Shown here one piece after another: positions 1 through 64,000 of a stretch of DNA of 64,000 bases (positions within the stretch are counted from its first letter, which is position 1; the number at the start of each line of letters is the position of its first letter). This DNA comes from Clostridia bacterium (GTDB lineage Bacteria; Bacillota; Clostridia; Acetivibrionales; STF1-152). The stretch lies in the NCBI GenBank assembly GCA_028280575.1, contig JANQLN010000060.1:1-64000 (forward strand), written 5' to 3'. Made by a program: the position numbers and the translations under genes. Under the pieces are notes generated by a model that was not told the origin of the DNA, did no database searches, and was given only the letters and a program-made list of their open reading frames with translations.

Positions 1-18
1 TGTTATGATTTTCTTAAT

Positions 19-76
19 GGAGCATACTAAATTTAGTAGTATGAATAATAAGCATATACAACATTTAGTATGCTCC
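19..76. repeat. 14-bp inverted repeat, possible terminator or operator
   Basis: Positions 19-32 (GGAGCATACTAAAT) are the exact reverse complement of 63-76, with a 30-base loop. The left arm overlaps a smaller perfect palindrome, TACTAAATTTAGTA (25-38). No T-run follows, so a terminator for an upstream gene outside the window is only one possibility; a protein-binding site upstream of the first SLH gene is another. Confidence 0.4.
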
Positions 77-86
77 TCGCTTGAAT

Positions 87-116
87 TTGATTAAGGCGCA
101 AATTGCTTAATAAAAT
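87..116 (+). promoter_or_regulatory. candidate sigma-A promoter of the first SLH gene
   Basis: TTGATT (87-92) and TAAAAT (111-116) are separated by 18 bases, about 75 bases ahead of the start codon at 191. The match is moderate. The sequence CAAATTGCTTA lying between the boxes recurs upstream of murA (9760-9770). Confidence 0.3.
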
Positions 117-190
117 ATCTATTAACTTAAAGCCATAATTTGCCGATAGATATAAAGAATTACCGGTGTTTTGAAGGGTGGATTTTTTAG

Positions 191-3100
191 ATGAGCAGGT
201 TAAAAAAATGTATAATACCGATGGTTTTGGTATTAGCCATGATTGTATCTTTTGTTCCTTACGGAGGGGATATATTTGCAGCAAGCTTGCCTATAGATAT
301 TTATGTTGAGAGCTATGACGAAGGCGAGCTTGTATTGTACTGGAATAATTTAGCTAATACCAAATCGGTAACGGTTAAATACCATTACCCTGACCAAAAT
401 GGCAGTCCGGTTCTTTTCTCCGATACGGTCAACCAAACTGTAAATATGTTAACGGTCCAAAACCTTGAAGCAGACATTATATATGATATTGAAGTTGTTT
501 TATATAACGGCCCGGACGGGGGAGGAAGTGAAATCGGAAGAGGATTTTTATATTTTCTTCCTAAAATTACATTTTATGCATCAAGGCTGGACCAGGAAAG
601 GCAGCAAATTGGCGGCGGCGGATATGAAACCGGTGTGAATCCGGGACTTAACTTAAGATGGGTTATGCCCAAGGTATATACTGTAAGTGAATATGTTTAT
701 GCCAACCAGGCTCTTGACCACATGGAGGCAAGAATTGGCGAGGTTTATAATGACGGCAGGGAGATACAGACACTTAATTTCAGAATAAATATGTCTACAG
801 ACTATTCAAAGCTGAATGGGGGCTCATCACAGGCAGCAATGAATATAATATCGGGGGCACCGGAGTATTCGGCTTATGTTTCGGGAAATCCTGGTGAAAC
901 ATGCCTTGTACATGGATTGGATTCCAGCGGATATATGAATTTTGATGTTATCGGAAGAAAAGACGCAGATTCCGACCCTGCTGCGGCTGTGGACCAGTAC
1001 CAGCTAAGGAATTGGGATATATTGCCCGGAACCGTATATTATATGAATATTAAGCCCATCATGAGAAATAGTCTGGACCAGCCTGTGAATGTATTATCCG
1101 TAGGAGACCCGGCCAACCAAAACGGCAGCTTGTTGTCAGGTCCGTTTTCTTATGCGTATACTCCGCTGAGGTTTCAGCTTACAAGGGACAGCCTCAATAA
1201 CATATATGTAAAAATATTTAAGGTAAATGAGGGCAGTCTTGATATGCCCCGCTTATATTACCAGGTTCAAACTACGGACGATCCGTCAATTCAAGGGGAT
1301 TGGATTGTCAGGAAAACCCTTGATGATACTTATTTTGAAGGTGAATTTGCCGTCACTGTTATTTCCGGTATAAGCCCCGACAATGAAATATCATATAAAA
1401 TAGTGGCAAAGACAGATTCCTATCCGGACAGGCTTGAATCTCCGGGGATGGCTTATACCATAGTTCAGGACACCACCAGGCCTCCCATACCCGACGGCAT
1501 TTATATTGTGGATAGAAAACTTAATTCCGGTGTGGTTAAGCACCCGCAAACCGGAGAGGATATACCGGTAAAATCCTCAGACATAAAGCTGGAATTTAAC
1601 AAGCCCGCAGGCTGGGAAGATATAAAGGACGACCTTTACTTCCACATATTGCTTTCCACTGAGCAAACCGCAACAGGAAGCTTTAAAGGGCTTTATATGG
1701 GAGAGGAGCTTTTAGGCAATTATCCTGTAGAATACAGGCTGGTCAAGTATTTTAGCGCTGTATCCCCCAATGTTGAGGAAATAGGTGACAAGCTTATATA
1801 TACACTTAACGGATTTGAACTTTTTACATGGGAAGATGAAACAGGGCTTACACATAGTATGCCCAATGACGAAGGATATCCCGATTTTCTGGTACCGAAC
1901 AAGGTTTACTACCTGCAGCTTTATACTGCATATGCTGAAAACAAGGGAAGTGCTGACATTGATTTAACATCTGAAAGGTCATTAACCAGAAGTTTTACCA
2001 CGCTTTCCCAGGATGAGAGGGATGTACCGCTTCCCCATAACATTACTTTGTATGAAAATGGTATTAATGAGGATGATAACAATGAAATAGTTCTTCAATT
2101 CAGCGGAATAAACGAATATGCTCTTGATTGGAGCTATTACACATCAAACCCGGATGCCGGCGATAAAATTTATTACGATATTTATATGGGTACGAGAACA
2201 CAAGCTTCTTCATTTGTCAGGATAGGCTCAACCGACGGTACAGGAGATGTTTTAATTACCATGGAGGACACTGAAGACGGCAAGTACATTACGGCAGCCA
2301 TAAGTTCATTTACCCAGGGAACCCAGGCATATAATGTGTTTGGTGAAGGATTGAAGGAAAACACCATTTATTATTTCATATTAAAGACCAGGCTTGCTAT
2401 GGTAAACGAAATGCAGGACAGGGAATCAGAGGCCACGGCAATATTGCCCGTTACAACCGTTAGAAAGGAAATAAATCCTCCTGACCAGGGAGCGAGGAGG
2501 CCCCTGGCACCGGTTGATTTTTCCATAGCCCTTGATGAGGATGGAATGCCCCGGGTAACCGGTTCCGGTGTATCACTTGCATGGACCGAGCTTGAAGAAA
2601 ATGTCTCATACAGGATTGTATGTACGGCCCAAAGGCTTTCTCCCAACGATCCGGACAGCGTCTTTGAAGACGACCCCCTTTACAAAAGCTTTATTTCAAA
2701 TTTTGGAGACCTGGACAGTGACGGAGACAGCGGGCTGTTTGTGCTGGATAAGAATTTGGATATTCAGGATGGCTTTTTCGAGTATGACAGCGAAAATAAT
2801 ACATTCATTCTTCATATAAAGGACTGGCTCTATCCAAACCGCCTTTACTATTTTAGTATCAAGGCCGTACTGGATGGTAATGAGAGCGCATGGGTATCTA
2901 TACCCGTAACGACCTATCTGATAGAAATGCCAACCATGTTAGAAGCCGTAAACGATATACAGATTGGCTTCAACTGGACGGATACCGACCCTGCATATAT
3001 ACCGGACGACCATAAGATCCATTTAAGGGCCTTTGGCAATTCTTCATATCAATTGCTGGAACGCAGCAAATATTCTCTTGTAAAGGACGGTACAAGGTAC

Positions 3101-4951
3101 TATGCAAGGCTTTACGGTTTAAAGGGCAATAGCACTTACGACATAAGGGTTTACAGGGGAGATGACAATACCCTGGTGTATGAAGCATTTGATTTTAAAA
3201 CAAGGGATGTTTACCATGAGCTTCATATCAAATGGAAAGCAGGCAAAGCCTATTCACAGGAGGTTGCATTTAAGGGTGCCGAAGAAGCCGCTTATAATAT
3301 ACCGGATAGTGATGAAATATCTTTCTATACGGAAAAGGATACAAGCACATCAGGTACCGAATATTTGATTTATCACGCAATTTTGTCCGGACTTGAATCA
3401 AATGCAAGGTATTTTATAAAAGTACGGTCCAAAAAAACGGACCCTCTGGATTCGGGTATAGTTTCATATTCAAAATACACTCCTTCCATTTCAACCAGAA
3501 CTGAATTTTCCCAGGATGACTACGATGACGAGGAAGAAGAGCTGAACAAAAAAATAATATTTCTTGATAAAGTAAAAAATCTTGAAAAGGGTCTTTTTTG
3601 GATAGTTGATATCAATAACAGCCAGGCTCTCAAGCTTCTGGTCAAGGAAAAGAGAGCCGTCAACCTGCTAGAATCAGGCATAGGAGAAGATATTGTAATC
3701 GACGCCTCTTTGCACCAGGGGAATTTGGACAGTCTGGAAGTCTTTATACCTTCATCCGTTTTAAAAGCAGCCAATGAACATATGATAAATATTATCATAA
3801 AGATGAAGGATGCACAGTACATTATCCGTCCGCAGACCCTTAAGATGGGAATGGATGAGATTGAAAAGTCATATGCAGTAAAAGGAGTAAAGGATGTGTT
3901 TGTAAAAATCTGCACATCCCATGGAAAGGCACCTGATAAATATCTGCCTGAAGGAATATCGGCAGTTACTCCGGAGGTTTTTCTTGCCGTTGGGGTTTTT
4001 GGTACAAATACTTTGACCAGTGCGCTTGATGACTATGTCAAGAACGTACTTTATGATGAAAAAACGGGATTGGTAAATGAAAAGCTGAACAAGTTTGTTA
4101 AGTCATATACCGGAAGCTCAAATTCCACTGAATTTATAAATTATGTTAACGGGCTTGTCAACCTGATAGGCAATGAGCTTTCGGTTAAGCTCAAGGCCAG
4201 GCTTAAGGCAGCAGATGTGGAAGGTTCGGAAAATATGATATCCTCATTTAAAAAAGACATTATAATAAAAACAGCTTCAAATATCGGTTCAGCAGTTAAT
4301 ACGGTGTATAAAAAAACGGGCAGCCATTGGGAAATTTTTAATACAAGGCTTATGGATGTCGGGGGTTCTTATACCTTTAACTCGGCTTTTGCAGGCAGCT
4401 TTTTTATCGGCGAGAATAAAAGCAGTTCGTCGTCACTTTTGATAAATCATCCGGACAGGGAGTATTTTTATAGGCTGCAATCTGAGTATGACCTGGATTA
4501 TGTATTCATGTCATTTAGCTATAATGCCCTTCCCGACAGCAATGTAAAGAGGGGAGAAATAGTTCTTCTTTACGAGGTTGTCATGGGATTAAAAGGCAAG
4601 AGCAAAAGCAGTCATGAAGCTGTAAAGGCAAAGGAAACCGGGCTTGACAAGGTATTGGCCGTAAATAGCATGCAGGGATTTGTAAACAGGCAGGAGCTGG
4701 CGGCGGTCCTATATAGGGCTTTTGGTATAAAAACAGGACTTAACCCGGAGAAGGTTTACTTGCATGGTATAGGTTTTATTGATGAGAAATTCATACAGGA
4801 CAAATTTTATACGGCTTCGGCTTTTGCTGTTTCAAGGGGTTTGCTTGAAAGCCAATCGGGATACTTCAAGCCGGATGACCTGGTAACAAGGGCAAGTACC
4901 GTAAAGGCTTTTGTAAGGCTTCTTGAACTCACAAAGGGCGGTACTGAATAG
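191..4951 (+). CDS. secreted fibronectin-III-like / SLH-domain surface protein (1586 aa)
   Basis: A very large exported protein, probably displayed on the cell wall. Residues 1-31 form a classic signal peptide: basic MSRLKK, a hydrophobic core, then a likely cut after IFAA. Most of the protein is a string of fibronectin-III-like beta modules, recognised by repeated strands such as NTIYYFILKTRL, NRLYYFSIKAVL and SNARYFIKVRSKK. An acidic linker (DDYDDEEEEL, about residue 1115) leads to a region that the next gene shares (YIIRPQTL here, VIIRPLSF there). The last ~100 residues contain divergent SLH repeats (NRQELAAVLYRAFG, FAVSRGLLESQSGYFKPDD), which usually bind pyruvylated wall polymers. ATG at 191 follows AGGGTGG. 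The ligand and role are unknown; there is no catalytic signature. Confidence 0.8.
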   Translation: MSRLKKCIIPMVLVLAMIVSFVPYGGDIFAASLPIDIYVESYDEGELVLYWNNLANTKSVTVKYHYPDQNGSPVLFSDTVNQTVNMLTVQNLEADIIYDIEVVLYNGPDGGGSEIGRGFLYFLPKITFYASRLDQERQQIGGGGYETGVNPGLNLRWVMPKVYTVSEYVYANQALDHMEARIGEVYNDGREIQTLNFRINMSTDYSKLNGGSSQAAMNIISGAPEYSAYVSGNPGETCLVHGLDSSGYMNFDVIGRKDADSDPAAAVDQYQLRNWDILPGTVYYMNIKPIMRNSLDQPVNVLSVGDPANQNGSLLSGPFSYAYTPLRFQLTRDSLNNIYVKIFKVNEGSLDMPRLYYQVQTTDDPSIQGDWIVRKTLDDTYFEGEFAVTVISGISPDNEISYKIVAKTDSYPDRLESPGMAYTIVQDTTRPPIPDGIYIVDRKLNSGVVKHPQTGEDIPVKSSDIKLEFNKPAGWEDIKDDLYFHILLSTEQTATGSFKGLYMGEELLGNYPVEYRLVKYFSAVSPNVEEIGDKLIYTLNGFELFTWEDETGLTHSMPNDEGYPDFLVPNKVYYLQLYTAYAENKGSADIDLTSERSLTRSFTTLSQDERDVPLPHNITLYENGINEDDNNEIVLQFSGINEYALDWSYYTSNPDAGDKIYYDIYMGTRTQASSFVRIGSTDGTGDVLITMEDTEDGKYITAAISSFTQGTQAYNVFGEGLKENTIYYFILKTRLAMVNEMQDRESEATAILPVTTVRKEINPPDQGARRPLAPVDFSIALDEDGMPRVTGSGVSLAWTELEENVSYRIVCTAQRLSPNDPDSVFEDDPLYKSFISNFGDLDSDGDSGLFVLDKNLDIQDGFFEYDSENNTFILHIKDWLYPNRLYYFSIKAVLDGNESAWVSIPVTTYLIEMPTMLEAVNDIQIGFNWTDTDPAYIPDDHKIHLRAFGNSSYQLLERSKYSLVKDGTRYYARLYGLKGNSTYDIRVYRGDDNTLVYEAFDFKTRDVYHELHIKWKAGKAYSQEVAFKGAEEAAYNIPDSDEISFYTEKDTSTSGTEYLIYHAILSGLESNARYFIKVRSKKTDPLDSGIVSYSKYTPSISTRTEFSQDDYDDEEEELNKKIIFLDKVKNLEKGLFWIVDINNSQALKLLVKEKRAVNLLESGIGEDIVIDASLHQGNLDSLEVFIPSSVLKAANEHMINIIIKMKDAQYIIRPQTLKMGMDEIEKSYAVKGVKDVFVKICTSHGKAPDKYLPEGISAVTPEVFLAVGVFGTNTLTSALDDYVKNVLYDEKTGLVNEKLNKFVKSYTGSSNSTEFINYVNGLVNLIGNELSVKLKARLKAADVEGSENMISSFKKDIIIKTASNIGSAVNTVYKKTGSHWEIFNTRLMDVGGSYTFNSAFAGSFFIGENKSSSSSLLINHPDREYFYRLQSEYDLDYVFMSFSYNALPDSNVKRGEIVLLYEVVMGLKGKSKSSHEAVKAKETGLDKVLAVNSMQGFVNRQELAAVLYRAFGIKTGLNPEKVYLHGIGFIDEKFIQDKFYTASAFAVSRGLLESQSGYFKPDDLVTRASTVKAFVRLLELTKGGTE

Positions 4952-4985
4952 AAAGTATTGGCAAAACCGATATTGGAGGGGTATT

Positions 4986-7900
4986 ATGGGAAGGACCGGA
5001 AATTTTGCATTGATATTTATTGTGCTGCTGTTTTTATTTATATGTATACCCTTGGAGGTTATTTCTATCGATTATCCTCCCCAGCCTGCACTTAAAAAGC
5101 TTGAGATTCATCCCTTGCATAATGACCAGCCCGCAATCGGCTATAATGAGTTTGACGGATACTATGCGGATTTGCGCTGGGAAAAGGTTGAAAGCCCGAA
5201 TCCGCCTGAATTGGCGGACAAAATATATATAAATTTTTATCTGCAGGAAGTCGGCAAATCCTACAAACCTGCAAGCCCCCTTGAGCTTAAGTATGAAAAG
5301 CTCCATGAGGATACCGTCTCATTGAGGATGGGTATGCTTAAACCGGGTACAATATACTATACATATGCAAGAGCATACTATATTGACCTGGAAGAAGGCC
5401 GGACGGTATATACAAGCAGTGAATCCCTTCCTTCAAACAGTGTCAAATTTCTTACCGATATATCCATAGAAGCTGAGCCCTATGGTCCCAACCAGATAAA
5501 AATCGTATGGGATGATGTTTGGAATTCCGGGGAACGCATGAATTATAAGCTCTATGTTTCTGAAAGCCAGGACTTTTCCAATACGCCGCCCATATATATA
5601 ACAAGCGACCTTGTAGGACCGGGAAAGCCTATTTCGGTTGATGAGGTCACCGGAAAACTTGAGTATATATACAGGGTTCCTGACCCGGCTCGGGTATATT
5701 ATATTAAAATTATGCCGGATACTGCAGACACCTCGCTTAAATATACCCCGGAAAGTGAGACTGTTACGGTAAGCAGTTATATACTGGCGCGAACTACAAG
5801 AATGGCTTCAAATGATTTTGGTACAATATGGAAAATGGAATGGACTCCTGTAATAACGGGCCTGGGAGCCGGAAATGTTGATATTTTGTATCATATATAC
5901 CGTGGAACCGCAGGTTCCGGTGAACTTCCCCAGTATATTGCGGCAACAGATGATACAACATTTTTTATAACTCTTACGGACAATGAAGAGGATTATTATT
6001 TTATTATAAAAGCAATAGTAACCAGAAATGGGCAGGACCTGTATCCGGGAATAAAGATTGAGTCGGAAAGAATTGAAATCAAGGAGTCGGAAGTTCCGGC
6101 CCAGCCGCCGGCTCCTGAGCTTGTGGATGAAATTACCAATAAATTCGGGGATATAATTGTCAGTTATGATGAGTATTTGAGCTCGGACAGTGCCACAGTT
6201 TTCTGGAGAACTCCGGTTAAAGACGGTTCGATTGATAAGGATATATCATATGATATATGGCTGATTACAGATCCGACCAGGCTGGATAACCCTTCACAGG
6301 AGGAAAAAATCATTTCGTCACTTTTGCCGGGTGAAGGCAATTTTGTCATGCATAATAACGAGATAAGAGGCTGCAAATATAATTTGAGTAATTTAAATCC
6401 GAACACGACATATTATTTTAAAATTGTAGCTAAAAAAACTTTTATTGATTATGTTGAAGGGGTACTAAAGACCGTCATACTCTATTCAGAACCTTCATTT
6501 AAAACAGTTATAACAAAAACAGATGGTTCTATAGAGCAGCCTGTGGTACCTTCAAGGCCTCCCCTTAAGATTAAAACAGGGCCGCCTCCGCTGATGCTGC
6601 CTGAAGTTTCCGAATCCACCGCTGTCATATCATTGAAGAACAAATGGTATGAGTACTTTGACAGCGAGGAAAACAAATGGGTATATACTACCCATGAAAA
6701 TATGGAGCTTATGGAACCCGGGATAATTGAACTGCTTGAACAGGGGACATATACAGGCAGCCAATATCGCATTGTAAGCTATGATGAAGGAGTGACAATA
6801 GACGTAGGATGTATAGAATATGACACGGACCTGGACCTGGCAGGCATACCAGCCGATAAGGTGGTTGCTTTTCCAACTGCTCCCAATGATCCTGATGAAA
6901 ATCCCAATGACAATCCTGACGGGCAAAAACATAATATAGATATAATCATATCCGACCTTTTGCCCAACACAACATATATTATATGGGTAAGGGCTGCAAG
7001 ACTGTCCGCCGGTTTGATTTCAGGACCATCCGACCCCATTGTTGTAACTACTGACCCTGAAATAGAAGAACCCCTTGAAAAGCCTGTTGTTCCGGAATTT
7101 AAGAGTCATTATCCGGGAGATAACCATGTAGGATTAGGCTGGGATGCTGATCCCAAATATAACTATTATATAAAGTATTCTACCCAGGACAATATTGAAG
7201 CTGCTTTAAAAACGGTTCATATATTACCGGAAGATTTAATTGAAAGCAGTACATATAGAATAGAGGGGCTTGAGATAGAAACACTTTACTATTTTTGGAT
7301 ACAGGCCGAAGCCGTGGGAGCGGATAATCAGACCAAAACCTCGGAATGGAGCAGCTCATACCCTGTAAAGACCTTGCCTTTAATACCTCCGGATACACCT
7401 GTGGGGTTTGGTATGGCAGGTATAACCGCAAACAGCATCACCTTTGAATGGATAAAGCAAGGCAGCCTGGAATATGTTCTGGAATTATCTGAAAGCCCCG
7501 GGTATGATAAATCCGAAAAGTATAGCATTCAGGAAAAATCAACATATAAAGCGGAGGGCTTAAAATCCAATGTAAGATATTATGCAAGATTATATGCTTT
7601 TGACAGGGAAAGAAACGTTCTTTCCAAACCCACTTCAAGTATTTCCATGAAAACCTTAAGAAGCGGGGACGACTATGATTCCGACCAGGATACGGAAAAG
7701 TATTTAGGCGGGGATATTGTAATTTCAGATCCTGTGCTCAGGAATGGAGTCTGGTATTTAAGTATTTTAAACAGTAATGCGGACAGGTTTATAGAAATTA
7801 TGAAAACCGATAATGTTTTTGATTATATAATTGATCTTGTGAAAAATCCTTTTGGAACAAGGAAAATCAGGCTGTCGGTAGAAGGCAAAGTATTTACGGC

Positions 7901-8819
7901 CCTTGCAAAGCATGGAGAAAACCTGATATTGAAATATCCTCAAAGTACGGTGATAATAAGACCGTTATCCTTTTATTCCGCTGCAGGGATAGACAAAAAA
8001 CCCGATTTGGTGTTTGACATCGACATGGATACCAGAGCCAAAGCTTTATCCCCTAAAACCCCTGTTTTAACAAATATTCAAATGATTGCTGTAAAAACCG
8101 GCGGAAATATGGTCAAAAGATTTGATGAACCTGTCAAGACCGTATTTGACAATGTGAGCCAGGCTGATAAAAGCACGCAGGGGATTGTCGGGCTGTCCTC
8201 AAGAGATGGAATTGCATGGCAAAAGCATGACCTGGATGAAAATAATCCCCTCAAAAAACCAGGCTTTGACATGCATGTTCCCGGCTATTTTACTCTGGGC
8301 ATTGAAGGCAAAGACAAATACTATGATATTTCTTCGAGTAAATACAGGGATTCGATTAATATCCTTGCGTCGGAATACGATTTGCAGAGTATTAAGGGAA
8401 ATAGCTTTTACCCTGATAAAAAAGCTGCTATTGGTGATGCGGTAAAACTTGCATTGGATATTATGGACTATGGATACGATTCAAATTACATGACTGTGTC
8501 ATTAAGGTCCGGCCTTATAGCTCCCGGAGACGTCTTTAGCCAAAATAATCCTATTACCCGTGAAAAGGCAATTTTCCTGGCAATAAGATTATATGAAATG
8601 AAAACAGGCAGCAAAATTTTTTATAAGGATTACGGCAGCGCGCCCTTTAACGATCTGGACCAGGTATCGGAAGAAATGGCATCCAGAGTTTCATTTGCAA
8701 TTAGAAATGGTGTTGTTTCCGGAAGGAATAATTATGAATTGGGACCAAAAGACCACATATCCAGGGCAGAGCTAACGGCACTTTTAGAAAAGGCCATGAG
8801 GCTTGCCGGAGAATTCTGA
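4986..8819 (+). CDS. secreted fibronectin-III-like / SLH-domain surface protein, paralogue of the upstream gene (1277 aa)
   Basis: Starts 34 bases after the preceding gene, so the two are probably co-transcribed. ATG at 4986 is preferred over an in-frame upstream start because GGAGGGG lies just before it and the protein then opens with a signal peptide (GNFALIFIVLLFLFICIPLE). FN3-like modules follow, marked by PGTIYYTYARAYY, NTTYYFKIVAKK, NTTYIIWVRAAR and ETLYYFWIQAEA. The C-terminus carries SLH repeats (ITREKAIFLAIRLYEM; FNDLDQVSEEMASRVSFAIR; ISRAELTALLEKAMRL) that fit the family better than those of its neighbour. The same order of FN3 string, linker, beta-rich domain and SLH in both proteins implies an ancestral duplication. 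Function beyond wall anchoring cannot be read from the sequence. Confidence 0.8.
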   Translation: MGRTGNFALIFIVLLFLFICIPLEVISIDYPPQPALKKLEIHPLHNDQPAIGYNEFDGYYADLRWEKVESPNPPELADKIYINFYLQEVGKSYKPASPLELKYEKLHEDTVSLRMGMLKPGTIYYTYARAYYIDLEEGRTVYTSSESLPSNSVKFLTDISIEAEPYGPNQIKIVWDDVWNSGERMNYKLYVSESQDFSNTPPIYITSDLVGPGKPISVDEVTGKLEYIYRVPDPARVYYIKIMPDTADTSLKYTPESETVTVSSYILARTTRMASNDFGTIWKMEWTPVITGLGAGNVDILYHIYRGTAGSGELPQYIAATDDTTFFITLTDNEEDYYFIIKAIVTRNGQDLYPGIKIESERIEIKESEVPAQPPAPELVDEITNKFGDIIVSYDEYLSSDSATVFWRTPVKDGSIDKDISYDIWLITDPTRLDNPSQEEKIISSLLPGEGNFVMHNNEIRGCKYNLSNLNPNTTYYFKIVAKKTFIDYVEGVLKTVILYSEPSFKTVITKTDGSIEQPVVPSRPPLKIKTGPPPLMLPEVSESTAVISLKNKWYEYFDSEENKWVYTTHENMELMEPGIIELLEQGTYTGSQYRIVSYDEGVTIDVGCIEYDTDLDLAGIPADKVVAFPTAPNDPDENPNDNPDGQKHNIDIIISDLLPNTTYIIWVRAARLSAGLISGPSDPIVVTTDPEIEEPLEKPVVPEFKSHYPGDNHVGLGWDADPKYNYYIKYSTQDNIEAALKTVHILPEDLIESSTYRIEGLEIETLYYFWIQAEAVGADNQTKTSEWSSSYPVKTLPLIPPDTPVGFGMAGITANSITFEWIKQGSLEYVLELSESPGYDKSEKYSIQEKSTYKAEGLKSNVRYYARLYAFDRERNVLSKPTSSISMKTLRSGDDYDSDQDTEKYLGGDIVISDPVLRNGVWYLSILNSNADRFIEIMKTDNVFDYIIDLVKNPFGTRKIRLSVEGKVFTALAKHGENLILKYPQSTVIIRPLSFYSAAGIDKKPDLVFDIDMDTRAKALSPKTPVLTNIQMIAVKTGGNMVKRFDEPVKTVFDNVSQADKSTQGIVGLSSRDGIAWQKHDLDENNPLKKPGFDMHVPGYFTLGIEGKDKYYDISSSKYRDSINILASEYDLQSIKGNSFYPDKKAAIGDAVKLALDIMDYGYDSNYMTVSLRSGLIAPGDVFSQNNPITREKAIFLAIRLYEMKTGSKIFYKDYGSAPFNDLDQVSEEMASRVSFAIRNGVVSGRNNYELGPKDHISRAELTALLEKAMRLAGEF

Positions 8820-8942
8820 TATTGCCCTTCTTTAATTAACAAAAAATTCATCGCAAATGAGAAAAATATTCTATGTATATACGCCCTCCCGCAAGGCAAT
8901 AATTTAAATGAAACAAACTCACTCACAAGGGGGGCTTTTATT

Positions 8943-9707
8943 ATGAAAAGGAAATTTTTCATTGTAGCATTTGCTTTAACAATAGCTTTTGCATTTCTGT
9001 ACATAAGTATTCATAACAATAAAACCAACTATATTGCTGATGCAGACATGCTTAGGACTGCTCTGGAAAGCTCTGAAGCCACAGGCTTGAGCAAGGAGTT
9101 TTATTGCTTTGCAAAGCTGGAATACAATTATACCTTCACAGAGCTGGAAGAATATATTGACAGTATTTCAAAAAAGTTGGGCATTGACAAAGATGATGAA
9201 AGCTACAGGCTTGAAAATACGGCTAATGATATTTACCGGACAATACAGGTAAACGGAGTTACGGGCAGCAGTGATCTTGTAAATGTCTCATGTCACATTG
9301 TATCTGATGATAAAGGAGAAAATCAGAGCTACCTGACAGTTAATGTAACCGGTGATTATGATGAAGGAGGCCTTTTGGAGATAAAACGCAAGGTGGTTTC
9401 ATTTATGGAGGATAAGAATTTGGACTTTAAAGATAACCTTAGTCTTACCGGATATATAAATGGAAAGCTTGACAGTAATGAATTGAATAATACATTTAGA
9501 AAGGTTTTTAATAGCGCCGGAGCCAAGAAGGTTGAAGGAATAAAGGATAATAATTTAATCAGCCTTTCGGCATATTCACCCAATGTCAAAAATTTTATTT
9601 CAGTTAATGGGAACAGGGTGAATTTAAATGTAGCCATAAGATACAATTCTTATGAAGATAAGACTTACATATGGCTTGCTACTCCGGTAATTACCAAAGA
9701 ATACTAA
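8943..9707 (+). CDS. ywmB: YwmB family protein
   Basis: 254 residues with an N-terminal hydrophobic segment (KFFIVAFALTIAFAFLYIS, residues 3-21) that should anchor or export it. The body fits the YwmB family (a TATA-box-binding-protein-like fold), a conserved Firmicutes protein of unknown function. The main support is context: it lies directly upstream of murA, spoIID and spoIIQ, as ywmB does in Bacillus subtilis. ATG at 8943 follows AAGGGGGG. The family has no established biochemical role; an envelope or sporulation link is inference from position. Confidence 0.7.
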   Translation: MKRKFFIVAFALTIAFAFLYISIHNNKTNYIADADMLRTALESSEATGLSKEFYCFAKLEYNYTFTELEEYIDSISKKLGIDKDDESYRLENTANDIYRTIQVNGVTGSSDLVNVSCHIVSDDKGENQSYLTVNVTGDYDEGGLLEIKRKVVSFMEDKNLDFKDNLSLTGYINGKLDSNELNNTFRKVFNSAGAKKVEGIKDNNLISLSAYSPNVKNFISVNGNRVNLNVAIRYNSYEDKTYIWLATPVITKEY

Positions 9708-9810
9708 AGAAAATAAACCCTTAATGGGCATAGCAGAACCCATATATGGCAAATAGGCTCAAATTGCTTATAAAAGTTATATTACATAATGGTGAAGGGA
9801 TGGGTTTTAA

Positions 9811-11070
9811 TTGTCCAAGTTTATTGTAGCGGGAGGAAAGCCTTTAAGGGGAAAAGTAAAAATCAATGGTGCAAAAAATTCAGTATTGCCTATAATAGCC
9901 GCCTGCTTACTTGCAGATGGTAAAAGTATCATAGACGAAGTACCAAATCTTGAAGATGTAAACGTAATGTGTGATATTCTTGAAGCAATGGGAGTAGCTA
10001 TTAAAAGGGATTATAAAAATAGAAGATTGGAAATAGAGGTATCCGAAAAAGTGGATACTTATGCACCGTATTCTCTTGTTAGCAGATTGAGAGCATCCTT
10101 TCTTATTTTAGGACCTATTCTGGCCAGAGAAGGAAGAGTAACAATTTCAATGCCCGGAGGATGTGCAATAGGTACCAGGCCCGTAGACCTTCATCTAAAA
10201 GGCTTCACTGCTATGGGAGCTGAGATACAAAAGGACAAGGGAGTACTAAATGCACATGTAACTGGAAAACTGGCAGGCAGTGTTATATACCTGGATTTTC
10301 CCAGTGTAGGCGCTACTGAAAATATTCTTATGGCTTCGGTGCTGGCCGACGGCAAAACAGTAATTGAAAATGCTGCTTCAGAGCCTGAGATAGCTGATTT
10401 GGCAGCATTTTTAAATGCAATGGGCGCCCATATAAATGGTGCGGGAACGGACACTATAACAATAGAAGGAGTAAAATATCTAAAGGGAGTGAGGCATACA
10501 ATTATCCCCGACAGAATAGAAGCAGGTACATTTATGGCGGCTGCTGCAATAACAGGCGGAGATTTAGTACTTGAAAACGTGGTTTCCGGCCATTTGAAGC
10601 CTATCCTGGCAAAGCTGAAAGAATGTGGAATGGAAATTTCCGAGGAGCTGTCGACAATCCATTTAAAAAGCCCTGGAAGGCCTGAACCGATAGACATCAA
10701 AACACTGCCGTTTCCCGGCTTTCCTACAGACATGCAGGCGCAGATATCTTCTGTCATGAGCATATCAACGGGTACCAGTATAATTATTGAAACTATATTT
10801 GAAAACAGGTTTATGCATTTTGGAGAGCTTAAAAGGATGGGAGCGGAAGTAAAAGTGGACGGAAGAAGTGCTGTGATTGAGGGTAAATCAAAGCTAACGG
10901 GAGCACAGGTGAAGGCAACCGATTTAAGAGCAGGTGCGGCACTGGTAATTGCGGCTCTAGCAGCCGAAGGGAGTACGGAAATTGATAATATTGAACATAT
11001 AGATAGAGGATATGTGGATATGGATAAAAGATTAAATTCAATCGGAGCAGGTATTCATAGAGTAGATTAG
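9811..11070 (+). CDS. murA: UDP-N-acetylglucosamine 1-carboxyvinyltransferase
   Basis: Transfers enolpyruvate from PEP to UDP-GlcNAc, the first committed step of peptidoglycan synthesis in the cytoplasm. The 419-residue length is normal. Visible signatures are the N-terminal GAKNSVLPIIAACLL and the active-site loop PGGCAIGTRPVDLHLKG, whose Cys (about residue 116) is the fosfomycin-target cysteine of the family. A TTG codon at 9811 is the start, preceded by AAGGGATGGG; the ATG at 9800 is out of frame. Many Clostridia have two murA paralogues; this copy sits in the ywmB-murA-spoIID-spoIIQ cluster, which corresponds to the MurAB copy of Bacillus. Confidence 0.95.
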   Translation: MSKFIVAGGKPLRGKVKINGAKNSVLPIIAACLLADGKSIIDEVPNLEDVNVMCDILEAMGVAIKRDYKNRRLEIEVSEKVDTYAPYSLVSRLRASFLILGPILAREGRVTISMPGGCAIGTRPVDLHLKGFTAMGAEIQKDKGVLNAHVTGKLAGSVIYLDFPSVGATENILMASVLADGKTVIENAASEPEIADLAAFLNAMGAHINGAGTDTITIEGVKYLKGVRHTIIPDRIEAGTFMAAAAITGGDLVLENVVSGHLKPILAKLKECGMEISEELSTIHLKSPGRPEPIDIKTLPFPGFPTDMQAQISSVMSISTGTSIIIETIFENRFMHFGELKRMGAEVKVDGRSAVIEGKSKLTGAQVKATDLRAGAALVIAALAAEGSTEIDNIEHIDRGYVDMDKRLNSIGAGIHRVD

Positions 11071-11114
11071 GAATATAATGTAAAGGGACGCACCTATGAA
11101 AGGGTTTGGGGTCA

Positions 11115-12110
11115 ATGACGAAAATATTATATTACGTGATAAGTATGGTTGCCATAATACTGGTATTGCCGCTTTTAATAGTGGGCGGATTTGTAAAAAG
11201 TGATTTTAACAGGGATTTTAGTATAAAAGCTGTGCCTGCTGAAAAGGATGATATAGTTATAAATGTCTATATGACCGATACCGGTGAAGTCGTACAAATG
11301 GAACTTGAAGAATACTTGCAGGGTGTTGTTGCTGCCGAAATGCCTGCAGAGTTTGAACTGGAGGCTCTTAAAGCCCAGGCTGTAGCCTCCAGGACATATG
11401 CATATTATAGGATAGTCAATTCAAATATTGATAAAAGCCATGCCGGTGCAAATGTTTGTACTGATTTTACCCATTGCCAGGCATGGAAATGTTTAGATGA
11501 GGCTGTTTTAAAATGGGATAAGAACAAAGCCCTCAAAAACATGGACAAAATCAAAAAAGCTGTAACGGATACCCGGAATATAATTATCAAATATGAAGGT
11601 GAGGTCATAGACCCTGTTTTTCATTCCAACAGCGGAGGAAGAACCGAAAACTCCCGGGATGTATGGGATGGAGGAGAATTTCCTTACCTTAAAAGTGTGA
11701 TTAGCCAAGGTGAAGACAAAAGTCCGGCATATGAAAATACAATTGTTATTACGCCGGATGACTTTGTTGCTACTCTTCAGGATGAATTTCCTGAACTTGA
11801 AGTGGATAAGGATGATTTAAAAAATGAATTAAGCATTATTGATTATACGGAAGGGCAAAGAGTAAAAACCCTCCGGGTTGGAAATATTAAAATATCAGGA
11901 GTTGACTTTAGAAAAATTTTTGAATTAAAGTCGGCAAATTTTGAGTTTGAAATGCCGGAAGATAATATTATAAAAATAACTGCCTATGGGAACGGTCATG
12001 GAGTAGGTATGAGCCAATGGGGAGCTAACCATCTTGCCCAAACCGGATCCGGCTATGAAAAAATTCTCAAGCATTATTATCAAAACGTAGAGTTATCAAC
12101 CATTCCATAA
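11115..12110 (+). CDS. spoIID: stage II sporulation protein D
   Basis: SpoIID is a membrane-anchored lytic transglycosylase of the SpoIID-SpoIIM-SpoIIP machine that remodels septal peptidoglycan during engulfment. Residues 4-24 form a transmembrane anchor (LYYVISMVAIILVLPLLIVG). The catalytic-domain hallmark EYLQGVVAAEMP is followed by EALKAQAVASRTYA, and the C-terminus has GNGHGVGMSQWGA, all diagnostic. ATG at 11115 is chosen because GAAAGGG ends 10 bases before it; an in-frame TTG at 11106 is possible but poorly spaced. In Bacillus the gene is transcribed by mother-cell sigma-E; I did not find a convincing sigma-E promoter in the 44-base gap after murA. Confidence 0.93.
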   Translation: MTKILYYVISMVAIILVLPLLIVGGFVKSDFNRDFSIKAVPAEKDDIVINVYMTDTGEVVQMELEEYLQGVVAAEMPAEFELEALKAQAVASRTYAYYRIVNSNIDKSHAGANVCTDFTHCQAWKCLDEAVLKWDKNKALKNMDKIKKAVTDTRNIIIKYEGEVIDPVFHSNSGGRTENSRDVWDGGEFPYLKSVISQGEDKSPAYENTIVITPDDFVATLQDEFPELEVDKDDLKNELSIIDYTEGQRVKTLRVGNIKISGVDFRKIFELKSANFEFEMPEDNIIKITAYGNGHGVGMSQWGANHLAQTGSGYEKILKHYYQNVELSTIP

Positions 12111-12152
12111 AAAACAAGAAAAATTTTGCTTAAAATTTATATCTTCTTCCAT

Positions 12153-12181
12153 GTATATTGTTTCCAAAGGCGGCAACAATA
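12153..12181 (+). promoter_or_regulatory. sigma-F-like promoter of spoIIQ
   Basis: GTATA (12153-12157) fits the sigma-F -35 consensus GYWTA. GGCAACAATA (12172-12181) fits the -10 consensus GGNRANANTW at every defined position. The spacing is 14 bases against the usual 15. In Bacillus spoIIQ is a forespore sigma-F gene, so placement agrees with function. The assignment rests on sequence match only. Confidence 0.5.
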
Positions 12182-12201
12182 ATATATGGAGGTGGAAAAT
12201 T

Positions 12202-13065
12202 ATGAAAAATAATTTTGGAGAAAAAAGATTCAGTAAGGAAAAAATAATTGAATTCTTTGAGAAAAAGGGATTCTATGTTGTGTTAGCTTTATGTGTATTA
12301 ATAGTAGGACTTACGGCGGTTTTTATAAGTAACGGAACATTTATTAACTCGGATAGGGGATATGAGGATGAAGAAATCATATCTGGTGAAATGGCTGAGG
12401 ATTTCGACGATGATACTGAGGATTATGTATTTAATGATGAGAATGATCTTTTACAATCGTCAAAGGACACTTCCGGCAGTGATCAAAATGTCAAAGAAAA
12501 ATCCCAGGGGGAAGCAGTACTGGAAGAAGGGAAAGAGGACAGCTCCATAAGCTACATCAATACCGACAATTTACAGGATGATAATAAAAACGTGCCGGAT
12601 AGTTTGGCAGAAAACGAAATGGAAGCAGTTGGTGTTTCGGCCCAGCCGCTGCAGGATTTTATTATGCCTGTTTATGGAGATATAACATTTGACTATGCTA
12701 TGGATAGGCTTGTATATTCAAAAACACTGGAGGAGTGGAGAACACACAGCGGCATAGATATTGGCTCAAGCAGAGGCACCCCCGTAAAAGTTGTAGCCGA
12801 CGGTGTTGTAAGAGAAATTAAGAATGATCCCAGATTTGGTATTACTATTATTGTGGAGCATTCCGGTAATATTAGAACTGTTTATGCCAATCTGGCAAAT
12901 GGCGATACCGTATCTCCCAATCAAAAGGTCAAGCAGGGTGATGTTATAAGCAGCATAGGAAATACGGCCATATTTGAGTCGGCGGAACCTGCTCATCTGC
13001 ATTTTGAAGTACTAAAAGACAATAAACCGGTAGACCCTAAGAAGTATTTGCCCATAAAAGATTAA
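12202..13065 (+). CDS. spoIIQ: SpoIIQ-type M23 (LytM) peptidase-domain protein
   Basis: 287 residues: short cytoplasmic head, one transmembrane segment (VVLALCVLIVGLTAVFI), an acidic low-complexity stalk rich in D/E/S, then a C-terminal LytM domain. Context after spoIID, together with this architecture, identifies SpoIIQ, the forespore protein that zips to mother-cell SpoIIIAH during engulfment. Both metal-binding motifs are intact: HSGID (HxxxD) and HLHFE (HxH). Bacillus SpoIIQ lacks a full set and is inactive, whereas clostridial SpoIIQ proteins generally keep it, so real endopeptidase activity is possible. ATG at 12202 follows GGAGGTGG at an ideal distance; the in-frame ATG at 12151 lies inside the putative promoter. 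Confidence 0.85.
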   Translation: MKNNFGEKRFSKEKIIEFFEKKGFYVVLALCVLIVGLTAVFISNGTFINSDRGYEDEEIISGEMAEDFDDDTEDYVFNDENDLLQSSKDTSGSDQNVKEKSQGEAVLEEGKEDSSISYINTDNLQDDNKNVPDSLAENEMEAVGVSAQPLQDFIMPVYGDITFDYAMDRLVYSKTLEEWRTHSGIDIGSSRGTPVKVVADGVVREIKNDPRFGITIIVEHSGNIRTVYANLANGDTVSPNQKVKQGDVISSIGNTAIFESAEPAHLHFEVLKDNKPVDPKKYLPIKD

Positions 13066-13104
13066 ATTTTGCAAACAGTAATGGAAGATAAATAAAAGAT
13101 ACAT

Positions 13105-13172
13105 AAAAAACATGCATAAAAGGACGGCCGGTTAACCATAAATACGGGCTGTACCTTTATGCATGTTTTTTT
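13105..13172. terminator. bidirectional rho-independent terminator
   Basis: CATGCATAAA (13111-13120) pairs with TTTATGCATG (13156-13165). The stem is flanked by A6 on the left and T7 on the right, so it can end both spoIIQ and the convergent serine hydrolase gene. A further GG/CC pair closes above one bulged A. Confidence 0.85.
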
Positions 13173-13233
13173 ATTGGTAAATAAGAAGCAGGATCAGACC
13201 TGAAAATATTAACAAGCCTGATCCTGGTTACAG

Positions 13234-14688
13234 CTATTGCTTCTTGAACACTATATCACCCACCGCCGGCTCAAGTGGTGCCGATACACTGCTTATCCTG
13301 CCGTTTTCATCAGTGTGGAAGGTGAAGTTGAGCCATGGACGGCCATCTTCTTCAATCATGGTAAATACGTCATAATGGTAATGCCGGAGTTCAAATTCCT
13401 TTTCCCTGTGTATATGTACAAGCCTGTCATGGGATGCTTTCACCTCAAAATACATATATGCTGGATGCTCATATACACCTTCGTAATCAGCCAGATTATG
13501 GGATGGTGATGTACCTTCCGCCCTTGGATTCTCTTTCTCCTTATTTTCTTTTTGTCTTTTTGCATTTTCCTTCTGCTTTTGCACCTGCTCCCTCTTTCTT
13601 TCAAGGAAGGGTGAAATGTCGTCCCCAAACATCCGGTCAAACAACTGGTAATAGATAATATCATTGATTCCTGCCTGAAAATTCGGTAGAAAAATTACTG
13701 CCATGTTTTCCTTTGGAATCATACTGATACCTGAACCAAATGCTCCTCCATGTGAAACAGTAATATGATTTTTGTAGGGTAATGACCACCATCCCAGGCA
13801 GGTGGACAGATAACCCAGTTCAGGTGCCTGAAGTGGAACCCTGTCCATCATATGAGGCCGATGCATTTCTTCTATTCTTTTCTCTGAAACCAGCGTACCG
13901 CCGTTATATTTGCCCTTGTTCAAATGCATAATTGTCCATTTTATAATGTCATTCAATGATGAAATAATGCAGCCGGCCGGAGCACGGGGAAAGTCATAGT
14001 CATCAGAGATAGAGCGGAATGTTATGGGTTTTATCTCCTCACCTGAGTTATAGTAGGCTTCCGAAAGATTATCATACTTTTTGGCATCTCTTTGCCTTGT
14101 AAAAGAAGTATCCATGGAAAGAGGCTTTAAAATTCTTTCATTTACAAAATCCTCCCACTTCATTCCAGAAATGCATTCCACCAGATGTCCTGCAATCATG
14201 TACATATTATTGTTGTACTGCAGTGTTGTCCTGAAGCCTTTGTTTGAATCAAGGTATTGTATCCGTCTGGCTGTTTCCTCCCGTGTCAGGCTCATGTCGT
14301 AGAAAGCTCCGTTATGGGCCGGAAGTCCGGTTCTGTGTGTCAAAAGGTCAATAGTTGTCACACTGCTGGTCTCATAATGACTCTTCATCCTGAAGTGGGG
14401 CATATACTCAATTATCGGTCTGTCCCATTCAAGCTTTCCATCATCAACAAGTAATGCACAAGACATGGATGTAAATGCCTTTGTGTTTGAGGCAATATGA
14501 AAAGCCGTATTCTCATTTACCGGGAGCTTTTTCTTCGTGTTTCTAAACCCGAAGCATTTTTTGTAAACCACCTTGTTGTCCTTGATTGCTGCAATGGCAG
14601 CACCGGGAACTTTAAACTCGTCAAGCACAGATTGAAAAAAATCATCAATTTTTTTCAATGTTTCCTGTCCAAACTCTGTTTCCTTCAT
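13234..14688 (-). CDS. serine hydrolase, class C beta-lactamase-like family
   Basis: 484 residues, no signal peptide. The N-terminal ~370 residues are a beta-lactamase/D-Ala-D-Ala carboxypeptidase-fold domain: SNTK (in HIASNTKAFTS) is the SxxK nucleophile motif, and YNNNMYMIAG supplies the YxN element. A lysine- and glutamate-rich linker leads to a small C-terminal beta domain of the DUF3471 type. Members act as esterases, peptidases or D-amino-acid-processing enzymes, and few are true beta-lactamases; the absence of an export signal argues against antibiotic resistance. The start follows GGAGGG at 12-13 bases. It lies 22 bases downstream of an ABC exporter operon on the same strand, so the two may share a substrate. 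Confidence 0.8.
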   Translation of the reverse strand: MKETEFGQETLKKIDDFFQSVLDEFKVPGAAIAAIKDNKVVYKKCFGFRNTKKKLPVNENTAFHIASNTKAFTSMSCALLVDDGKLEWDRPIIEYMPHFRMKSHYETSSVTTIDLLTHRTGLPAHNGAFYDMSLTREETARRIQYLDSNKGFRTTLQYNNNMYMIAGHLVECISGMKWEDFVNERILKPLSMDTSFTRQRDAKKYDNLSEAYYNSGEEIKPITFRSISDDYDFPRAPAGCIISSLNDIIKWTIMHLNKGKYNGGTLVSEKRIEEMHRPHMMDRVPLQAPELGYLSTCLGWWSLPYKNHITVSHGGAFGSGISMIPKENMAVIFLPNFQAGINDIIYYQLFDRMFGDDISPFLERKREQVQKQKENAKRQKENKEKENPRAEGTSPSHNLADYEGVYEHPAYMYFEVKASHDRLVHIHREKEFELRHYHYDVFTMIEEDGRPWLNFTFHTDENGRISSVSAPLEPAVGDIVFKKQ

Positions 14689-14710
14689 GCAAATCCCTCC
14701 TGTATGTTAA

Positions 14711-15712
14711 TTATTTTTTACTTTCCGCTTCCCTGTCCAGATACAGCTCCTTTATCATATCTTCAATGGGTGGCTCCTCAATAATAAGGTCACTTAGCCT
14801 GAATTGAATCCCTATCTGCCTTACAAATTCATTCAAGCCTGTTTGAGTGGTATCAAGGATCATTTCAACATTGTATTTTGACAGGTTTTCTGTTACTTCA
14901 ACCCCCCTGATTTGTATATCTCCTATTTCATCATGGGATGAAAGCCTGATGAGCTTTATATTTCCGGTATGCCTCCTCAAGTCGTCCAGGGAGTTATCAA
15001 AAACAATATCACCATGGTTTACTATAATGACTCTTTTTGCAAGGTGCTCAATATCGCTCAGGTCATGGGTAGTAAGAATAAATGTAACTCCGCTTTTATT
15101 CATTTCCAGAATGAATTGCCTTATCTTTTCCCTGGAAAGAATATCGAGGCCGATGGTGGGCTCATCAAGAAATACAATTGAAGGTCTGTGGAGCATTGCC
15201 ATAATGAATTCACACTTCATTCTCTCTCCAAGTGAAAGCTGCCTTGTAGGGCGATGTATATGGTCTCCGACATCAAGCAAATCCGTCATGTCATTCAATG
15301 TGTTTTTAAATGTTTTCTGTGCAATGCCATATATGGACCTGTTCATGTAAAAGGCATCTGCAGGCGGGATATCCCAGAGCAATTGTGATTTTTGGCCAAA
15401 AACAGCACCAATATTGGTTACATACCTTTTACGGTCTTTCCAGGGAACATAGCCCATTGCATAAACATCACCGGATGTGGGGTATAATATACCGGTAAGT
15501 ATTTTAAGAGTTGTAGACTTGCCCGCTCCGTTTGGCCCCAAAAATCCAAGCAGCTCTCCCTTTTCTATTTCAAATGATATTCCCTTGAGGGCGTCGAGGT
15601 TAATGGATTGTCTGGCAAAGAGGCTTTTAACCGTATCCTTGAAGGATTCTCCACGTTTATAGGTCTTGTATGTCTTTCTTAAATCTTTTACCCTTATAAT
15701 CACTTTATTCAT
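14711..15712 (-). CDS. ABC-2 type transporter ATP-binding protein
   Basis: 333 residues. The Walker A motif GPNGAGKST, the signature LSLGER (in TRQLSLGERMKCE) and Walker B IVFLDEPTIGLD are all intact, followed by the H-loop TTHD. The protein matches the subfamily of uncharacterised exporters that pair one ATPase with two six-helix permeases (COG4586-like). ATG at 15712-15710 is used: GGAGG precedes it, and it overlaps the stop codon of the upstream permease by one base (TAATG), which indicates translational coupling. A longer in-frame extension to 15760 would run into the permease and has no RBS. The substrate is unknown. Confidence 0.88.
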   Translation of the reverse strand: MNKVIIRVKDLRKTYKTYKRGESFKDTVKSLFARQSINLDALKGISFEIEKGELLGFLGPNGAGKSTTLKILTGILYPTSGDVYAMGYVPWKDRKRYVTNIGAVFGQKSQLLWDIPPADAFYMNRSIYGIAQKTFKNTLNDMTDLLDVGDHIHRPTRQLSLGERMKCEFIMAMLHRPSIVFLDEPTIGLDILSREKIRQFILEMNKSGVTFILTTHDLSDIEHLAKRVIIVNHGDIVFDNSLDDLRRHTGNIKLIRLSSHDEIGDIQIRGVEVTENLSKYNVEMILDTTQTGLNEFVRQIGIQFRLSDLIIEEPPIEDMIKELYLDREAESKK

Positions 15713-16512
15713 TATCCTCCTGTGCTGGTGTATTGACGTACCATTTTTTTGAAGAACCAAAAACTTGCTATGAGAAAGAAAATGCTTGATACTATGGCTG
15801 CAGTTATTTGCGGCGAATATTTACCCAGCAGTACGGATGCCGGAAAGAAACCGAGCAGACCTAATGGAATAATTACAGTAATAAATGTCTGAATTGGTTT
15901 AGAAAAAATAGAAAGCGGATACTGTGAAAAAGATGTAACTGCTGAAAACATTTCAAATATTCTGCTGTTTCCCACCCAGACTATTGCAAGTGCCGACATG
16001 ATTAGTGCAAAGGCAAACAGCATAACCAGTGAAAGAATAAACAGAAGCAGAAACTGCACCCACTGCATGAAACCCGGAAAAGGCAGATGCTTCATTGAAA
16101 TAGCAAACAGCAGGACTCCCCCAAAAAGCTTTCCAATGTCATTACAGTCAAAAGCGGTCATAATAATCAAATGAACAAGACCCAACGGTTTTATCAGAAG
16201 AATATCCAATGTCCCTTCCCGTACCCGGGAAAGGGTATTCCACACCATGCCAAAAAAGAATGGGAAGGCGATACCTCTTGCCATCATGAAAATTGACTGT
16301 ATCAATAATACTTCATATATACCCCATCCCGGAAAAGATGCCCCGTTCGAGTAAATCAGGAATGTGATGGCCGGAGCAAACATCTCTGCCATAAGCATGA
16401 TAATCGTACTTAAAAGGAAGTCCCCCCTGTATGCCATTCTTCCGGCCAGTGCAGCTTTTATTGCCTGGAAATGTGCCTTGACACCACGGATGAATTGATT
16501 TTCAGCTATCAT
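15712..16512 (-). CDS. ABC-2 type transporter permease (second subunit)
   Basis: 266 residues with about six hydrophobic segments (for example LLLFILSLVMLFAFALIMSA and a C-terminal ITAAIVSSIFFLIASFW). It fits the COG4587/COG3694 pair of integral membrane proteins that work with the ATPase encoded next to it. It overlaps the upstream permease by 4 bases and the downstream ATPase by one, so the three proteins are probably made in fixed ratio. The substrate cannot be deduced; related exporters have been linked to lipids, drugs or peptides. Confidence 0.82.
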   Translation of the reverse strand: MIAENQFIRGVKAHFQAIKAALAGRMAYRGDFLLSTIIMLMAEMFAPAITFLIYSNGASFPGWGIYEVLLIQSIFMMARGIAFPFFFGMVWNTLSRVREGTLDILLIKPLGLVHLIIMTAFDCNDIGKLFGGVLLFAISMKHLPFPGFMQWVQFLLLFILSLVMLFAFALIMSALAIVWVGNSRIFEMFSAVTSFSQYPLSIFSKPIQTFITVIIPLGLLGFFPASVLLGKYSPQITAAIVSSIFFLIASFWFFKKMVRQYTSTGG

Positions 16513-17327
16513 ATTCCCACCCCCGAAAACCTTTTTATCCCTTTCTTCCAGAGGATGGTTACAAACAATACCATAGCCAGAACCATTAAAGCCTGTATTC
16601 CTACAATTTCAGGAATTGAAAAACTGACACCTCCCAGTTCATAACTGCCTATAAAAACCCGGGTGGGCACAAATGTGATATACTGAAAAGGCATAAACAA
16701 CAGGATTTTTTGTATGGGTGATGGAAAAAATGTCAGTGGAATGAATACCCCGGCACAAATATCCTTGAATAAATGGAGAGCCTGCCTTAATCCATTGGTC
16801 CTTATCAGCCAGAAGCCGGATATGCCTATACAGTAATTGACCAGAAAAGCTAATATGAAGCTTAAGAGTATGGATATGACCGTCCAGACTGGAAACCTCG
16901 GTACCAAGCGTATACCGAAAGCAAAAATGAATATAAGGTAAACGGGAATGAATTCCATCCAGAAAGACAGTATCCTATGCCCGATTTTTTGTGCAAGAGC
17001 GAAATATACATGGGTAACAGGCCTCAGAAGAAAAGTGGCAAACTTTCCCGTACGTATGAGCATCTGCAGGTTCCAGTCCGCAAAATCGAATGTCAGGTAG
17101 CTTATTACAGAACTGATACCATAGTATGTAACCATTTGTTCAAGTGTAAATCCGCCGAGACTTCCACGTGTAGTGAAAACGGCATGCCAGATGAAATACT
17201 GGACCAGGAAAAACACAGGGCCTACAAAAAGTGATACCGCCATATGACTCCTGTAGGCTGCCCATTCCTTATATGTTACAAAAGCTACAGTCTTGTAGAA
17301 TTCTATTTTCTTTCCAATAACACCCAT
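16509..17327 (-). CDS. ABC-2 type transporter permease (first subunit)
   Basis: About 272 residues with six predicted membrane segments; the VTYKEWAAYRSHMAV stretch near the N-terminus is typical of the family's amphipathic entry. The start is uncertain. I use ATG 17327 (MGVIGKKIEF), but it has no good RBS. A TTG at about 17345 is preceded by GGGGGG, and the open frame continues to another TTG at 17366. The 160-bp MITE at 17402-17561 sits just upstream, so the original promoter or start region may have been altered by its insertion. Confidence 0.8.
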   Translation of the reverse strand: MGVIGKKIEFYKTVAFVTYKEWAAYRSHMAVSLFVGPVFFLVQYFIWHAVFTTRGSLGGFTLEQMVTYYGISSVISYLTFDFADWNLQMLIRTGKFATFLLRPVTHVYFALAQKIGHRILSFWMEFIPVYLIFIFAFGIRLVPRFPVWTVISILLSFILAFLVNYCIGISGFWLIRTNGLRQALHLFKDICAGVFIPLTFFPSPIQKILLFMPFQYITFVPTRVFIGSYELGGVSFSIPEIVGIQALMVLAMVLFVTILWKKGIKRFSGVGI

Positions 17328-17401
17328 GCTGGATAAAAAAATCAAGCAGCAACCCCCCAAAAACAATACAATGGATTATTGAACCAAACTTGCTTATTAT
17401 A

Positions 17402-17561
17402 GTGGTCTGCAACACATAAAATTTATAGTTATCTTGTCGCATATTTTTCCACAATTCTGCGTTGTCGTCGGATTAAATATCCAGATATTCGCACCTCCTC
17501 CGCCTTGTCTTGTGAAAAAATCTACGACAATCTACCCACAATTTCATGTGTTACAGACCAC
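17402..17561. mobile_element. 160-bp MITE with 22-bp terminal inverted repeats and TA flanks
   Basis: The ends GTGGTCTGCAACACATAAAA and, on the other strand, GTGGTCTGTAACACATGAAA match at 20 of 22 positions. The element is bordered by TA on both sides (17400-17401 and 17562-17563), the target duplication expected for IS630/Tc1-mariner-type transposition. Internal parts also pair (TTGTCG...ATTTTT...CACAA occurs in both arms), so the whole element can form a long imperfect hairpin. It has no coding capacity. An internal block CAAGACAAGGCGGAGGA (minus strand) is shared with the element at 61602-61810. Confidence 0.75.
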
Positions 17562-17573
17562 TAGTTTGAACCT

Positions 17574-18329
17574 TTACATTTGAAGTTCGCACAGTTTAAG
17601 AACAAGTTTAGAAATAACGGAGGATACCATATCAAACCGGCTGTTCTTTTCACCTGTTTCCTCGTTTATGTATAACCTGCGATTTACCTCCAGCATGACA
17701 GAGCTTACCCGTTTATCACTTTTATAGTACTTCATGGGAACAATGGTACCTGCAAAGGGGAAATTCCGCCTGACAGTCAAGCCATTGTCCTTGACATACT
17801 CCTCAATAACCCTGGCAAGTGCTTCCGGTGTATGGTATTCATCTGTACCAATACATATGTCAGGCCTTACCGATGTCTTATCACTTTCAAATGCAAGGGG
17901 GCTATCCGGAAAGGAGTGACCGTCAATAATCAGGCATTTTCCGAATTTTTCAAGTAGTTCCTCTACCTTCTTAGCCAGCGCAAAATGATAAGGGTCATAA
18001 TACTTCCGGATCATTTCTTCTCTTTTTTTAACAGTAAGATTTCTTAATTTCCTGCCATCCAGAGTTTTTGTATATATCGCACCCATGCCAAATTTTGACA
18101 TGATCTCCTGCCGGTCGTCACGAAACCTTTCCGGGTCAAACAAAAGCCTGCTGAAACTGTTTTTTTGAACATCAGGCCCATCAACACAAAAGAGTTCATC
18201 AGTATACCAATCTGTCATCCTAAGCTTTTCTCTGAAAAGAGAATCATCATCAATCAATATACTGTCCCTTTCTTCAGGGGGTATTTTTGCTGAACTGTGG
18301 GGTACATGGATAAGGACTGCTTTATTCAT
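17574..18329 (-). CDS. N-formylglutamate amidohydrolase family protein
   Basis: 251 residues. The N-terminal IHVPHSS, the DWYTDELF block and LIIDGHSFPDSPL with its metal-ligand histidine are characteristic of the N-formylglutamate amidohydrolase family (HutG-like, COG3741). In histidine degradation the enzyme hydrolyses N-formylglutamate to glutamate and formate, but no other hut genes are present here, so the physiological substrate is open. The chosen start MNKAVLIHVPHSS follows GGAGAAG; the frame is open a further 28 codons upstream without an RBS. The stop codon lies 12 bases from the right end of the MITE. Confidence 0.82.
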   Translation of the reverse strand: MNKAVLIHVPHSSAKIPPEERDSILIDDDSLFREKLRMTDWYTDELFCVDGPDVQKNSFSRLLFDPERFRDDRQEIMSKFGMGAIYTKTLDGRKLRNLTVKKREEMIRKYYDPYHFALAKKVEELLEKFGKCLIIDGHSFPDSPLAFESDKTSVRPDICIGTDEYHTPEALARVIEEYVKDNGLTVRRNFPFAGTIVPMKYYKSDKRVSSVMLEVNRRLYINEETGEKNSRFDMVSSVISKLVLKLCELQM

Positions 18330-18450
18330 ATTGTCTTCTCCTGGAATATTGATTATTTTTTTATCAGTCTTTTTCTGGAAGTAATATAGATTATGGCATA
18401 CTACTACCTGCATGTCAAGACAAAAAATGATTATAAAAAAACTTTCTTAA

Positions 18451-18672
18451 GAAGCATCTGATATTGATTTAATAATATTGGTTGATGAAAGTGACGAAGA
18501 CCTTCGTAAATACAGAGATGATATTGTTGATGTTTCTGTTGATATATCACTTAAGTATGATGTTGATGTTTCAATACATGCAAAAAACTCAAAATCCTTC
18601 TACGATTATTCTGAGGTTGTTCCTTTTTATAGAAACATACTGGAAGATGGAGTTGAGGTATATGAACAGTAA
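18451..18672 (+). pseudogene. MNT-type nucleotidyltransferase, N-terminally truncated remnant
   Basis: The frame reads EASDIDLIILVDESDEDL, matching the second half of the nucleotidyltransferase catalytic motif (GS...SDIDLxV). It continues to VVPFYRNILEDGVEVYEQ, the usual C-terminal end of small MNT (minimal nucleotidyltransferase) proteins. The preceding GS-containing part is missing and an in-frame TAA (18468-18470 region of the upstream DNA, at 18448-18450) blocks extension. Such proteins are antitoxins in HEPN/MNT modules. A short frame immediately after (from 18663, MNSKFWDLYFF...) might be a HEPN scrap, but the similarity is too weak to claim. It sits ahead of the cas operon, consistent with a decayed defence island. 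Confidence 0.6.
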
Positions 18673-19028
18673 ATTTTGGGATTTATATTTTTTTAAGGTT
18701 ATATTGTTTAAGGAAGTAAATTATTCTATGGCAAGAGTATATTAAATGTCTCAGGATTATTTTTTTAAATTCACATTTGGTAATTTTTATAACAAGTATT
18801 TCAAATAATTCATTGAAATCATACTATTTTCTTTGTAATCTGGTCTTATTAGCTATTAAAATACAAACTCCAGGTATATAATTATTAATAAAATGTTAAA
18901 AAATAGAGGGATTATAAATGTTTTGTAGAATATTCATAGTAATACATTTACATAAATTGTGAATCACACCCAGATAATCAGAGATTAAATGAACATTAAA
19001 AGAAAAATAAAGATATGAAGGTTATGTA
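18673..19028. other. gene-free AT-rich stretch upstream of the cas operon
   Basis: No open frame with family resemblance, no terminator and no repeat was found in these 356 bases. It must contain the cas promoter, but I could not single out a convincing -35/-10 pair. AAGG at about 19018 serves as the cas3 ribosome binding site. Confidence 0.5.
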
Positions 19029-21296
19029 ATGGATTATATTGCTCATACGAAATGTAATGGTGTTGAAGAAAAAATAATTGATCATTTATTGATAGTTAGT
19101 AAACTTGCTGGGGAGTTTGCTTCATACATAGACATGAAGGAAGAAGCTGAAATTGCTGGTTTATATCATGATATAGGTAAATATGGAGACTTGTTTCAGG
19201 AAAGGCTTAAGGGAAAGGAAAAAGGTATAGATCATTGGACAGCAGGAGCCTTCATGGTAGCAAAGGATTATTTGTCATATTATATGGCAGCGTCGATTGC
19301 TATCCAGGGGCACCATATAGGATTAAGTACAGGGAATGCAGGGGAATTCTACAAAAAGATTAATATTGATAATCTTAAAGGCATTGAAGTTAATAGTCTG
19401 AGACTCTCTGAAAAGAATACACAATTATTGAGAAACAGATTTATTCAACAGGGTGGTACTTTTACTGAAACAGATAAAAAATGTGGGATTATTAAGAAGG
19501 AAACATACGGCAGAAAAATTTCGACGATGCTTGATGTTAGAATGTTGTATTCCTGTCTTGTAGATGCTGATTATATATGCACTGAGGCACATTTTTCCAG
19601 GAATAAAAATGGTGAATTAAGTTTCCGGGATAAAGGAGCAGAATTTAATCCTGAAGAAGCTTTCAAAAAGTATTATGCATATATGCAGGAAATCAAAAAG
19701 AAAAGTGACAGCTCCAGTAATATCAACAGAATAAGAAATGACTTAAATGATGATTGTCTGAGTGCAGCACTGAAATCCAGAGGCATGTATACCATGACTG
19801 CACCTACAGGGTCGGGTAAAACCTTATCGATGCTTGGTTTTGCAATAAACCATGCAAGACAAAACAGGATCAGAAGGTTAATATTCGTACTACCATACCT
19901 TTCAATAATTGATCAGACAATTGAAGAATATGAAAAAGTCTTCTCTGACATGGGGGAGAATGGAAAACCATATATACTGGCAGATCACAGTCTGATGGAC
20001 TATGAATGTGATAATGAGGGAAAACTCAGGCTGTTTTCAGAAAATTGGGATGCCCCCATCATCGTAACAACTTCACTTAAGTTTTTTGAATCACTTTTCT
20101 CAAACAAACCATCAAAGTGCAGGAAATTGCATAATATTGCCAACAGTATCATACTTTTTGATGAAGCCCAGACTTTGCCGTCCAAGCTTGCTATTCCAAC
20201 AGTTGCAGCTATGACGCATCTAACTGGCAGATTTGGGTGCAGTGTAGTTTTCTCAACAGCTACACAACCTGCGTTTAAATGTTTATCTGAGTCTATTGAT
20301 AAATATATTATTGGAAATTACAAACCGGAAGAGATAGTGAAGAGAGATAAAAATCTATTTGAGAGGTTGGAAAGGGTCAAGATTCATTTCCATGAAAGTA
20401 ATAGCAGTATATCTTGGGATGAGCTGGCATGGAAAATTTCAGAGGAAAAACAGGTACTGGTTATTGTCAATATTAAACAGCATGCTTTAGAATTGTACAA
20501 AGAATTGATTGATATTGGATTAATGGAGGAAAATCTTTTTTATCTGACAACAACAATGTGTCCTGCACACAGGGTGGATGTTTTAAATAAGGTTAAACAT
20601 AGATTGAAAAATAAATTGCCATGTACCCTGGTATCTACTCAGTGTGTTGAGGCGGGAGTGGATATTGATTTTCCTTGTGTTTACAGGGCTTTTGGTCCGT
20701 TGGAGGCAATAGCCCAGGCTGCCGGAAGATGTAACAGAAACGGTAAGCTTAAAAAGGGTAACTATTATGTATTTTACCCCAGGGAAGAAAAATATCCGGA
20801 CAAATACAATTATTCAATAGCTGCTGATACTGCTAAAAAAATAATAAAAAAGTTTCAACATGACAAACTGCTTACACCAGAGGTGTTTATGGAATACTAC
20901 AGGAGTTTGTATAAAATAAAGAATACTGAAAATGAAGATACCGGACTGATGAATGCAATAAACTGCTATGACTTTGAATGGGTGGATAGAGAATATAAGC
21001 TGATTGAAAACAAAACCAGTATTATTGTTGTTCCATATAAGAATTTGATTAACGATTATAATGAAGCGGTAAACGGCTACTATAATGAAAAGTTCAGTAA
21101 AAAATGGATTAAGAGTGTAGCTGCAATCAGTGTAAATGTATATATTCAGGATATTGAAAAATTTTCTGCTTATCTGGAAAGCGTCAAGACCAGAGAAGGG
21201 GAGAATACAGGATATTATATTCTTCATGGAACGGAGTATTATGATTCCAAACTTGGTTTGGTTGAAAAGGACTCAATGAGTACTTTGACATGTTAG
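19029..21296 (+). CDS. cas3: CRISPR-associated helicase/nuclease Cas3 (type I-C)
   Basis: 755 residues, the normal size for Cas3 with a fused N-terminal HD nuclease. The HD motif is in GLYHDIGKYGDLFQ (about residue 50). Helicase motif I is TAPTGSGKTLSML (about 257), motif II is LFDEAQTLP, motif III is FSTATQPA, and motif VI is QAAGRCNRNGK. Cas3 is recruited after Cascade binds a target and degrades the DNA. It is the first gene of a canonical I-C operon with all genes on the plus strand and overlapping or closely spaced, implying one transcript. All core motifs are intact, so the enzyme is probably active. Confidence 0.96.
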   Translation: MDYIAHTKCNGVEEKIIDHLLIVSKLAGEFASYIDMKEEAEIAGLYHDIGKYGDLFQERLKGKEKGIDHWTAGAFMVAKDYLSYYMAASIAIQGHHIGLSTGNAGEFYKKINIDNLKGIEVNSLRLSEKNTQLLRNRFIQQGGTFTETDKKCGIIKKETYGRKISTMLDVRMLYSCLVDADYICTEAHFSRNKNGELSFRDKGAEFNPEEAFKKYYAYMQEIKKKSDSSSNINRIRNDLNDDCLSAALKSRGMYTMTAPTGSGKTLSMLGFAINHARQNRIRRLIFVLPYLSIIDQTIEEYEKVFSDMGENGKPYILADHSLMDYECDNEGKLRLFSENWDAPIIVTTSLKFFESLFSNKPSKCRKLHNIANSIILFDEAQTLPSKLAIPTVAAMTHLTGRFGCSVVFSTATQPAFKCLSESIDKYIIGNYKPEEIVKRDKNLFERLERVKIHFHESNSSISWDELAWKISEEKQVLVIVNIKQHALELYKELIDIGLMEENLFYLTTTMCPAHRVDVLNKVKHRLKNKLPCTLVSTQCVEAGVDIDFPCVYRAFGPLEAIAQAAGRCNRNGKLKKGNYYVFYPREEKYPDKYNYSIAADTAKKIIKKFQHDKLLTPEVFMEYYRSLYKIKNTENEDTGLMNAINCYDFEWVDREYKLIENKTSIIVVPYKNLINDYNEAVNGYYNEKFSKKWIKSVAAISVNVYIQDIEKFSAYLESVKTREGENTGYYILHGTEYYDSKLGLVEKDSMSTLTC

Positions 21297-21304
21297 GAGG
21301 TGAG

Positions 21305-22015
21305 ATGTTGGAAAACTATTTTATTGTAGAAACATGGGGTGGGCTGGCTTGTTTTACAAGACCTGAAACAAAAGTTGAAAGGTTTTCATACCCTGTAATT
21401 ACGCCTTCAACTACAAGGGGGATATTGGATGCGATATATGCAAAGCCTGATGAATTTGGATGGCGAGTCAAAAAAGTTGAAGTGTTTAATCCAATAAGCT
21501 ATATTGCACTTCGGAGAAATGAGGTGAAAGAAAAGATTAGTGTCAGTGCAGTAAAAAAGGCCATGGATTCTGCTGGTATGAATCCTGTAGTTGCCGACGC
21601 GGATATGGATTATGCCGGAAGTGATCAAAAGGGTAGGACGCAAAGGCAAACAATGGCTCTCAAAAATGTAAGGTACAGAGTTCACGCATATATTTTGCCA
21701 AGAAGAGGAAAGGAAAACAAGCTGCATCATATGATGAAACAGGCAAAACGAAGGCTGGAGAAGGGAAAGTGCTTTTATCAACCGTACTTCGGATGTAGAG
21801 AATTCCCTGCTTTTTTCAAATTAATTGAAAAAAGAGATGACCTGAAACCGGCAGATATTACAATGGACATTGGTCTTATGGTGTATGATGTTTTTAATAT
21901 CAATAAGGTGGTAACAGATGGTACAGCCGGTGCAAGCATATCTTTGTTCAAAGCTAAAATTGTAAATGGAGTTATGGATATTCCTGAATATGACAGTGAA
22001 GAAGTTATTAAGTAA
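21305..22015 (+). CDS. cas5c: Cas5c, pre-crRNA-processing Cascade subunit
   Basis: 236 residues. In type I-C systems, which lack Cas6, Cas5c (Cas5d) cuts the repeat RNA and stays on the 5' handle of the crRNA. The N-terminal FTRPETKVERFSYPVITPST block and the RTQRQTMALKNVRYRVHAYI segment match this family. ATG at 21305 is preferred: AGGAGGTG lies inside the cas3 stop region, 6-7 bases before it. An in-frame ATG at 21290 overlaps cas3 but contains that RBS within its first codons. Confidence 0.93.
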   Translation: MLENYFIVETWGGLACFTRPETKVERFSYPVITPSTTRGILDAIYAKPDEFGWRVKKVEVFNPISYIALRRNEVKEKISVSAVKKAMDSAGMNPVVADADMDYAGSDQKGRTQRQTMALKNVRYRVHAYILPRRGKENKLHHMMKQAKRRLEKGKCFYQPYFGCREFPAFFKLIEKRDDLKPADITMDIGLMVYDVFNINKVVTDGTAGASISLFKAKIVNGVMDIPEYDSEEVIK

Positions 22016-22031
22016 AAGGGGGGTGATTAAT

Positions 22032-23768
22032 ATGATGGACAAGCTTCTTGCTTACGCACAAAATAGTGATTTATACACGGAGCCTGGTTTTGCAGCCAAA
22101 ACATCTCGTTGGACCGTCAGCATGACTGATCGTGGGGAATACGTTGATGTCATTGACTTGAGGACTGAGTCTGCCGACCGGGAATTTAAAATTTGTCCCC
22201 ACTTGGAGCAAAATGAATTGATATGCGGAGGGGTTACACGAAGTCATTTTTTAATTGATACGCTTGAAACAGTATTGCTTTTCACTCTTGAGAAAAAAAA
22301 GCTTAACGAAAAGATCATTAAAAAGCATAAGTGCTTTATTAATTACATTGAAGCAGCTTCTCCTGAATACAAGGACCTTGACAAGATTGCATTTCTACTA
22401 AAAAATGGTGATGTGGTTCAAAGAATTATTGACCGTTTGACCGAGATGAAAGCAAAAGCTAAAGACAAAATTACTTTTTTAATAGCTGATACTTTTGTTG
22501 TAGAAAGTGATAAGTGGCATGGCTGGTGGAGAAATTACCGGGAATCAATTAAAAGCAAAGACAAAAATAAGAATAAAATGTTCTGTGTTTTAACAGGTGA
22601 AAAAGCTATCCCTGCTATGACACATCCTAAGGTAGGTATATCAAGAATTGGGGGTCAACCATCAGGTTCAGTACTTGTAGGATTTGACAAGGAAGCTTTT
22701 AGTTCATATGGTTTGACAAAATCCAAAAATGCTGCCATGTCGGAAAAAACTTCTACAACTTACGTCAATGCTCTGACTGAACTTTTAAAGTATGGCCAAT
22801 ACATCAGTAATACAGTACTATTATACTGGTTGAAAAAGACTGTTGCTGATGATGATAATCCATTTCTAATTTTCAGTGACGACCAGTCTGATAAAATAGC
22901 TTCGATTGAGAAGTTAAAAAGACTGATTATTTCAGTTAAGAGCGGAGAAAAACCTGAACTGATTCATAATGAGTACTATCTGATGATACTGTCGGGTTCG
23001 GGTGGGAGAGTAATGTTAAGGCATTGGGCTGAAGACAGATTGACAGAACTGATTGATAATATTTATTCGTGGTTTAACGATTTATCAATAACAACTCCAG
23101 ATTCAAAAGGATATATGGACAGCCCCAAAATGCAAGCAGTTTTAAAGAGTATGATACTAAAAGATTTGAAGGAGGTACCTCCGGATTTAATCACAAAAAT
23201 GTGGCTTGCAGCATACAGGGGTCAGGCTATACCTAGAGCAGCTGCCGCAATGGTTCTTAAGAGGACAATGTCGGAAATCGTTTCAAACAGTGAAAAATAT
23301 TTTGCAGTAAAAATGGGCTTGTTAAAAGCCTACTTATTAAGATATGGGAAATTGCACGGAGGTGATTATGTGAACATCAAAAGTGAATTAAACACAGATA
23401 TTGTAAATCCGGTATATCATGCCGGAAGATTGTTGGCAGTGCTGGCAGATTTGCAGCAGCGTGCACTTGGTAATATAAATGCAGGAGTGGTTCAGAGATA
23501 TTATTCGGCGGCTTCCACTACACCCAGGCTTGTAATTGGAAGATTACTGAAAACATCACAGCACCATTTGGGAAAATTGGAATCAGGTCTGGCACATTGG
23601 TACGACAATAGGATAGCGGATGTTGTTAAGAAAATCAATGATAAGCTTCCAATAACGTTATCTTTGGAAGAACAATCGTTGTTTGCTCTTGGATATTATC
23701 ATCAGAAAGCATACAGTAATAGGGAAAAAATGGAGAACCGCAGTAAAAAAGAGGAGGTAAAAGAATGA
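22032..23768 (+). CDS. cas8c: Cas8c (Csd1), large Cascade subunit
   Basis: 578 residues starting MMDKLLAYAQ after AAAGGGGGGTG, 16 bases downstream of cas5c. The family hallmarks are visible: an N-terminal region with KICPHLEQNELICGG, the THPKVGISRIGGQPSGS segment, and an all-helical C-terminal domain. In I-C Cascade it recognises the PAM and helps unwind the target. The last 132 codons probably also encode the separate small subunit Cas11c (own entry). It overlaps cas7 by 4 bases (ATGA). Confidence 0.94.
   Translation: MMDKLLAYAQNSDLYTEPGFAAKTSRWTVSMTDRGEYVDVIDLRTESADREFKICPHLEQNELICGGVTRSHFLIDTLETVLLFTLEKKKLNEKIIKKHKCFINYIEAASPEYKDLDKIAFLLKNGDVVQRIIDRLTEMKAKAKDKITFLIADTFVVESDKWHGWWRNYRESIKSKDKNKNKMFCVLTGEKAIPAMTHPKVGISRIGGQPSGSVLVGFDKEAFSSYGLTKSKNAAMSEKTSTTYVNALTELLKYGQYISNTVLLYWLKKTVADDDNPFLIFSDDQSDKIASIEKLKRLIISVKSGEKPELIHNEYYLMILSGSGGRVMLRHWAEDRLTELIDNIYSWFNDLSITTPDSKGYMDSPKMQAVLKSMILKDLKEVPPDLITKMWLAAYRGQAIPRAAAAMVLKRTMSEIVSNSEKYFAVKMGLLKAYLLRYGKLHGGDYVNIKSELNTDIVNPVYHAGRLLAVLADLQQRALGNINAGVVQRYYSAASTTPRLVIGRLLKTSQHHLGKLESGLAHWYDNRIADVVKKINDKLPITLSLEEQSLFALGYYHQKAYSNREKMENRSKKEEVKE
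23370..23768 (+). CDS. cas11c: Cas11c small subunit, internal translation product of cas8c
   Basis: Inside cas8c, GGAGGTGA (23358-23365) is followed after 4 bases by GTG at 23370. That GTG is exactly in frame (codon 447), so initiation would yield a 132-residue helical protein beginning VNIKSELNTDIV and sharing the Cas8c C-terminus. Type I-C systems are known to make Cas11 from an internal start in cas8c; position, length and the near-perfect Shine-Dalgarno fit. The ATG at 23368 is out of frame and stops immediately. No wet evidence is available for this organism. Confidence 0.7.
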   Translation: MNIKSELNTDIVNPVYHAGRLLAVLADLQQRALGNINAGVVQRYYSAASTTPRLVIGRLLKTSQHHLGKLESGLAHWYDNRIADVVKKINDKLPITLSLEEQSLFALGYYHQKAYSNREKMENRSKKEEVKE

Positions 23769-24778
23769 GTGTAATAAAAAACAGATATGAATTTTTATTT
23801 TTAATTGATTGTATTAATGGGAATCCCAATGGAGATCCCGATACGGGTAACCTTCCAAGAATTGATCCTCAGGATATGCATGGACTAATATCTGATGTTG
23901 CTGTAAAAAGACGTATTAGGAATTATGTACAGACTGCATATGGCAATGATAGCCCCAATGCCATAATCATTCAGGAATCAACCAATGTAAACAGATTTAT
24001 TGCAAAGGCTCATGAAGAAACAGGTGGGATGCTTAAAAAGGCAACCAAGGATAAAGTGAAAAATGCAAGAGAGTGGTTATGCAGGAATTTTTATGATGTC
24101 AGAGCCTTTGGGGCAGTTTTGTCAACCGGGGCCAATGCAGGACAGGTGAGAGGACCTGTACAACTGAGTTTTTTAAGATCAGTTGATGCAATATTGCCAG
24201 TAGATATAACCATAACAAGAATGGCTGTTACAGATAATACAAAGGGGAAAACTTCATCTGAAGATATTCTTGCATGGGAGAAGGAACAGCCCGAAGAGAA
24301 ACTAAGAACGATGGGAAGAAAGACAATAATACCATATGGCTTATATTTGGGACATGGATTTATCAGTGCAAATTTGGCAGAAAAAATGACCGGTTTCAGT
24401 GATGAAGATCTTAAAATTTTATGGGATGCGTTACTGAATTTATATGAACATGATCGTTCAGCCAGTAAAGGGCTGATGTCAGTAAAGGAGCCCTTAATAA
24501 TATTCAGGCATGATGGTACTGACACAGACGCAAGCCAGAGAGAAAGACAGGCAAAACTTGGTTGTGCTCCGGCTCATAAATTATTTGACATGATATCTGC
24601 TGAAAAGAAGGATAAGGAAGTAATACCAAGAAAATTCAGTGACTATAAAATAAAAATAGACATGTCAAAACTGCCAAATGGTATATCATTGGGGTTGGGT
24701 GTTAATGAAGGTGGAAATGCAAGGATATACTGGAATGAGATACCTAGCGATTTGTCAGAGTCTGTAATGGTTGTTTAG
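23765..24778 (+). CDS. cas7c: Cas7c (Csd2), crRNA backbone subunit
   Basis: 337 residues. The start MSVIKNRYEFLFLIDCINGN runs into PNGDPDTGNLPR, the family signature of the Csd2/Csh2 Cas7 group. RAFGAVLSTGANAGQVRGPV is the second conserved block. Multiple copies line the crRNA spacer in the Cascade complex. The ATG overlaps the cas8c stop by 4 bases, indicating translational coupling, and GAGGAGG lies just upstream. Confidence 0.96.
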   Translation: MSVIKNRYEFLFLIDCINGNPNGDPDTGNLPRIDPQDMHGLISDVAVKRRIRNYVQTAYGNDSPNAIIIQESTNVNRFIAKAHEETGGMLKKATKDKVKNAREWLCRNFYDVRAFGAVLSTGANAGQVRGPVQLSFLRSVDAILPVDITITRMAVTDNTKGKTSSEDILAWEKEQPEEKLRTMGRKTIIPYGLYLGHGFISANLAEKMTGFSDEDLKILWDALLNLYEHDRSASKGLMSVKEPLIIFRHDGTDTDASQRERQAKLGCAPAHKLFDMISAEKKDKEVIPRKFSDYKIKIDMSKLPNGISLGLGVNEGGNARIYWNEIPSDLSESVMVV

Positions 24779-24780
24779 TT

Positions 24781-25458
24781 ATGACCAATACTGATTTAAT
24801 ACCCATTTCACTATTGTCTCAATACTATTATTGCAGGAGAAGAGCCGGACTTCTCCTTCTTGAAGGCCAGTGGGAAGACAATAGATACACTGTCGAGGGA
24901 ACATTTCAACATGAGCATGTTCATTCAGGAATAAATGAATCCAGAAATGACTTATATATCATAAGATCATTAAGACTGTCCTCTGAAAAATATGGTATTA
25001 CAGGAGTGGCGGACTGTATTGAATTTCATAGAACAAATACTGAAGGTGTTTGTATTAAGGGGAAAGAAGGTAAATGGATTGTAATACCTGTAGAATATAA
25101 GCATGGAAGAAAACGCAGTGAACTTGAGTATGAAGTACAATTGTGTGCTCAGGCAATGTGTATTGAAGAAGCACTTGATACTGAAGTATCAACAGGATTT
25201 CTGTATTACTTTGAATCAAATAAAAGAAAGAAAGTAAATATAACAGAAGAGTTACGTAAAAAGGTTACAATAGGTATAAATGAATTGTCGGAAATGATTG
25301 AGACTGGAAAAACACCATTACCTGTTAAAAGTGCAAAGTGTATAAAGTGTTCAATGTATGATAAATGCATTCCAAATATACTTAGATATAATTCCCAAAG
25401 ATATATTTGTGACATGTTGAACTACGTGATTGGAGATAATTATGAAGAGGATTCTTAA
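24781..25458 (+). CDS. cas4: Cas4 exonuclease (adaptation)
   Basis: 225 residues. It has the iron-sulphur cysteines of Cas4: one near the N-terminus (YYYCRRRAGLL) and three in a C-terminal cluster (KCIKCSMYDKC). The RecB-nuclease residues are in TGVADCIEF (Asp) and IPVEYKHGR (Glu-x-Lys). Cas4 trims prespacers and helps choose PAM-bearing ends with Cas1-Cas2. The gene starts 2 bases after cas7 and its end overlaps the cas1 start by 17 bases. Confidence 0.95.
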   Translation: MTNTDLIPISLLSQYYYCRRRAGLLLLEGQWEDNRYTVEGTFQHEHVHSGINESRNDLYIIRSLRLSSEKYGITGVADCIEFHRTNTEGVCIKGKEGKWIVIPVEYKHGRKRSELEYEVQLCAQAMCIEEALDTEVSTGFLYYFESNKRKKVNITEELRKKVTIGINELSEMIETGKTPLPVKSAKCIKCSMYDKCIPNILRYNSQRYICDMLNYVIGDNYEEDS

Positions 25459-26470
25459 TACATTATATGTAACGACGGAAGATACCTATTTGTATAGAAA
25501 AGGAGATACTGTTACAGTTTCAGTGAAGGATAAAGATAAACTAAGGATACCATTGCATTCATTGGAAGGCATATATTGTTTTGGAAATACTATCTGCACT
25601 ACTCCATTGATAGAAGGATGTAATGAGTTCGGTGTAAAAATTGTGTTTTACACAAAAACAGGAAGATTTATAGCAAGAATCCAGGGACCAATTTATGGAA
25701 ATGTTCTTTTAAGAAAGGAGCAATACACATGTAGTAATAACGAAATAAAAGCAAATGAAATTGCAAAATTTTTCTTGGCTGCAAAGCTTGCAAATAGCAG
25801 GAGTGTTCTTTTAAGAGCTTACAGAGAATCAAAAATACAAGACAGGAAAATACTTTTAAAAAATGCTGCATTACAGATTGAGGAAATGGGTAAAAAGATA
25901 TCTGACGAGGTGGATTACTATTCATTGCTGGGGTATGAGGGAAGGGCCGCAAATGTTTATTTTTCTGTACTAAACAATATGATATATGATAATAATGGCT
26001 TTTTGTTCAATGGAAGAAATAAACGGCCGCCAAAAGATCCTGTTAATGCTATGTTGTCATTCATATATGCAGTATTGTGTAATGATATAATTTCTGCGCT
26101 TGAAGGAGTAGGATTAGATCCTGCTGTAGGATATTTACACAAGGAAAGATCAGGTAAACCATCATTAGCATTAGACATAATGGAAGAGTTTCGTGCATAT
26201 TTGGCAGACAGACTTATATTATCCCTAATTAATAAAAAACAAGTTAAGAAAAGTGATTTCAGTACGTTTGAAGGAGGTAGTGTAGATATGCAGGAAAGAG
26301 CAAAAAAAATAATCATTACAGCCTGGCAAAAACGTAAACAGGAAGAAATAACACACCCTTTTTTAAAAGAGAAGGTTCATATAGGGATGCTGCCGCATAT
26401 TCAGGCAATGTTGTTTTCAAGATTTATAAGAGGTGACATTAAGCAATACCCTCCATTTTATATGAAATGA
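25442..26470 (+). CDS. cas1: Cas1 integrase
   Basis: 342 residues. Metal ligands of the Cas1 active site can be read in LLGYEGRAANVYF (Glu), YLHKERSGKPSLALD (His) and the following DIMEEFR (Asp). Cas1 with Cas2 inserts new spacers at the leader end. ATG at 25442 is chosen over the in-frame ATG at 25430 because GGAG precedes it at 8 bases. It is translated from within the cas4 end, and cas2 follows at 10 bases. Confidence 0.96.
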   Translation: MKRILNTLYVTTEDTYLYRKGDTVTVSVKDKDKLRIPLHSLEGIYCFGNTICTTPLIEGCNEFGVKIVFYTKTGRFIARIQGPIYGNVLLRKEQYTCSNNEIKANEIAKFFLAAKLANSRSVLLRAYRESKIQDRKILLKNAALQIEEMGKKISDEVDYYSLLGYEGRAANVYFSVLNNMIYDNNGFLFNGRNKRPPKDPVNAMLSFIYAVLCNDIISALEGVGLDPAVGYLHKERSGKPSLALDIMEEFRAYLADRLILSLINKKQVKKSDFSTFEGGSVDMQERAKKIIITAWQKRKQEEITHPFLKEKVHIGMLPHIQAMLFSRFIRGDIKQYPPFYMK

Positions 26471-26480
26471 GGTGAAAACA

Positions 26481-26771
26481 ATGATGGTACTTATTACATA
26501 TGATGTATCTACAGAGACAAGTACAGGGAAAACAAGGTTAAGTCGAATTGCAAAAATATGTGAAAATTATGGACAGAGAGTTCAGAACTCAGTTTTTGAG
26601 TGCTTGGTCGATCCTACACAATTTGCAAAGTTAAAGGGACATATTTTAAAAACAGCCAATCTCGACAAGGATAGTATAAGAATATATTATTTAGGTAAAA
26701 ATTGGAAGAACAGAGTTGAACACCACGGAGCAAAAAAAACATATAACCCTGAAGGAGTTATAATGGTATAG
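26481..26771 (+). CDS. cas2: Cas2 adaptation protein
   Basis: 96 residues, the standard length. MMVLITYDVSTET carries the conserved N-terminal YDV motif with the metal-site Asp, and the RVQNSVFECLVDPTQF strand-loop is typical. It dimerises as the scaffold of the Cas1-Cas2 integrase. ATG at 26481 is preferred over GTG 26472 because GAGGTG (26470-26474) is then correctly placed. It is the last cas gene, followed by the array leader. Confidence 0.95.
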   Translation: MMVLITYDVSTETSTGKTRLSRIAKICENYGQRVQNSVFECLVDPTQFAKLKGHILKTANLDKDSIRIYYLGKNWKNRVEHHGAKKTYNPEGVIMV

Positions 26772-26939
26772 CGCGAATGCCATATAGACATAAAATTCCT
26801 GAGGATTCGCTAAGTACTGATATTAAGGGGGTAGGTATTAGTTTTTATTTTTTTGAAGTATATTATTTTGTTTGGTGATAGCAGTTCCGCAAAATGAGAA
26901 CGTGTAAACATTGAAAAGTCAATATTTTAGAAGTGGACT
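26772..26939 (+). promoter_or_regulatory. CRISPR leader with candidate crRNA promoter
   Basis: The 168 bases between cas2 and the first repeat are AT-rich as expected of a leader. TTGAAG (26853-26858) and TGATAG (26876-26881) are 17 bases apart, which would start transcription about 50 bases before the first repeat. GCGAAT (26773-26778) and ATTCGC (26805-26810) form a small inverted repeat just after cas2. Leader polarity is supported by the decayed repeat at the opposite end of the array. Confidence 0.6.
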
Positions 26940-27681
26940 GTTGCCTCCAATACGGAGGCGTGGATTGAAACCAGGTATATATGGATGCTTCTAGGCAAAA
27001 AGAAAAGTTGCCTCCAATACGGAGGCGTGGATTGAAACACGGCTGCAGTGGACGCACTTACAAATATCCTGAAGTTGCCTCCAATACGGAGGCGTGGATT
27101 GAAACGATTTAGTTGCAATGTTATCAAGACTATACGCGGGGTTGCCTCCAATACGGAGGCGTGGATTGAAACGATGAAGAAACAGCACAAAAGGTAAAGA
27201 ATTTTTGTTGCCTCCAATACGGAGGCGTGGATTGAAACTTACAGGTACAAGTCAAGGAGTTTAAGGCGTAAGTTGCCTCCAATACGGAGGCGTGGATTGA
27301 AACATTGGTGGAAAGGAAGTAACAGAAAAAGAAGCAATGTTGCCTCCAATACGGAGGCGTGGATTGAAACGTAAAAGCACTGCAGGATAAGAGTAGTACC
27401 CAGGTTGCCTCCAATACGGAGGCGTGGATTGAAACTTTTGTGAATAAGAATGATGTTGTTAAAATGTACGTTGCCTCCAATACGGAGGCGTGGATTGAAA
27501 CACAATAAGGTGTATCGTGAAATATCTGCTTATGGTTGCCTCCAATACGGAGGCGTGGATTGAAACCTGAATTTCTATGTCCAAAAAAGTTTTTATATTA
27601 TGTTGCCTCCAATACGGAGGCGTGGATTGAAACAATTACATTGGCCTGGGCACAAGTGCAGTTGCCTCGTTGTCTCCCATA
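26940..27681 (+). CRISPR. type I-C CRISPR array: 11 identical repeats, 11 spacers, degenerate terminal repeat
   Basis: The 32-bp repeat reads GTTGCCTCCAATACGG followed by AGGCGTGGATTGAAAC. Its GCCTCC/GGAGGC arms form the I-C hairpin, and the ATTGAAAC end gives the usual crRNA handle. Exact copies start at 26940, 27007, 27074, 27141, 27207, 27272, 27339, 27404, 27470, 27535 and 27602; spacers are 33-35 bp. A twelfth, decayed repeat starts at 27669 (GTTGTCTCC, then divergence), leaving a 35-bp last spacer. Perfect identity of the 11 repeats and an intact cas operon suggest a working system. Spacer targets could not be identified without a search. Confidence 0.98.
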
Positions 27682-28080
27682 TTAACATCTATAAAGAAAT
27701 GAATCACTACTCTAATGTATATGAATTGATAGCCGTAATTTATGGTTGACTATCAGAGTGAACTCCCTCCCCTCTAAATCTTAATATTTAGGGGGAGGAT
27801 TGTTTGGAAAGAACTTGGATTCATTTACGGGTTCTCTATTTTTATAGAAACAACATAATAGTTTTCTTATAGATAGTATTTACTAAAAAAACAGAGCTAA
27901 TTGTTATGAGAAAAATTATAGTTTTTCAAAATAATTAAACCCACAAATTCAATATTTTTATGTACTTAGAAGCCCTTTTTGTATTATAGGCTAATATGAA
28001 TATTAGATAACTAAAACAGTTTACTATTTTTAACAATAATTAATTGATAGAAAGAATCTAGTATGCTATTATATAAGTAA
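27682..28080. other. gene-free stretch with one strong hairpin downstream of the array
   Basis: No coding sequence is supported here. CCTCCCC-T-CTAAAT (27766-27779) pairs with ATTTAGGGGGAGG (27786-27798) around a CTTAAT loop. No T-run follows, so it is a weak terminator candidate for crRNA transcription or another structured element. The remainder is AT-rich without recognisable motifs. Confidence 0.5.
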
Positions 28081-28618
28081 ATGGAGGGGCAGAAAATCAA
28101 TCCGATCGAAATCAAAGGCCTTTGGCGATAAAGGATATTCCATAGACAAGCATAGTAATGGAAGTACATATATTGGTGAAGATCCCTTTGGACACCCCAG
28201 ATTTGATACAGACCGGACAGTGATAGGACAATATATGTATGAACTTAAATACTTGGGAAAGGTAAACAGGATAAAGAAATAGATGTTGTTCTGCCAGTTC
28301 CGTCGTCTAATACTAATAGAATGTTTCAACCGGTACCTGGTATAGCAAGTGAAATCGCTGCTTATTTAAAAAAGGCGTATAATTGATAATATACTTATCA
28401 AAACCAGTGATTTACAACTGAAAAACATTGATAGTGAGGAAAAATCAAAGATTGACCACACAATTATTGCATCAAAAAAGGCTAAAAGAAAATATAGTGC
28501 ATTAATTGTTGATGATATTTATGATACTGGGAAAACTTTAAATGATGCTGTTTCAGCGCTTAGAACTGACAGTAATCTTGTAAATGTATATGTGCTGACT
28601 ATGACAAAAAAGAGGTGA
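28081..28618 (+). pseudogene. phosphoribosyltransferase-fold gene broken by three frameshifts
   Basis: Reading across frames gives a coherent protein. It begins with an N-terminal part NPIEIKGLW (from ATG 28081), then after a shift near 28126 GYSIDKHSNGSTYIGEDPFG and GHPRFDTDRTVIGQYMYELK. After a shift near 28260 comes KEIDVVLPVPSSNTNRMF. After a shift in the A-run near 28370 comes the C-terminal part with ALIVDDIYDTGKTLNDA, the PRPP-binding loop of type I phosphoribosyltransferases (ComF-like). The final frame stops at 28616-28618. Three shifts in 540 bases, with intact genes on both sides, argue for a pseudogene, although sequencing errors cannot be excluded. It is followed directly by the SLOG gene, which probably was its operon partner. 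Confidence 0.7.
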
Positions 28619-28623
28619 ATGGT

Positions 28624-29151
28624 TTGAAGGTGTTTGTAGCTGGAGCGAGAGCCATAACTAATCTTGATGACAATGTGACGCAAAGGCTTTCAAATATGAT
28701 TATGAATAATATATCCATTTTGGTTGGGGATGCAAACGGTGTTGATAAAGCTGTGCAGCAGTTTTTTTATAAAGATGAATATACAGATGTTGTGGTTTAT
28801 GCCATGAAGGGTAAACCGAGGAATAATATAGGTAACTGGAGGGTCATGGATATTTACCCAATTGGGAATACTACCGGTTTTGATTATTATGCTACAAAGG
28901 ACCTGAAAATGGCGGAAGATGCTGATTATGGATTTATGATTTGGAATGGAAAAAGTAAGGGAACATTAAATAATATAGTTACCCTGATAATTCAGAATAA
29001 GAAAACTCTTGTGTATTTTGTTCCGGAAAGAAGGTTCTATACAATTACTAACTTCAGTAACTTGGACAACTTAATAGAAAAATGCGATGCTACCATTAAT
29101 GATTCAGTTAATAAGTTGAAAAGTAAACATGCCCAAATCACGATGTTTTGA
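28624..29151 (+). CDS. SLOG-fold (DprA/LOG-like Rossmann) nucleotide-binding protein
   Basis: 175 residues. The start KVFVAGARAITNLDD and the following ILVGDANGVDKAVQQFF show the Rossmann-type beta-alpha-GDANGxD pattern of the SLOG superfamily (YspA/DprA/LOG relatives). This group is thought to bind or process nucleotide-derived ligands and is often found in conflict systems. The second half, MAEDADYGFMIWNGKSKGT, also fits: these proteins typically keep an acidic AD.A....W.G.S.GT segment. TTG at 28624 is preferred because GAGGTG (28612-28617) precedes it at 6 bases; GTG at 28615 is the alternative and overlaps the phosphoribosyltransferase stop. The precise function is unknown. Confidence 0.7.
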   Translation: MKVFVAGARAITNLDDNVTQRLSNMIMNNISILVGDANGVDKAVQQFFYKDEYTDVVVYAMKGKPRNNIGNWRVMDIYPIGNTTGFDYYATKDLKMAEDADYGFMIWNGKSKGTLNNIVTLIIQNKKTLVYFVPERRFYTITNFSNLDNLIEKCDATINDSVNKLKSKHAQITMF

Positions 29152-29562
29152 TTACAAGCAAGTGGATATTTTTATATTGTATTTAAAAGGGATATTAATG
29201 ATTTAACACAAGTAGCGTAAAGAGACTATGGAAAAACACATTAATGAGTTATGCAATGAAGTATATGTTAATATGGTCTCATTGCTACCTCCAAAAGTAA
29301 ATTCATAGGTAATTATATAAACACAGACAAATAAATTATAAAATATATGTAATTTATTATGGAAAAAATTAATAAATAGCTTATTGTTAAAGGCAGCAGG
29401 TTTACCGTAAACCAGCTGTCTTTTTATGTATGTTCTGCTCTGCTCCCTGCAAAAGATGCTTTCGTTATATAGATTGGAATAACAATGTGTGTAAGGGCAT
29501 AGAATGATACAAAGAAGATTATATGACCTGTTCTGTTGTCATTTGGAGGGGGTACGGTTTTT
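29152..29562. other. intergenic region upstream of spoIIID
   Basis: Apart from the terminator at 29389-29425, nothing certain is present. CATAGAAT (29498-29505) preceded 13 bases upstream by GAATAACA (29477-29484) loosely resembles a mother-cell sigma-E promoter, which would suit spoIIID, but the match is imperfect. A 26-codon frame from 29228 has no good RBS and was not called. Confidence 0.35.
29389..29425 (+). terminator. rho-independent terminator
   Basis: AAAGGCAGC-A-GGTTTA pairs with TAAACC-A-GCTGTCTTT around a CCG loop, with one A/A mismatch and one G-T wobble, followed by T5. It probably ends the SLOG transcript and isolates the spoIIID-mbl region. Confidence 0.8.
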
Positions 29563-29823
29563 TTGAAAGGGTATATTGAGGAAAGAGCGATTGAGCTTGC
29601 CAGGTTTATTATTGATGAAGAAACTACGGTCAGGGATGCGGCTAAAAAATTTGGTATAAGTAAAAGTACGGTTCATAAGGATGTTACGGAAAGATTAGCG
29701 GATATAAAGCCCGAACTTGCTGAAAAAGTTCGAGAAATACTTGAGAGGAACAAGGCTGAAAGGCACATTAGAGGAGGAGAAGCCACAAAAGCAAAATATA
29801 AAGGAGATGAAAAAGCCGGGTAA
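29563..29823 (+). CDS. spoIIID: sporulation transcription factor SpoIIID
   Basis: 86 residues with the family's helix-turn-helix TVRDAAKKFGISKSTVHKDV and the basic C-terminal tail HIRGGEATKAKY that also contacts DNA. SpoIIID is the mother-cell regulator that represses and activates parts of the sigma-E regulon. The start is TTG 29563 (LKGYIEERAIELA), in line with known SpoIIID proteins (MHDYIKERT...), preceded by GGAGGGGG with a somewhat long 11-12-base spacer. It is followed by mbl, the same order as in Bacillus. Its stop codon lies in the loop of its own terminator. Confidence 0.93.
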   Translation: MKGYIEERAIELARFIIDEETTVRDAAKKFGISKSTVHKDVTERLADIKPELAEKVREILERNKAERHIRGGEATKAKYKGDEKAG

Positions 29824-29834
29824 CCCGGCTTTTT
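29810..29834 (+). terminator. terminator overlapping the spoIIID stop codon
   Basis: GCCGGG (29815-29820) and CCCGGC (29824-29829) form a perfect stem with loop TAA, which is the stop codon itself. A5 before and T5 after complete a compact terminator. Ribosomes terminating on spoIIID would therefore cover the hairpin. Confidence 0.85.
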
Positions 29835-30212
29835 GGTTTAAGGCAGCATATAATGAAAATAAGCAAAATCCTTTTATTGCTGCTTGCCAAGCTTTAAAAG
29901 ATTTTTTCCAGCAATAATGTTTTCATAAAAAAAGGAAGTATTATTATTGCATTCCGTAGAAAAAATATGATAATATTATCTAAGAAAAGAGTAAATAAAT
30001 AGATACGGACGATTGGAGAAGGAATGCTGGAAATGTTTTTTCTATAGATATTTGCGGGACGCTCATGCGGGTCGGTTTGAAAACGGTTTTGCATTGTGGC
30101 AGCTGGGAAAGGGAGCAAAAAACAGTTGAATGCTGTTTTCACAGGTATTTATTAGATTGGGCCATGTGAGTTAATATGAAAGTGATCAGTCAAAAGAGGG
30201 AGTTGTTTTAAT
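29835..30212. other. 378-base intergenic leader region upstream of mbl
   Basis: No gene is visible. The region has several small palindromes (GATAATATTATC near 29971; AAACAG/CTGTTT near 30120) and a GC-richer block at 30055-30115. That suggests an RNA leader or promoter region for mbl, but it does not match any riboswitch consensus I know. Confidence 0.35.
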
Positions 30213-31238
30213 TTGGGTTTTGGACAGGATATAGGAATAGATTTGGGAACCGCCACGGTACTGGTTTATATCAAGGGGCGGGGAATTGTACTTAGAGAGC
30301 CTTCGGTTGTTGCTATAGACAATAATACCGATAAAATACTTGCGGTTGGTGAAGAAGCCAGGAAAATGCTTGGAAGAACTCCAGGCAACATAGTTGCAAT
30401 AAGGCCCCTTAGAGAAGGCGTAATTTCAGATTATGACATTACGGAAAGAATGCTGAAATATTTCATAGCAAAGGTTTGCGGCAATCGCTTTTTCAGGCTG
30501 TTTAAGCCTAGAATAATGGTTTGCGTACCGAGCGGGGTAACAGAAGTGGAAAGAAGGGCATATATTGATGCGACGGAGCAGGCGGGAGCGAGAAAAACCT
30601 ATTTGATTGAAGAACCAATAGCAGCGGCAATCGGAGCCGGTATAGATATATCAAAGGCATGCGGAAGCATGGTTGTAGATATAGGCGGCGGTACTACCGA
30701 CATTGCTGTTATATCCCTCGGCGGTACGGTTGTAAGCTCTTCTATAAAGATTGCAGGAGATAAATTTGACGAAGCAATAGTAAGGTATATGAGAAAGAAG
30801 CATAATGTCATGATTGGAGAACGTACTGCGGAAGAACTTAAAATAAATATCGGGACATGCTTTCCAAGAGTTAGCGAAGCTTCAATGGACATCCGGGGAC
30901 GAAACCTTATTTCCGGGCTGCCAAAGACCTTGACTGTTACGTCAACCGAAATGATGGAAGCTCTTGAAGAACCTATTTCAAGCATTGTTGAAGCTGTTTA
31001 TGCTGTTTTGGAGAGGACGCCCCCTGAACTTGCTGCGGATATAAGTGACAGGGGAATTGTAATGACCGGTGGAGGCAGCCTTGTTTATGGGTTGGACAAG
31101 CTTATTCAGGAGAAGACGGGCATTAATGTGATTATAGCCGACGAATCCGTTTCCTGTGTAGCTTTTGGTACCGGCAAAGCCCTGGAAAATATTGAAATGA
31201 TTGAACAAATGCCTGAAGCTAAAATTAAGAGAAAATAA
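30213..31238 (+). CDS. mbl: MreB/Mbl family cell-shape actin homologue
   Basis: 341 residues. Actin-fold nucleotide motifs are clear: IGIDLGTATVLVYIKG (phosphate 1), MVVDIGGGTTDIAVISLGG (phosphate 2) and GIVMTGGGSLVYGLD (adenosine). The middle block ERTAEELKINIG is typical of MreB proteins. These form membrane-bound filaments that direct wall synthesis in the rod. The position after spoIIID and before flhO/flhP matches Bacillus mbl, so I prefer Mbl over MreB. TTG at 30213 follows AAGAGGGAG. Confidence 0.92.
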   Translation: MGFGQDIGIDLGTATVLVYIKGRGIVLREPSVVAIDNNTDKILAVGEEARKMLGRTPGNIVAIRPLREGVISDYDITERMLKYFIAKVCGNRFFRLFKPRIMVCVPSGVTEVERRAYIDATEQAGARKTYLIEEPIAAAIGAGIDISKACGSMVVDIGGGTTDIAVISLGGTVVSSSIKIAGDKFDEAIVRYMRKKHNVMIGERTAEELKINIGTCFPRVSEASMDIRGRNLISGLPKTLTVTSTEMMEALEEPISSIVEAVYAVLERTPPELAADISDRGIVMTGGGSLVYGLDKLIQEKTGINVIIADESVSCVAFGTGKALENIEMIEQMPEAKIKRK

Positions 31239-31267
31239 ATAGTTTCCCTGCTTTGTTTTTTATAAGC

Positions 31268-31295
31268 TAAAGCATCCTGTCAAATTTACCGATAA
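31268..31295 (+). promoter_or_regulatory. sigma-D (FliA)-like promoter of the flhO-flhP operon
   Basis: TAAA (31268-31271) and ACCGATAA (31288-31295) resemble the flagellar sigma consensus TAAA-N15-GCCGATAA, with 16 bases between them and one mismatch. It lies about 44 bases before the flhO start. Flagellar sigma control of the downstream rod genes would be expected. Confidence 0.4.
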
Positions 31296-31338
31296 AGATA
31301 ATGAAGAGGATAAAGTCTGAACAAAGGGTGGATTGCTT

Positions 31339-32130
31339 ATGGTAAGGGGACTATATACATCCGGCTGGAGCATGAGGGCTCTGGATAGAAAAATGGATGT
31401 TATTTCAAATAATATGGCCAATGCCCATACAAACGGATACAAAAAAGATACTGTCGTAATGGAGGGATTCCCCCGGGAGCTTGCCTTGAGAATAAATGAT
31501 TACTCAGAGGCCGGCAGTAGAAACGGCAAAATTGGAAATATCACTTCAGGGCACGATATAGGTACTATTCATACCGATTACAGGCAGGGAAATCTTATAG
31601 CAACGGGAAGAAGCCTTGATGTTTCAATAGATGATGGCAATTACAATAATCAGGCAGCCTTTTTTACGGTTTCAAAAGCTGATGAGAATGGCAACCCGGA
31701 TGAATATTATACTCGAAACGGATCTTTTGCCTTGAATTCAGATAACCAGCTTGTTACCATGGACGGAGACCTGGTAATGGGAGTTAACGGACCCATAGTT
31801 TTATCTGACGAAAAGTTTTCTATTGATAATGACGGAAATGTGATACAGGATGGCTTTTTTGTGGACAGGCTGAAAATTACCCGGTTTGAGGATGCGACCA
31901 CATTAAAAAAGTTTGGCAACAACTTGCTGCAAAGAACGGAAAGCTCAGAAGTTATAAATTTTGAGGGTGAAATCAGACAGGGTACATTGGAGCGGTCCAA
32001 TGTTAATATAGTCAGTGAAATGGTTGAAATGATAAATGTAATGAGGTCTTATGAAGCAAACCAGAAAATAATCCAGATACAGGACCAAAGTCTTGAAAAA
32101 GCAGTAAATCAGGTTGGAGCGATCAGGTAA
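31339..32130 (+). CDS. flhO: flagellar hook-basal body protein FlhO (FlgF/FlgG family)
   Basis: 263 residues. The N-terminal MDVISNNMANAHTNGYKKD is the rod/hook/filament axial signature, and the C-terminal SEMVEMINVMRSYEANQKII is the matching coiled-coil motif. These proteins polymerise into the distal rod. ATG 31339 is preferred because AAAGGGTGGA then has normal spacing; an in-frame TTG at 31333 is too close. The order mbl-flhO-flhP is the same as in Bacillus. Confidence 0.88.
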   Translation: MVRGLYTSGWSMRALDRKMDVISNNMANAHTNGYKKDTVVMEGFPRELALRINDYSEAGSRNGKIGNITSGHDIGTIHTDYRQGNLIATGRSLDVSIDDGNYNNQAAFFTVSKADENGNPDEYYTRNGSFALNSDNQLVTMDGDLVMGVNGPIVLSDEKFSIDNDGNVIQDGFFVDRLKITRFEDATTLKKFGNNLLQRTESSEVINFEGEIRQGTLERSNVNIVSEMVEMINVMRSYEANQKIIQIQDQSLEKAVNQVGAIR

Positions 32131-32169
32131 TTTAAAATAATGCACTAATAAACGGGGGAACGGCGAATT

Positions 32170-32973
32170 ATGATGAGGGCTATGTGGACGGCAGGAAGCG
32201 GAATGATTGCACAGCAGTTTAATGTGGATGTGATATCCAATAACCTTGCCAATGTTAATACAACTTCATATAAAAAGCAGAAAGTTGAATTTAAAGACCT
32301 TTTGTATGAAACAGTAGAAAGGGCATATATACTTGACGACAGGGGAAAACCTGCAAATCTCCAGGTGGGCCATGGGGCGGTTCCCGTATCAACGGTGAGG
32401 GATTTTGTGACAGGCAGCTTTGAAAAGACAGACGGGAAACTTGATTTTGCAATTGACGGAGAAGCATTTTTTATGGTAAGGGGCCCCAGGGACGGAGTAC
32501 TTTATACAAGAGACGGCAATTTCAAGCTTAGCATTACCGAAGACGGCAAGATGCTGACTACAAGTGACGGGTATCCCGTACTTGACGAGTATGAGCTTGA
32601 AATATATCTGGATGATATAGACCTGGATGCGATGAGTGTAATGGAGGACGGAGAAATCAGCTACACGGATGAAGACGGCCTGGTTGTTCCCACGGGTTAC
32701 AGAATAGGAATGGTCAAGTTTGAAAACAGGGAAGGCCTTGAAAATTCGGGTAGAAATTTCTATGCTGAAACATCTGCTTCGGGTACCCGCATACCTGATC
32801 AGGATTTTGGAAGGCAAAGTATTTTAAAACAGGGGTATATAGAAGCATCCAACGTGAATGTTGTTGAAGAAATGGTAAAGCTGATAACGGCTCAAAGGGC
32901 ATATGAACTTAATTCAAAAGCCTTACAGTCCTCTGATGAAATGATCGGAATGGCAAATAACCTGAAAAGATAA
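32170..32973 (+). CDS. flhP: flagellar basal-body rod protein FlhP / FlgG
   Basis: 267 residues starting MMRAMWTAGSGM, close to the classic FlgG N-terminus. It contains VDVISNNLANVNTTSYKK and the C-terminal NVNVVEEMVKLITAQRAYE, the distal-rod signature. It builds the part of the rod spanning the wall. It follows flhO by 39 bases; GGGGGA lies upstream at slightly long distance. The FlgG and FlhP names cannot be separated by sequence alone, and context favours FlhP. Confidence 0.9.
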   Translation: MMRAMWTAGSGMIAQQFNVDVISNNLANVNTTSYKKQKVEFKDLLYETVERAYILDDRGKPANLQVGHGAVPVSTVRDFVTGSFEKTDGKLDFAIDGEAFFMVRGPRDGVLYTRDGNFKLSITEDGKMLTTSDGYPVLDEYELEIYLDDIDLDAMSVMEDGEISYTDEDGLVVPTGYRIGMVKFENREGLENSGRNFYAETSASGTRIPDQDFGRQSILKQGYIEASNVNVVEEMVKLITAQRAYELNSKALQSSDEMIGMANNLKR

Positions 32974-33040
32974 GCAATTTTAACCGGACAAAATAAATAA
33001 TACACGTAGAAAAGTTTTAAGTATATTTGAGGTGTGAGTA

Positions 33041-33379
33041 ATGACTATACAGGGTATAGGAAAAGATTTTACAGATACGGAGCTTAATTCAGCCAAAAGA
33101 AAGATTGAAAACAATGCTTTTGACAAGGTTTTAAAAGGGGCGATTTCCAAAACAAGTGAAAAGGAATTAAGGGAAGTGTGCAATCAGTTTGAACAGTTGT
33201 TTCTTCAAATGATGTACAAGCAGATGAAGGCTTCCGTGCCCAGAAGTGATTTTCTTTCAGGAGGAAGAGCAGGAGAGATTTTTCAGTCAATGCTTGATGA
33301 AAAGCTCATGGAGAACGCTTCAAAAAGAGGAAGCGTTGGTATAGCCGACTCCCTGTACAGACAGATGTCAAATGATTAA
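33041..33379 (+). CDS. rod-binding protein (FlgJ N-terminal type)
   Basis: 112 residues consisting only of the rod-binding domain: CNQFEQLFLQMMYKQMKAS, then SGGRAGEIFQSMLDEKL and GIADSLYRQM. Proteobacterial FlgJ has an extra glucosaminidase domain that is missing here, as is normal for short Firmicutes versions. It probably chaperones or caps rod assembly with FlhO and FlhP. GAGGTG precedes ATG 33041. The convergent deoR gene ends five bases downstream, with no evident terminator between. Confidence 0.85.
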   Translation: MTIQGIGKDFTDTELNSAKRKIENNAFDKVLKGAISKTSEKELREVCNQFEQLFLQMMYKQMKASVPRSDFLSGGRAGEIFQSMLDEKLMENASKRGSVGIADSLYRQMSND

Positions 33380-33384
33380 TAATT

Positions 33385-34146
33385 TTATAAATACATCGGT
33401 ACTACAGCCTTTTTTTTCAGAAATTCAATCCACGGGGAAGAAGGTTTTTTATCTGTTACAATGTAGTTTATTTTATCAAAAGTGCAAACCTTGCTGAAGG
33501 ATACCTTGTCGAACTTGCTGCTGTCACAGAGCAGTACGGCCTTTTTGCAGTTTTCTATCATAAGCTTGCGAAGCTCGGATTCCTCTTCGCTGATATCACT
33601 CAGGCCCTTCTGCATGGATATGGCCCTGCAAGAGAAAAACAATGTATCCGCAAAGAAGCAGTTTACGCTTCTGCGGGCTAATTCACCGGTGTAGGACAAA
33701 GAGTTTTCGCGAAGCTGCCCGCCTGTACAGTAAACTTTGATATGAAGAAGCTCTCCCAGTTCTACCGCAGTTTTTGCACCATTGGTAATTACGGTCAGCT
33801 TGTTTTTTCCTTTTAGATGGGGTGCCATTTTGAGAACCGTACTGCTGGAGTCCATGATTATTATATCTCCGTCCTGTACCAGATGGACGGCTATATGGCC
33901 TATTACGTCCTTTTCGCTTTTTTGTTCGATTTCTCTTACCGATAAAGGTATTTCCGAGTCCAGGCCCTCTAGTAAAACAGCTCCTCCATAGGTGCGTTTT
34001 AAAAGCCCTTTTTTTTCAAGTTTTTCCAGATCTCTTCTTATGGTAGCTTCCCCAATAAAGAATTTCCGGCTCAATTCGGTTACGGTTGCTGATTTTTTTG
34101 ATTTAAGCAGATTTATAATACCCTGCTGGCGTTCGATTGCAAACAT
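33385..34146 (-). CDS. DeoR-family transcriptional repressor
   Basis: 253 residues. The N-terminal winged helix (RQQGIINLLKSKKSATVTEL; FIGEATIRRDLEKLEKKGLL) and the C-terminal sugar-phosphate-binding domain (DGDIIIMDSSSTVLKMA; VITNGAKTA) are standard. DeoR regulators respond to a phosphorylated intermediate of the pathway they control. The gene is divergent from the isomerase/dehydrogenase operon, its most likely target. GAGGAGGAA precedes the start. Candidate operators lie in the intergenic region. Confidence 0.9.
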   Translation of the reverse strand: MFAIERQQGIINLLKSKKSATVTELSRKFFIGEATIRRDLEKLEKKGLLKRTYGGAVLLEGLDSEIPLSVREIEQKSEKDVIGHIAVHLVQDGDIIIMDSSSTVLKMAPHLKGKNKLTVITNGAKTAVELGELLHIKVYCTGGQLRENSLSYTGELARRSVNCFFADTLFFSCRAISMQKGLSDISEEESELRKLMIENCKKAVLLCDSSKFDKVSFSKVCTFDKINYIVTDKKPSSPWIEFLKKKAVVPMYL

Positions 34147-34175
34147 TATACATTCCTCCTCTCCTTGAAAGGTCC

Positions 34176-34321
34176 GTTTGTGTCCATTGCGTTTTATTTC
34201 AAGCCTGCCCTGTGTAAAACAAACTATTTTTCCAACTCCCTATGCGGCAGTAATATCAAGTAGTATAATTATAACATAGATAATAAACGGCATGCAATGT
34301 ATTTACACAAACAGACACAAA
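34176..34321. promoter_or_regulatory. divergent control region with inverted TTTGTGTC operators
   Basis: TTTGTGTC occurs on the plus strand within GTTTGTGTCC (34176-34185) and inverted as GACACAAA (34314-34321) inside ACACAAACAGACACAAA. The two sites flank the deoR/isomerase promoter zone, which includes a TATAAT at 34264-34269. DeoR-family repressors commonly bind such spaced sites and loop the DNA. That these are operators is inferred. Confidence 0.45.
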
Positions 34322-34348
34322 TAAAAGCAAGTATTTTGGAGGCAGAAC

Positions 34349-35245
34349 ATGAACTTGAAGCTTGGCATTAACCTGGGATTTGCAATTAACAAATATATCG
34401 AGCCCGAAGAATGGAGCCGTATTGTAGGAAAAGAATTAAATCTGAAACACGTCCAGTTTGTGGCGGATCTTTTAAATCCTTTTTTACCGGGGGATTATAT
34501 TGAAGACCAGATAGAGAGAATAAAATGCAGCACTGAAAAATATGGAATCAGCGTGGATTCGGTTTTTACAAGCTCCTTTACCAGAGTAAACCATCTTATG
34601 CATCCCGATAAGGAAGCACGCAGGATATGGCTCCAATGGTTCAAGGACCTTTTCCGTATTGCGGCACGCCTGGGTGCAAGGACAGGCGGAAGCCACTTTG
34701 GCATCCTGACCTTTGATTCATATAATGACGGCAGGAAAAGGGAAATGCTCATAGAAGAAGGTGTGAAGGGATGGCAGGAATTATCCTTTTATGCAAGGGA
34801 ACAGGGCTATGAAAGCCTTATTTTTGAGCCCATGTCTGTCCCAAGGGAAATGGCCAATACTATTGAGGATACAATGGAGCTTATGCAGAGGGTAAATGCA
34901 AATTGCGGAGTGCCCATGAGGATCTGCCTTGATGTAGGCCATGCGCCCCACCCGGACCAAAGAGACCCTTATCCGTGGATAGAGAAGCTGGGAGCCCTTT
35001 CACCTGTAATCCACCTGCAGCAGACAATGCTCCACAAGAGCCAGCATTGGCCATTTATACCCCAGTATAACAAACAGGGGATAATACATCCGGAAAAAGT
35101 ACTTAAGGCTCTTGAAAAGTCCGGCTGTAAAGATGGGCTGCTTATGTTTGAAATCAGCCACAGGGAGCATTTTGATACGGATTTTAGGATTGTCGAGGAT
35201 TTAAAGGCTTCGGTGGATTACTGGAGACCATATGTATTGGAGTGA
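34349..35245 (+). CDS. sugar-phosphate isomerase/epimerase, TIM-barrel family
   Basis: 298 residues of the xylose-isomerase-like TIM-barrel (AP-endonuclease 2) fold. Likely metal ligands lie in ESLIFEPMSVPREM (Glu), ICLDVGHAPH (Asp, His) and MFEISHREHF (Glu). It is the first gene of the DeoR-controlled operon and is followed 6 bases later by a dehydrogenase. Relatives interconvert keto- and aldo-sugars or their phosphates, including tetrulose and hexulose phosphates; the substrate cannot be fixed from sequence. GGAGG lies at 10 bases before ATG. Confidence 0.78.
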   Translation: MNLKLGINLGFAINKYIEPEEWSRIVGKELNLKHVQFVADLLNPFLPGDYIEDQIERIKCSTEKYGISVDSVFTSSFTRVNHLMHPDKEARRIWLQWFKDLFRIAARLGARTGGSHFGILTFDSYNDGRKREMLIEEGVKGWQELSFYAREQGYESLIFEPMSVPREMANTIEDTMELMQRVNANCGVPMRICLDVGHAPHPDQRDPYPWIEKLGALSPVIHLQQTMLHKSQHWPFIPQYNKQGIIHPEKVLKALEKSGCKDGLLMFEISHREHFDTDFRIVEDLKASVDYWRPYVLE

Positions 35246-35251
35246 TTTTTA

Positions 35252-36295
35252 ATGAAGGCATGTGTACTGCATGCAATCGGAGATTTCAGATTTGAAGAAG
35301 TAACAAAACCATTACCGGCAAAGAATGAAGTCCTGCTAAAAATAAAGGCTTCAGGTGTCTGTGGCTCGGATATTCCAAGGATATTTGAAAAAGGCACGTA
35401 TCGGTTTCCCACAATACCGGGACATGAATTTGCCGGACAAATTGTAGAATTAGGTGAAGGAGCCAGCCGGGAGCTCCTGTGGAAAAAAGCAGCGGTATTT
35501 CCCCTGGTCCCGTGCATGAAATGTGAAATGTGCCAAATCGGTGAGTATGCCCAGTGCAAGGATTACAATTATTTTGGTTCTCGCTGTGACGGCGGTTTTG
35601 CCGAATATATTGCTTTGCCTGTGTGGAATCTGGTGATGGTTCCGGACGGTTTGTCCTATGAAGAAGGGGCAATGGCAGAACCTGCTGCGGTTGCAGTACA
35701 TGCCTTGAGACAGGCAGGTCTTGAAATTGGAGATAATGTTGTAATATTCGGAGCAGGCCCTATCGGCTTGATGCTGGGACAGTGGGCACAAGCATGGGGA
35801 GCGGGAAAGGTTATGCTTGTGGACATAGATGAAGGCAGAATAGCCTTCGCTAAGGAAATGGGCTTTGAAAATGCCTGGAACAGCAAAGACGGCGATCCTG
35901 TCCGGTGGATTAACAAGATAACCGGAGACAGGGGGGCAGACCTGGCTGTTGAAGGTGCAGGTGTTTCTTCAGCACTTGAGCAGTGTCTGGGCTGTGTACG
36001 TCCCTTCGGTAAAATAGTAGCTATGGGAAATCCTGACGGAGATATGGTGCTCTCAAGGAAGGCTTACTGGGAGCTGTTAAGAAAACAGCTGAAAATATCA
36101 GGTACATGGAATTCAAGCTTTGTTTCACTGCCGAAAAATGATTGGAACCTGGCTATAGATGCTATGGTAAAGGGCAAAATTGACGTTAAACCGTTTATTA
36201 CACACAGGTTTTCACTTGGGCAGTGTACACAAGCACTAACAATGATGAGAGACAGGAGCAAATTTTTTAATAAAGTAATTTTTATGAATGAATAA
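35252..36295 (+). CDS. zinc-dependent polyol(-phosphate) dehydrogenase, GatD-like MDR family
   Basis: 347 residues. Catalytic zinc ligands are visible as ASGVCGSDIPR (Cys) and IPGHEFAG (His-Glu); structural-zinc cysteines are in PCMKCEMCQIGEYAQC. The NAD-binding loop is VVIFGAGPIGLMLGQW. It resembles galactitol-1-phosphate 5-dehydrogenase and related sorbitol or threonine dehydrogenases, and probably oxidises a secondary alcohol of a sugar alcohol or its phosphate. The operon position between an isomerase and a second dehydrogenase supports a carbohydrate route. Confidence 0.82.
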   Translation: MKACVLHAIGDFRFEEVTKPLPAKNEVLLKIKASGVCGSDIPRIFEKGTYRFPTIPGHEFAGQIVELGEGASRELLWKKAAVFPLVPCMKCEMCQIGEYAQCKDYNYFGSRCDGGFAEYIALPVWNLVMVPDGLSYEEGAMAEPAAVAVHALRQAGLEIGDNVVIFGAGPIGLMLGQWAQAWGAGKVMLVDIDEGRIAFAKEMGFENAWNSKDGDPVRWINKITGDRGADLAVEGAGVSSALEQCLGCVRPFGKIVAMGNPDGDMVLSRKAYWELLRKQLKISGTWNSSFVSLPKNDWNLAIDAMVKGKIDVKPFITHRFSLGQCTQALTMMRDRSKFFNKVIFMNE

Positions 36296-36310
36296 GGGGG
36301 TTTTCTAAAA

Positions 36311-37348
36311 GTGAAAGCAGCGGTATTGGAAACACTTGGCAAAATGGTGGTAAAAGAAGTTCCCATACCCCGGGTTGATGATAACAGTGTACTTGTAAAA
36401 ATCAAAGCATGTGCGGTTTGCGGATCGGATATAAGGATATTTCATCATGGTAACAGCAGGGTTAATCCACCCCAGGTATTAGGGCACGAGATGGCAGGCG
36501 AGGTAGTTGAATCAGGGAAAAACGTAACCAAATTCAAGCCGGGTGACAGGGTTGCAATTGGGGCGGACGTGCCGTGCGGAGAATGTGTCTTCTGTGAAGC
36601 CGGCATCGGCAACAACTGCCAGATCAATTATGCTATGGGGTACCAGTTTGCGGGAGGCTTTGCAGAATATGTATTGCTAAACAGGATAGTTGTAAATTAC
36701 GGTCCCGTCCATAAAATTCCGGATCATGTAACATATGACGAAGCAGCTCTTGCAGAACCCCTCGGATGTGTATTGAATGCTCTTGAGCTTTCAAATATAA
36801 AGCTGTGCGATACCGTAGTGGTTATAGGTGCAGGACCCATAGGCTGTATGATTATTGAAGTAGCCCGCCGAATGGGGGCGACGAGAATAATTGTTGTCCA
36901 GAGGTCAAGGCCCAGGCTTGAAATGGCAAAAAAATTCGGTGCCGATGTCTATATATGCTCATCGGAAGAGGATGGAGTTGCCAGGGTACTAGAAGAAACC
37001 GAGGGCCTTGGAGCCGATGTTGTAATAACTTCCAATCCGTCTCCGGAAGCCCAAATCGACGCAATAAAAATGGCAAAGAACAGGGCAAGGGTAAATTTTT
37101 TTGGAGGACTGCCCAAAACCAAATCACTGGTTACTCTTGATACTAACATAATCCATTATAAAGAGCTTTTTGTGCACGGCGCTCATGGGGCAATGCCCAT
37201 ACACCATCAAAAGGCGGTTGAATTGATTGCATCCAAAGCTTTAAATATAAAGAATTATATATCCCACAAATTTGTGCTGGACGACATACTTGAGGCTTTC
37301 GCTGTTGCAGAGGCCCATACAGGCATGAGGGTAGTTGTAAATCCGTAA
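36311..37348 (+). CDS. zinc-dependent dehydrogenase, MDR family (second in operon)
   Basis: 345 residues with GTG start 36311 after AAGGGGG. Zinc ligands are CAVCGSDIRIFHH and VLGHEMAGE; the structural-zinc loop is partly altered (CGECVFCEAGIGNNC). The nucleotide motif is VVVIGAGPIGCMI, followed by IIVVQRSRPR, whose basic residues in place of the usual acidic residue after strand beta-2 could indicate NADP preference. It is only distantly similar to the preceding dehydrogenase, so it probably performs a different redox step rather than being a recent duplicate. Confidence 0.8.
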   Translation: MKAAVLETLGKMVVKEVPIPRVDDNSVLVKIKACAVCGSDIRIFHHGNSRVNPPQVLGHEMAGEVVESGKNVTKFKPGDRVAIGADVPCGECVFCEAGIGNNCQINYAMGYQFAGGFAEYVLLNRIVVNYGPVHKIPDHVTYDEAALAEPLGCVLNALELSNIKLCDTVVVIGAGPIGCMIIEVARRMGATRIIVVQRSRPRLEMAKKFGADVYICSSEEDGVARVLEETEGLGADVVITSNPSPEAQIDAIKMAKNRARVNFFGGLPKTKSLVTLDTNIIHYKELFVHGAHGAMPIHHQKAVELIASKALNIKNYISHKFVLDDILEAFAVAEAHTGMRVVVNP

Positions 37349-37381
37349 GTATGCAATTTGATTATAAGGGGGTAATGCGGC

Positions 37382-38047
37382 ATGGGAGGTAAAATTTCTC
37401 CGTCGGTCATGTGTGCAGATTTCAGACACCTTGAAGAAAATATCAAAATACTTGAAAAGGCCCGGGTAGAATACCTGCATTTTGATATAATGGACGGGAG
37501 CTTTGTGCCCAACTTCACACTGGGTCCTGATCTCATGAAGTCCGTAAGGGAGATAACGGATATACCCTTTGACGTCCACCTTATGGTGCAGCATCCTGAA
37601 AATCATATAGCACTGTTTGATTTGAAGCCGGGAGATATTGTTTCTGTGCACCAGGAATCTACTGTACACCTGCAAAGGACCCTGCAGAAGATAAAGGATT
37701 CAGGTGCAAGGCCTGCCGTAGCTTTGAATCCTGCCACACCCATATACAGCATAGAGGATGTGCTTGACGATGTCAATGCTGTTCTTATAATGACGGTCAA
37801 TCCGGGATTTGCAGGACAGAAGCTTGTGCCTGCCACACTCAAAAAAATTGCCAAAATGAAAAGGTATCTGGTTGAAAATGGTTATGGACACATTGAGATA
37901 GAAGTGGACGGGAATGTCAGCTATGAAAATGCCAGAAAAATGCGAAAAGCAGGAGCCGATATATTTGTGGCGGGTACGTCAAGCCTTTTTATTAAGGGTA
38001 TCAATCTGCTGGACTCAGCATTGGAATTAAGACGGTGTATTATTTAA
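37382..38047 (+). CDS. ribulose-phosphate 3-epimerase family enzyme, possibly AlsE-like
   Basis: 221 residues. ISPSVMCADF, FDIMDGSFVPNFTLGP, DVHLMVQHPE, MTVNPGFAGQ and EIEVDGNV are the beta-barrel motifs of the Rpe family. The form ISPSxMC and the ending VAGTSSLF are closer to D-allulose-6-phosphate 3-epimerase (AlsE) than to housekeeping Rpe. As last gene of the DeoR-controlled cluster it likely epimerises a ketose phosphate produced by the upstream enzymes. Rpe activity on D-ribulose 5-phosphate remains possible. Confidence 0.82.
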   Translation: MGGKISPSVMCADFRHLEENIKILEKARVEYLHFDIMDGSFVPNFTLGPDLMKSVREITDIPFDVHLMVQHPENHIALFDLKPGDIVSVHQESTVHLQRTLQKIKDSGARPAVALNPATPIYSIEDVLDDVNAVLIMTVNPGFAGQKLVPATLKKIAKMKRYLVENGYGHIEIEVDGNVSYENARKMRKAGADIFVAGTSSLFIKGINLLDSALELRRCII

Positions 38048-38159
38048 ACAGATTATTAAATAAAACAGTGGTATGGGAATAGATATTAAGTTATAATGTA
38101 TTCAAGATTTGTACGCGTATTTAAAAACGGCAGCAATATTATTTTTTATGGAGGATATT

Positions 38160-39359
38160 TTGCGGAAAAGCGGTGCGTATATTATTTGTGGAATGCTTAT
38201 AGTTTTATTATTTGCGGGTTTCCTTTATTTTAAGGACTTTTTTTTATTCCAGGACCAAAAGCCTAATTCCGTAGACCCGGTGCCCATATTATCCCAAGAT
38301 AAAGATATTACAGGCGGGGAAATAAATCATACTGAGCCTGAAAACAGTTCAATAGAATTAAATACTGAAAAACCGGTAAAACATAAATCCATTGACACAC
38401 AAATCAATGGATTTATACAAAAAATAAACATCCTAGAAATAAATCTGTCCGGCAAAAATGTTGAAGTAAAACCTGAACTATCCCATGACCTTATCTATGG
38501 ATTTGAAAAGTTAAGTGATATTGCAAACAGGAATAAAGCTTATGCTGCAGTAAACGGAGGGTTTTTCAGAGAATACGGAGAACCCGGAGGGATGGTAATG
38601 ATAGATGGTGAGTTGTATACCAAGCCTACTCAATTTTATCCTGTGCTTGTTCTTAATGACAAAAGCGCCTCAATAGAGGAATTTACTTTTGAAATGTGGA
38701 TTGTACATAAAGGCAAAAAAATCAAGGTAAATGATATAAATGCAAAAAGTGCTTATTCCGCAGCCGTTGTTTATACACCTGTTTACGGAACTACAAACAG
38801 GGCAGACAGGGAAAACATCACACTGTTTATAAAAAACGGAATCATAGAAGATGTTAAAATGATGGAGGATGAAGCGGGAATAAAAGGATATGATATGCTT
38901 TTAACCTTTTATCCCCCCTTTAAATTCAACATGGAGAATATACCTTTTAAAAAAGGTGAGAGGATAGAATTTCAATACAGCCATTATTTTGATACAAAGG
39001 CCCATTTATATGAATGCGGGTCCCGGATAGTGAAAAAAGGTGAAAATGTTGCCCCAAAGCGTGATAGCTGGGTGGGAGTGTTAACAAACAGGGACCCTAG
39101 AACTGCGGTAGGCATTAAGGATTCATCCGTGCTTGTCCTTATAACGGTAGACGGAAGGCAGCCGGGTTACAGCACCGGATTTACGGCAAAGGAGCTTGCG
39201 GATTTTCTAATAGATTATGGTGTTGAGGATGCGGTATTGCTTGACGGGGGTGCGTCAACCACAATGTTTATAGACGGAAAAATAATAAACCACCCATCCA
39301 ACAGGGGCCGTGAAAGGAAGCTGGGCGGGGGAATAATAGTCCTGTACGAAGCAAAATAA
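38160..39359 (+). CDS. phosphodiester glycosidase (NAGPA-domain) family protein, membrane-anchored
   Basis: About 399 residues. A transmembrane helix (IICGMLIVLLFAGFLYF) is followed by an extracytoplasmic NAGPA-type domain. Its signatures are AAVNGGFFREYGEPGGMVM, the central PRTAVGIKD and the C-terminal VLLDGGASTTMFIDGK. Family members cleave GlcNAc-phosphodiester linkages on glycans or teichoic-acid-like polymers, so a wall-polymer role is likely. I choose TTG 38160 because GGAGG (38150-38154) sits 5 bases upstream; the in-frame ATG at 38148 overlaps that RBS and has none of its own. Confidence 0.82.
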   Translation: MRKSGAYIICGMLIVLLFAGFLYFKDFFLFQDQKPNSVDPVPILSQDKDITGGEINHTEPENSSIELNTEKPVKHKSIDTQINGFIQKINILEINLSGKNVEVKPELSHDLIYGFEKLSDIANRNKAYAAVNGGFFREYGEPGGMVMIDGELYTKPTQFYPVLVLNDKSASIEEFTFEMWIVHKGKKIKVNDINAKSAYSAAVVYTPVYGTTNRADRENITLFIKNGIIEDVKMMEDEAGIKGYDMLLTFYPPFKFNMENIPFKKGERIEFQYSHYFDTKAHLYECGSRIVKKGENVAPKRDSWVGVLTNRDPRTAVGIKDSSVLVLITVDGRQPGYSTGFTAKELADFLIDYGVEDAVLLDGGASTTMFIDGKIINHPSNRGRERKLGGGIIVLYEAK

Positions 39360-39398
39360 CAACAATACTGCAAATAGGTTTGCCATTTTGATTTGTGA

Positions 39399-39818
39399 TT
39401 AATCTACAAGATATGGGTTGTGGTCGCGGTATCTTTTGTACACATCCGGAAATCCCAGCTCCAACAACGCATCCAATACTTTTTTTCTGATCAGTTTTGT
39501 TGGTATTATGCCCGTCTCATCTTGATTGAAGTCATGCAGGGCCTTGTTTACTATATTATGGATATCACCTCTTGTCAGAGGCTCGTCTATTTCGTCCGAC
39601 GCACTTCCAATACTCAAAAAAAGCTTTTCATCATCAAACTTTTCAATTGTGCCGCTATTTTTCAATACATACTTGCCGGGAGTGGATTTAAAATATAGTG
39701 TTAATAAATCAAGCTTGGTATTGTCCAGAAACGAATCGACTTCATCAGGCTTTACCATGTTTTCATTGCAGTAATCATAAATATGCTTTACCAGTTCCTC
39801 ATATGTTATCTTATTCAA
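39399..39818 (-). CDS. stand-alone ATP-cone domain protein coupled to glgB
   Basis: 139 residues. The C-terminal two thirds fit the ATP-cone: TIEKFDDEKLFLSIGSA, then RGDIHNIVNKAL, IIPTKLIRKKVLDALLELG and DVYKRYRDH. This is the nucleotide-sensing module found in NrdR and ribonucleotide reductases. No other domain is attached; the first ~45 residues are helical and unassigned. The TTG start overlaps the glgB stop (TTGA), with GGGGTG a few bases upstream inside glgB, so translation is coupled. An ATP/dATP-sensing regulator acting with glycogen synthesis is an inference only. Confidence 0.7.
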   Translation of the reverse strand: MNKITYEELVKHIYDYCNENMVKPDEVDSFLDNTKLDLLTLYFKSTPGKYVLKNSGTIEKFDDEKLFLSIGSASDEIDEPLTRGDIHNIVNKALHDFNQDETGIIPTKLIRKKVLDALLELGFPDVYKRYRDHNPYLVD

Positions 39819-42055
39819 CTATAACACCCCACATTATTATTTTCAGGCTTTAAAACTATTACCGACAAAGCCGGCAATTGAACTTCTATAGAATATGGCC
39901 TGTTGTGAAATTCCATTTTTTCAGCTTGAACTCCTCCAAGATTTCCTGTATTTCCACCGCCATAGAACTTTGCGTCACTGTTTAGTATTTCCTTATAATA
40001 CATATTGTAAGGCACTCCTATCCTGTATTTGAAATGGTACCGGGGAGTAAAATTGCATATGAATATGAGAATATCCTTATCCTCCCTGGATTTTCGCATG
40101 AATGACAGTACACTGTGCTCCGAATCACTGCAGTCTATCCATTCAAAGCCTTCGTAACTATAGTCCAGCTGGTAAAGAGATTTTTCATTTTTATAAAGCA
40201 TATTAAGATCCCTGACATAGGCTTGAAGCTTTTTGTGGTTATCGTAATCCAGTAAATGCCAATCCAGGCTTTGCATATAATTCCATTCGTTAAGCTGGCC
40301 AAACTCTCCACCCATAAAAAGAAGCTTTTTACCGGGATGGCCGTACATATATCCATAGCTTGCCCTGAGGCCTGCAAATTTCTGCCAGTAGTCCCCGGGC
40401 ATTTTATTAATTATGGAGCCTTTCCCATGGACGGCTTCATCATGTGAGAGTACAAGCTGAAAGTTCTCGGAATAGGCATACATTATGGAGAAGGTCAGAT
40501 CATTTTGGTGGTATTTCCTATATATTGGGTCCATGCTCATATATCTTAGAAAATCATTCATCCACCCCATATTCCATTTAAAGGAAAAGCCCAGGCCGCC
40601 GTTATAAGGAGGCTTGGTTACCATAGCCCAGGACGTTGATTCCTCAGCAATCATCATGATGCCCGGATGGTGCTTATAGACTGTGTAATTAAGCTGTTTC
40701 ATAAAATCAATAGCATCAATATTTTCCTTCCCGCCCCATTTATTAGGAACCCATTCCCCTTCCTTTTTCCCATAGTCAAGATAAAGCATGGATGCTACCG
40801 CATCAACCCTGAGGCCGTCCACATGGTAAACATCAAAAAGGAAAAGGGCATTTGATATCATAAAGTTTTTCACTTCATTTCTGCCGTAATTGAATATATG
40901 TGTGCCCCAGTCCGGGTGTTCTCCCTGCTTGGGATTATGATGTTCATATAGTGCAGTTCCGTCGAAACGTGCAATCCCATGCCCGTCTTTAGGAAAATGG
41001 GCGGGAACCCAATCCAATATTACACCTATCCCATTTTGATGGCATTTGTCTACAAAGAATTTAAAGTCATCAGGGCTTCCATACCTTGATGTTATGGAGT
41101 AATACCCTGTTATCTGATATCCCCAGGACCCGTCAAACGGATGCTCGGCAACAGGAAGCAATTCTATGTGTGTATAGCCCATGTCCTTCACATAGTCAAT
41201 TAACGCATCTGCCAGCTCACCATATGTTAAAAACCTGTTGCCCTCTTCGGGAACTCTTGCCCATGAACCAAGGTGAACTTCATATATTGATACCGGCTTG
41301 TCATATGGCGCAGATGAATTCCTGCTTTTAATCCATTCCAGGTCGTTCCATTCATACGGGTTAACACTGTGGACAACGGATGCGGTATTGGGGCGCAGCT
41401 CGGACCTGAATGCATAGGGATCGGCTTTTATATATAATTCATTGCCGGATGTTTTAATTTCAAATTTATATAGATCACCTTGCCTGACTCCCGGTATAAA
41501 AATTTCCCAAACACCTGATTTCCCAAGGCTTCTCATCTGATGCCTGCGGCCGTCCCAATTGTTGAAGCTGCCGACTGCACTAACTCTTTTTGCATTAGGT
41601 GCCCATACGGCGAAATGTGTTCCTTCCACACCCTTCAAGTGCATAATATGGGCACCAAGCTTTTCATATATTCTGTGCTGGTTGCCCTCGTTGAAAAGGT
41701 ATAGGTCGTAATCTGAAATTATGGGCAGAAAACAATAAGGGTCATATGTTATAAACTTGTTTTCAGACCATGTTTCAACTTCCAGACTGTAAAAGAAATA
41801 ATCACTCCGGTCCTTTATTATTGCTTCAAAAAATCCTTTTTCATGGACCATGTCCATTTCGTATATTGATTTGCCGTCGTCTGCTGTTATTTTTATGCTC
41901 TTTGCATCAGGGTTGAATACCCTTACAGAAAACCAAGGGGATTTTTTGTTATCTGATTTTACTTTATGCATGCCCAGAATACCAAATGGGTCATTGTGAT
42001 CGGCATTTATTATTCTCAGCAGTTCATATTCACTAACCGTTGAAGACATATCCAT
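39815..42055 (-). CDS. glgB: 1,4-alpha-glucan branching enzyme
   Basis: 746 residues, typical for bacterial GlgB: an N-terminal CBM48-like region (DPFGILGMH; FAVWAPNAKRVSAVGSFNNW), then a GH13 catalytic barrel. The catalytic Asp is in GLRVDAVASML, the acid Glu in IMMIAEESTSW, and the transition-state Asp in LVLSHDEAVHG. The enzyme cuts alpha-1,4 chains and rejoins them as alpha-1,6 branches in glycogen. No other glycogen genes are nearby. The start is ATG 42055 or the ATG two codons later, which is better spaced from GAAAGG. Confidence 0.95.
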   Translation of the reverse strand: MDMSSTVSEYELLRIINADHNDPFGILGMHKVKSDNKKSPWFSVRVFNPDAKSIKITADDGKSIYEMDMVHEKGFFEAIIKDRSDYFFYSLEVETWSENKFITYDPYCFLPIISDYDLYLFNEGNQHRIYEKLGAHIMHLKGVEGTHFAVWAPNAKRVSAVGSFNNWDGRRHQMRSLGKSGVWEIFIPGVRQGDLYKFEIKTSGNELYIKADPYAFRSELRPNTASVVHSVNPYEWNDLEWIKSRNSSAPYDKPVSIYEVHLGSWARVPEEGNRFLTYGELADALIDYVKDMGYTHIELLPVAEHPFDGSWGYQITGYYSITSRYGSPDDFKFFVDKCHQNGIGVILDWVPAHFPKDGHGIARFDGTALYEHHNPKQGEHPDWGTHIFNYGRNEVKNFMISNALFLFDVYHVDGLRVDAVASMLYLDYGKKEGEWVPNKWGGKENIDAIDFMKQLNYTVYKHHPGIMMIAEESTSWAMVTKPPYNGGLGFSFKWNMGWMNDFLRYMSMDPIYRKYHQNDLTFSIMYAYSENFQLVLSHDEAVHGKGSIINKMPGDYWQKFAGLRASYGYMYGHPGKKLLFMGGEFGQLNEWNYMQSLDWHLLDYDNHKKLQAYVRDLNMLYKNEKSLYQLDYSYEGFEWIDCSDSEHSVLSFMRKSREDKDILIFICNFTPRYHFKYRIGVPYNMYYKEILNSDAKFYGGGNTGNLGGVQAEKMEFHNRPYSIEVQLPALSVIVLKPENNNVGCYS

Positions 42056-42160
42056 ATCCTTTCATCGCTTTGAGCATTTATACTTGCCTTAAACCCTTAT
42101 ATAGCAAAAATATCACATTATTAATGTTATAATAATGCGGTTAATTATACAATAAAAATT

Positions 42161-43219
42161 TTATAAACCTTCAATTTTACTTATAATCTCTTCCACTGAG
42201 AAGCCGGCTTTTAGCAGAGGTGTTATTATGTTGTTGTCAATATCAGGAACGTATGCCTTCAGTGCTTTAAAGCATCCCGACATTTCATATCCTTCCATTT
42301 CGGCAGGTATCAAAATAGACTCACCCAGTTTTATATCCATGGTTTTTCCGGCATACTCTATTTTTCCGCTTCCTTCTACCACAACATAAATATAGAATCT
42401 TTCTCCTCTGGTGTTTTCAATAATAGTCCCGTCTATTTCATAAATCTCAATTGAAAAGTATTTATTTGCAATCATATATGTTTTGTAACAGCCGGATTTC
42501 AGGGGTACTTTCAAGCCCCTGCATTTTTCCCTCCTGTTTTTTGTATCAAAGTCAATTACATCAAGGGCCTTATCTATGTGAAGAGGCCTTTTGCTGCCTT
42601 TGGCGTCTACCCTGTTATAATCGTATACCCTGTATGTGGAATTGGAATTCTGCTGAATTTCGGCAAGCACTATTCCCTTTCCGATTGCGTGTACCAATCC
42701 GGAGGGAATGTTTATCACATCACCTGCCGATACCGGTATTTCCTTCAGGCACTTTTTTATGCTGCCTTCTTCAACAGCTTTTGCAAAGCTTTCCCTGGTT
42801 ACGCCCTCCTCTACATCATAAACCAGTTTTGAAGAGGCCTTTGCACTTATTACATACCACATTTCATTTTTTCCGTACTCACCTTTTTCATTCGCCGTTG
42901 CATAATTATCGTCAGGATGTACCTGAACGGAAAGATTTTTGTTGGCATCAATAAATTTAACAAGCAGCGGGAATTTTTCTATATCCTTATCAGGCAGGGC
43001 GTTTCCTACTATTCTGCGTCCATATTTTGCTACAAGCCTGCTCAGCTTCATTCCTTTAAAATCACCATTGGCGACGGTACTCGGACCGTCGGGATGACAT
43101 GAAACTTCCCAGCTTTCCGCTACAATACCCATTGGAAGCTCTTTACCGAGTTTTTCAAGATTTCTTCCGCCCCATATGTAATCTTTATAGAATGGCTTAA
43201 ATTTCAATGGATAAAACAT
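42161..43219 (-). CDS. manA: mannose-6-phosphate isomerase, class I
   Basis: 352 residues. It starts FYPLKFKPFYKDYIWGGRNL, the Firmicutes class I hallmark. Zinc ligands fit LSVQVHPDD (Gln, His), GKNEMWYVI (Glu) and SGLVHAIGKG (His). It interconverts mannose 6-phosphate and fructose 6-phosphate, feeding wall glycan and GDP-mannose synthesis. It is transcribed on the minus strand ahead of glgB (105-base gap) and divergently from rpsF. GGAGG lies just before ATG. Confidence 0.93.
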   Translation of the reverse strand: MFYPLKFKPFYKDYIWGGRNLEKLGKELPMGIVAESWEVSCHPDGPSTVANGDFKGMKLSRLVAKYGRRIVGNALPDKDIEKFPLLVKFIDANKNLSVQVHPDDNYATANEKGEYGKNEMWYVISAKASSKLVYDVEEGVTRESFAKAVEEGSIKKCLKEIPVSAGDVINIPSGLVHAIGKGIVLAEIQQNSNSTYRVYDYNRVDAKGSKRPLHIDKALDVIDFDTKNRREKCRGLKVPLKSGCYKTYMIANKYFSIEIYEIDGTIIENTRGERFYIYVVVEGSGKIEYAGKTMDIKLGESILIPAEMEGYEMSGCFKALKAYVPDIDNNIITPLLKAGFSVEEIISKIEGL

Positions 43220-43337
43220 TTCCAGCCTCCTAACATGTATTAAGATTAATAATAAAACCTTCCCCTACAGTACTAAAAAGTTTACTATAAATTCATTGAT
43301 TGTACAAGAGGTGAAAAATTCTGCCCTAAAAAAAGCC

Positions 43338-43375
43338 TTGTACGGATTGACATATTATGATAAAATGTTTAAATG
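43338..43375 (+). promoter_or_regulatory. sigma-A promoter(s) of the rpsF-ssb-rpsR operon
   Basis: TTGTAC (43338-43343) is 17 bases from TAAAAT (43361-43366). Overlapping it, TTGACA (43347-43352) is 17 bases from TAAATG (43370-43375). Either gives a start about 60 bases before rpsF. Confidence 0.55.
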
Positions 43376-43433
43376 CAATTCCTTGCTCTGTACAAATGAT
43401 GCAGGGCCATTAGACCGGAAGGAGGTTTGGCAA

Positions 43434-43721
43434 ATGTCAGAGACCAGAGATTACGAAGCTATGATTGTCATTGACCCGAAGCTTGAAGAAGAGAGTAGGA
43501 ATGAGGTTCTTGACAGGATTAAGAATCTTATTGAAGAAAACGGCTCACTTGATAAGTTAAATGAGTGGGGCGTCAGAAGACTTGCTTACGAAGTTAATGA
43601 TATCTCAGAAGGATACTATTTATTAATTGATTTTAAAGCAACCCCTGAATTTCCCTCTGAGCTTGAAAGGGTTATGAAAATTATGGACAGCGTTTTAAGA
43701 TATTTGGTAATAAAAAAGTGA
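43434..43721 (+). CDS. rpsF: 30S ribosomal protein S6
   Basis: 95 residues, the normal length. The chosen start MSETRDYEAMIVIDPKLEEE is preceded by GGAGG; the frame is open 46 codons upstream but without a start context. The NEWGVRRLAYEVND and EGYYLLIDFKA blocks are characteristic. S6 binds S18 on the 30S platform. First gene of the conserved rpsF-ssb-rpsR operon; in several bacteria its leader is bound by the S6-S18 pair, which was not confirmed here. Confidence 0.95.
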   Translation: MSETRDYEAMIVIDPKLEEESRNEVLDRIKNLIEENGSLDKLNEWGVRRLAYEVNDISEGYYLLIDFKATPEFPSELERVMKIMDSVLRYLVIKK

Positions 43722-43737
43722 GTTAGGGGTATGTATT

Positions 43738-44181
43738 ATGAATAAGGTCGTTTTGATGGGAAGGTTGACCAGAGATCCTGAACTGAGATTTACAAATACC
43801 AGCAACACTGCACTGTGCAGGTTTACACTGGCTGTGAACAGGAAGTTTTCAAAAACTAACGAAGCTGATTTTATTAATGTGGTAGCCTGGAGAAAAACTG
43901 CAGAATTTTGCGGAAATTATTTTAAAAAGGGACAGCAGGTTGCAGTGGTTGGGAGTATTCAAACCAGGAGCTGGGACGACAACGAAGGCAAAAGGCATTA
44001 TGCAACGGACGTTGTTGCAGATGAAGCCTATTTTGCGGATTCAAAGCGAAACGACAGCGGTTTTGCAGGCGGAAATGTTCCCCCCGTACAAAATACCGGA
44101 GGGCCTGCCGCTGATAACAATGATACTGGTAATACCGAAGGATTCTATCCTATTGAGGAAGATGACGATTTACCGTTTTAG
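43738..44181 (+). CDS. ssb: single-stranded DNA-binding protein
   Basis: 147 residues. OB-fold sequence MNKVVLMGRLTRDPELRF, then NFCGNYFKKGQQVAVVGSIQ-like strands. A flexible Gly/Asn/Pro-rich tail ends in the acidic tip EEDDDLPF, which docks recombination and replication partners. Lies between rpsF and rpsR, as is usual in Firmicutes. AGGGGT precedes the ATG. Confidence 0.96.
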   Translation: MNKVVLMGRLTRDPELRFTNTSNTALCRFTLAVNRKFSKTNEADFINVVAWRKTAEFCGNYFKKGQQVAVVGSIQTRSWDDNEGKRHYATDVVADEAYFADSKRNDSGFAGGNVPPVQNTGGPAADNNDTGNTEGFYPIEEDDDLPF

Positions 44182-44199
44182 TGAAAGGAGGCGTTTTTA

Positions 44200-44466
44200 G
44201 TGCCTGGTAAAAAGGAAAAAGGCGGCCGCGATAACAGGAGCGGCGGAAGGATGAGAAGAGCAAGAAGAAAAGTATGCAACTTCTGTGTTGACAAAGTTAA
44301 TTCAATAGATTACAAGGAAACCGGCAAGCTTAAGAAATATATATCTGAAAGAGGTAAAATATTACCCAGGAGGATTTCGGGTAATTGTGCAAAGCATCAA
44401 AGGCAGCTTACTATTGCTATAAAGAGAGCTCGTCATGTAGCATTACTGCCGTATACTTCGGAATAA
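44200..44466 (+). CDS. rpsR: 30S ribosomal protein S18
   Basis: 88 residues with GTG start 44200 after AAAGGAGG. A basic head ([15 protein letters not shown]) is followed by [15 protein letters not shown] and [18 protein letters not shown]. The CNFC pair plus a third Cys (GNCAKH) marks the zinc-binding S18 form, which zinc-starvation paralogues lack. Ends in a strong terminator. Confidence 0.96.
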
Positions 44467-44489
44467 GCCGGGTTATTACTGACTGGCAG

Positions 44490-44519
44490 AGCCTGTGGAT
44501 AATATCTGCAGGCTTTTTT
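44490..44519 (+). terminator. terminator of the rpsF-ssb-rpsR operon
   Basis: AGCCTG (44490-44495) pairs with CAGGCT (44509-44514), with an inner GAT/ATC helix, followed by T6. Perfect stem and immediate T-run. Confidence 0.9.
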
Positions 44520-44618
44520 GGACTATATAAGCTGTGCCGGAAAATATGCAAAGGGCCGAAAGCTTATGGGAAATAGCTTAATGCATTATTGTAAAGTAAT
44601 TAATATATGGAGAGCATT

Positions 44619-45449
44619 ATGATAAAAATTGGTTTTTTGGGTCCCAGGGGAACTTTTTCCCAGGAAGCATTGGAGCAATATGCTGCTAATAAGGAATATA
44701 CACCTGTAGATTTCAACTCAATTCCTGATATTTTAAATGGAGTGGAGAAGGGGATTGTTGATGAGGCGGTAGTACCTGTCGAAAGCTCACTTGAGGGTTC
44801 GGTTAATGCCACTCTTGACATGCTTTCGGGTGATGGCGAACTAAAAATAAAGAAAGAAATAGTAATAAATATCAGTCAAAATTTACTTGTTAAAAAGGGA
44901 ACCTCAAAAGAGCAAATAAAAAGGATTTATTCCCATCCCCAGCCTGTTGGACAGTGCAGGCAGTATATTTCCAGAAATTTTCCCGGTGTTGAAATTGTTC
45001 TTTTAAGCAGTACTTCTGCGTCTGCAAAGGAAGCTGCAAAGGGTAATTTCTATGCTGCTATAGCATCTTTGACAGCTGCAAAAGTATATGGCCTTGAAGC
45101 AGTTGAAAAAGATATACAGGATGTAAAGGAGAGTGTAACCCGCTTTTTAATAGTTTCAAAAAATTCGGCTGCCCCGACAGGAAATGACAAAACATCAATA
45201 GTATTTTCAACAGAGGATAAACCGGGAAGCCTTTACAGGGTTTTGGACATATTCAACCTGTGGGATATAAATATGACCAGAATTGAGTCCAGGCCTTCAA
45301 GGCTTGGGCTTGGCAAATACATTTTTTTTGTTGATATTCAAGGACATATGGAGGACGAAGATGTAAGGGATGCGTTGACAATGGTAAAAAGAAAAACCTC
45401 TTTTTTAAAGCTGCTCGGATCGTACCCGCGTTTTGAGGATTATATGTAA
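44619..45449 (+). CDS. pheA: prephenate dehydratase
   Basis: 276 residues. The dehydratase domain starts IKIGFLGPRGTFSQEAL. It has VPVESSLEGSVNATLD and the catalytic VTRFLIV (TRF) motif around residue 178. A C-terminal ACT domain follows (EDKPGSLYRVLDIF; RIESRPSRLGLGKY, the ESRP phenylalanine-binding motif). It converts prephenate to phenylpyruvate and should be feedback-inhibited by phenylalanine. There is no fused chorismate mutase. ATG 44619 follows GGAG; the ATG at 44607 contains that RBS. Confidence 0.95.
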   Translation: MIKIGFLGPRGTFSQEALEQYAANKEYTPVDFNSIPDILNGVEKGIVDEAVVPVESSLEGSVNATLDMLSGDGELKIKKEIVINISQNLLVKKGTSKEQIKRIYSHPQPVGQCRQYISRNFPGVEIVLLSSTSASAKEAAKGNFYAAIASLTAAKVYGLEAVEKDIQDVKESVTRFLIVSKNSAAPTGNDKTSIVFSTEDKPGSLYRVLDIFNLWDINMTRIESRPSRLGLGKYIFFVDIQGHMEDEDVRDALTMVKRKTSFLKLLGSYPRFEDYM

Positions 45450-45582
45450 CGTCATAGTGCTTGGAATTAAAGTCGTTTCATATAGAACCGGGAAATGGAA
45501 ACAAGTGTGATTTTAATGATATAATATAAACCTCCGGAAATATTAAATATGATTTTAAGTATAAGGTTTAGGAGGAATAGGG

Positions 45583-45921
45583 ATGGGGCTGTTTGGAAAA
45601 GAGATTGACATTACAAAAAATATTAGAATCATTGAATGGTTAAAAAGTGAGCTGCTGACTGATGTAGCAGGTCTTTTCAAGCATCTTGTCAATGGAGTGA
45701 GAGATGAGGTGCATGAAGGCCTTGCTGAAACCTTGTCTAATATTATAGTAATATGTTATCTTTTAGGCAGGAGGCTTGGATTAAGTTACAATTCCATTGA
45801 GCTTAAAATGAGAAAAAAAATAAGGCTGGGTATTTTAGAAACACATGAAGTAGAAAAGGAATATGGTGATTTATCCGAATTGTCCAAACATCTCGACTCA
45901 TCACGAAATTTAAGGAAATAA
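45583..45921 (+). CDS. MazG-like family protein
   Basis: 112 residues, fully helical: ITKNIRIIEWLKSELLTDVA, then VRDEVHEGLAETLSNIIVICYLLGRRLGL. The spaced acidic residues (E..E in EVHEGLAETL) resemble the metal site of MazG-like nucleotide pyrophosphohydrolases, and the length fits the short Firmicutes MazG-like family. The function is uncertain; house-cleaning of nucleotides is plausible. Located 26 bases upstream of gdpP with GGAGG before its ATG, so probably co-transcribed with it. Confidence 0.75.
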   Translation: MGLFGKEIDITKNIRIIEWLKSELLTDVAGLFKHLVNGVRDEVHEGLAETLSNIIVICYLLGRRLGLSYNSIELKMRKKIRLGILETHEVEKEYGDLSELSKHLDSSRNLRK

Positions 45922-45947
45922 TCCAAATACATAAAGGGAATTTAGTT

Positions 45948-47960
45948 ATGAAAAAGAATAAGAAAAACTTGAGAATATTCATGCCCGGGACAAGCTATTA
46001 TCTCTGGGCGGCAATGGCATTGGCAATACTGGTGGCAATACTGGATGCCAGATATGGCGTACCGGCTTTTTTGCTGCTCGTTTTTCTCTTTTTTCACAGC
46101 TTCAGGTCTAATTATAAAAGGCAGAAAGAAATAACCAGTTACATTGAAAATCTAACCTTTAATATTGAATCTGCTTCCAAAGATACCATGCTGAATTTTC
46201 CGCTGCCGCTTATAGTAGTTGAATTAAATGGTACCGTGGTCTGGTATAACTCACAGTCAAGGATTGTGTTTGGAGATGAGAAGCTTTTTGATAAAAAAAT
46301 AGATACAATTATTGAGGAATTCAAGCCGGACGACCTTTTTGACGAAGAAGACAATATTTCAAGGATTGTGGATATTAACTACCGTCATTACAGGATGCTT
46401 GGAAATTTCGTAAAAACAGCGGAAAGCAGCGGTATGGGCAGCTATATTCTGCTTTTATATTTTATTGACATTTCCGAGCAGGTCAGACTTAAGAAAAAGT
46501 ATGACGACGAAAGGGTTGCAGCCGGAGTGATTGTAATAGATAATTATGAAGAATTAATGGCAAGCGTTGAAAATACCGGTCCGCACCAGCTTTTGGCAGA
46601 AATTGAAAAAATGATAAAGCACTGGCTTGGATTTACCGATGGCATAGTCAAGAAGTTTGAAAGGGATAAATATTTTATTATTTTTGAAATACGCTATTTA
46701 AAGGAAATTAAAAACAGGAAATTCGAAATACTTGATGAAGTAAAGGAAATTAAGCTGGGCAATAAGATACCTGTAACTTTAAGCATAGGTTTTGGCATAA
46801 ACGGGAATAGCCTGATTGAAAACCTGAATTTTGCCGGCGCATCAATTGATATAGCCCTGGCAAGAGGAGGAGACCAGGTCGTTGTCAAAGACGGTGAGAA
46901 TTTAAGCTTTTTCGGCGGGCGCACCCGGGAGCTGGAAAAGCGTACAAGAGTTAAAGCCAGGGTAATTTCCTATGCACTCAGGGAATTAATCGACCAATCC
47001 GGCCAGGTACTCATTATGGGTCATGAAAATGGTGATATTGATTCGCTTGGAGCGTCTCTGGGGGTATTTAGCATTGCACGGTGCCGTAATAAAAAGGCTC
47101 ACATTGTTTTAAACAAATCAAATGCCAGTATAGACAGGCTTATAAGAAAAATAAAACAGGAATATGAATATGAGGACGTATTTATTACAAAAAGTGAAGC
47201 CATGGACTTGAATAATGATGAAAAAACACTGGTTATTGTCGTTGATACCCACAGGCCTTCCTTTACCGAATGCCCCCAGCTGCTTGAAGGAGCCGGCAGG
47301 GTTGTCGTCATTGACCACCATAGAAGGGGAGCCGAGTTTATACATGACCCGGTGCTTATATATCAGGAAGCTTATTCTTCTTCAACATGCGAATTGGTAA
47401 CTGAAATACTCCAGTATATTGATGATAAGTTAAAGCTCCATCCTATAGAAGCAGAAGCGCTTTATGCGGGAATTGTTATGGACACGAAAAATTTTACCTT
47501 CAAAACGGGAGTAAGGACCTTTGAGGCAGCTTCTTTCCTCAGAAGGAAGGGAGTAGATACCTCTTTGGTCAAATATCTTTTCCAAAATGACATCACTACA
47601 TATAACAGTATTTCCGAGGTTATCAAAGGTGTTGAGGTCATAAACGGTTCAATAGCCGTCTCCACGGTACCGGAGAACATAAAAAACCAGCAGCTGATAT
47701 CTGCAAAAGCGGCGGATGAATTGCTTTCTCTTTCAGATATTACCACTGCATTTGTATTATGCAGCCTGGAAAATCAGATTTCAATAAGCGGAAGGTCCTT
47801 TGGGAATCTGAATGTTCAGGCCATACTTGAGAAATTAGGAGGAGGAGGACATATGACTGTGGCCGGGGCACAGCTTGTGAACGAATCAATGGAAAGCGCC
47901 CGGGAAAAGCTCAAGCTTGCCATAGCAAATTATATTAAGGAAAATATAGAGGAGGTATGA
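45948..47960 (+). CDS. gdpP: c-di-AMP phosphodiesterase GdpP (YybT), DHH family
   Basis: 670 residues. Two transmembrane helices (YYLWAAMALAILVAILDA; VPAFLLLVFLFFHSF) are followed by a degenerate PAS domain, a degenerate GGDEF-like domain and a DHH-DHHA1 phosphodiesterase. Catalytic motifs: GDIDSLGASLG, VVDTHRPS, IDHHRRG and GGGGHMTVAGAQ. It hydrolyses the second messenger c-di-AMP to pApA, controlling wall stress, potassium and osmolytes. The gene lies immediately upstream of rplI (3 bases), the usual gdpP-rplI-dnaB order of Firmicutes. Confidence 0.94.
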   Translation: MKKNKKNLRIFMPGTSYYLWAAMALAILVAILDARYGVPAFLLLVFLFFHSFRSNYKRQKEITSYIENLTFNIESASKDTMLNFPLPLIVVELNGTVVWYNSQSRIVFGDEKLFDKKIDTIIEEFKPDDLFDEEDNISRIVDINYRHYRMLGNFVKTAESSGMGSYILLLYFIDISEQVRLKKKYDDERVAAGVIVIDNYEELMASVENTGPHQLLAEIEKMIKHWLGFTDGIVKKFERDKYFIIFEIRYLKEIKNRKFEILDEVKEIKLGNKIPVTLSIGFGINGNSLIENLNFAGASIDIALARGGDQVVVKDGENLSFFGGRTRELEKRTRVKARVISYALRELIDQSGQVLIMGHENGDIDSLGASLGVFSIARCRNKKAHIVLNKSNASIDRLIRKIKQEYEYEDVFITKSEAMDLNNDEKTLVIVVDTHRPSFTECPQLLEGAGRVVVIDHHRRGAEFIHDPVLIYQEAYSSSTCELVTEILQYIDDKLKLHPIEAEALYAGIVMDTKNFTFKTGVRTFEAASFLRRKGVDTSLVKYLFQNDITTYNSISEVIKGVEVINGSIAVSTVPENIKNQQLISAKAADELLSLSDITTAFVLCSLENQISISGRSFGNLNVQAILEKLGGGGHMTVAGAQLVNESMESAREKLKLAIANYIKENIEEV

Positions 47961-47963
47961 TAC

Positions 47964-48410
47964 ATGAAAGTAATATTGAAACAGGATGTTGAAAAGCTTG
48001 GTAAAAAAGAGGATTTGGTGGAAGTTAATAATGGGTATGCACGCAACTATTTAATTCCAAGAGGTCTGGCAGCAGAAGCAAATGCTAAAAATATAAACAT
48101 TATGAAGTCAAAAAAGAATGCCGAAATGGCCAAAAAGCAAAAAGAAATGGAAGGCTCTAAGGAACTGGCTGCCCGCATTGAAGGGAATACTGTAACAATT
48201 AAAGTCAAGGCAGGAGAAAACGGCAAATTATTTGGTTCAATTACCAGTATGGATATAGCAGAGGCAATGAACAAAGCTTTGGGAGTCAATGTTGATAAGA
48301 AAAAAATAAGCATTTCCGAGCCGATAAAGACCCTGGGAGTGGCTGATGTTGAAGTAAGACTGCATCAGGGAGTGCATGCAAATTTATCCGTTAAGGTCAT
48401 TGAGGAATAA
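47964..48410 (+). CDS. rplI: 50S ribosomal protein L9
   Basis: 148 residues, standard. MKVILKQDVEKLGKKEDLVE and NGYARNYLIPRGLAAEA are the N-terminal rRNA-binding signature. A long central helix rich in Lys and Glu joins a C-terminal domain (NGKLFGSITSMDIAEAM). GAGGAGGT precedes the ATG at 47964. Confidence 0.96.
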   Translation: MKVILKQDVEKLGKKEDLVEVNNGYARNYLIPRGLAAEANAKNINIMKSKKNAEMAKKQKEMEGSKELAARIEGNTVTIKVKAGENGKLFGSITSMDIAEAMNKALGVNVDKKKISISEPIKTLGVADVEVRLHQGVHANLSVKVIEE

Positions 48411-48426
48411 AGGAAGTTTATGCGGG

Positions 48427-49800
48427 ATGAATGATAATATCTTTGATAAAAATGATATATCCGGCAAATTGCTGGGAAGGATACCGCCGCAAAATCTGGA
48501 GGCCGAACAGTCAATACTTGGAGCCATGCTTATTGACAAGGAAGTCATCCCGGTTGTTATGGAGGTACTCAAAGGGCAGGATTTTTATAAGGAAAGCCAC
48601 AAAACCATATATGAAACAATACTTGATTTGTTCGATATCGGAGAGCCTGCGGACCTGGTAACTGTTTCAGATCGTTTAAGCCAGTCTGAGGCTCTTGATG
48701 CCGTCGGTGGCATAGAATATCTTACGGATATTGCAATGGCTGTTCCCACCACTGCAAATGCAAAGTACTATGCAACAATAGTATGGGAAAAATCCATGCT
48801 CCGAAAATTGATAAAAGGTGCCTCAGACATAGTTAACATGGGCTATGAAGCCAATGACGAGGTTTCGTACATAATGGACAGGGCGGAAAAGACTATTTTT
48901 GACGTGCTCCAGGAGAGAAGCAGCCGGGGGTTTCACCATATAAAGGATGTACTTCTCGAAACGTTTGATAAGCTTGAACAGCTTTATAACAGTAAAGGAA
49001 TTATAACCGGAGTACCTTCGGGTTTTTCCGATCTGGACTATAAAACCTCAGGTTTTCATGATTCGGATTTGATCCTTATTGCTGCAAGACCTGCTATGGG
49101 TAAGACTGCTTTGGCGCTGAATATGGCACAGTATGCGGCTTTGCATGCCCGGGTGCCTGTAGCTATTTTCAACCTTGAAATGTCACGTGACCAATTGGTT
49201 AACAGGATGCTTGCCAGTGAAGTAATGATAGACAGCCAGAAAATGAGAACGGGAAAGCTGGACGACGAAGATTGGACCAAAATTGCACAGGCACTGGGAC
49301 CCTTGTCCCAGGCCAACATTTATATAGATGATACCGCAGGATTATCTGTTATGGAAATAAGAGCAAAGTGCAGGAGACTGAAGCTTGAAAAAAATATAGG
49401 TCTTGTTGTAATAGACTATTTACAATTAATGCAGGGCAGGGGAAGGTCTGAAAACAGGCAGCAGGAAATTTCCGAAATTTCCAGGTCCCTTAAGATTATG
49501 GCCAAGGAATTGAATATTCCTGTTGTTGCACTGTCCCAGCTGAGCAGGGCTCCGGAAGCAAGGTCGGATCACAGGCCCATGTTAAGTGACTTAAGAGAAT
49601 CAGGTGCAATAGAGCAGGACGCGGATATTGTCATGTTTTTATACAGGGATGATTATTATAATCCCGAAACCGAAAAACAGAATATAGCAGAGGTAATCAT
49701 TGCAAAACACAGAAACGGGTCTACCGGTGCCATAGAATTGAGATGGTTTGGAGAATACACAAAATTCGCCAATCTAAGCAAGGATTCCTATGATGGCTAA
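48427..49800 (+). CDS. dnaB: replicative DNA helicase DnaB
   Basis: 457 residues. The N-terminal domain (PPQNLEAEQSILGAMLIDKE) is followed by a RecA-fold helicase domain with Walker A AARPAMGKTALAL, Walker B IGLVVIDYLQLM and the arginine-finger region LRESGAIEQDADIVMF. It unwinds DNA at the fork as a hexamer. The start MNDNIFDKND at 48427 is used; the open frame extends back over rplI. Part of the gdpP-rplI-dnaB group. Confidence 0.96.
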   Translation: MNDNIFDKNDISGKLLGRIPPQNLEAEQSILGAMLIDKEVIPVVMEVLKGQDFYKESHKTIYETILDLFDIGEPADLVTVSDRLSQSEALDAVGGIEYLTDIAMAVPTTANAKYYATIVWEKSMLRKLIKGASDIVNMGYEANDEVSYIMDRAEKTIFDVLQERSSRGFHHIKDVLLETFDKLEQLYNSKGIITGVPSGFSDLDYKTSGFHDSDLILIAARPAMGKTALALNMAQYAALHARVPVAIFNLEMSRDQLVNRMLASEVMIDSQKMRTGKLDDEDWTKIAQALGPLSQANIYIDDTAGLSVMEIRAKCRRLKLEKNIGLVVIDYLQLMQGRGRSENRQQEISEISRSLKIMAKELNIPVVALSQLSRAPEARSDHRPMLSDLRESGAIEQDADIVMFLYRDDYYNPETEKQNIAEVIIAKHRNGSTGAIELRWFGEYTKFANLSKDSYDG

Positions 49801-49849
49801 AGGCTGCAAATGACTTAAATGAAGGGAGAAAACGGGTAAAGAGTGAAGA

Positions 49850-51343
49850 ATGATGAATGGTGAAGCAAAAAGTAAAGATAAAGGGAAAAAGCCGGTTTCA
49901 CAAAACAGTCAAAATATTTTAATGAAAGCTGCAGACTGTCTTAAAGAGCACTGCAAGGCAGGAAACGGCAATAAGCTTATTGTGGGAGTTTCAGGGGGTG
50001 CTGATTCAATGTGCCTGCTCCATGTTTTGAATTCCCTGGAAAGACCACTGGGAATTAAACTGGAAGCAGTGCATGTAAACCATATGCTAAGGGGCAAAGA
50101 ATCGGATAGGGATCAGAAATTGATTGAAAAAGCCTGCAGTGAATTGAAAATTCCTGTGCATGTTTTTAAACAGGATGTAGGAGTGTATTCAAAAACCAAA
50201 CGAATCAGCCTGGAAGAAGCAGGGAGAGAAGTCCGCTATTATTACCTGGAGAAAGCCCTGGAAAATTCAAGAGGCCATTATATAGCAGTAGCACATAATA
50301 TGAACGACCAGGCAGAAACAATTTTAATGAATATATTCAGGGGCACGGGACCGGAAGGCCTTAGGGGAATGGAATCTGGCAGAGGGAATATCATAAGACC
50401 GCTGCTTGAAATAAATAGGAATGAAATAGAACAATATTGTATTGATAATAGTGTTGAATATGTAATAGACAGCAGCAATTTAAAGCTTGATTTTACGAGA
50501 AATAGGATAAGGCTCGCATTAATGCCGCAAATTACTGAGATTACCGGTATTGATCCGGTGAGGAATATCACCAGGATGGCAAAGCTGGTAAAAGAAGACA
50601 GTGCCTTTATGCATAAGGCTGCGCTGGATGCATATGAAAAGGTCCTGATAAAGGAAAGTACCGGTGTTATTGATATTGATATTATGAAATTCAAAGATTT
50701 ACACCCTGCAATTAAAAAAAGAATTGTAAGGCTGGCCTATTCAAAAATAAGAGGTAATTTAAAAAATTTTGAAAACAGGCATACCGAAAATGTGCTGGAT
50801 TTGGCTAAAGCATTAAAAACAGGTAAAAGAATTAATTTGCCCTGTAACGTCAGCGCCCTTATTTCGTATAACGTTCTGAGATTTACTGGTGGGGATGAAA
50901 AAAGAAAAACATATATTTGCAGGAAATTAAGTATACCGGGAACCACATTTATTGAAGAATTAAATGTTAAAATCAGTGCAAGTGTGATAAAATATGAAGA
51001 TGCAAAAAGGGAATGCTTAAAAACATCACAACAATCAAGTATACAGCTTTTTGATTATGAAAAGCTTGAAGGGGTAATAAATATCAGGAATAGAAATAAT
51101 GGTGATGTGTTTAAACCCTATGGGTCAAATGGAACTAAAAAATTAAAAAAAATGCTTATAGACGATAAAATTCCCAGAGAAGAAAGAGACAAGCTGGTTT
51201 TAGCGGCAGCAGGCAATGAAATAATTTGGATAATGGGATTTAAAACAAGTGATAAATTTAAAGTAACTGAAAATACTAAACATATATTAAAGATGGAATG
51301 TGAAAATACGGTTGACACAAATATAAAAGTAATAAAAAACTAA
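49850..51343 (+). CDS. tilS: tRNA(Ile)-lysidine synthase
   Basis: 497 residues. The PP-loop motif is GVSGGADSMCLLH (about residue 48); HVNHMLRGKESDRD and VAHNMNDQAETILMNIFRGTG follow, all diagnostic. A C-terminal TilS_C domain is present (FKPYGSNGTKKLKKMLIDDK, then WIMGFKTSDKFKV). It modifies C34 of the CAU-anticodon tRNA to lysidine so that it reads AUA as isoleucine; essential. The following hpt and ftsH are its classic partners. Start at ATG 49850 or the adjacent ATG; the RBS is weak (GAGTGAAG). Confidence 0.95.
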   Translation: MMNGEAKSKDKGKKPVSQNSQNILMKAADCLKEHCKAGNGNKLIVGVSGGADSMCLLHVLNSLERPLGIKLEAVHVNHMLRGKESDRDQKLIEKACSELKIPVHVFKQDVGVYSKTKRISLEEAGREVRYYYLEKALENSRGHYIAVAHNMNDQAETILMNIFRGTGPEGLRGMESGRGNIIRPLLEINRNEIEQYCIDNSVEYVIDSSNLKLDFTRNRIRLALMPQITEITGIDPVRNITRMAKLVKEDSAFMHKAALDAYEKVLIKESTGVIDIDIMKFKDLHPAIKKRIVRLAYSKIRGNLKNFENRHTENVLDLAKALKTGKRINLPCNVSALISYNVLRFTGGDEKRKTYICRKLSIPGTTFIEELNVKISASVIKYEDAKRECLKTSQQSSIQLFDYEKLEGVINIRNRNNGDVFKPYGSNGTKKLKKMLIDDKIPREERDKLVLAAAGNEIIWIMGFKTSDKFKVTENTKHILKMECENTVDTNIKVIKN

Positions 51344-51369
51344 CAGCGGGCGGCATACAGGGGGTAGAA

Positions 51370-51918
51370 ATGTTAGAAGATTCGATAGAAAGGGTAATAG
51401 TATATAGAGATACAATTAAGGCAAGGGTAAAAGAACTGGCTGACGAAATAAGTATGGATTACAGGGATAAGGATTTGCTCCTTATTTGTGTGCTTAAAGG
51501 CGGAGTGGTTTTTCTAAGTGATTTGATGCGGGAAATAGATATGACCGTAGATGTGGATTTTATGCTTGTTTCAAGCTATGGAAGCGGCACTAAATCTTCG
51601 GGAAAAGTAAAGATTTTAAAAGATCTGGATGAGAGTATTGAAGGCAGGCATGTATTGATTGTAGAAGATTTGATAGATACCGGACTTACATTAAAGCACT
51701 TAAAGGATTTGCTTTTTACAAGAGACCCTGCCAGTGTAAGTGTTTGTACTATTTTTGACAAACCTGCAAGAAGGCTGGTAGATATGGAGCTGGAATATGT
51801 TGGAATTGAAATTCCGGATGAATTTGTAGTAGGTTATGGACTGGATTATGCAGGCAAATACAGGAATCTTAAGGATTTATGCACTTTAAAGCCTGGATTT
51901 TATACCCAAAAACCCTGA
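51370..51918 (+). CDS. hpt: hypoxanthine-guanine phosphoribosyltransferase
   Basis: 182 residues. The PRPP loop VLIVEDLIDTGLTL and the upstream LLLICVLKGGVVFLSDLM are typical, as is the flexible loop around LVSSYGSGTKSSGKV. It salvages hypoxanthine and guanine to IMP and GMP. The gene lies in the conserved tilS-hpt-ftsH arrangement; GGGGG precedes its ATG. Confidence 0.95.
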   Translation: MLEDSIERVIVYRDTIKARVKELADEISMDYRDKDLLLICVLKGGVVFLSDLMREIDMTVDVDFMLVSSYGSGTKSSGKVKILKDLDESIEGRHVLIVEDLIDTGLTLKHLKDLLFTRDPASVSVCTIFDKPARRLVDMELEYVGIEIPDEFVVGYGLDYAGKYRNLKDLCTLKPGFYTQKP

Positions 51919-51960
51919 ATAACACCAGATATCCGTAAACAATTTAAATATATTGATTTA

Positions 51961-51989
51961 TTGTGTTTTACAGGTTATTATGCTAATAT
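51961..51989 (+). promoter_or_regulatory. candidate ftsH promoter
   Basis: TTGTGT (51961-51966) and TAATAT (51984-51989) are 17 bases apart, about 80 bases upstream of the ftsH start. It would allow ftsH expression independent of tilS-hpt. Confidence 0.4.
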
Positions 51990-52076
51990 TATAACAATGA
52001 GCGAATATTATATGGTTTAAAGAGGCATATTTTTTATATGCTGTTCCCGTTAGCCAGGTGAACAGGAGGGAGTTAT

Positions 52077-53876
52077 TTGAAATATTTTAAAGGATTAAGC
52101 TTTTATATTGTGCTTTTCGTGATAATCCTTTTCATACTGATTATGTACCAGGGTGGAGAAAAGCCGCAGCCAATGGATTATACTAACCTTATGCAGCAGA
52201 TTATTGCCGGTAATGTAGACAGGATAACGCTTGAGGGAAACCAAGCCACAGTTATACTTAAAGGGTCTGCTAACAAGAATGTATTATTCATTCCCGATAT
52301 GAATACCTTTATAGTTAAAATTCACAATTACATAGAGAAAGGTGAAATTATACTTGATCCAAAACCTGAGAGGTCGGCACCGTGGTGGGTTGCTATTTTG
52401 CCCACAGTTGGCCTTGTGGTAATATTTATCCTGTTTTGGGTGTTTTTTCTCCAGCAGTCCCAGGGCGGCGGAGGTAACAGGGTGATGTCATTTGGTAAAA
52501 GCAGGGCAAAGCTTAATACGGATGATAAAAAAAAGGTGACCTTTGCGGATGTTGCCGGTGCGGATGAAGAGAAGGAAGAGCTTGAGGAAATTGTTGAGTT
52601 TTTGAAACAGCCCAAAAAGTTTATAGAGCTGGGCGCAAGAATACCAAAGGGAGTGCTTCTTGTAGGACCTCCCGGAACGGGAAAAACGCTGCTGGCAAAA
52701 GCTGTGTCAGGTGAAGCGGGAGTACCCTTTTTCAGTATAAGCGGTTCTGATTTTGTTGAAATGTTTGTAGGTGTAGGTGCTTCCCGTGTTAGGGATTTGT
52801 TTGAACAGGCTAAGAAAAGTGCGCCATGTATAGTTTTTATAGACGAGATAGACGCAGTGGGAAGGCACAGGGGAGCAGGCCTCGGTGGGGGCCATGACGA
52901 AAGAGAGCAGACACTCAACCAGCTGCTTGTTGAAATGGACGGATTTGGTGTCAACGAAGGAGTAATTATACTTGCCGCAACAAATAGACCCGATATTCTT
53001 GATCCTGCCCTTTTAAGACCTGGAAGGTTTGACAGGCGTGTTGTTGTGGGACTTCCCGATATAAAGGGGCGCGAGGAAATCCTCAAGGTTCATTCAAGAG
53101 GTAAGCCATTATCTGAAAAAGTAAAGCTTGACCATATAGCAAAAATATCTCCGGGATTTACCGGAGCGGACCTTGAGAACCTTCTTAATGAGGCTGCTCT
53201 TCTTGCCGCAAGAAGGGATAAGAAGGAGATTGATATGGTAGACATTAAGGAAGCCATATTTAAAGTGATGATGGGGCCTGAAAAGAAAAGCAAGATCATG
53301 AGTGAAAAGGATAAAAAGGTAACGGCTTACCATGAAGCGGGCCATGCAATTGCAGCTAAGATTCTTTCCACCACGGACAAGGTTGACAGGGTATCTATTA
53401 TTCCTGCAGGGATGGCGGGAGGATATACGTCCTTCAGGCCGGAGGAAGAAAAAGCTTACAGGACAAAATCACAGCTTATGGAGAACATTTATGTTGCCCT
53501 GGGAGGCAAGGCTGCGGAAGCTGTTGTATTAGGCGAAGTTAGTACGGGAGCATACGGGGACCTTAAGAATGCAAATAAGGTTGCAAGAAACATGGTTACT
53601 AAATATGGTATGAGTGACAAGATAGGAAATCTCATATTTGGTGATGAAAATGATGAAGTTTTCCTGGGCAGGGATTTTACCCAGCATAGAAATTACAGTG
53701 AAGAAATGGCGGCCGAAATAGACAGAGAAATAAGAGAACTGATTGATTCGGCTTATGATAAGGTAAGCGAGGTATTAAAGGAAAACTTGAATAAGCTGCA
53801 CGGTGTTGCCAAGGCACTTTTAGAAAAGGAAAGACTTGAAGGGCATGAGTTTGAAGAAGTATTTGCCAATGCTTAG
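52077..53876 (+). CDS. ftsH: ATP-dependent zinc metalloprotease FtsH
   Basis: 599 residues. Two transmembrane helices (residues about 5-25 and 104-126) flank a short extracytoplasmic domain. The AAA module has Walker [15 protein letters not shown], Walker [12 protein letters not shown] and [22 protein letters not shown]. The protease zinc site is [10 protein letters not shown]. The hexamer degrades membrane and short-lived cytosolic proteins and is needed for sporulation in Bacillus. The start is TTG 52077 after GGAGGGAG. Confidence 0.96.
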
Positions 53877-53896
53877 ATAGTAAGAGTGCGTAAGTT

Positions 53897-53969
53897 AAAG
53901 CATTTTGCTTTTTATTTGAAACTGATGCGGTTCAAATTTTCAGGGTAAAATTTGTCCTGTCGCATTTTT
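53897..53969 (+). terminator. ftsH terminator(s)
   Basis: A small hairpin AAAGC-ATTTT-GCTTT followed by T's (53897-53913) precedes a larger one. In the larger one ATGCG (53925-53929) pairs with CGCAT (53961-53965), and CAAATTTT pairs with AAAATTTG inside it, followed by T5. Together they should separate ftsH from metK. Confidence 0.7.
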
Positions 53970-54037
53970 GTTATTCACATATAACTTAGTGGTAACATAA
54001 AATTATATATGGTAACAGTATAAAAGGAAAATTTTTG

Positions 54038-54066
54038 TTGACGTATGTTTTCCTCTATGTTATATT
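54038..54066 (+). promoter_or_regulatory. sigma-A promoter, upstream metK promoter
   Basis: TTGACG (54038-54043), 17-base spacer, TATATT (54061-54066). This is one of the best promoter matches in the window. It would give a leader of about 200 bases before the SAM riboswitch. Confidence 0.6.
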
Positions 54067-54128
54067 GTTGATTGTGTTTGTACTACAGCGACAAATTTTA
54101 TTTTGTAAGGCAGCAGTTGAAAGACGCG

Positions 54129-54157
54129 TTGATTGTTTTATAATTAAGCTTTATAAA
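54129..54157 (+). promoter_or_regulatory. candidate second metK promoter
   Basis: TTGATT (54129-54134), 17 bases, TATAAA (54152-54157). It lies closer to the riboswitch than the first promoter. Confidence 0.45.
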
Positions 54158-54173
54158 GGTTATTTTCGCTATA

Positions 54174-54264
54174 GTATTAGGAACTGCTTAAGGTGTACAT
54201 ATATGTAATGTCATATTCATGCAGCAATAATTAAAGACGTTCCATATAGCAAATTCCTAATACA
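54174..54264. repeat. 10-bp inverted repeat between metK promoter region and riboswitch
   Basis: GTATTAGGAA (54174-54183) and TTCCTAATAC (54255-54264) are exact reverse complements 71 bases apart, ending two bases before the riboswitch. This may be an extra leader helix, or the ends of a very small inserted element. Confidence 0.45.
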
Positions 54265-54265
54265 C

Positions 54266-54376
54266 AACCCTTATCAAGAGAGGTGGAGGGAAGGGCCCGA
54301 TGAAACCCGGCAACCGGCATATAAAATGCAAAGGTGCCAATTCCTGCAGGTGTAATCCTGCAAGATGGGGAGTTTG
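54266..54376 (+). promoter_or_regulatory. SAM-I (S-box) riboswitch aptamer
   Basis: The conserved sequence blocks are present in order: CTTATCAAGAGAGGTGGAGG, GGCCCGATGAAACCCGGCAA, AAGGTGCCAATTCCTGC and GATGGGGAG. When S-adenosylmethionine is bound, the aptamer should favour the downstream terminator and switch off metK. Confidence 0.95.
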
Positions 54377-54388
54377 CGGTTAGTTTAG

Positions 54389-54421
54389 AACTCTTCTTCG
54401 AAAGATAGAAGAGTTTTTTTT
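54389..54421 (+). terminator. intrinsic terminator of the SAM riboswitch
   Basis: AACTCTTCT (54389-54397) pairs perfectly with AGAAGAGTT (54407-54415), followed by a run of eight T's. It is the OFF-state expression platform ahead of metK. Confidence 0.9.
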
Positions 54422-54506
54422 ATAGCTTCAAAATCTCCCGGGGGTTTACGTAATATTTGAATATACCCCAAAAACAACTAATATATTTGTGAGAGGAGAA
54501 TTATGT

Positions 54507-55691
54507 ATGGCCAAAAAACTTTTTACTTCAGAATCAGTAACGGAAGGGCACCCTGATAAAATGTGTGACCAGATTTCAGACGCCATTTTGGATGTAATCA
54601 TTAAAGAAGACCCGCAGGCACGTGTGGCATGTGAAACTGCGGTTACAACAGGGTTGGTACTTGTTATGGGCGAAATAACAACAAAATGCTATGTTGATAT
54701 TCCGAAGGTAGTCAGAAAAACTATCAAGGATATAGGATATGACAGGGCAAAATATGGCTTTGACTGTGAAACCTGCTCTATACTTACATCCATTGACGAG
54801 CAGTCGGTTGATATTGCCCTGGGGGTTGACAAGGCCCTTGAAGCAAAAGAAGGTGAAATGTCCGACAGGGAGATAGAGGCAACGGGAGCAGGTGACCAGG
54901 GTATGATGTTTGGATATGCCTGTGACGAGACTCCTGAGTTAATGCCCATGCCTATAGCACTTGCCCACAGGCTGACGAGGAAACTGTCGGAGGTTCGTAA
55001 AGACGGGACTCTTAAGTATTTGAGACCTGACGGAAAATCACAGGTTACTGTAGAATACGAAAATGATATACCGAAAAGAGTGGATGCGGTCGTAATTTCA
55101 ACCCAGCACAGTGCTGATGCTGACCATCGGAAAATCAGGGAGGATATTATTGAATATGTTATTAAGAGTTCAATCCCCCTTGAGCTGCTGGACAAAAATA
55201 CCAAATACTATATCAATCCCACGGGAAGATTCGTTATCGGCGGCCCCCAGGGGGATTCGGGCCTCACCGGGAGAAAAATAATTGTAGACACTTACGGAGG
55301 ATATGCACGCCATGGAGGAGGGGCATTTTCCGGCAAGGACCCAACCAAGGTAGACCGTTCTGCAACTTATGCGTCAAGATATGTGGCAAAAAATGTTGTT
55401 GCAGCCGGCCTGGCGAAAAAGTGTGAAGTAGAGCTTGCATACGCTATCGGTGTGGCAAAGCCTGTGTCCCTTCTGGTTGACACATTTGGAACAGGAGTCA
55501 TACCGGAAGATAAAATAGTAAAGCTTATCAATAAGCATTTTGATTTAAGACCTGCTGCGATCATAAGGGACCTTGACCTTAGAAAACCGATTTACAGACA
55601 GACGGCCGCTTATGGACATTTTGGCAGAACCGACCTGGATTTGTCCTGGGAAAAAACCAACAAGGCAAAAGCTTTAAAAACAGAACTTTAA
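54507..55691 (+). CDS. metK: S-adenosylmethionine synthetase
   Basis: 394 residues. Signature loops: [23 protein letters not shown] and [17 protein letters not shown]. It makes SAM from methionine and ATP. The gene is controlled by the SAM-I riboswitch directly upstream, a textbook negative-feedback arrangement. ATG 54507 is used (GAGGAG at about 8 bases); an in-frame GTG at 54489 precedes the RBS and is unlikely. Confidence 0.97.
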
Positions 55692-55700
55692 GCAATGGTA

Positions 55701-55766
55701 ATGTAAAGGGGACGGCTGTTATGACACATTTAACAAAATGTGTCATAACAGGCGATCCCTTTACAT
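55701..55766. repeat. REP-like long palindrome downstream of metK
   Basis: An outer helix ATGTAAAGGG/CCCTTTACAT (55701-55710, 55757-55766) and an inner perfect 15-bp helix TGTTATGACACATTT/AAATGTGTCATAACA (55717-55731, 55736-55750) are separated by GACGGC and GGCGAT. The GTAAAGGGGACGG start resembles dispersed palindromes common in Clostridia and often linked to IS200-like (RAYT) transposases. No T-run follows, so termination is a secondary possibility. Confidence 0.7.
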
Positions 55767-55796
55767 CTGACATTTTAAAAATGGTTTAAATTGTTA

Positions 55797-55824
55797 TTCA
55801 ATTTTGTCTTAAAAATGATATAAT
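55797..55824 (+). promoter_or_regulatory. candidate walR promoter
   Basis: A consensus TATAAT at 55819-55824 has a weak TTCAAT (55797-55802) 16 bases upstream. It lies about 190 bases ahead of the walR start. Confidence 0.4.
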
Positions 55825-56015
55825 GGTTAGTAATACATCTCATTGGTCCATGCTTGCAAATTGGGGCAGTTTTTTTAATATTACAGTGATGTAGAGATTA
55901 AACAATACGGTATACAGAGGTTTGACGATAGGAAAGTAATGTGGTAAAATATGCCACAGGATACTGTTATGAATTTGTGACGGAATTAGAGAACAAACAC
56001 TTTGGGGGTGTTTTT

Positions 56016-56711
56016 TTGAATCAGAAAATTTTAATTGTTGAGGATGAGAGGAATATAGTTGACATACTTAAGTTCAATCTCAAAAAAGAAGGTTATATGA
56101 CTTTGGAAGCAATGGACGGAGAAAGCGGCCTTAATATGGCCTTGAATGAAAAGCCTGACCTGGTGCTTCTTGACCTCATGCTTCCGAAAATGGACGGATT
56201 TACAGTTTGCCGGAAGATAAGAGAATCATCACAGGTTCCCATAGTAATGCTTACGGCAAAGGAAGAGGAAGTTGACAAGGTCCTGGGTCTTGAGCTGGGA
56301 GCTGATGATTACATTACAAAGCCTTTTAGCCAAAGGGAGCTTATTGCCCGTATCAAATCAAACTTGAGAAGGCTTACCATGAATGAAAATGCAGCCAGGA
56401 ATGGCAGCGTCCTTAAGTGCGGAGACCTGGCCATTGATATGGACAGGTATGAAGTCAAACGCAAAGACGAGGTAATAGAACTTACATTGAGAGAGTTTGA
56501 GCTTGTAAGGTTTTTGGCCATGCATAAAGGGCAGATTTTTTCAAGGGAGAGCCTGCTTGAAAAGGTATGGGGCTATGAGTACTACGGTGATGTGAGAACA
56601 GTGGATGTAACGGTCAGAAGAGTTAGGGAAAAGCTGGAAATAGAGCCTGCAAATGCTCGCTATATACTCACTAAAAGAGGTGTGGGATATTATTTTAACG
56701 GAGAAGTGTGA
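56016..56711 (+). CDS. walR: response regulator WalR (YycF), OmpR/PhoB family
   Basis: 231 residues. Receiver domain: KILIVEDERN (acidic pocket), PDLVLLDLMLPKMDGF (phospho-Asp about residue 53), VMLTAKEEEVDK and DDYITKPF. The C-terminal winged helix ends with GDVRTVDVTVRRVREKLE and GVGYYF, as in WalR of Bacillus. It controls cell-wall hydrolases and growth; essential in most relatives. TTG 56016 is taken as start because GGGGGTG lies 8 bases before it and the protein then aligns with WalR from its first residue. Confidence 0.92.
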   Translation: MNQKILIVEDERNIVDILKFNLKKEGYMTLEAMDGESGLNMALNEKPDLVLLDLMLPKMDGFTVCRKIRESSQVPIVMLTAKEEEVDKVLGLELGADDYITKPFSQRELIARIKSNLRRLTMNENAARNGSVLKCGDLAIDMDRYEVKRKDEVIELTLREFELVRFLAMHKGQIFSRESLLEKVWGYEYYGDVRTVDVTVRRVREKLEIEPANARYILTKRGVGYYFNGEV

Positions 56712-56768
56712 AGATTAATGACGAACGTGAGTATAAATGCCGCAAATTAATAAATTTGAGGGTTTAAC

Positions 56769-58538
56769 ATGTTGAAAAGTTTGCAATGGAGACTTGTAGG
56801 CATATTCATAATGATAACTATTTTTTTGATAATACCTATAGGTCTTTATTTAAACAACCAAATACAGGAAATACATTATAAGGATTTTAAGGATACCATA
56901 GAGAGGGTTATTTCCGACAATACGAGCAGTGAGGAAAAGCTTTCTGATTTTATGGCTGCTGCAATCTACAATTTCGGTATTGATAATTTTAAAAGCCTTA
57001 CCGTATATAACAACAGTGTTTTTGAGTTTGTGGATTCAACGGACAGCCTTTGGAATGAAAGCAGTGAGCTTTTAAAAAATGAAATTTTACAATCCAGTAA
57101 TTTTCTTGATGTAATGACCGGTTTGGTGAAAGTGGGCGAAGATGCAAGGCTTTTGAGAATAGGCAGCAAAAGCTATTTTGACTATGCAAAGGCTGTTGAA
57201 TTAAGTGACGGCGGATTCATACTGTATTTCAGATATGACAGTGAAGGCTGGAGAAAAATAACTGAAAAGTTTAGCAATATATTATTGACAAGCATTATAA
57301 TTGCAATTATAGTATCACTTGTATTGGGGTATATGCTGTCTAAAACAATAACGCTTCCCATTATAAGAATTACCGATAAAGCAAAAAGCATAGCAGGAGG
57401 TAATTTTGATAAACCCCTGGATGTTAAATCAGAAGATGAAATAGGACAGCTTACCAGAACCTTTAACCATATGGCAAGAAATTTAAAGGAAACCCTTATT
57501 GAGGTTTCAAGTGAAAAAAGTAAAATAGAAACTATTCTTAACTATATGACCGACGGTGTAATAGCCTTCAATCTGAAAGGTGATGTAATACATGCCAATC
57601 CTGCCGCGAAAAAAATGCTGGGTATTGATGAAATAGATTTGGGGTTTAATGAGTTTGCAAAAATGTATAATACGGATATTACCCTTGAAGAGATTACCTA
57701 TCTGGAAATATTGAGCACAAAGGAAGCGGATGTGCCCGTTGGCAGCAGGTTTTTAAAGATGTATTTTGCCGTATTTACGGATGAAAACAAAAAAAGGGAA
57801 GGTATTATTGCGGTTTTGCAGGATATTACGGAGCAGCAGAAGCTGGATTTGATGAGAAGGGAATTTGTTGCAAATGTTTCACATGAGCTTAGAACACCTC
57901 TTACATCGGTGAAGAGCTATTCGGAGGCGCTTTTGGACGGGGCTCTTGAGAATAGGGAAATATCTGAAAGATTTCTTGAAGTAATAAATGCGGAAGCAGA
58001 CAGGATGACAAGGCTTGTAAGGGACCTTCTGCAGCTGTCCAGGCTTGATAACCACCAGATGAAATGGAATATGAAGCAAATGTCCTTTTTGGAACTGGTA
58101 AAAAAATGTACGGAGAGGCTTAAAATAGAGGCCGATGTTAAAAAGCAAAGCCTTAAAAGCTATGCAATAGGAGAAATTCCGGGAATAGTCGGTGACCGGG
58201 ATAGATTGGAGCAGGTAATTTTAAATATTATAAGCAATGCTATCAAGTATACGCCCGAAGACGGAGAGATTACCATCTACACGGGAAAATCATATAATGA
58301 GGTCTATGTGAAGGTTAAAGATAATGGTATAGGTATTCCCGAAGAGGATCTGCCCAGAATTTACGAAAGATTTTACAGGGTAGACAAAGCACGTTCCAGG
58401 GAGCTTGGAGGAACCGGCCTGGGGCTTTCCATTGCACAGGAAATAGTTGAAGCCCACCAGGGTAATATCAGCATAAACAGCCAGGTTGACAGGGGCACGG
58501 AAGTGATTGTCAGAATACCGGTAAATCAGGTGTTATAG
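56769..58538 (+). CDS. walK: sensor histidine kinase WalK (YycG)
   Basis: 589 residues: transmembrane helix 1 (about 11-30), an extracytoplasmic domain of ~140 residues, helix 2 (LLTSIIIAIIVSLVLGYML), HAMP, PAS (IETILNYMTDGVIAFNLKG), HisKA with phospho-His in NVSHELRTPL, and HATPase_c (NIISNAIKYTPEDG; DNGIGIPEEDLPRIYERFYR; GGTGLGLSIA). The complete domain order equals that of WalK. It phosphorylates WalR and is modulated by the YycH/YycI proteins encoded downstream. Confidence 0.94.
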   Translation: MLKSLQWRLVGIFIMITIFLIIPIGLYLNNQIQEIHYKDFKDTIERVISDNTSSEEKLSDFMAAAIYNFGIDNFKSLTVYNNSVFEFVDSTDSLWNESSELLKNEILQSSNFLDVMTGLVKVGEDARLLRIGSKSYFDYAKAVELSDGGFILYFRYDSEGWRKITEKFSNILLTSIIIAIIVSLVLGYMLSKTITLPIIRITDKAKSIAGGNFDKPLDVKSEDEIGQLTRTFNHMARNLKETLIEVSSEKSKIETILNYMTDGVIAFNLKGDVIHANPAAKKMLGIDEIDLGFNEFAKMYNTDITLEEITYLEILSTKEADVPVGSRFLKMYFAVFTDENKKREGIIAVLQDITEQQKLDLMRREFVANVSHELRTPLTSVKSYSEALLDGALENREISERFLEVINAEADRMTRLVRDLLQLSRLDNHQMKWNMKQMSFLELVKKCTERLKIEADVKKQSLKSYAIGEIPGIVGDRDRLEQVILNIISNAIKYTPEDGEITIYTGKSYNEVYVKVKDNGIGIPEEDLPRIYERFYRVDKARSRELGGTGLGLSIAQEIVEAHQGNISINSQVDRGTEVIVRIPVNQVL

Positions 58539-58619
58539 GTGTAATTCTATCTTAAATAGGGTGTAATTGTTCTGTAATAAATAATAGATATAATAAGTTT
58601 ATAAAAATAGGGGAAGGCT

Positions 58620-59339
58620 ATGTTTCAGGTGCAGTTTATGAAGAAAACAGCAGCAGTTTTTATTGTGCTAGTTATGACGGCAGGATATTTTTCTGTAGTA
58701 TCAGGATTGTTAACAGACGATGTTATACGCTATTCGGGCAGGAGCGGCGCGCCTGTTAATTTTGTTTCTCCTGCGTCAAGTGCGGAAACGGTTTTTACCG
58801 ATGACGGGAAGTTTAGCGGGGAAGAAATTCTTGACAAAATTATTTCAGATAAACAAATTATAGAAACACAGGCAGAAGACATGTTTTTCACTATAACAAA
58901 GCCTGAGGATTTATCAAAGGAACAGACTGTATTGAGAAAGAAATATTTGCTTTGCGGGCAATTACATAATCAGGATATCAAAGTTACAATCGCAGTATAT
59001 AATGATAAAGCAAAAGCCTATGAGGAAATGAAATTCCAGGAAGACGGCAGAGGCATAACAACAAGTGAAAAAGGCTTCTTTACACAGGAACTGGCCCTTA
59101 AGGACGGAGTAAACGATTTTAAGGTTATTGCATATGTTGAGGATGCTTTTTCCGAAGATATGTACGGGACATATGATGAACTCTATGAAGAATTGGTTGA
59201 AAGCAATTCTTTCCAGGTTAAGTATTTTACCATTATTTCTCTTAATGAGTCTGTGAAATTACAGATACTCAATAGATTGAACACCCATGACTATTTTCTA
59301 AGAGTAAATGAAAAACTGAGCGAAGGTATGGAAGATTAG
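58620..59339 (+). CDS. exported protein of unknown function within the wal operon
   Basis: 239 residues with an N-terminal hydrophobic segment (AAVFIVLVMTAGYFSVV) that is probably a signal anchor. The remainder is soluble, acidic and of mixed alpha/beta character; I recognise no family. It sits between walK and yycH, a place normally without a gene, so a modulating role for WalK from outside the membrane is conceivable but unproven. The start is ATG 58620 (GGGGAAGG a few bases before) or ATG 58638 (MKKTAAVFIV), which gives a cleaner signal sequence. Confidence 0.65.
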   Translation: MFQVQFMKKTAAVFIVLVMTAGYFSVVSGLLTDDVIRYSGRSGAPVNFVSPASSAETVFTDDGKFSGEEILDKIISDKQIIETQAEDMFFTITKPEDLSKEQTVLRKKYLLCGQLHNQDIKVTIAVYNDKAKAYEEMKFQEDGRGITTSEKGFFTQELALKDGVNDFKVIAYVEDAFSEDMYGTYDELYEELVESNSFQVKYFTIISLNESVKLQILNRLNTHDYFLRVNEKLSEGMED

Positions 59340-59368
59340 CAAAAAGGCTTTTAGCCATGGAGGATGGT

Positions 59369-60760
59369 ATGAAAAAAGGAATATTGGAGAGGACCAAAAC
59401 ATTCATACTTATCTTTTTGGTGCTCACCAGTCTTATACAGGTAGGAATTCTGTGGGGTTATGAAAGCCACGGACTTCCTTTTAATTTTATTCAGATTTTA
59501 CTGGCAAATTCTGCTAAAAAACAGGAGGATATTGACGAAGAGATGAGAAAAGCTTTTTTTACACCTTTTCGCATCTTGATATATGACGGGAATTATGAGG
59601 CATATCCTGTTTTATCTACCGGCAGCAACCATTTTTACGACCTTTGGAACGAAGCCCAGTATTATCTTAAGGAAGTGGCTTATTCAGATAATCTGGAGCG
59701 AATGGAAGTTGGAGAATGGGAGAATGCCTTAGATAATGAGTGCTACATATTTGAGTTTAAAAATCCGCTGCAAGCCGAACTGGTAAAGTGGTTTCTTAAT
59801 ATCAGTGAAGACTTTGAAATGGACAGCATATACAAGATTGCACTTGTTCCCGGCAGTTTAAATACGGTTTACGTACTTGGCAAGAGCGGGCTTTATAAAG
59901 CAGAAGTACCCTTTAATATAGATTTTAAAGCTTCCAGGTATAAAAAGATCTATACGGCTGTGAAAAAAAAGGAAACAAATGAGGCTTACAGCCTTTTCAT
60001 GGATGTACGTTTAAACAATTACATTAAAAACGACGTACTTGTCCAGATTAACAATACTGCCAGGATATATGCCCCTGTATCGGCAATGATTCCTGACCAG
60101 ATCAAGAATGAAAAAACTGTTTTGCTTTCCGAAATATTACTGGGGGCGGATAGGAACAGCTATAATATTACACATTCGGCCGGCGGCTATATCGTATTTC
60201 AAAACAGGAGCAATATTTACAGGATATACCCTAAAGAGGGCCGGATAGATTACAGATATACCAGAAAGTATTATGAAGATGAAAGGGGAAGCGTAAGCTC
60301 AGCGTTTAAAAATGCATACGGCTTTCTTACAAATATAAGAAATGAACTGATAAAAAATGAACAGTTGTTTCTAAGTGAGGTAAAACAGAATTTATACTCT
60401 TATTCATTCATTTTTAATTATAAGCTGGACGAATATCCTTTTTATTTTAATAACGTTTCCAATTACGAGAACGCAATAGAAATAAAGGCCAACAAAAATA
60501 GGGTGGTTGCATGCAGTTTTTTTGTCAGGAATCTTGTGCCTGACATTTTTGGAGTATCTAAAAACTATAATATAAGCCATGCATTGTCATTATTTGACAG
60601 GATAGATGATTTAGCAAAAACAAAGGATAGCGGCATAATGGTTACGGATATAATGGAAGGGTATGTAATGTATGAAAAAGAAGGCAGTGCTGAGCCTGCC
60701 TGGATATTGAGTACATACGGGGACACGTATGCAATAGAAATGCCGGAGGAAAATAATTAA
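59369..60760 (+). CDS. yycH: YycH family regulator of WalK
   Basis: 463 residues. One N-terminal transmembrane helix (TFILIFLVLTSLIQVGILW) is followed by a large extracytoplasmic domain. Length, topology and position between walK and yycI identify YycH, which with YycI touches the WalK membrane region and adjusts its activity. ATG 59369 follows GGAGG at 59359-59363; the ATG at 59357 contains this RBS. It overlaps yycI by one base (TAATG). Confidence 0.85.
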   Translation: MKKGILERTKTFILIFLVLTSLIQVGILWGYESHGLPFNFIQILLANSAKKQEDIDEEMRKAFFTPFRILIYDGNYEAYPVLSTGSNHFYDLWNEAQYYLKEVAYSDNLERMEVGEWENALDNECYIFEFKNPLQAELVKWFLNISEDFEMDSIYKIALVPGSLNTVYVLGKSGLYKAEVPFNIDFKASRYKKIYTAVKKKETNEAYSLFMDVRLNNYIKNDVLVQINNTARIYAPVSAMIPDQIKNEKTVLLSEILLGADRNSYNITHSAGGYIVFQNRSNIYRIYPKEGRIDYRYTRKYYEDERGSVSSAFKNAYGFLTNIRNELIKNEQLFLSEVKQNLYSYSFIFNYKLDEYPFYFNNVSNYENAIEIKANKNRVVACSFFVRNLVPDIFGVSKNYNISHALSLFDRIDDLAKTKDSGIMVTDIMEGYVMYEKEGSAEPAWILSTYGDTYAIEMPEENN

Positions 60761-61602
60761 TGGATTGGTCAAGGGCAAAAAATATATTTATTATAGTATT
60801 TTTATTACTGAATACATACCTTACGGTAAATATTATTTTGAATAGAAACAGTGGGGAGATCTCGTTAGAAACTCTTAAAAATGCGGTGGATATACTCAAT
60901 CAAAGAGATGTATACCTGGATGATAATATGGTAATGCCTTCATATAACAGGGAAACTCCCATGCTGGTGTTTGAAGATACAGGTATTGACAGGGAGAAAA
61001 TAGCAAGTTTTTTAATGGGCTCTAATACAAACGGGTCCCAGCGCATGGAACAAAATGGTAAAACATTGGAGTTTTTGCCCGATATGACATTGGAGTATGT
61101 CAATAAAAACCCTTCCGACTATCTTGAAGTAAAGGATAAAAAACAGGTTGAAAAGTATTTAAGAAAATTCATGTTAAAATTGGGCCTTCCTTCTAAAGAT
61201 TTTGTTCTGGATGAGTTCAGCTCCGGCAACGAAAATGGAAAAGCCAGGTTTGTCTATATGTATGAAGGGTTTTCCGCATTTGATAATTATGTTGTGTTCG
61301 GTTTCAATACAAAGGGTATAGAAGTTATGAATCTCAGGCATTTAAATGCAAACGGTTTTTCTGATAAAACCATGGGAATTATACCTGTACATTCTATTTT
61401 GATTAACAATATTGATAATTATGGTTTGACCAGCAAGGTAATAGAAAATATTGATTTTGGGTTTAAAAATGTGACACCCCGCTCTTATGAAGAAGGTGAA
61501 ATTATGAAAATAGAAAGCCACAGCCCTGTATGGAGAATCAAATTTACGGACAAAAATGAGCATTTCTTTTATTTAGCCGAAACCGGTGAAAGATTGTACT
61601 AG
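60760..61602 (+). CDS. yycI: YycI family regulator of WalK
   Basis: 280 residues: N-terminal helix (IFIIVFLLLNTYLTVNIIL) then an extracytoplasmic two-lobed domain typical of YycI. Its start overlaps the yycH stop (TAATG), so translation is coupled. The stop codon TAG is shared with the border of the MITE: T and A are the TA target and G is the first base of the element. Before insertion the same TAG would have been read, so the protein was probably not shortened. The usual downstream yycJ and htrA genes are not in this window. Confidence 0.85.
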   Translation: MDWSRAKNIFIIVFLLLNTYLTVNIILNRNSGEISLETLKNAVDILNQRDVYLDDNMVMPSYNRETPMLVFEDTGIDREKIASFLMGSNTNGSQRMEQNGKTLEFLPDMTLEYVNKNPSDYLEVKDKKQVEKYLRKFMLKLGLPSKDFVLDEFSSGNENGKARFVYMYEGFSAFDNYVVFGFNTKGIEVMNLRHLNANGFSDKTMGIIPVHSILINNIDNYGLTSKVIENIDFGFKNVTPRSYEEGEIMKIESHSPVWRIKFTDKNEHFFYLAETGERLY

Positions 61603-61810
61603 TACCTTGCGTCATCTAAAAGTATTGTTTTGCAACGGTCTGATTTTCGCAATACTTCGTTGTTGTCAATCGGAATCCGGCACTTACTTATTAAGTCTTT
61701 ACTCTATCTTACAGATGCAAGCGAGTAAGTGCCGAATTCCTCAATCCTCCGCCTCGTCTTGCAAAAATCATCCTCGTCGCAAATCCAATATTTTAAATGA
61801 CGCAAGGTAC
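61602..61810. mobile_element. 209-bp MITE with very long imperfect inverted repeats and TA flanks
   Basis: The ends GTACCTTGCGTCAT(C/T)TAAAA are inverted copies, and similarity of the two arms continues imperfectly for about 85 bases to GGCACTTAC, making a hairpin of nearly the full length. TA precedes (61600-61601) and follows (61811-61812) it. It has no coding capacity of its own. The inner block CAAGACGAGGCGGAGGA is shared with the element at 17402-17561, although the outermost termini differ. Confidence 0.75.
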
Positions 61811-61812
61811 TA

Positions 61813-61961
61813 GTGGTCTGACACAGTCTAGTAGCGGCCACATCCGGAAACTTTTTCCCATTTATTGTTATATCAAGTTTTCTATTGGGGTAAACAATTA
61901 TTTCTTCTACCATACTCTCTATTATTTTTTCAGTAATGGAATTAATATTGTAATAATTCAA
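61813..61961 (-). pseudogene. serine-recombinase C-terminal remnant
   Basis: The minus frame reads ITEKIIESMVEEIIVYPNRK and then LDITINGKKFPDV, which resembles the C-terminal segment of large serine recombinases (usually ...LIDRIIVY.....EI.F...F). Only ~45 residues remain; further translation runs into the MITE. Its plus-strand left edge starts GTGGTCTG, the same 8 bases that begin the MITE at 17402. Identification is by pattern only. Confidence 0.4.
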
Positions 61962-62375
61962 AATATTTAAATCTGAAATCTCATGAAATATTCAAAATAA
62001 AATTAACTTTAATAGCCTGCCAAAATTAAATAATCTGGCAATAATTGTACATAAGGAAAGGGAAAGCTCAGGAACTTCAATTCCTAATAACGCTTTCCCT
62101 CATAAAACATCTGCCCAAAGTGTGGGAAAACCTATTCAAAGCTACCTTGTTTTCTAGTCCCATATTACAGATATTCTTACGGCTTCATACTTGCATCCCT
62201 GTATTATTTATTTGTCCTTAAACTGCCTGCATGTAAAATTTCTTCTCTTTTTAGAGAGACTAACCCCGAATGCTATATCTCACTGCAGTCAGTTCTATTT
62301 TTCAAGAAAAGGTTTTTAAAAGATATTCATTCAATAAATATCTTTTTCGCACATTTCAAAGATTTCTACGCTAAG
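61962..62375. other. gene-free stretch with two hairpins
   Basis: AGGGAAAGC (62059-62067) pairs with GCTTTCCCT (62092-62100), with an inner AGGAA/TTCCT helix. AAAAGATAT (62318-62326) pairs with ATATCTTTT (62338-62346), just downstream of the minus-strand SIS gene, and may be its weak terminator. Nothing coding was recognised; it may be debris of a former mobile element. Confidence 0.5.
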
Positions 62376-63098
62376 TTAGAAACCCATTTTCCCGTACTCA
62401 TTAAGTGATGCTTCATATAATTGCCTTCCCCCGGGCAGATTCACACTTTTAAATACCGTAGGCTTCAATCCCTTCTCTATAAGGTTCTCCACCAGCTGAG
62501 ACGTAATTGTCCACATTATGAAAGCAGACGCAAGGCCTGATGCAGGACAGATTTTCGTGCCAATTTCTTCCACATTTAGCATGGCATCACCCACAGGCGC
62601 ACAGTTGTCAATAACTACATCCGCCGCTTCGAATAAGCGTTTACCCGAAGAATGATCCGATTTAATGCCGGATGAATACTCTATTGAAGTTACTGCTATA
62701 AGCTTTACTCCAAGTTCTTTTGCACAAAGAGCAATGTCCACCACGGATTCACTTTTCCCGGAAACCGATCCCATAATAAGAATGTCGCCGCGAATAACAT
62801 TAGACGAGCCAAGAATGTACTTTGCCAGTCCCTCCATTGAAAAGGGTTCTTTTTCCCTTTTAATTACAGGATCCTCCACATTGAAGCTGTAGTCCAGGCG
62901 TTTGAAAAGTGCAAGCCCCCCCGCTCTATCGACCAACTCATGGTTGATAATATGTCCGGTGTCAAGCAGGTGGACCGCGCCGCCTGCCATTACTGAATCG
63001 GCAATTATTGATGCTGCTTTTTTTATAGCATCGGCCTGTGTGTTCTTTATTTTGTTTAATAAATCATCGACCGCTTTAAAGTACATTTCCGTATACAA
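62376..63098 (-). CDS. SIS-domain (sugar isomerase-like) protein
   Basis: 240 residues of the SIS fold that binds phosphosugars. Characteristic stretches are GGAVHLLDTGHIINHEL, RGDILIMGSVSGKSESVVD (the SxS phosphosugar loop) and SSGKRLFEAADVVIDNC. It resembles the UPF0309-type sugar isomerase-domain proteins and is a paralogue of the gene directly upstream. The start is TTG 63098 (GGGAGGG at 7 bases), or ATG four codons on. The substrate is unknown; amino-sugar phosphates are typical for the fold. Confidence 0.8.
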   Translation of the reverse strand: MYTEMYFKAVDDLLNKIKNTQADAIKKAASIIADSVMAGGAVHLLDTGHIINHELVDRAGGLALFKRLDYSFNVEDPVIKREKEPFSMEGLAKYILGSSNVIRGDILIMGSVSGKSESVVDIALCAKELGVKLIAVTSIEYSSGIKSDHSSGKRLFEAADVVIDNCAPVGDAMLNVEEIGTKICPASGLASAFIMWTITSQLVENLIEKGLKPTVFKSVNLPGGRQLYEASLNEYGKMGF

Positions 63099-63120
63099 AT
63101 TTGAACCCTCCCTTTATCAT

Positions 63121-63861
63121 TTACATATAAAAAATATTATCCTTGTACTCTGAAAGGATTTTCTTGTTATGCTCATCACCGCCGTCAACATTGGAGCTTA
63201 TAAAGACCGGAGGTGTTATACCCATTTCTGTCAGCAGTTCAACCGCTTCAGCTGTAACAGCCGTAAGTATCGCAGCTCCGGAAACTGTGGAAGTAGGAGC
63301 AATTTTTTGATTCATCCCTTTTACATCAAGGGCTGAATCTCCATAACACCCGCAATTGTCAAGTACCAAATCGGCTGCTTCAAACAATCTCTTCCCTGAA
63401 GGGTGCCTGGAGGACACTCCGATCGAATATTTTTTATTGGTAAGCGCAATTACCTTAGCACCCCGTTTCTTTGCTTCAATCGCTGTGTCTACAGGAACAC
63501 TGTTTCTTCCCGATACCGAGTGCATAATTAAAATATCGCCATTATTCAGCTTGCAGGATTCAGCTATTATAGCGCCATATCCGCCTAAACGCTCAATCCC
63601 GGTTGTCAATGTTATCGGTCTTGCATCAAGTATCATTCCCGGTATCGTCACAGGATTTATAATGGCCAGCCCCCCTGTGCGATAGAAAAGGTCCTGCGTA
63701 ATCAGTCCCGCATGATTGCATCCGAATGCAAAAATATTCTTCTTTGATGCAATAGCTTCAGCAATCATTTCAGCAGCCTTCCCTATGTTTTCCATCTGCT
63801 TTGCCTCGATCTCGTCAATTAATTTTCTTATTTCATCAAAATACTTTTTTCCCAATCTCAT
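63121..63861 (-). CDS. SIS-domain (sugar isomerase-like) protein, tandem paralogue
   Basis: 246 residues. It shares with its neighbour the segments NGDILIMHSVSGRNSVPVD and HPSGKRLFEAADLVLDNC and the N-terminal FAFGCNHAGLITQDLFYRTG. It lies 22 bases upstream of the other SIS gene and overlaps the end of the preceding minus-strand gene, so all three should be one operon. ATG 63861 follows GGGAGGAAAAAGCC. Two dissimilar copies side by side suggest a hetero-oligomer or two related substrates. Confidence 0.82.
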   Translation of the reverse strand: MRLGKKYFDEIRKLIDEIEAKQMENIGKAAEMIAEAIASKKNIFAFGCNHAGLITQDLFYRTGGLAIINPVTIPGMILDARPITLTTGIERLGGYGAIIAESCKLNNGDILIMHSVSGRNSVPVDTAIEAKKRGAKVIALTNKKYSIGVSSRHPSGKRLFEAADLVLDNCGCYGDSALDVKGMNQKIAPTSTVSGAAILTAVTAEAVELLTEMGITPPVFISSNVDGGDEHNKKILSEYKDNIFYM

Positions 63862-64000
63862 TGGCTTTTTCCTCCCATTGCGTTTTGTAGGTGTAATCGC
63901 TGTATTCCTCCATCATACGGCATATCTGTTTGCTGTCAATAAAGTCCTGTGTTCTGAGACGCTCAATAACTACTCCTCCCACAACCGGCTCAAATAGAGG
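63836..64000 (-). CDS. 3' end of an unidentified gene, cut by the window edge
   Basis: The last 54 codons of a minus-strand gene are visible (PLFEPVVGGVVIERLRTQDF ... ending EKANEIGKKVF), stopping at 63836-63838 inside the start of the SIS gene (26-base overlap). EPVVGGVVIERL would suit the C-terminal helix of a sugar-kinase-type ATPase (BadF/GlcNAc kinase), but the fragment is too short to assign. Confidence 0.55.
   Translation of the reverse strand, partial: PLFEPVVGGVVIERLRTQDFIDSKQICRMMEEYSDYTYKTQWEEKANEIGKKVF

What the first reader, a model, noticed from the sequence alone, without database searches (positions are those of the whole stretch)
28081..29151. SLOG protein paired with a phosphoribosyltransferase beside the CRISPR array
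The frameshifted PRTase (VDDIYDTGKT loop) and the intact SLOG gene abut and were probably one operon. SLOG and PRTase folds both handle nucleotide or ribose-phosphate ligands, and such pairs have been proposed in nucleotide-based conflict signalling. The position next to the array raises the possibility of an ancillary defence or dormancy module whose synthase half has been lost here.
Basis: partly seen in the sequence, partly recalled or inferred. Interest (0 to 1): 0.6.

Follow-up and report, generated by a model that had tools for sequence, protein, structure and literature searches.

The report
Relic of a two-gene toxin–antitoxin module
Beside a CRISPR array lie an intact small DprA/SLOG-type protein and the wrecked gene of its partner, a phosphoribosyltransferase; intact copies travel on plasmids and in prophages across bacteria and look like a compact, unnamed cousin of the phage-defence toxin–antitoxin ShosTA, whose antitoxin carries a tail that looks made to grip the DNA-replication clamp.

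Summary
In detail: an intact 175-residue SLOG/DprA-fold ORF (28624-29151) directly follows a phosphoribosyltransferase (PRTase) gene (28081-28618) broken by three frame changes and a deletion of about 15-18 residues. The pair is real and widespread: Bacillota, Alpha-, Beta- and Gammaproteobacteria, mostly on plasmids and in an E. coli P2-like prophage. It is not tied to CRISPR or purine genes. The evidence points to a compact toxin–antitoxin (TA) module related in fold to ShosTA/PsyrTA: the window SLOG model's best PDB hit is ShosA; the PRTase model hits ShosT; some SLOGs are fused to antitoxin-type HTH domains; intact PRTase was never seen without SLOG, whereas SLOG often survives beside a wrecked PRTase, under purifying selection (dN/dS 0.11-0.17 in three species). 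The window belongs to a clade in which no SLOG keeps an intact PRTase. New here: a conserved C-terminal motif (window QITMF; others QLKLF, QVSLF, QMSLL) resembling the beta-sliding-clamp-binding consensus QxxLF, in 13 of 26 independent lineages against 0.26 expected. Toxicity, neutralisation and clamp binding are inferred, not shown.

The parts
28081..28618 (+). Decayed phosphoribosyltransferase (toxin/effector half): three frame changes, internal deletion of about 15-18 residues
   Evidence: pieces match PRTases of L002/L006/L009; profile hit to the 3' part 3.6e-23
28508..28537 (+). PRPP-binding loop VDDIYDTGKT of the PRTase, still readable
   Evidence: sequence; invariant DD..G in the family alignment; Pfam Pribosyltran 1.7e-5
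28624..29151 (+). Intact small SLOG/DprA-fold protein, 175 aa (antitoxin/sensor half); alternative start GTG 28615
   Evidence: 57% identical to L002 and all family-invariant residues kept; AF2 pLDDT 90.9, best PDB hit ShosA 8zva
29134..29148 (+). C-terminal QITMF, candidate beta-clamp-binding motif in a low-confidence (flexible) tail
   Evidence: conserved across the family at this place; tail residues 171-175 pLDDT <50
26940..27633 (.). CRISPR array next door (not part of the module)
   Evidence: 11 repeats; no array at any other copy of the pair

Best explanation
The pair is the relic of a compact toxin-antitoxin/abortive-defence module of the ShosTA/PsyrTA kind. The upstream PRTase is the toxin: a PRPP-using enzyme that, by analogy with ShosT, would disturb the nucleotide pool and replication (inferred). 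The downstream small SLOG/DprA-fold protein is the antitoxin and probably the sensor of disturbed replication. In most lineages paired with the PRTase it ends in a QxxLF-like peptide that I propose docks on the DnaN sliding clamp, so that the antitoxin works at the replication fork; in some Alpha- and Gammaproteobacteria a DNA-binding HTH domain takes this place (tail and fusions shown; docking inferred). In this genome, and in the whole clade of SLOGs to which it belongs, the toxin is dead or gone while the SLOG is kept, either as an anti-addiction gene or with a fork/DNA role of its own.
For: Pair conserved in Bacillota and Proteobacteria on plasmids and a prophage. Intact PRTase always with SLOG: all 13 intact plasmid copies opened and both full-length PRTases among 398 genomes; the two exceptions have a ruined PRTase. 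SLOG beside a ruined PRTase in the window, L002-L004, L008, L013, L017, L027, L032-L034, with dN/dS 0.11-0.17 in L032-L034. SLOG fused to HTH_37 or to PF21716 'Probable addiction module antidote protein'. Window SLOG model: first PDB hit ShosA 8zva, E 9.6e-5; PRTase model: ShosT 8zvb/8zvc/8zvd among the top hits. PADLOC: PRTases hit PsyrT (to 2.5e-17) and ShosT (to 1.4e-9). Tail motif in 13 of 26 independent lineages, shuffled mean 0.26, maximum 3 in 5000; consensus QL[S/D]LF/QxxLF, C-terminal in PolC (PMC12309361). ShosTA biology.
Against: No toxicity, neutralisation, phage or binding experiment is known to me for this family. SLOG matches ShosA/PsyrA only marginally by sequence (E 0.003-0.009), so orthology with ShosA is not shown, only shared fold and partner. 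Half of the lineages miss the strict tail pattern, and alphaproteobacterial orphans and HTH-fused forms lack it; the tail could bind something else. PRTase fold hits are led by PurR and ComF, not ShosT. Loci L002-L023 were found with the SLOG as bait, which favours intact SLOGs.
Confidence: 0.72

Rival explanations
1. Sensor-effector defence pair, not TA: the SLOG protein senses phage DNA or a stalled fork and switches the PRTase on; it is an activator rather than an antitoxin.
For: This is what the authors of PMC9122126 suggested for the E. coli DprA-PRTase pair; SLOG/DprA proteins bind DNA; defence neighbours.
Against: With an activator, a lone intact PRTase would be harmless and should be common, and a lone SLOG useless; the opposite is seen, and lone SLOGs are under purifying selection.
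Confidence: 0.13
2. Nucleotide-signal module: the PRTase makes a nucleotide messenger and the SLOG domain is its receptor or processor.
For: SLOG domains do bind cADPR variants in Thoeris (PMC9503650); ThsA SLOG is among the weaker fold hits.
Against: The SLOG has no effector domain in Bacillota, and the fusions are to DNA-binding HTH domains; closest solved folds are ShosA/DprA and LOG, with ThsA far behind.
Confidence: 0.08
3. Ordinary metabolic or competence pair (ComF/DprA-like housekeeping, nucleotide salvage).
For: PRTase core is ComF-like (TIGR00201 4.5e-12); SLOG is DprA-like.
Against: Both far below family cut-offs (46 of 233 bits; 19 of 191 bits). Host has its own DprA elsewhere. Family is sporadic (6 of 398 genomes) and plasmid-borne (55 of 97 records conjugative); no purine genes recur beside it.
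Confidence: 0.03
4. Ancillary module of the neighbouring type I-C CRISPR-Cas system.
For: Lies about 450 bases after the array.
Against: No CRISPR-like array in any other locus with the pair or the SLOG.
Confidence: 0.02

Closest known systems
ShosTA toxin-antitoxin (E. coli; PDB 8zva, 8zvb, 8zvc, 8zvd)
   Same: Two-gene PRTase + DprA/SLOG-fold pair; SLOG model's best PDB hit is ShosA; found in P2-like prophages and on mobile elements.
   Different: SLOG is 175 aa against about 303 for ShosA, with only marginal sequence match; PRTase has its own N-terminal extension; conserved QxxLF-like tail or HTH fusion.
PsyrTA / RqlHI
   Same: PRTase aligns with the C-terminal PRTase part of PsyrT (best profile score, to 2.5e-17); DprA-like partner.
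   Different: No RecQ helicase part; PRTase stands alone (about 195 aa); partner is much shorter than PsyrA (398).
Retron type III-A PRTase effectors
   Same: PRTase as presumed effector; weak profile hit (9e-7).
   Different: No reverse transcriptase seen beside it; partner is SLOG.
DprA / ComF housekeeping families
   Same: Folds of the two partners.
   Different: Far below the curated cut-offs; host DprA is a separate gene.

Membership tests
ShosTA | PRTase with PRPP loop as one partner | tested here: met
   (loop intact in the family; in the window the reading frame is broken)
ShosTA | DprA/SLOG-fold partner encoded next to it | tested here: met
   best PDB hit 8zva ShosA, E 9.6e-5
ShosTA | Sequence match to ShosA model over most of its length | tested here: not met
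   only E 0.0026 over 44 residues for the Listeria copy; none for others; the model itself also matches DprA in 372 of 398 genomes
ShosTA | PRTase toxic alone, neutralised by partner; phage protection | not testable with these tools
   only indirect: asymmetric decay
PsyrTA | RecQ-type helicase fused to the PRTase | tested here: not met
   PRTases are about 190-196 aa; match only to PsyrT 532-686 of 689
DprA | Pfam PF02481 / TIGR00732 above cut-off | tested here: not met
   15.9 of 29.6 bits; 19.3 of 191 bits
ComF | TIGR00201 above cut-off | tested here: not met
   46.3 of 233.6 bits
Beta-clamp-binding proteins | QxxLF-type peptide in an accessible place | tested here: met
   13 of 26 independent lineages by a relaxed pattern, flexible C-terminus; window QITMF is a conservative variant, not the exact consensus
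Beta-clamp-binding proteins | Binds DnaN | not testable with these tools
   no complex prediction offered
CRISPR-Cas ancillary genes | Recurrent association with CRISPR loci | tested here: not met
   no array in the other loci

The most novel reading that the evidence does not exclude
A widespread, unnamed plasmid-borne TA/defence family whose antitoxin is a minimal SLOG protein tethered to the replication clamp, so that fork disturbance (plasmid loss, phage takeover of replication) releases the PRTase toxin; and whose antitoxin has repeatedly outlived its toxin and been taken into restriction operons (Mod-SLOG-Res) as a selected stand-alone gene.
Probability: 0.4. Interest if true: 0.78.

Novelty: new variant of a known kind. 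Interest (0 to 1): 0.58.

Why it matters
How DprA-like antitoxins hold PRTase toxins in check is open: ShosA is said to bind DNA and perhaps recruit recombination factors. A minimal relative with a short clamp-docking tail would give a simple, testable answer: the antitoxin sits at the fork. It would also explain how such modules could sense phage replication, and it adds an unannotated TA family on conjugative plasmids of Klebsiella, Enterobacter, Agrobacterium and others, where the genes are now called 'ComF family protein' and 'hypothetical protein'.

Tried and rejected
CRISPR link: rejected, no arrays elsewhere. Purine salvage/ComF/DprA housekeeping: rejected by cut-offs and context. Phage origin: no match in phage records or viral contigs, though an E. 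coli prophage copy exists. Solved structures by sequence: none for SLOG. ShosA model as a discriminating test: useless, it matches DprA everywhere. L065 looked like a ShosTA pair but its ORFs were not convincing. Host PolC tail as a positive control: the gene runs to a contig edge, so its C-terminus was not read. L052-L054 (PRTase E about 1e-21, 254-271 aa, no SLOG) are taken as other ComF-like proteins, not family members. hhalign of SLOG against PRTase as a null check gave nothing.

Full report
What is there. The finding's two ORFs are real. The SLOG frame runs to the stop at 29149-29151; alignment with relatives (MKVFIAG...) puts its start at the TTG at 28624 rather than the GTG at 28615. 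The PRTase matter starts at ATG 28081 and ends at TGA 28616-28618. It reads with three successive frame changes (INPIEIKGLW / DKGYSID...LKYLGK / IDVVLPVP...AAYLKK / DNILIKT...TMTKKR) and, against its closest relative L002, lacks about 15-18 residues at the second change. A deletion in addition to the frame changes speaks for true decay, but resequencing was not possible.

The pair elsewhere. With the SLOG as query, 22 further loci came from genome contigs; PRTase lies directly upstream, intact, in L006, L009, L011, L014, L015, L018, L019, L020, L021. Plasmid records hold 97 SLOG homologues, 55 of them on plasmids typed as conjugative, and 62 PRTase relatives; the pair was read on plasmids of Listeria, E. 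coli, Klebsiella, Pantoea, Sinorhizobium, Xanthomonas, Polymorphobacter, Sagittula, Paracoccus, Acinetobacter, Methylorubrum and Roseomonas (with sequence analysis) and in a record labelled Neisseria gonorrhoeae. In E. coli it sits on 7 chromosomes of 5426 genomes; both copies read lie between tail genes and ogr of a P2-like prophage. In the window's phylum it is sporadic: 6 of 398 genomes.

Which half depends on which. SLOG intact with a damaged PRTase: window, L002 (in-frame stop), L003 (short relic, weak E 8e-3), L004 (residues 38-150 missing), L008, L013, L017 (N-terminal truncation), L027 (IS), L032-L034 (relics). SLOG with no PRTase trace: L005, L007, L010, L012, L016, L023 and alphaproteobacterial orphans. 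The reverse, intact PRTase with damaged or missing SLOG, was not seen: all 13 intact plasmid copies opened have the SLOG directly downstream, the two PRTase records without a full SLOG have a ruined PRTase (L058 deletion through both genes, L059 IS1), and both full-length family PRTases among the 398 genomes have a SLOG next door. L022 is damaged in the PRTase and ends early in the SLOG. Bait bias applies to L002-L023 but not to the PRTase-first searches.

Selection on the lone SLOG. Three species of one genus keep a lone SLOG next to a PRTase relic and have no other family PRTase at E 1e-20; pairwise dN/dS is 0.11-0.17. In the SLOG tree the window is sister to L002 (96) inside a seven-member clade (87) in which no member has an intact PRTase. 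Lone SLOGs sit between mod and res of a type III RM operon (L005), between a IIG enzyme and Wadjet JetA (L003), beside type I RM (L007, with the same gene lay-out in L010 and L012), or after dinD (L075, L077). So the SLOG does something worth keeping after the toxin has gone; anti-addiction and a role in DNA metabolism are both open.

Folds. AlphaFold2 models are confident (PRTase of L009 pLDDT 88.7, window SLOG 90.9). The best PDB hit of the SLOG is ShosA of E. coli APEC O1 (8zva, E 9.6e-5), then LOG-type and DprA structures. The PRTase hits PurR, ComF and, within the top 22, three ShosT entries (8zvb, 8zvc, 8zvd). By profile, PRTases hit PsyrT and ShosT, whereas SLOG hits ShosA/PsyrA only marginally; the family has no Pfam, NCBIfam or PADLOC model of its own in these libraries.

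Antitoxin-like fusions and the tail. In Sinorhizobium the SLOG is fused to HTH_37, in Xanthomonas and Agrobacterium to PF21716, 'Probable addiction module antidote protein': two different antitoxin-type DNA-binding domains. In the unfused, paired lineages the only conserved part of the C-terminal tail is its end: QITMF (window), QLKLF, QIKLF, QVSLF, QLKIF, QMSLL, QIALI, QMSLY, QIQMF. With one representative per 70% cluster, 13 of 26 core lineages match Q[LIMV]x[LIM][FLIVYM] in the last 12 residues; shuffled tails give a mean of 0.26 and at most 3 in 5000 trials; other ORFs give 2 of 555. The pattern was chosen after seeing the tails, so these numbers overstate significance somewhat, but independent lineages (Listeria, Klebsiella, Clostridia) agree. 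The described clamp-binding consensus is QL[S/D]LF, more generally QxxLF, and PolC carries it at its C-terminus (PMC12309361). In the window model the last five residues are the least confident part, as expected of a free peptide. Binding to DnaN is a prediction.

Mechanism. Shown: gene order, folds, decay asymmetry, selection, fusions, tail conservation. From the literature: DprA homologues are antitoxins in shosTA, psyrTA and rqlHI, and a DprA-PRTase pair protects E. coli against T7 and lambda (PMC9122126); ShosT is described as a phosphoribosyl transferase and pyrophosphatase that disturbs purine pools, with DNA duplications, filamentation and death, and ShosA as a DNA binder that may recruit recombination factors (review PMC12593503); ShosTA may respond to replication or recombination intermediates (PMC10732053). 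Inferred: the compact PRTase is the toxin, and the SLOG protein counteracts it at the fork via the clamp.

Verdict. A recurrent, unannotated TA-like module, new as a variant of ShosTA/PsyrTA; in this window only its antitoxin half survives, and its place beside the CRISPR array is incidental.

Noticed in passing
L005:4661-10227: SLOG gene lies between mod and res of a type III restriction operon with gaps of about 15-20 bases; no PRTase trace.
   Followed up: partly
L003:1758-8257: SLOG between a type IIG restriction enzyme and a Wadjet JetA gene.
   Followed up: partly
L075:5014-6481 and L077:5947-7438: Lone SLOG directly after dinD (DNA damage-inducible protein D) in two species of one genus.
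   Followed up: partly
L031:4992-5837, L027:4992-5852, L028:4992-5831: SLOG fused to two unrelated antitoxin-type HTH domains; internal QQSLLD / QADLLE before the PF21716 domain resemble clamp-binding peptides.
   Followed up: partly
L047:6001-7148, L060:5001-6148: PRTase-SLOG pair as cargo between tail genes and ogr of an E. coli P2-like prophage, near a Hok/Gef gene.
   Followed up: partly
L045, L046 (cyanobacterial plasmids): Short SLOG homologues (about 123 aa) a few genes from a second 'SLOG family protein'.
   Followed up: no
window 29560-29823: spoIIID follows the relic; the cas-array-relic block is followed by ordinary housekeeping genes (spoIIID, an MreB-like gene, flagellar genes).
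   Followed up: no
L016:5031-6496: Lone SLOG right after a gene that looks to me like an AbiEii-type nucleotidyltransferase toxin (no NCBIfam match at 1e-10).
   Followed up: no
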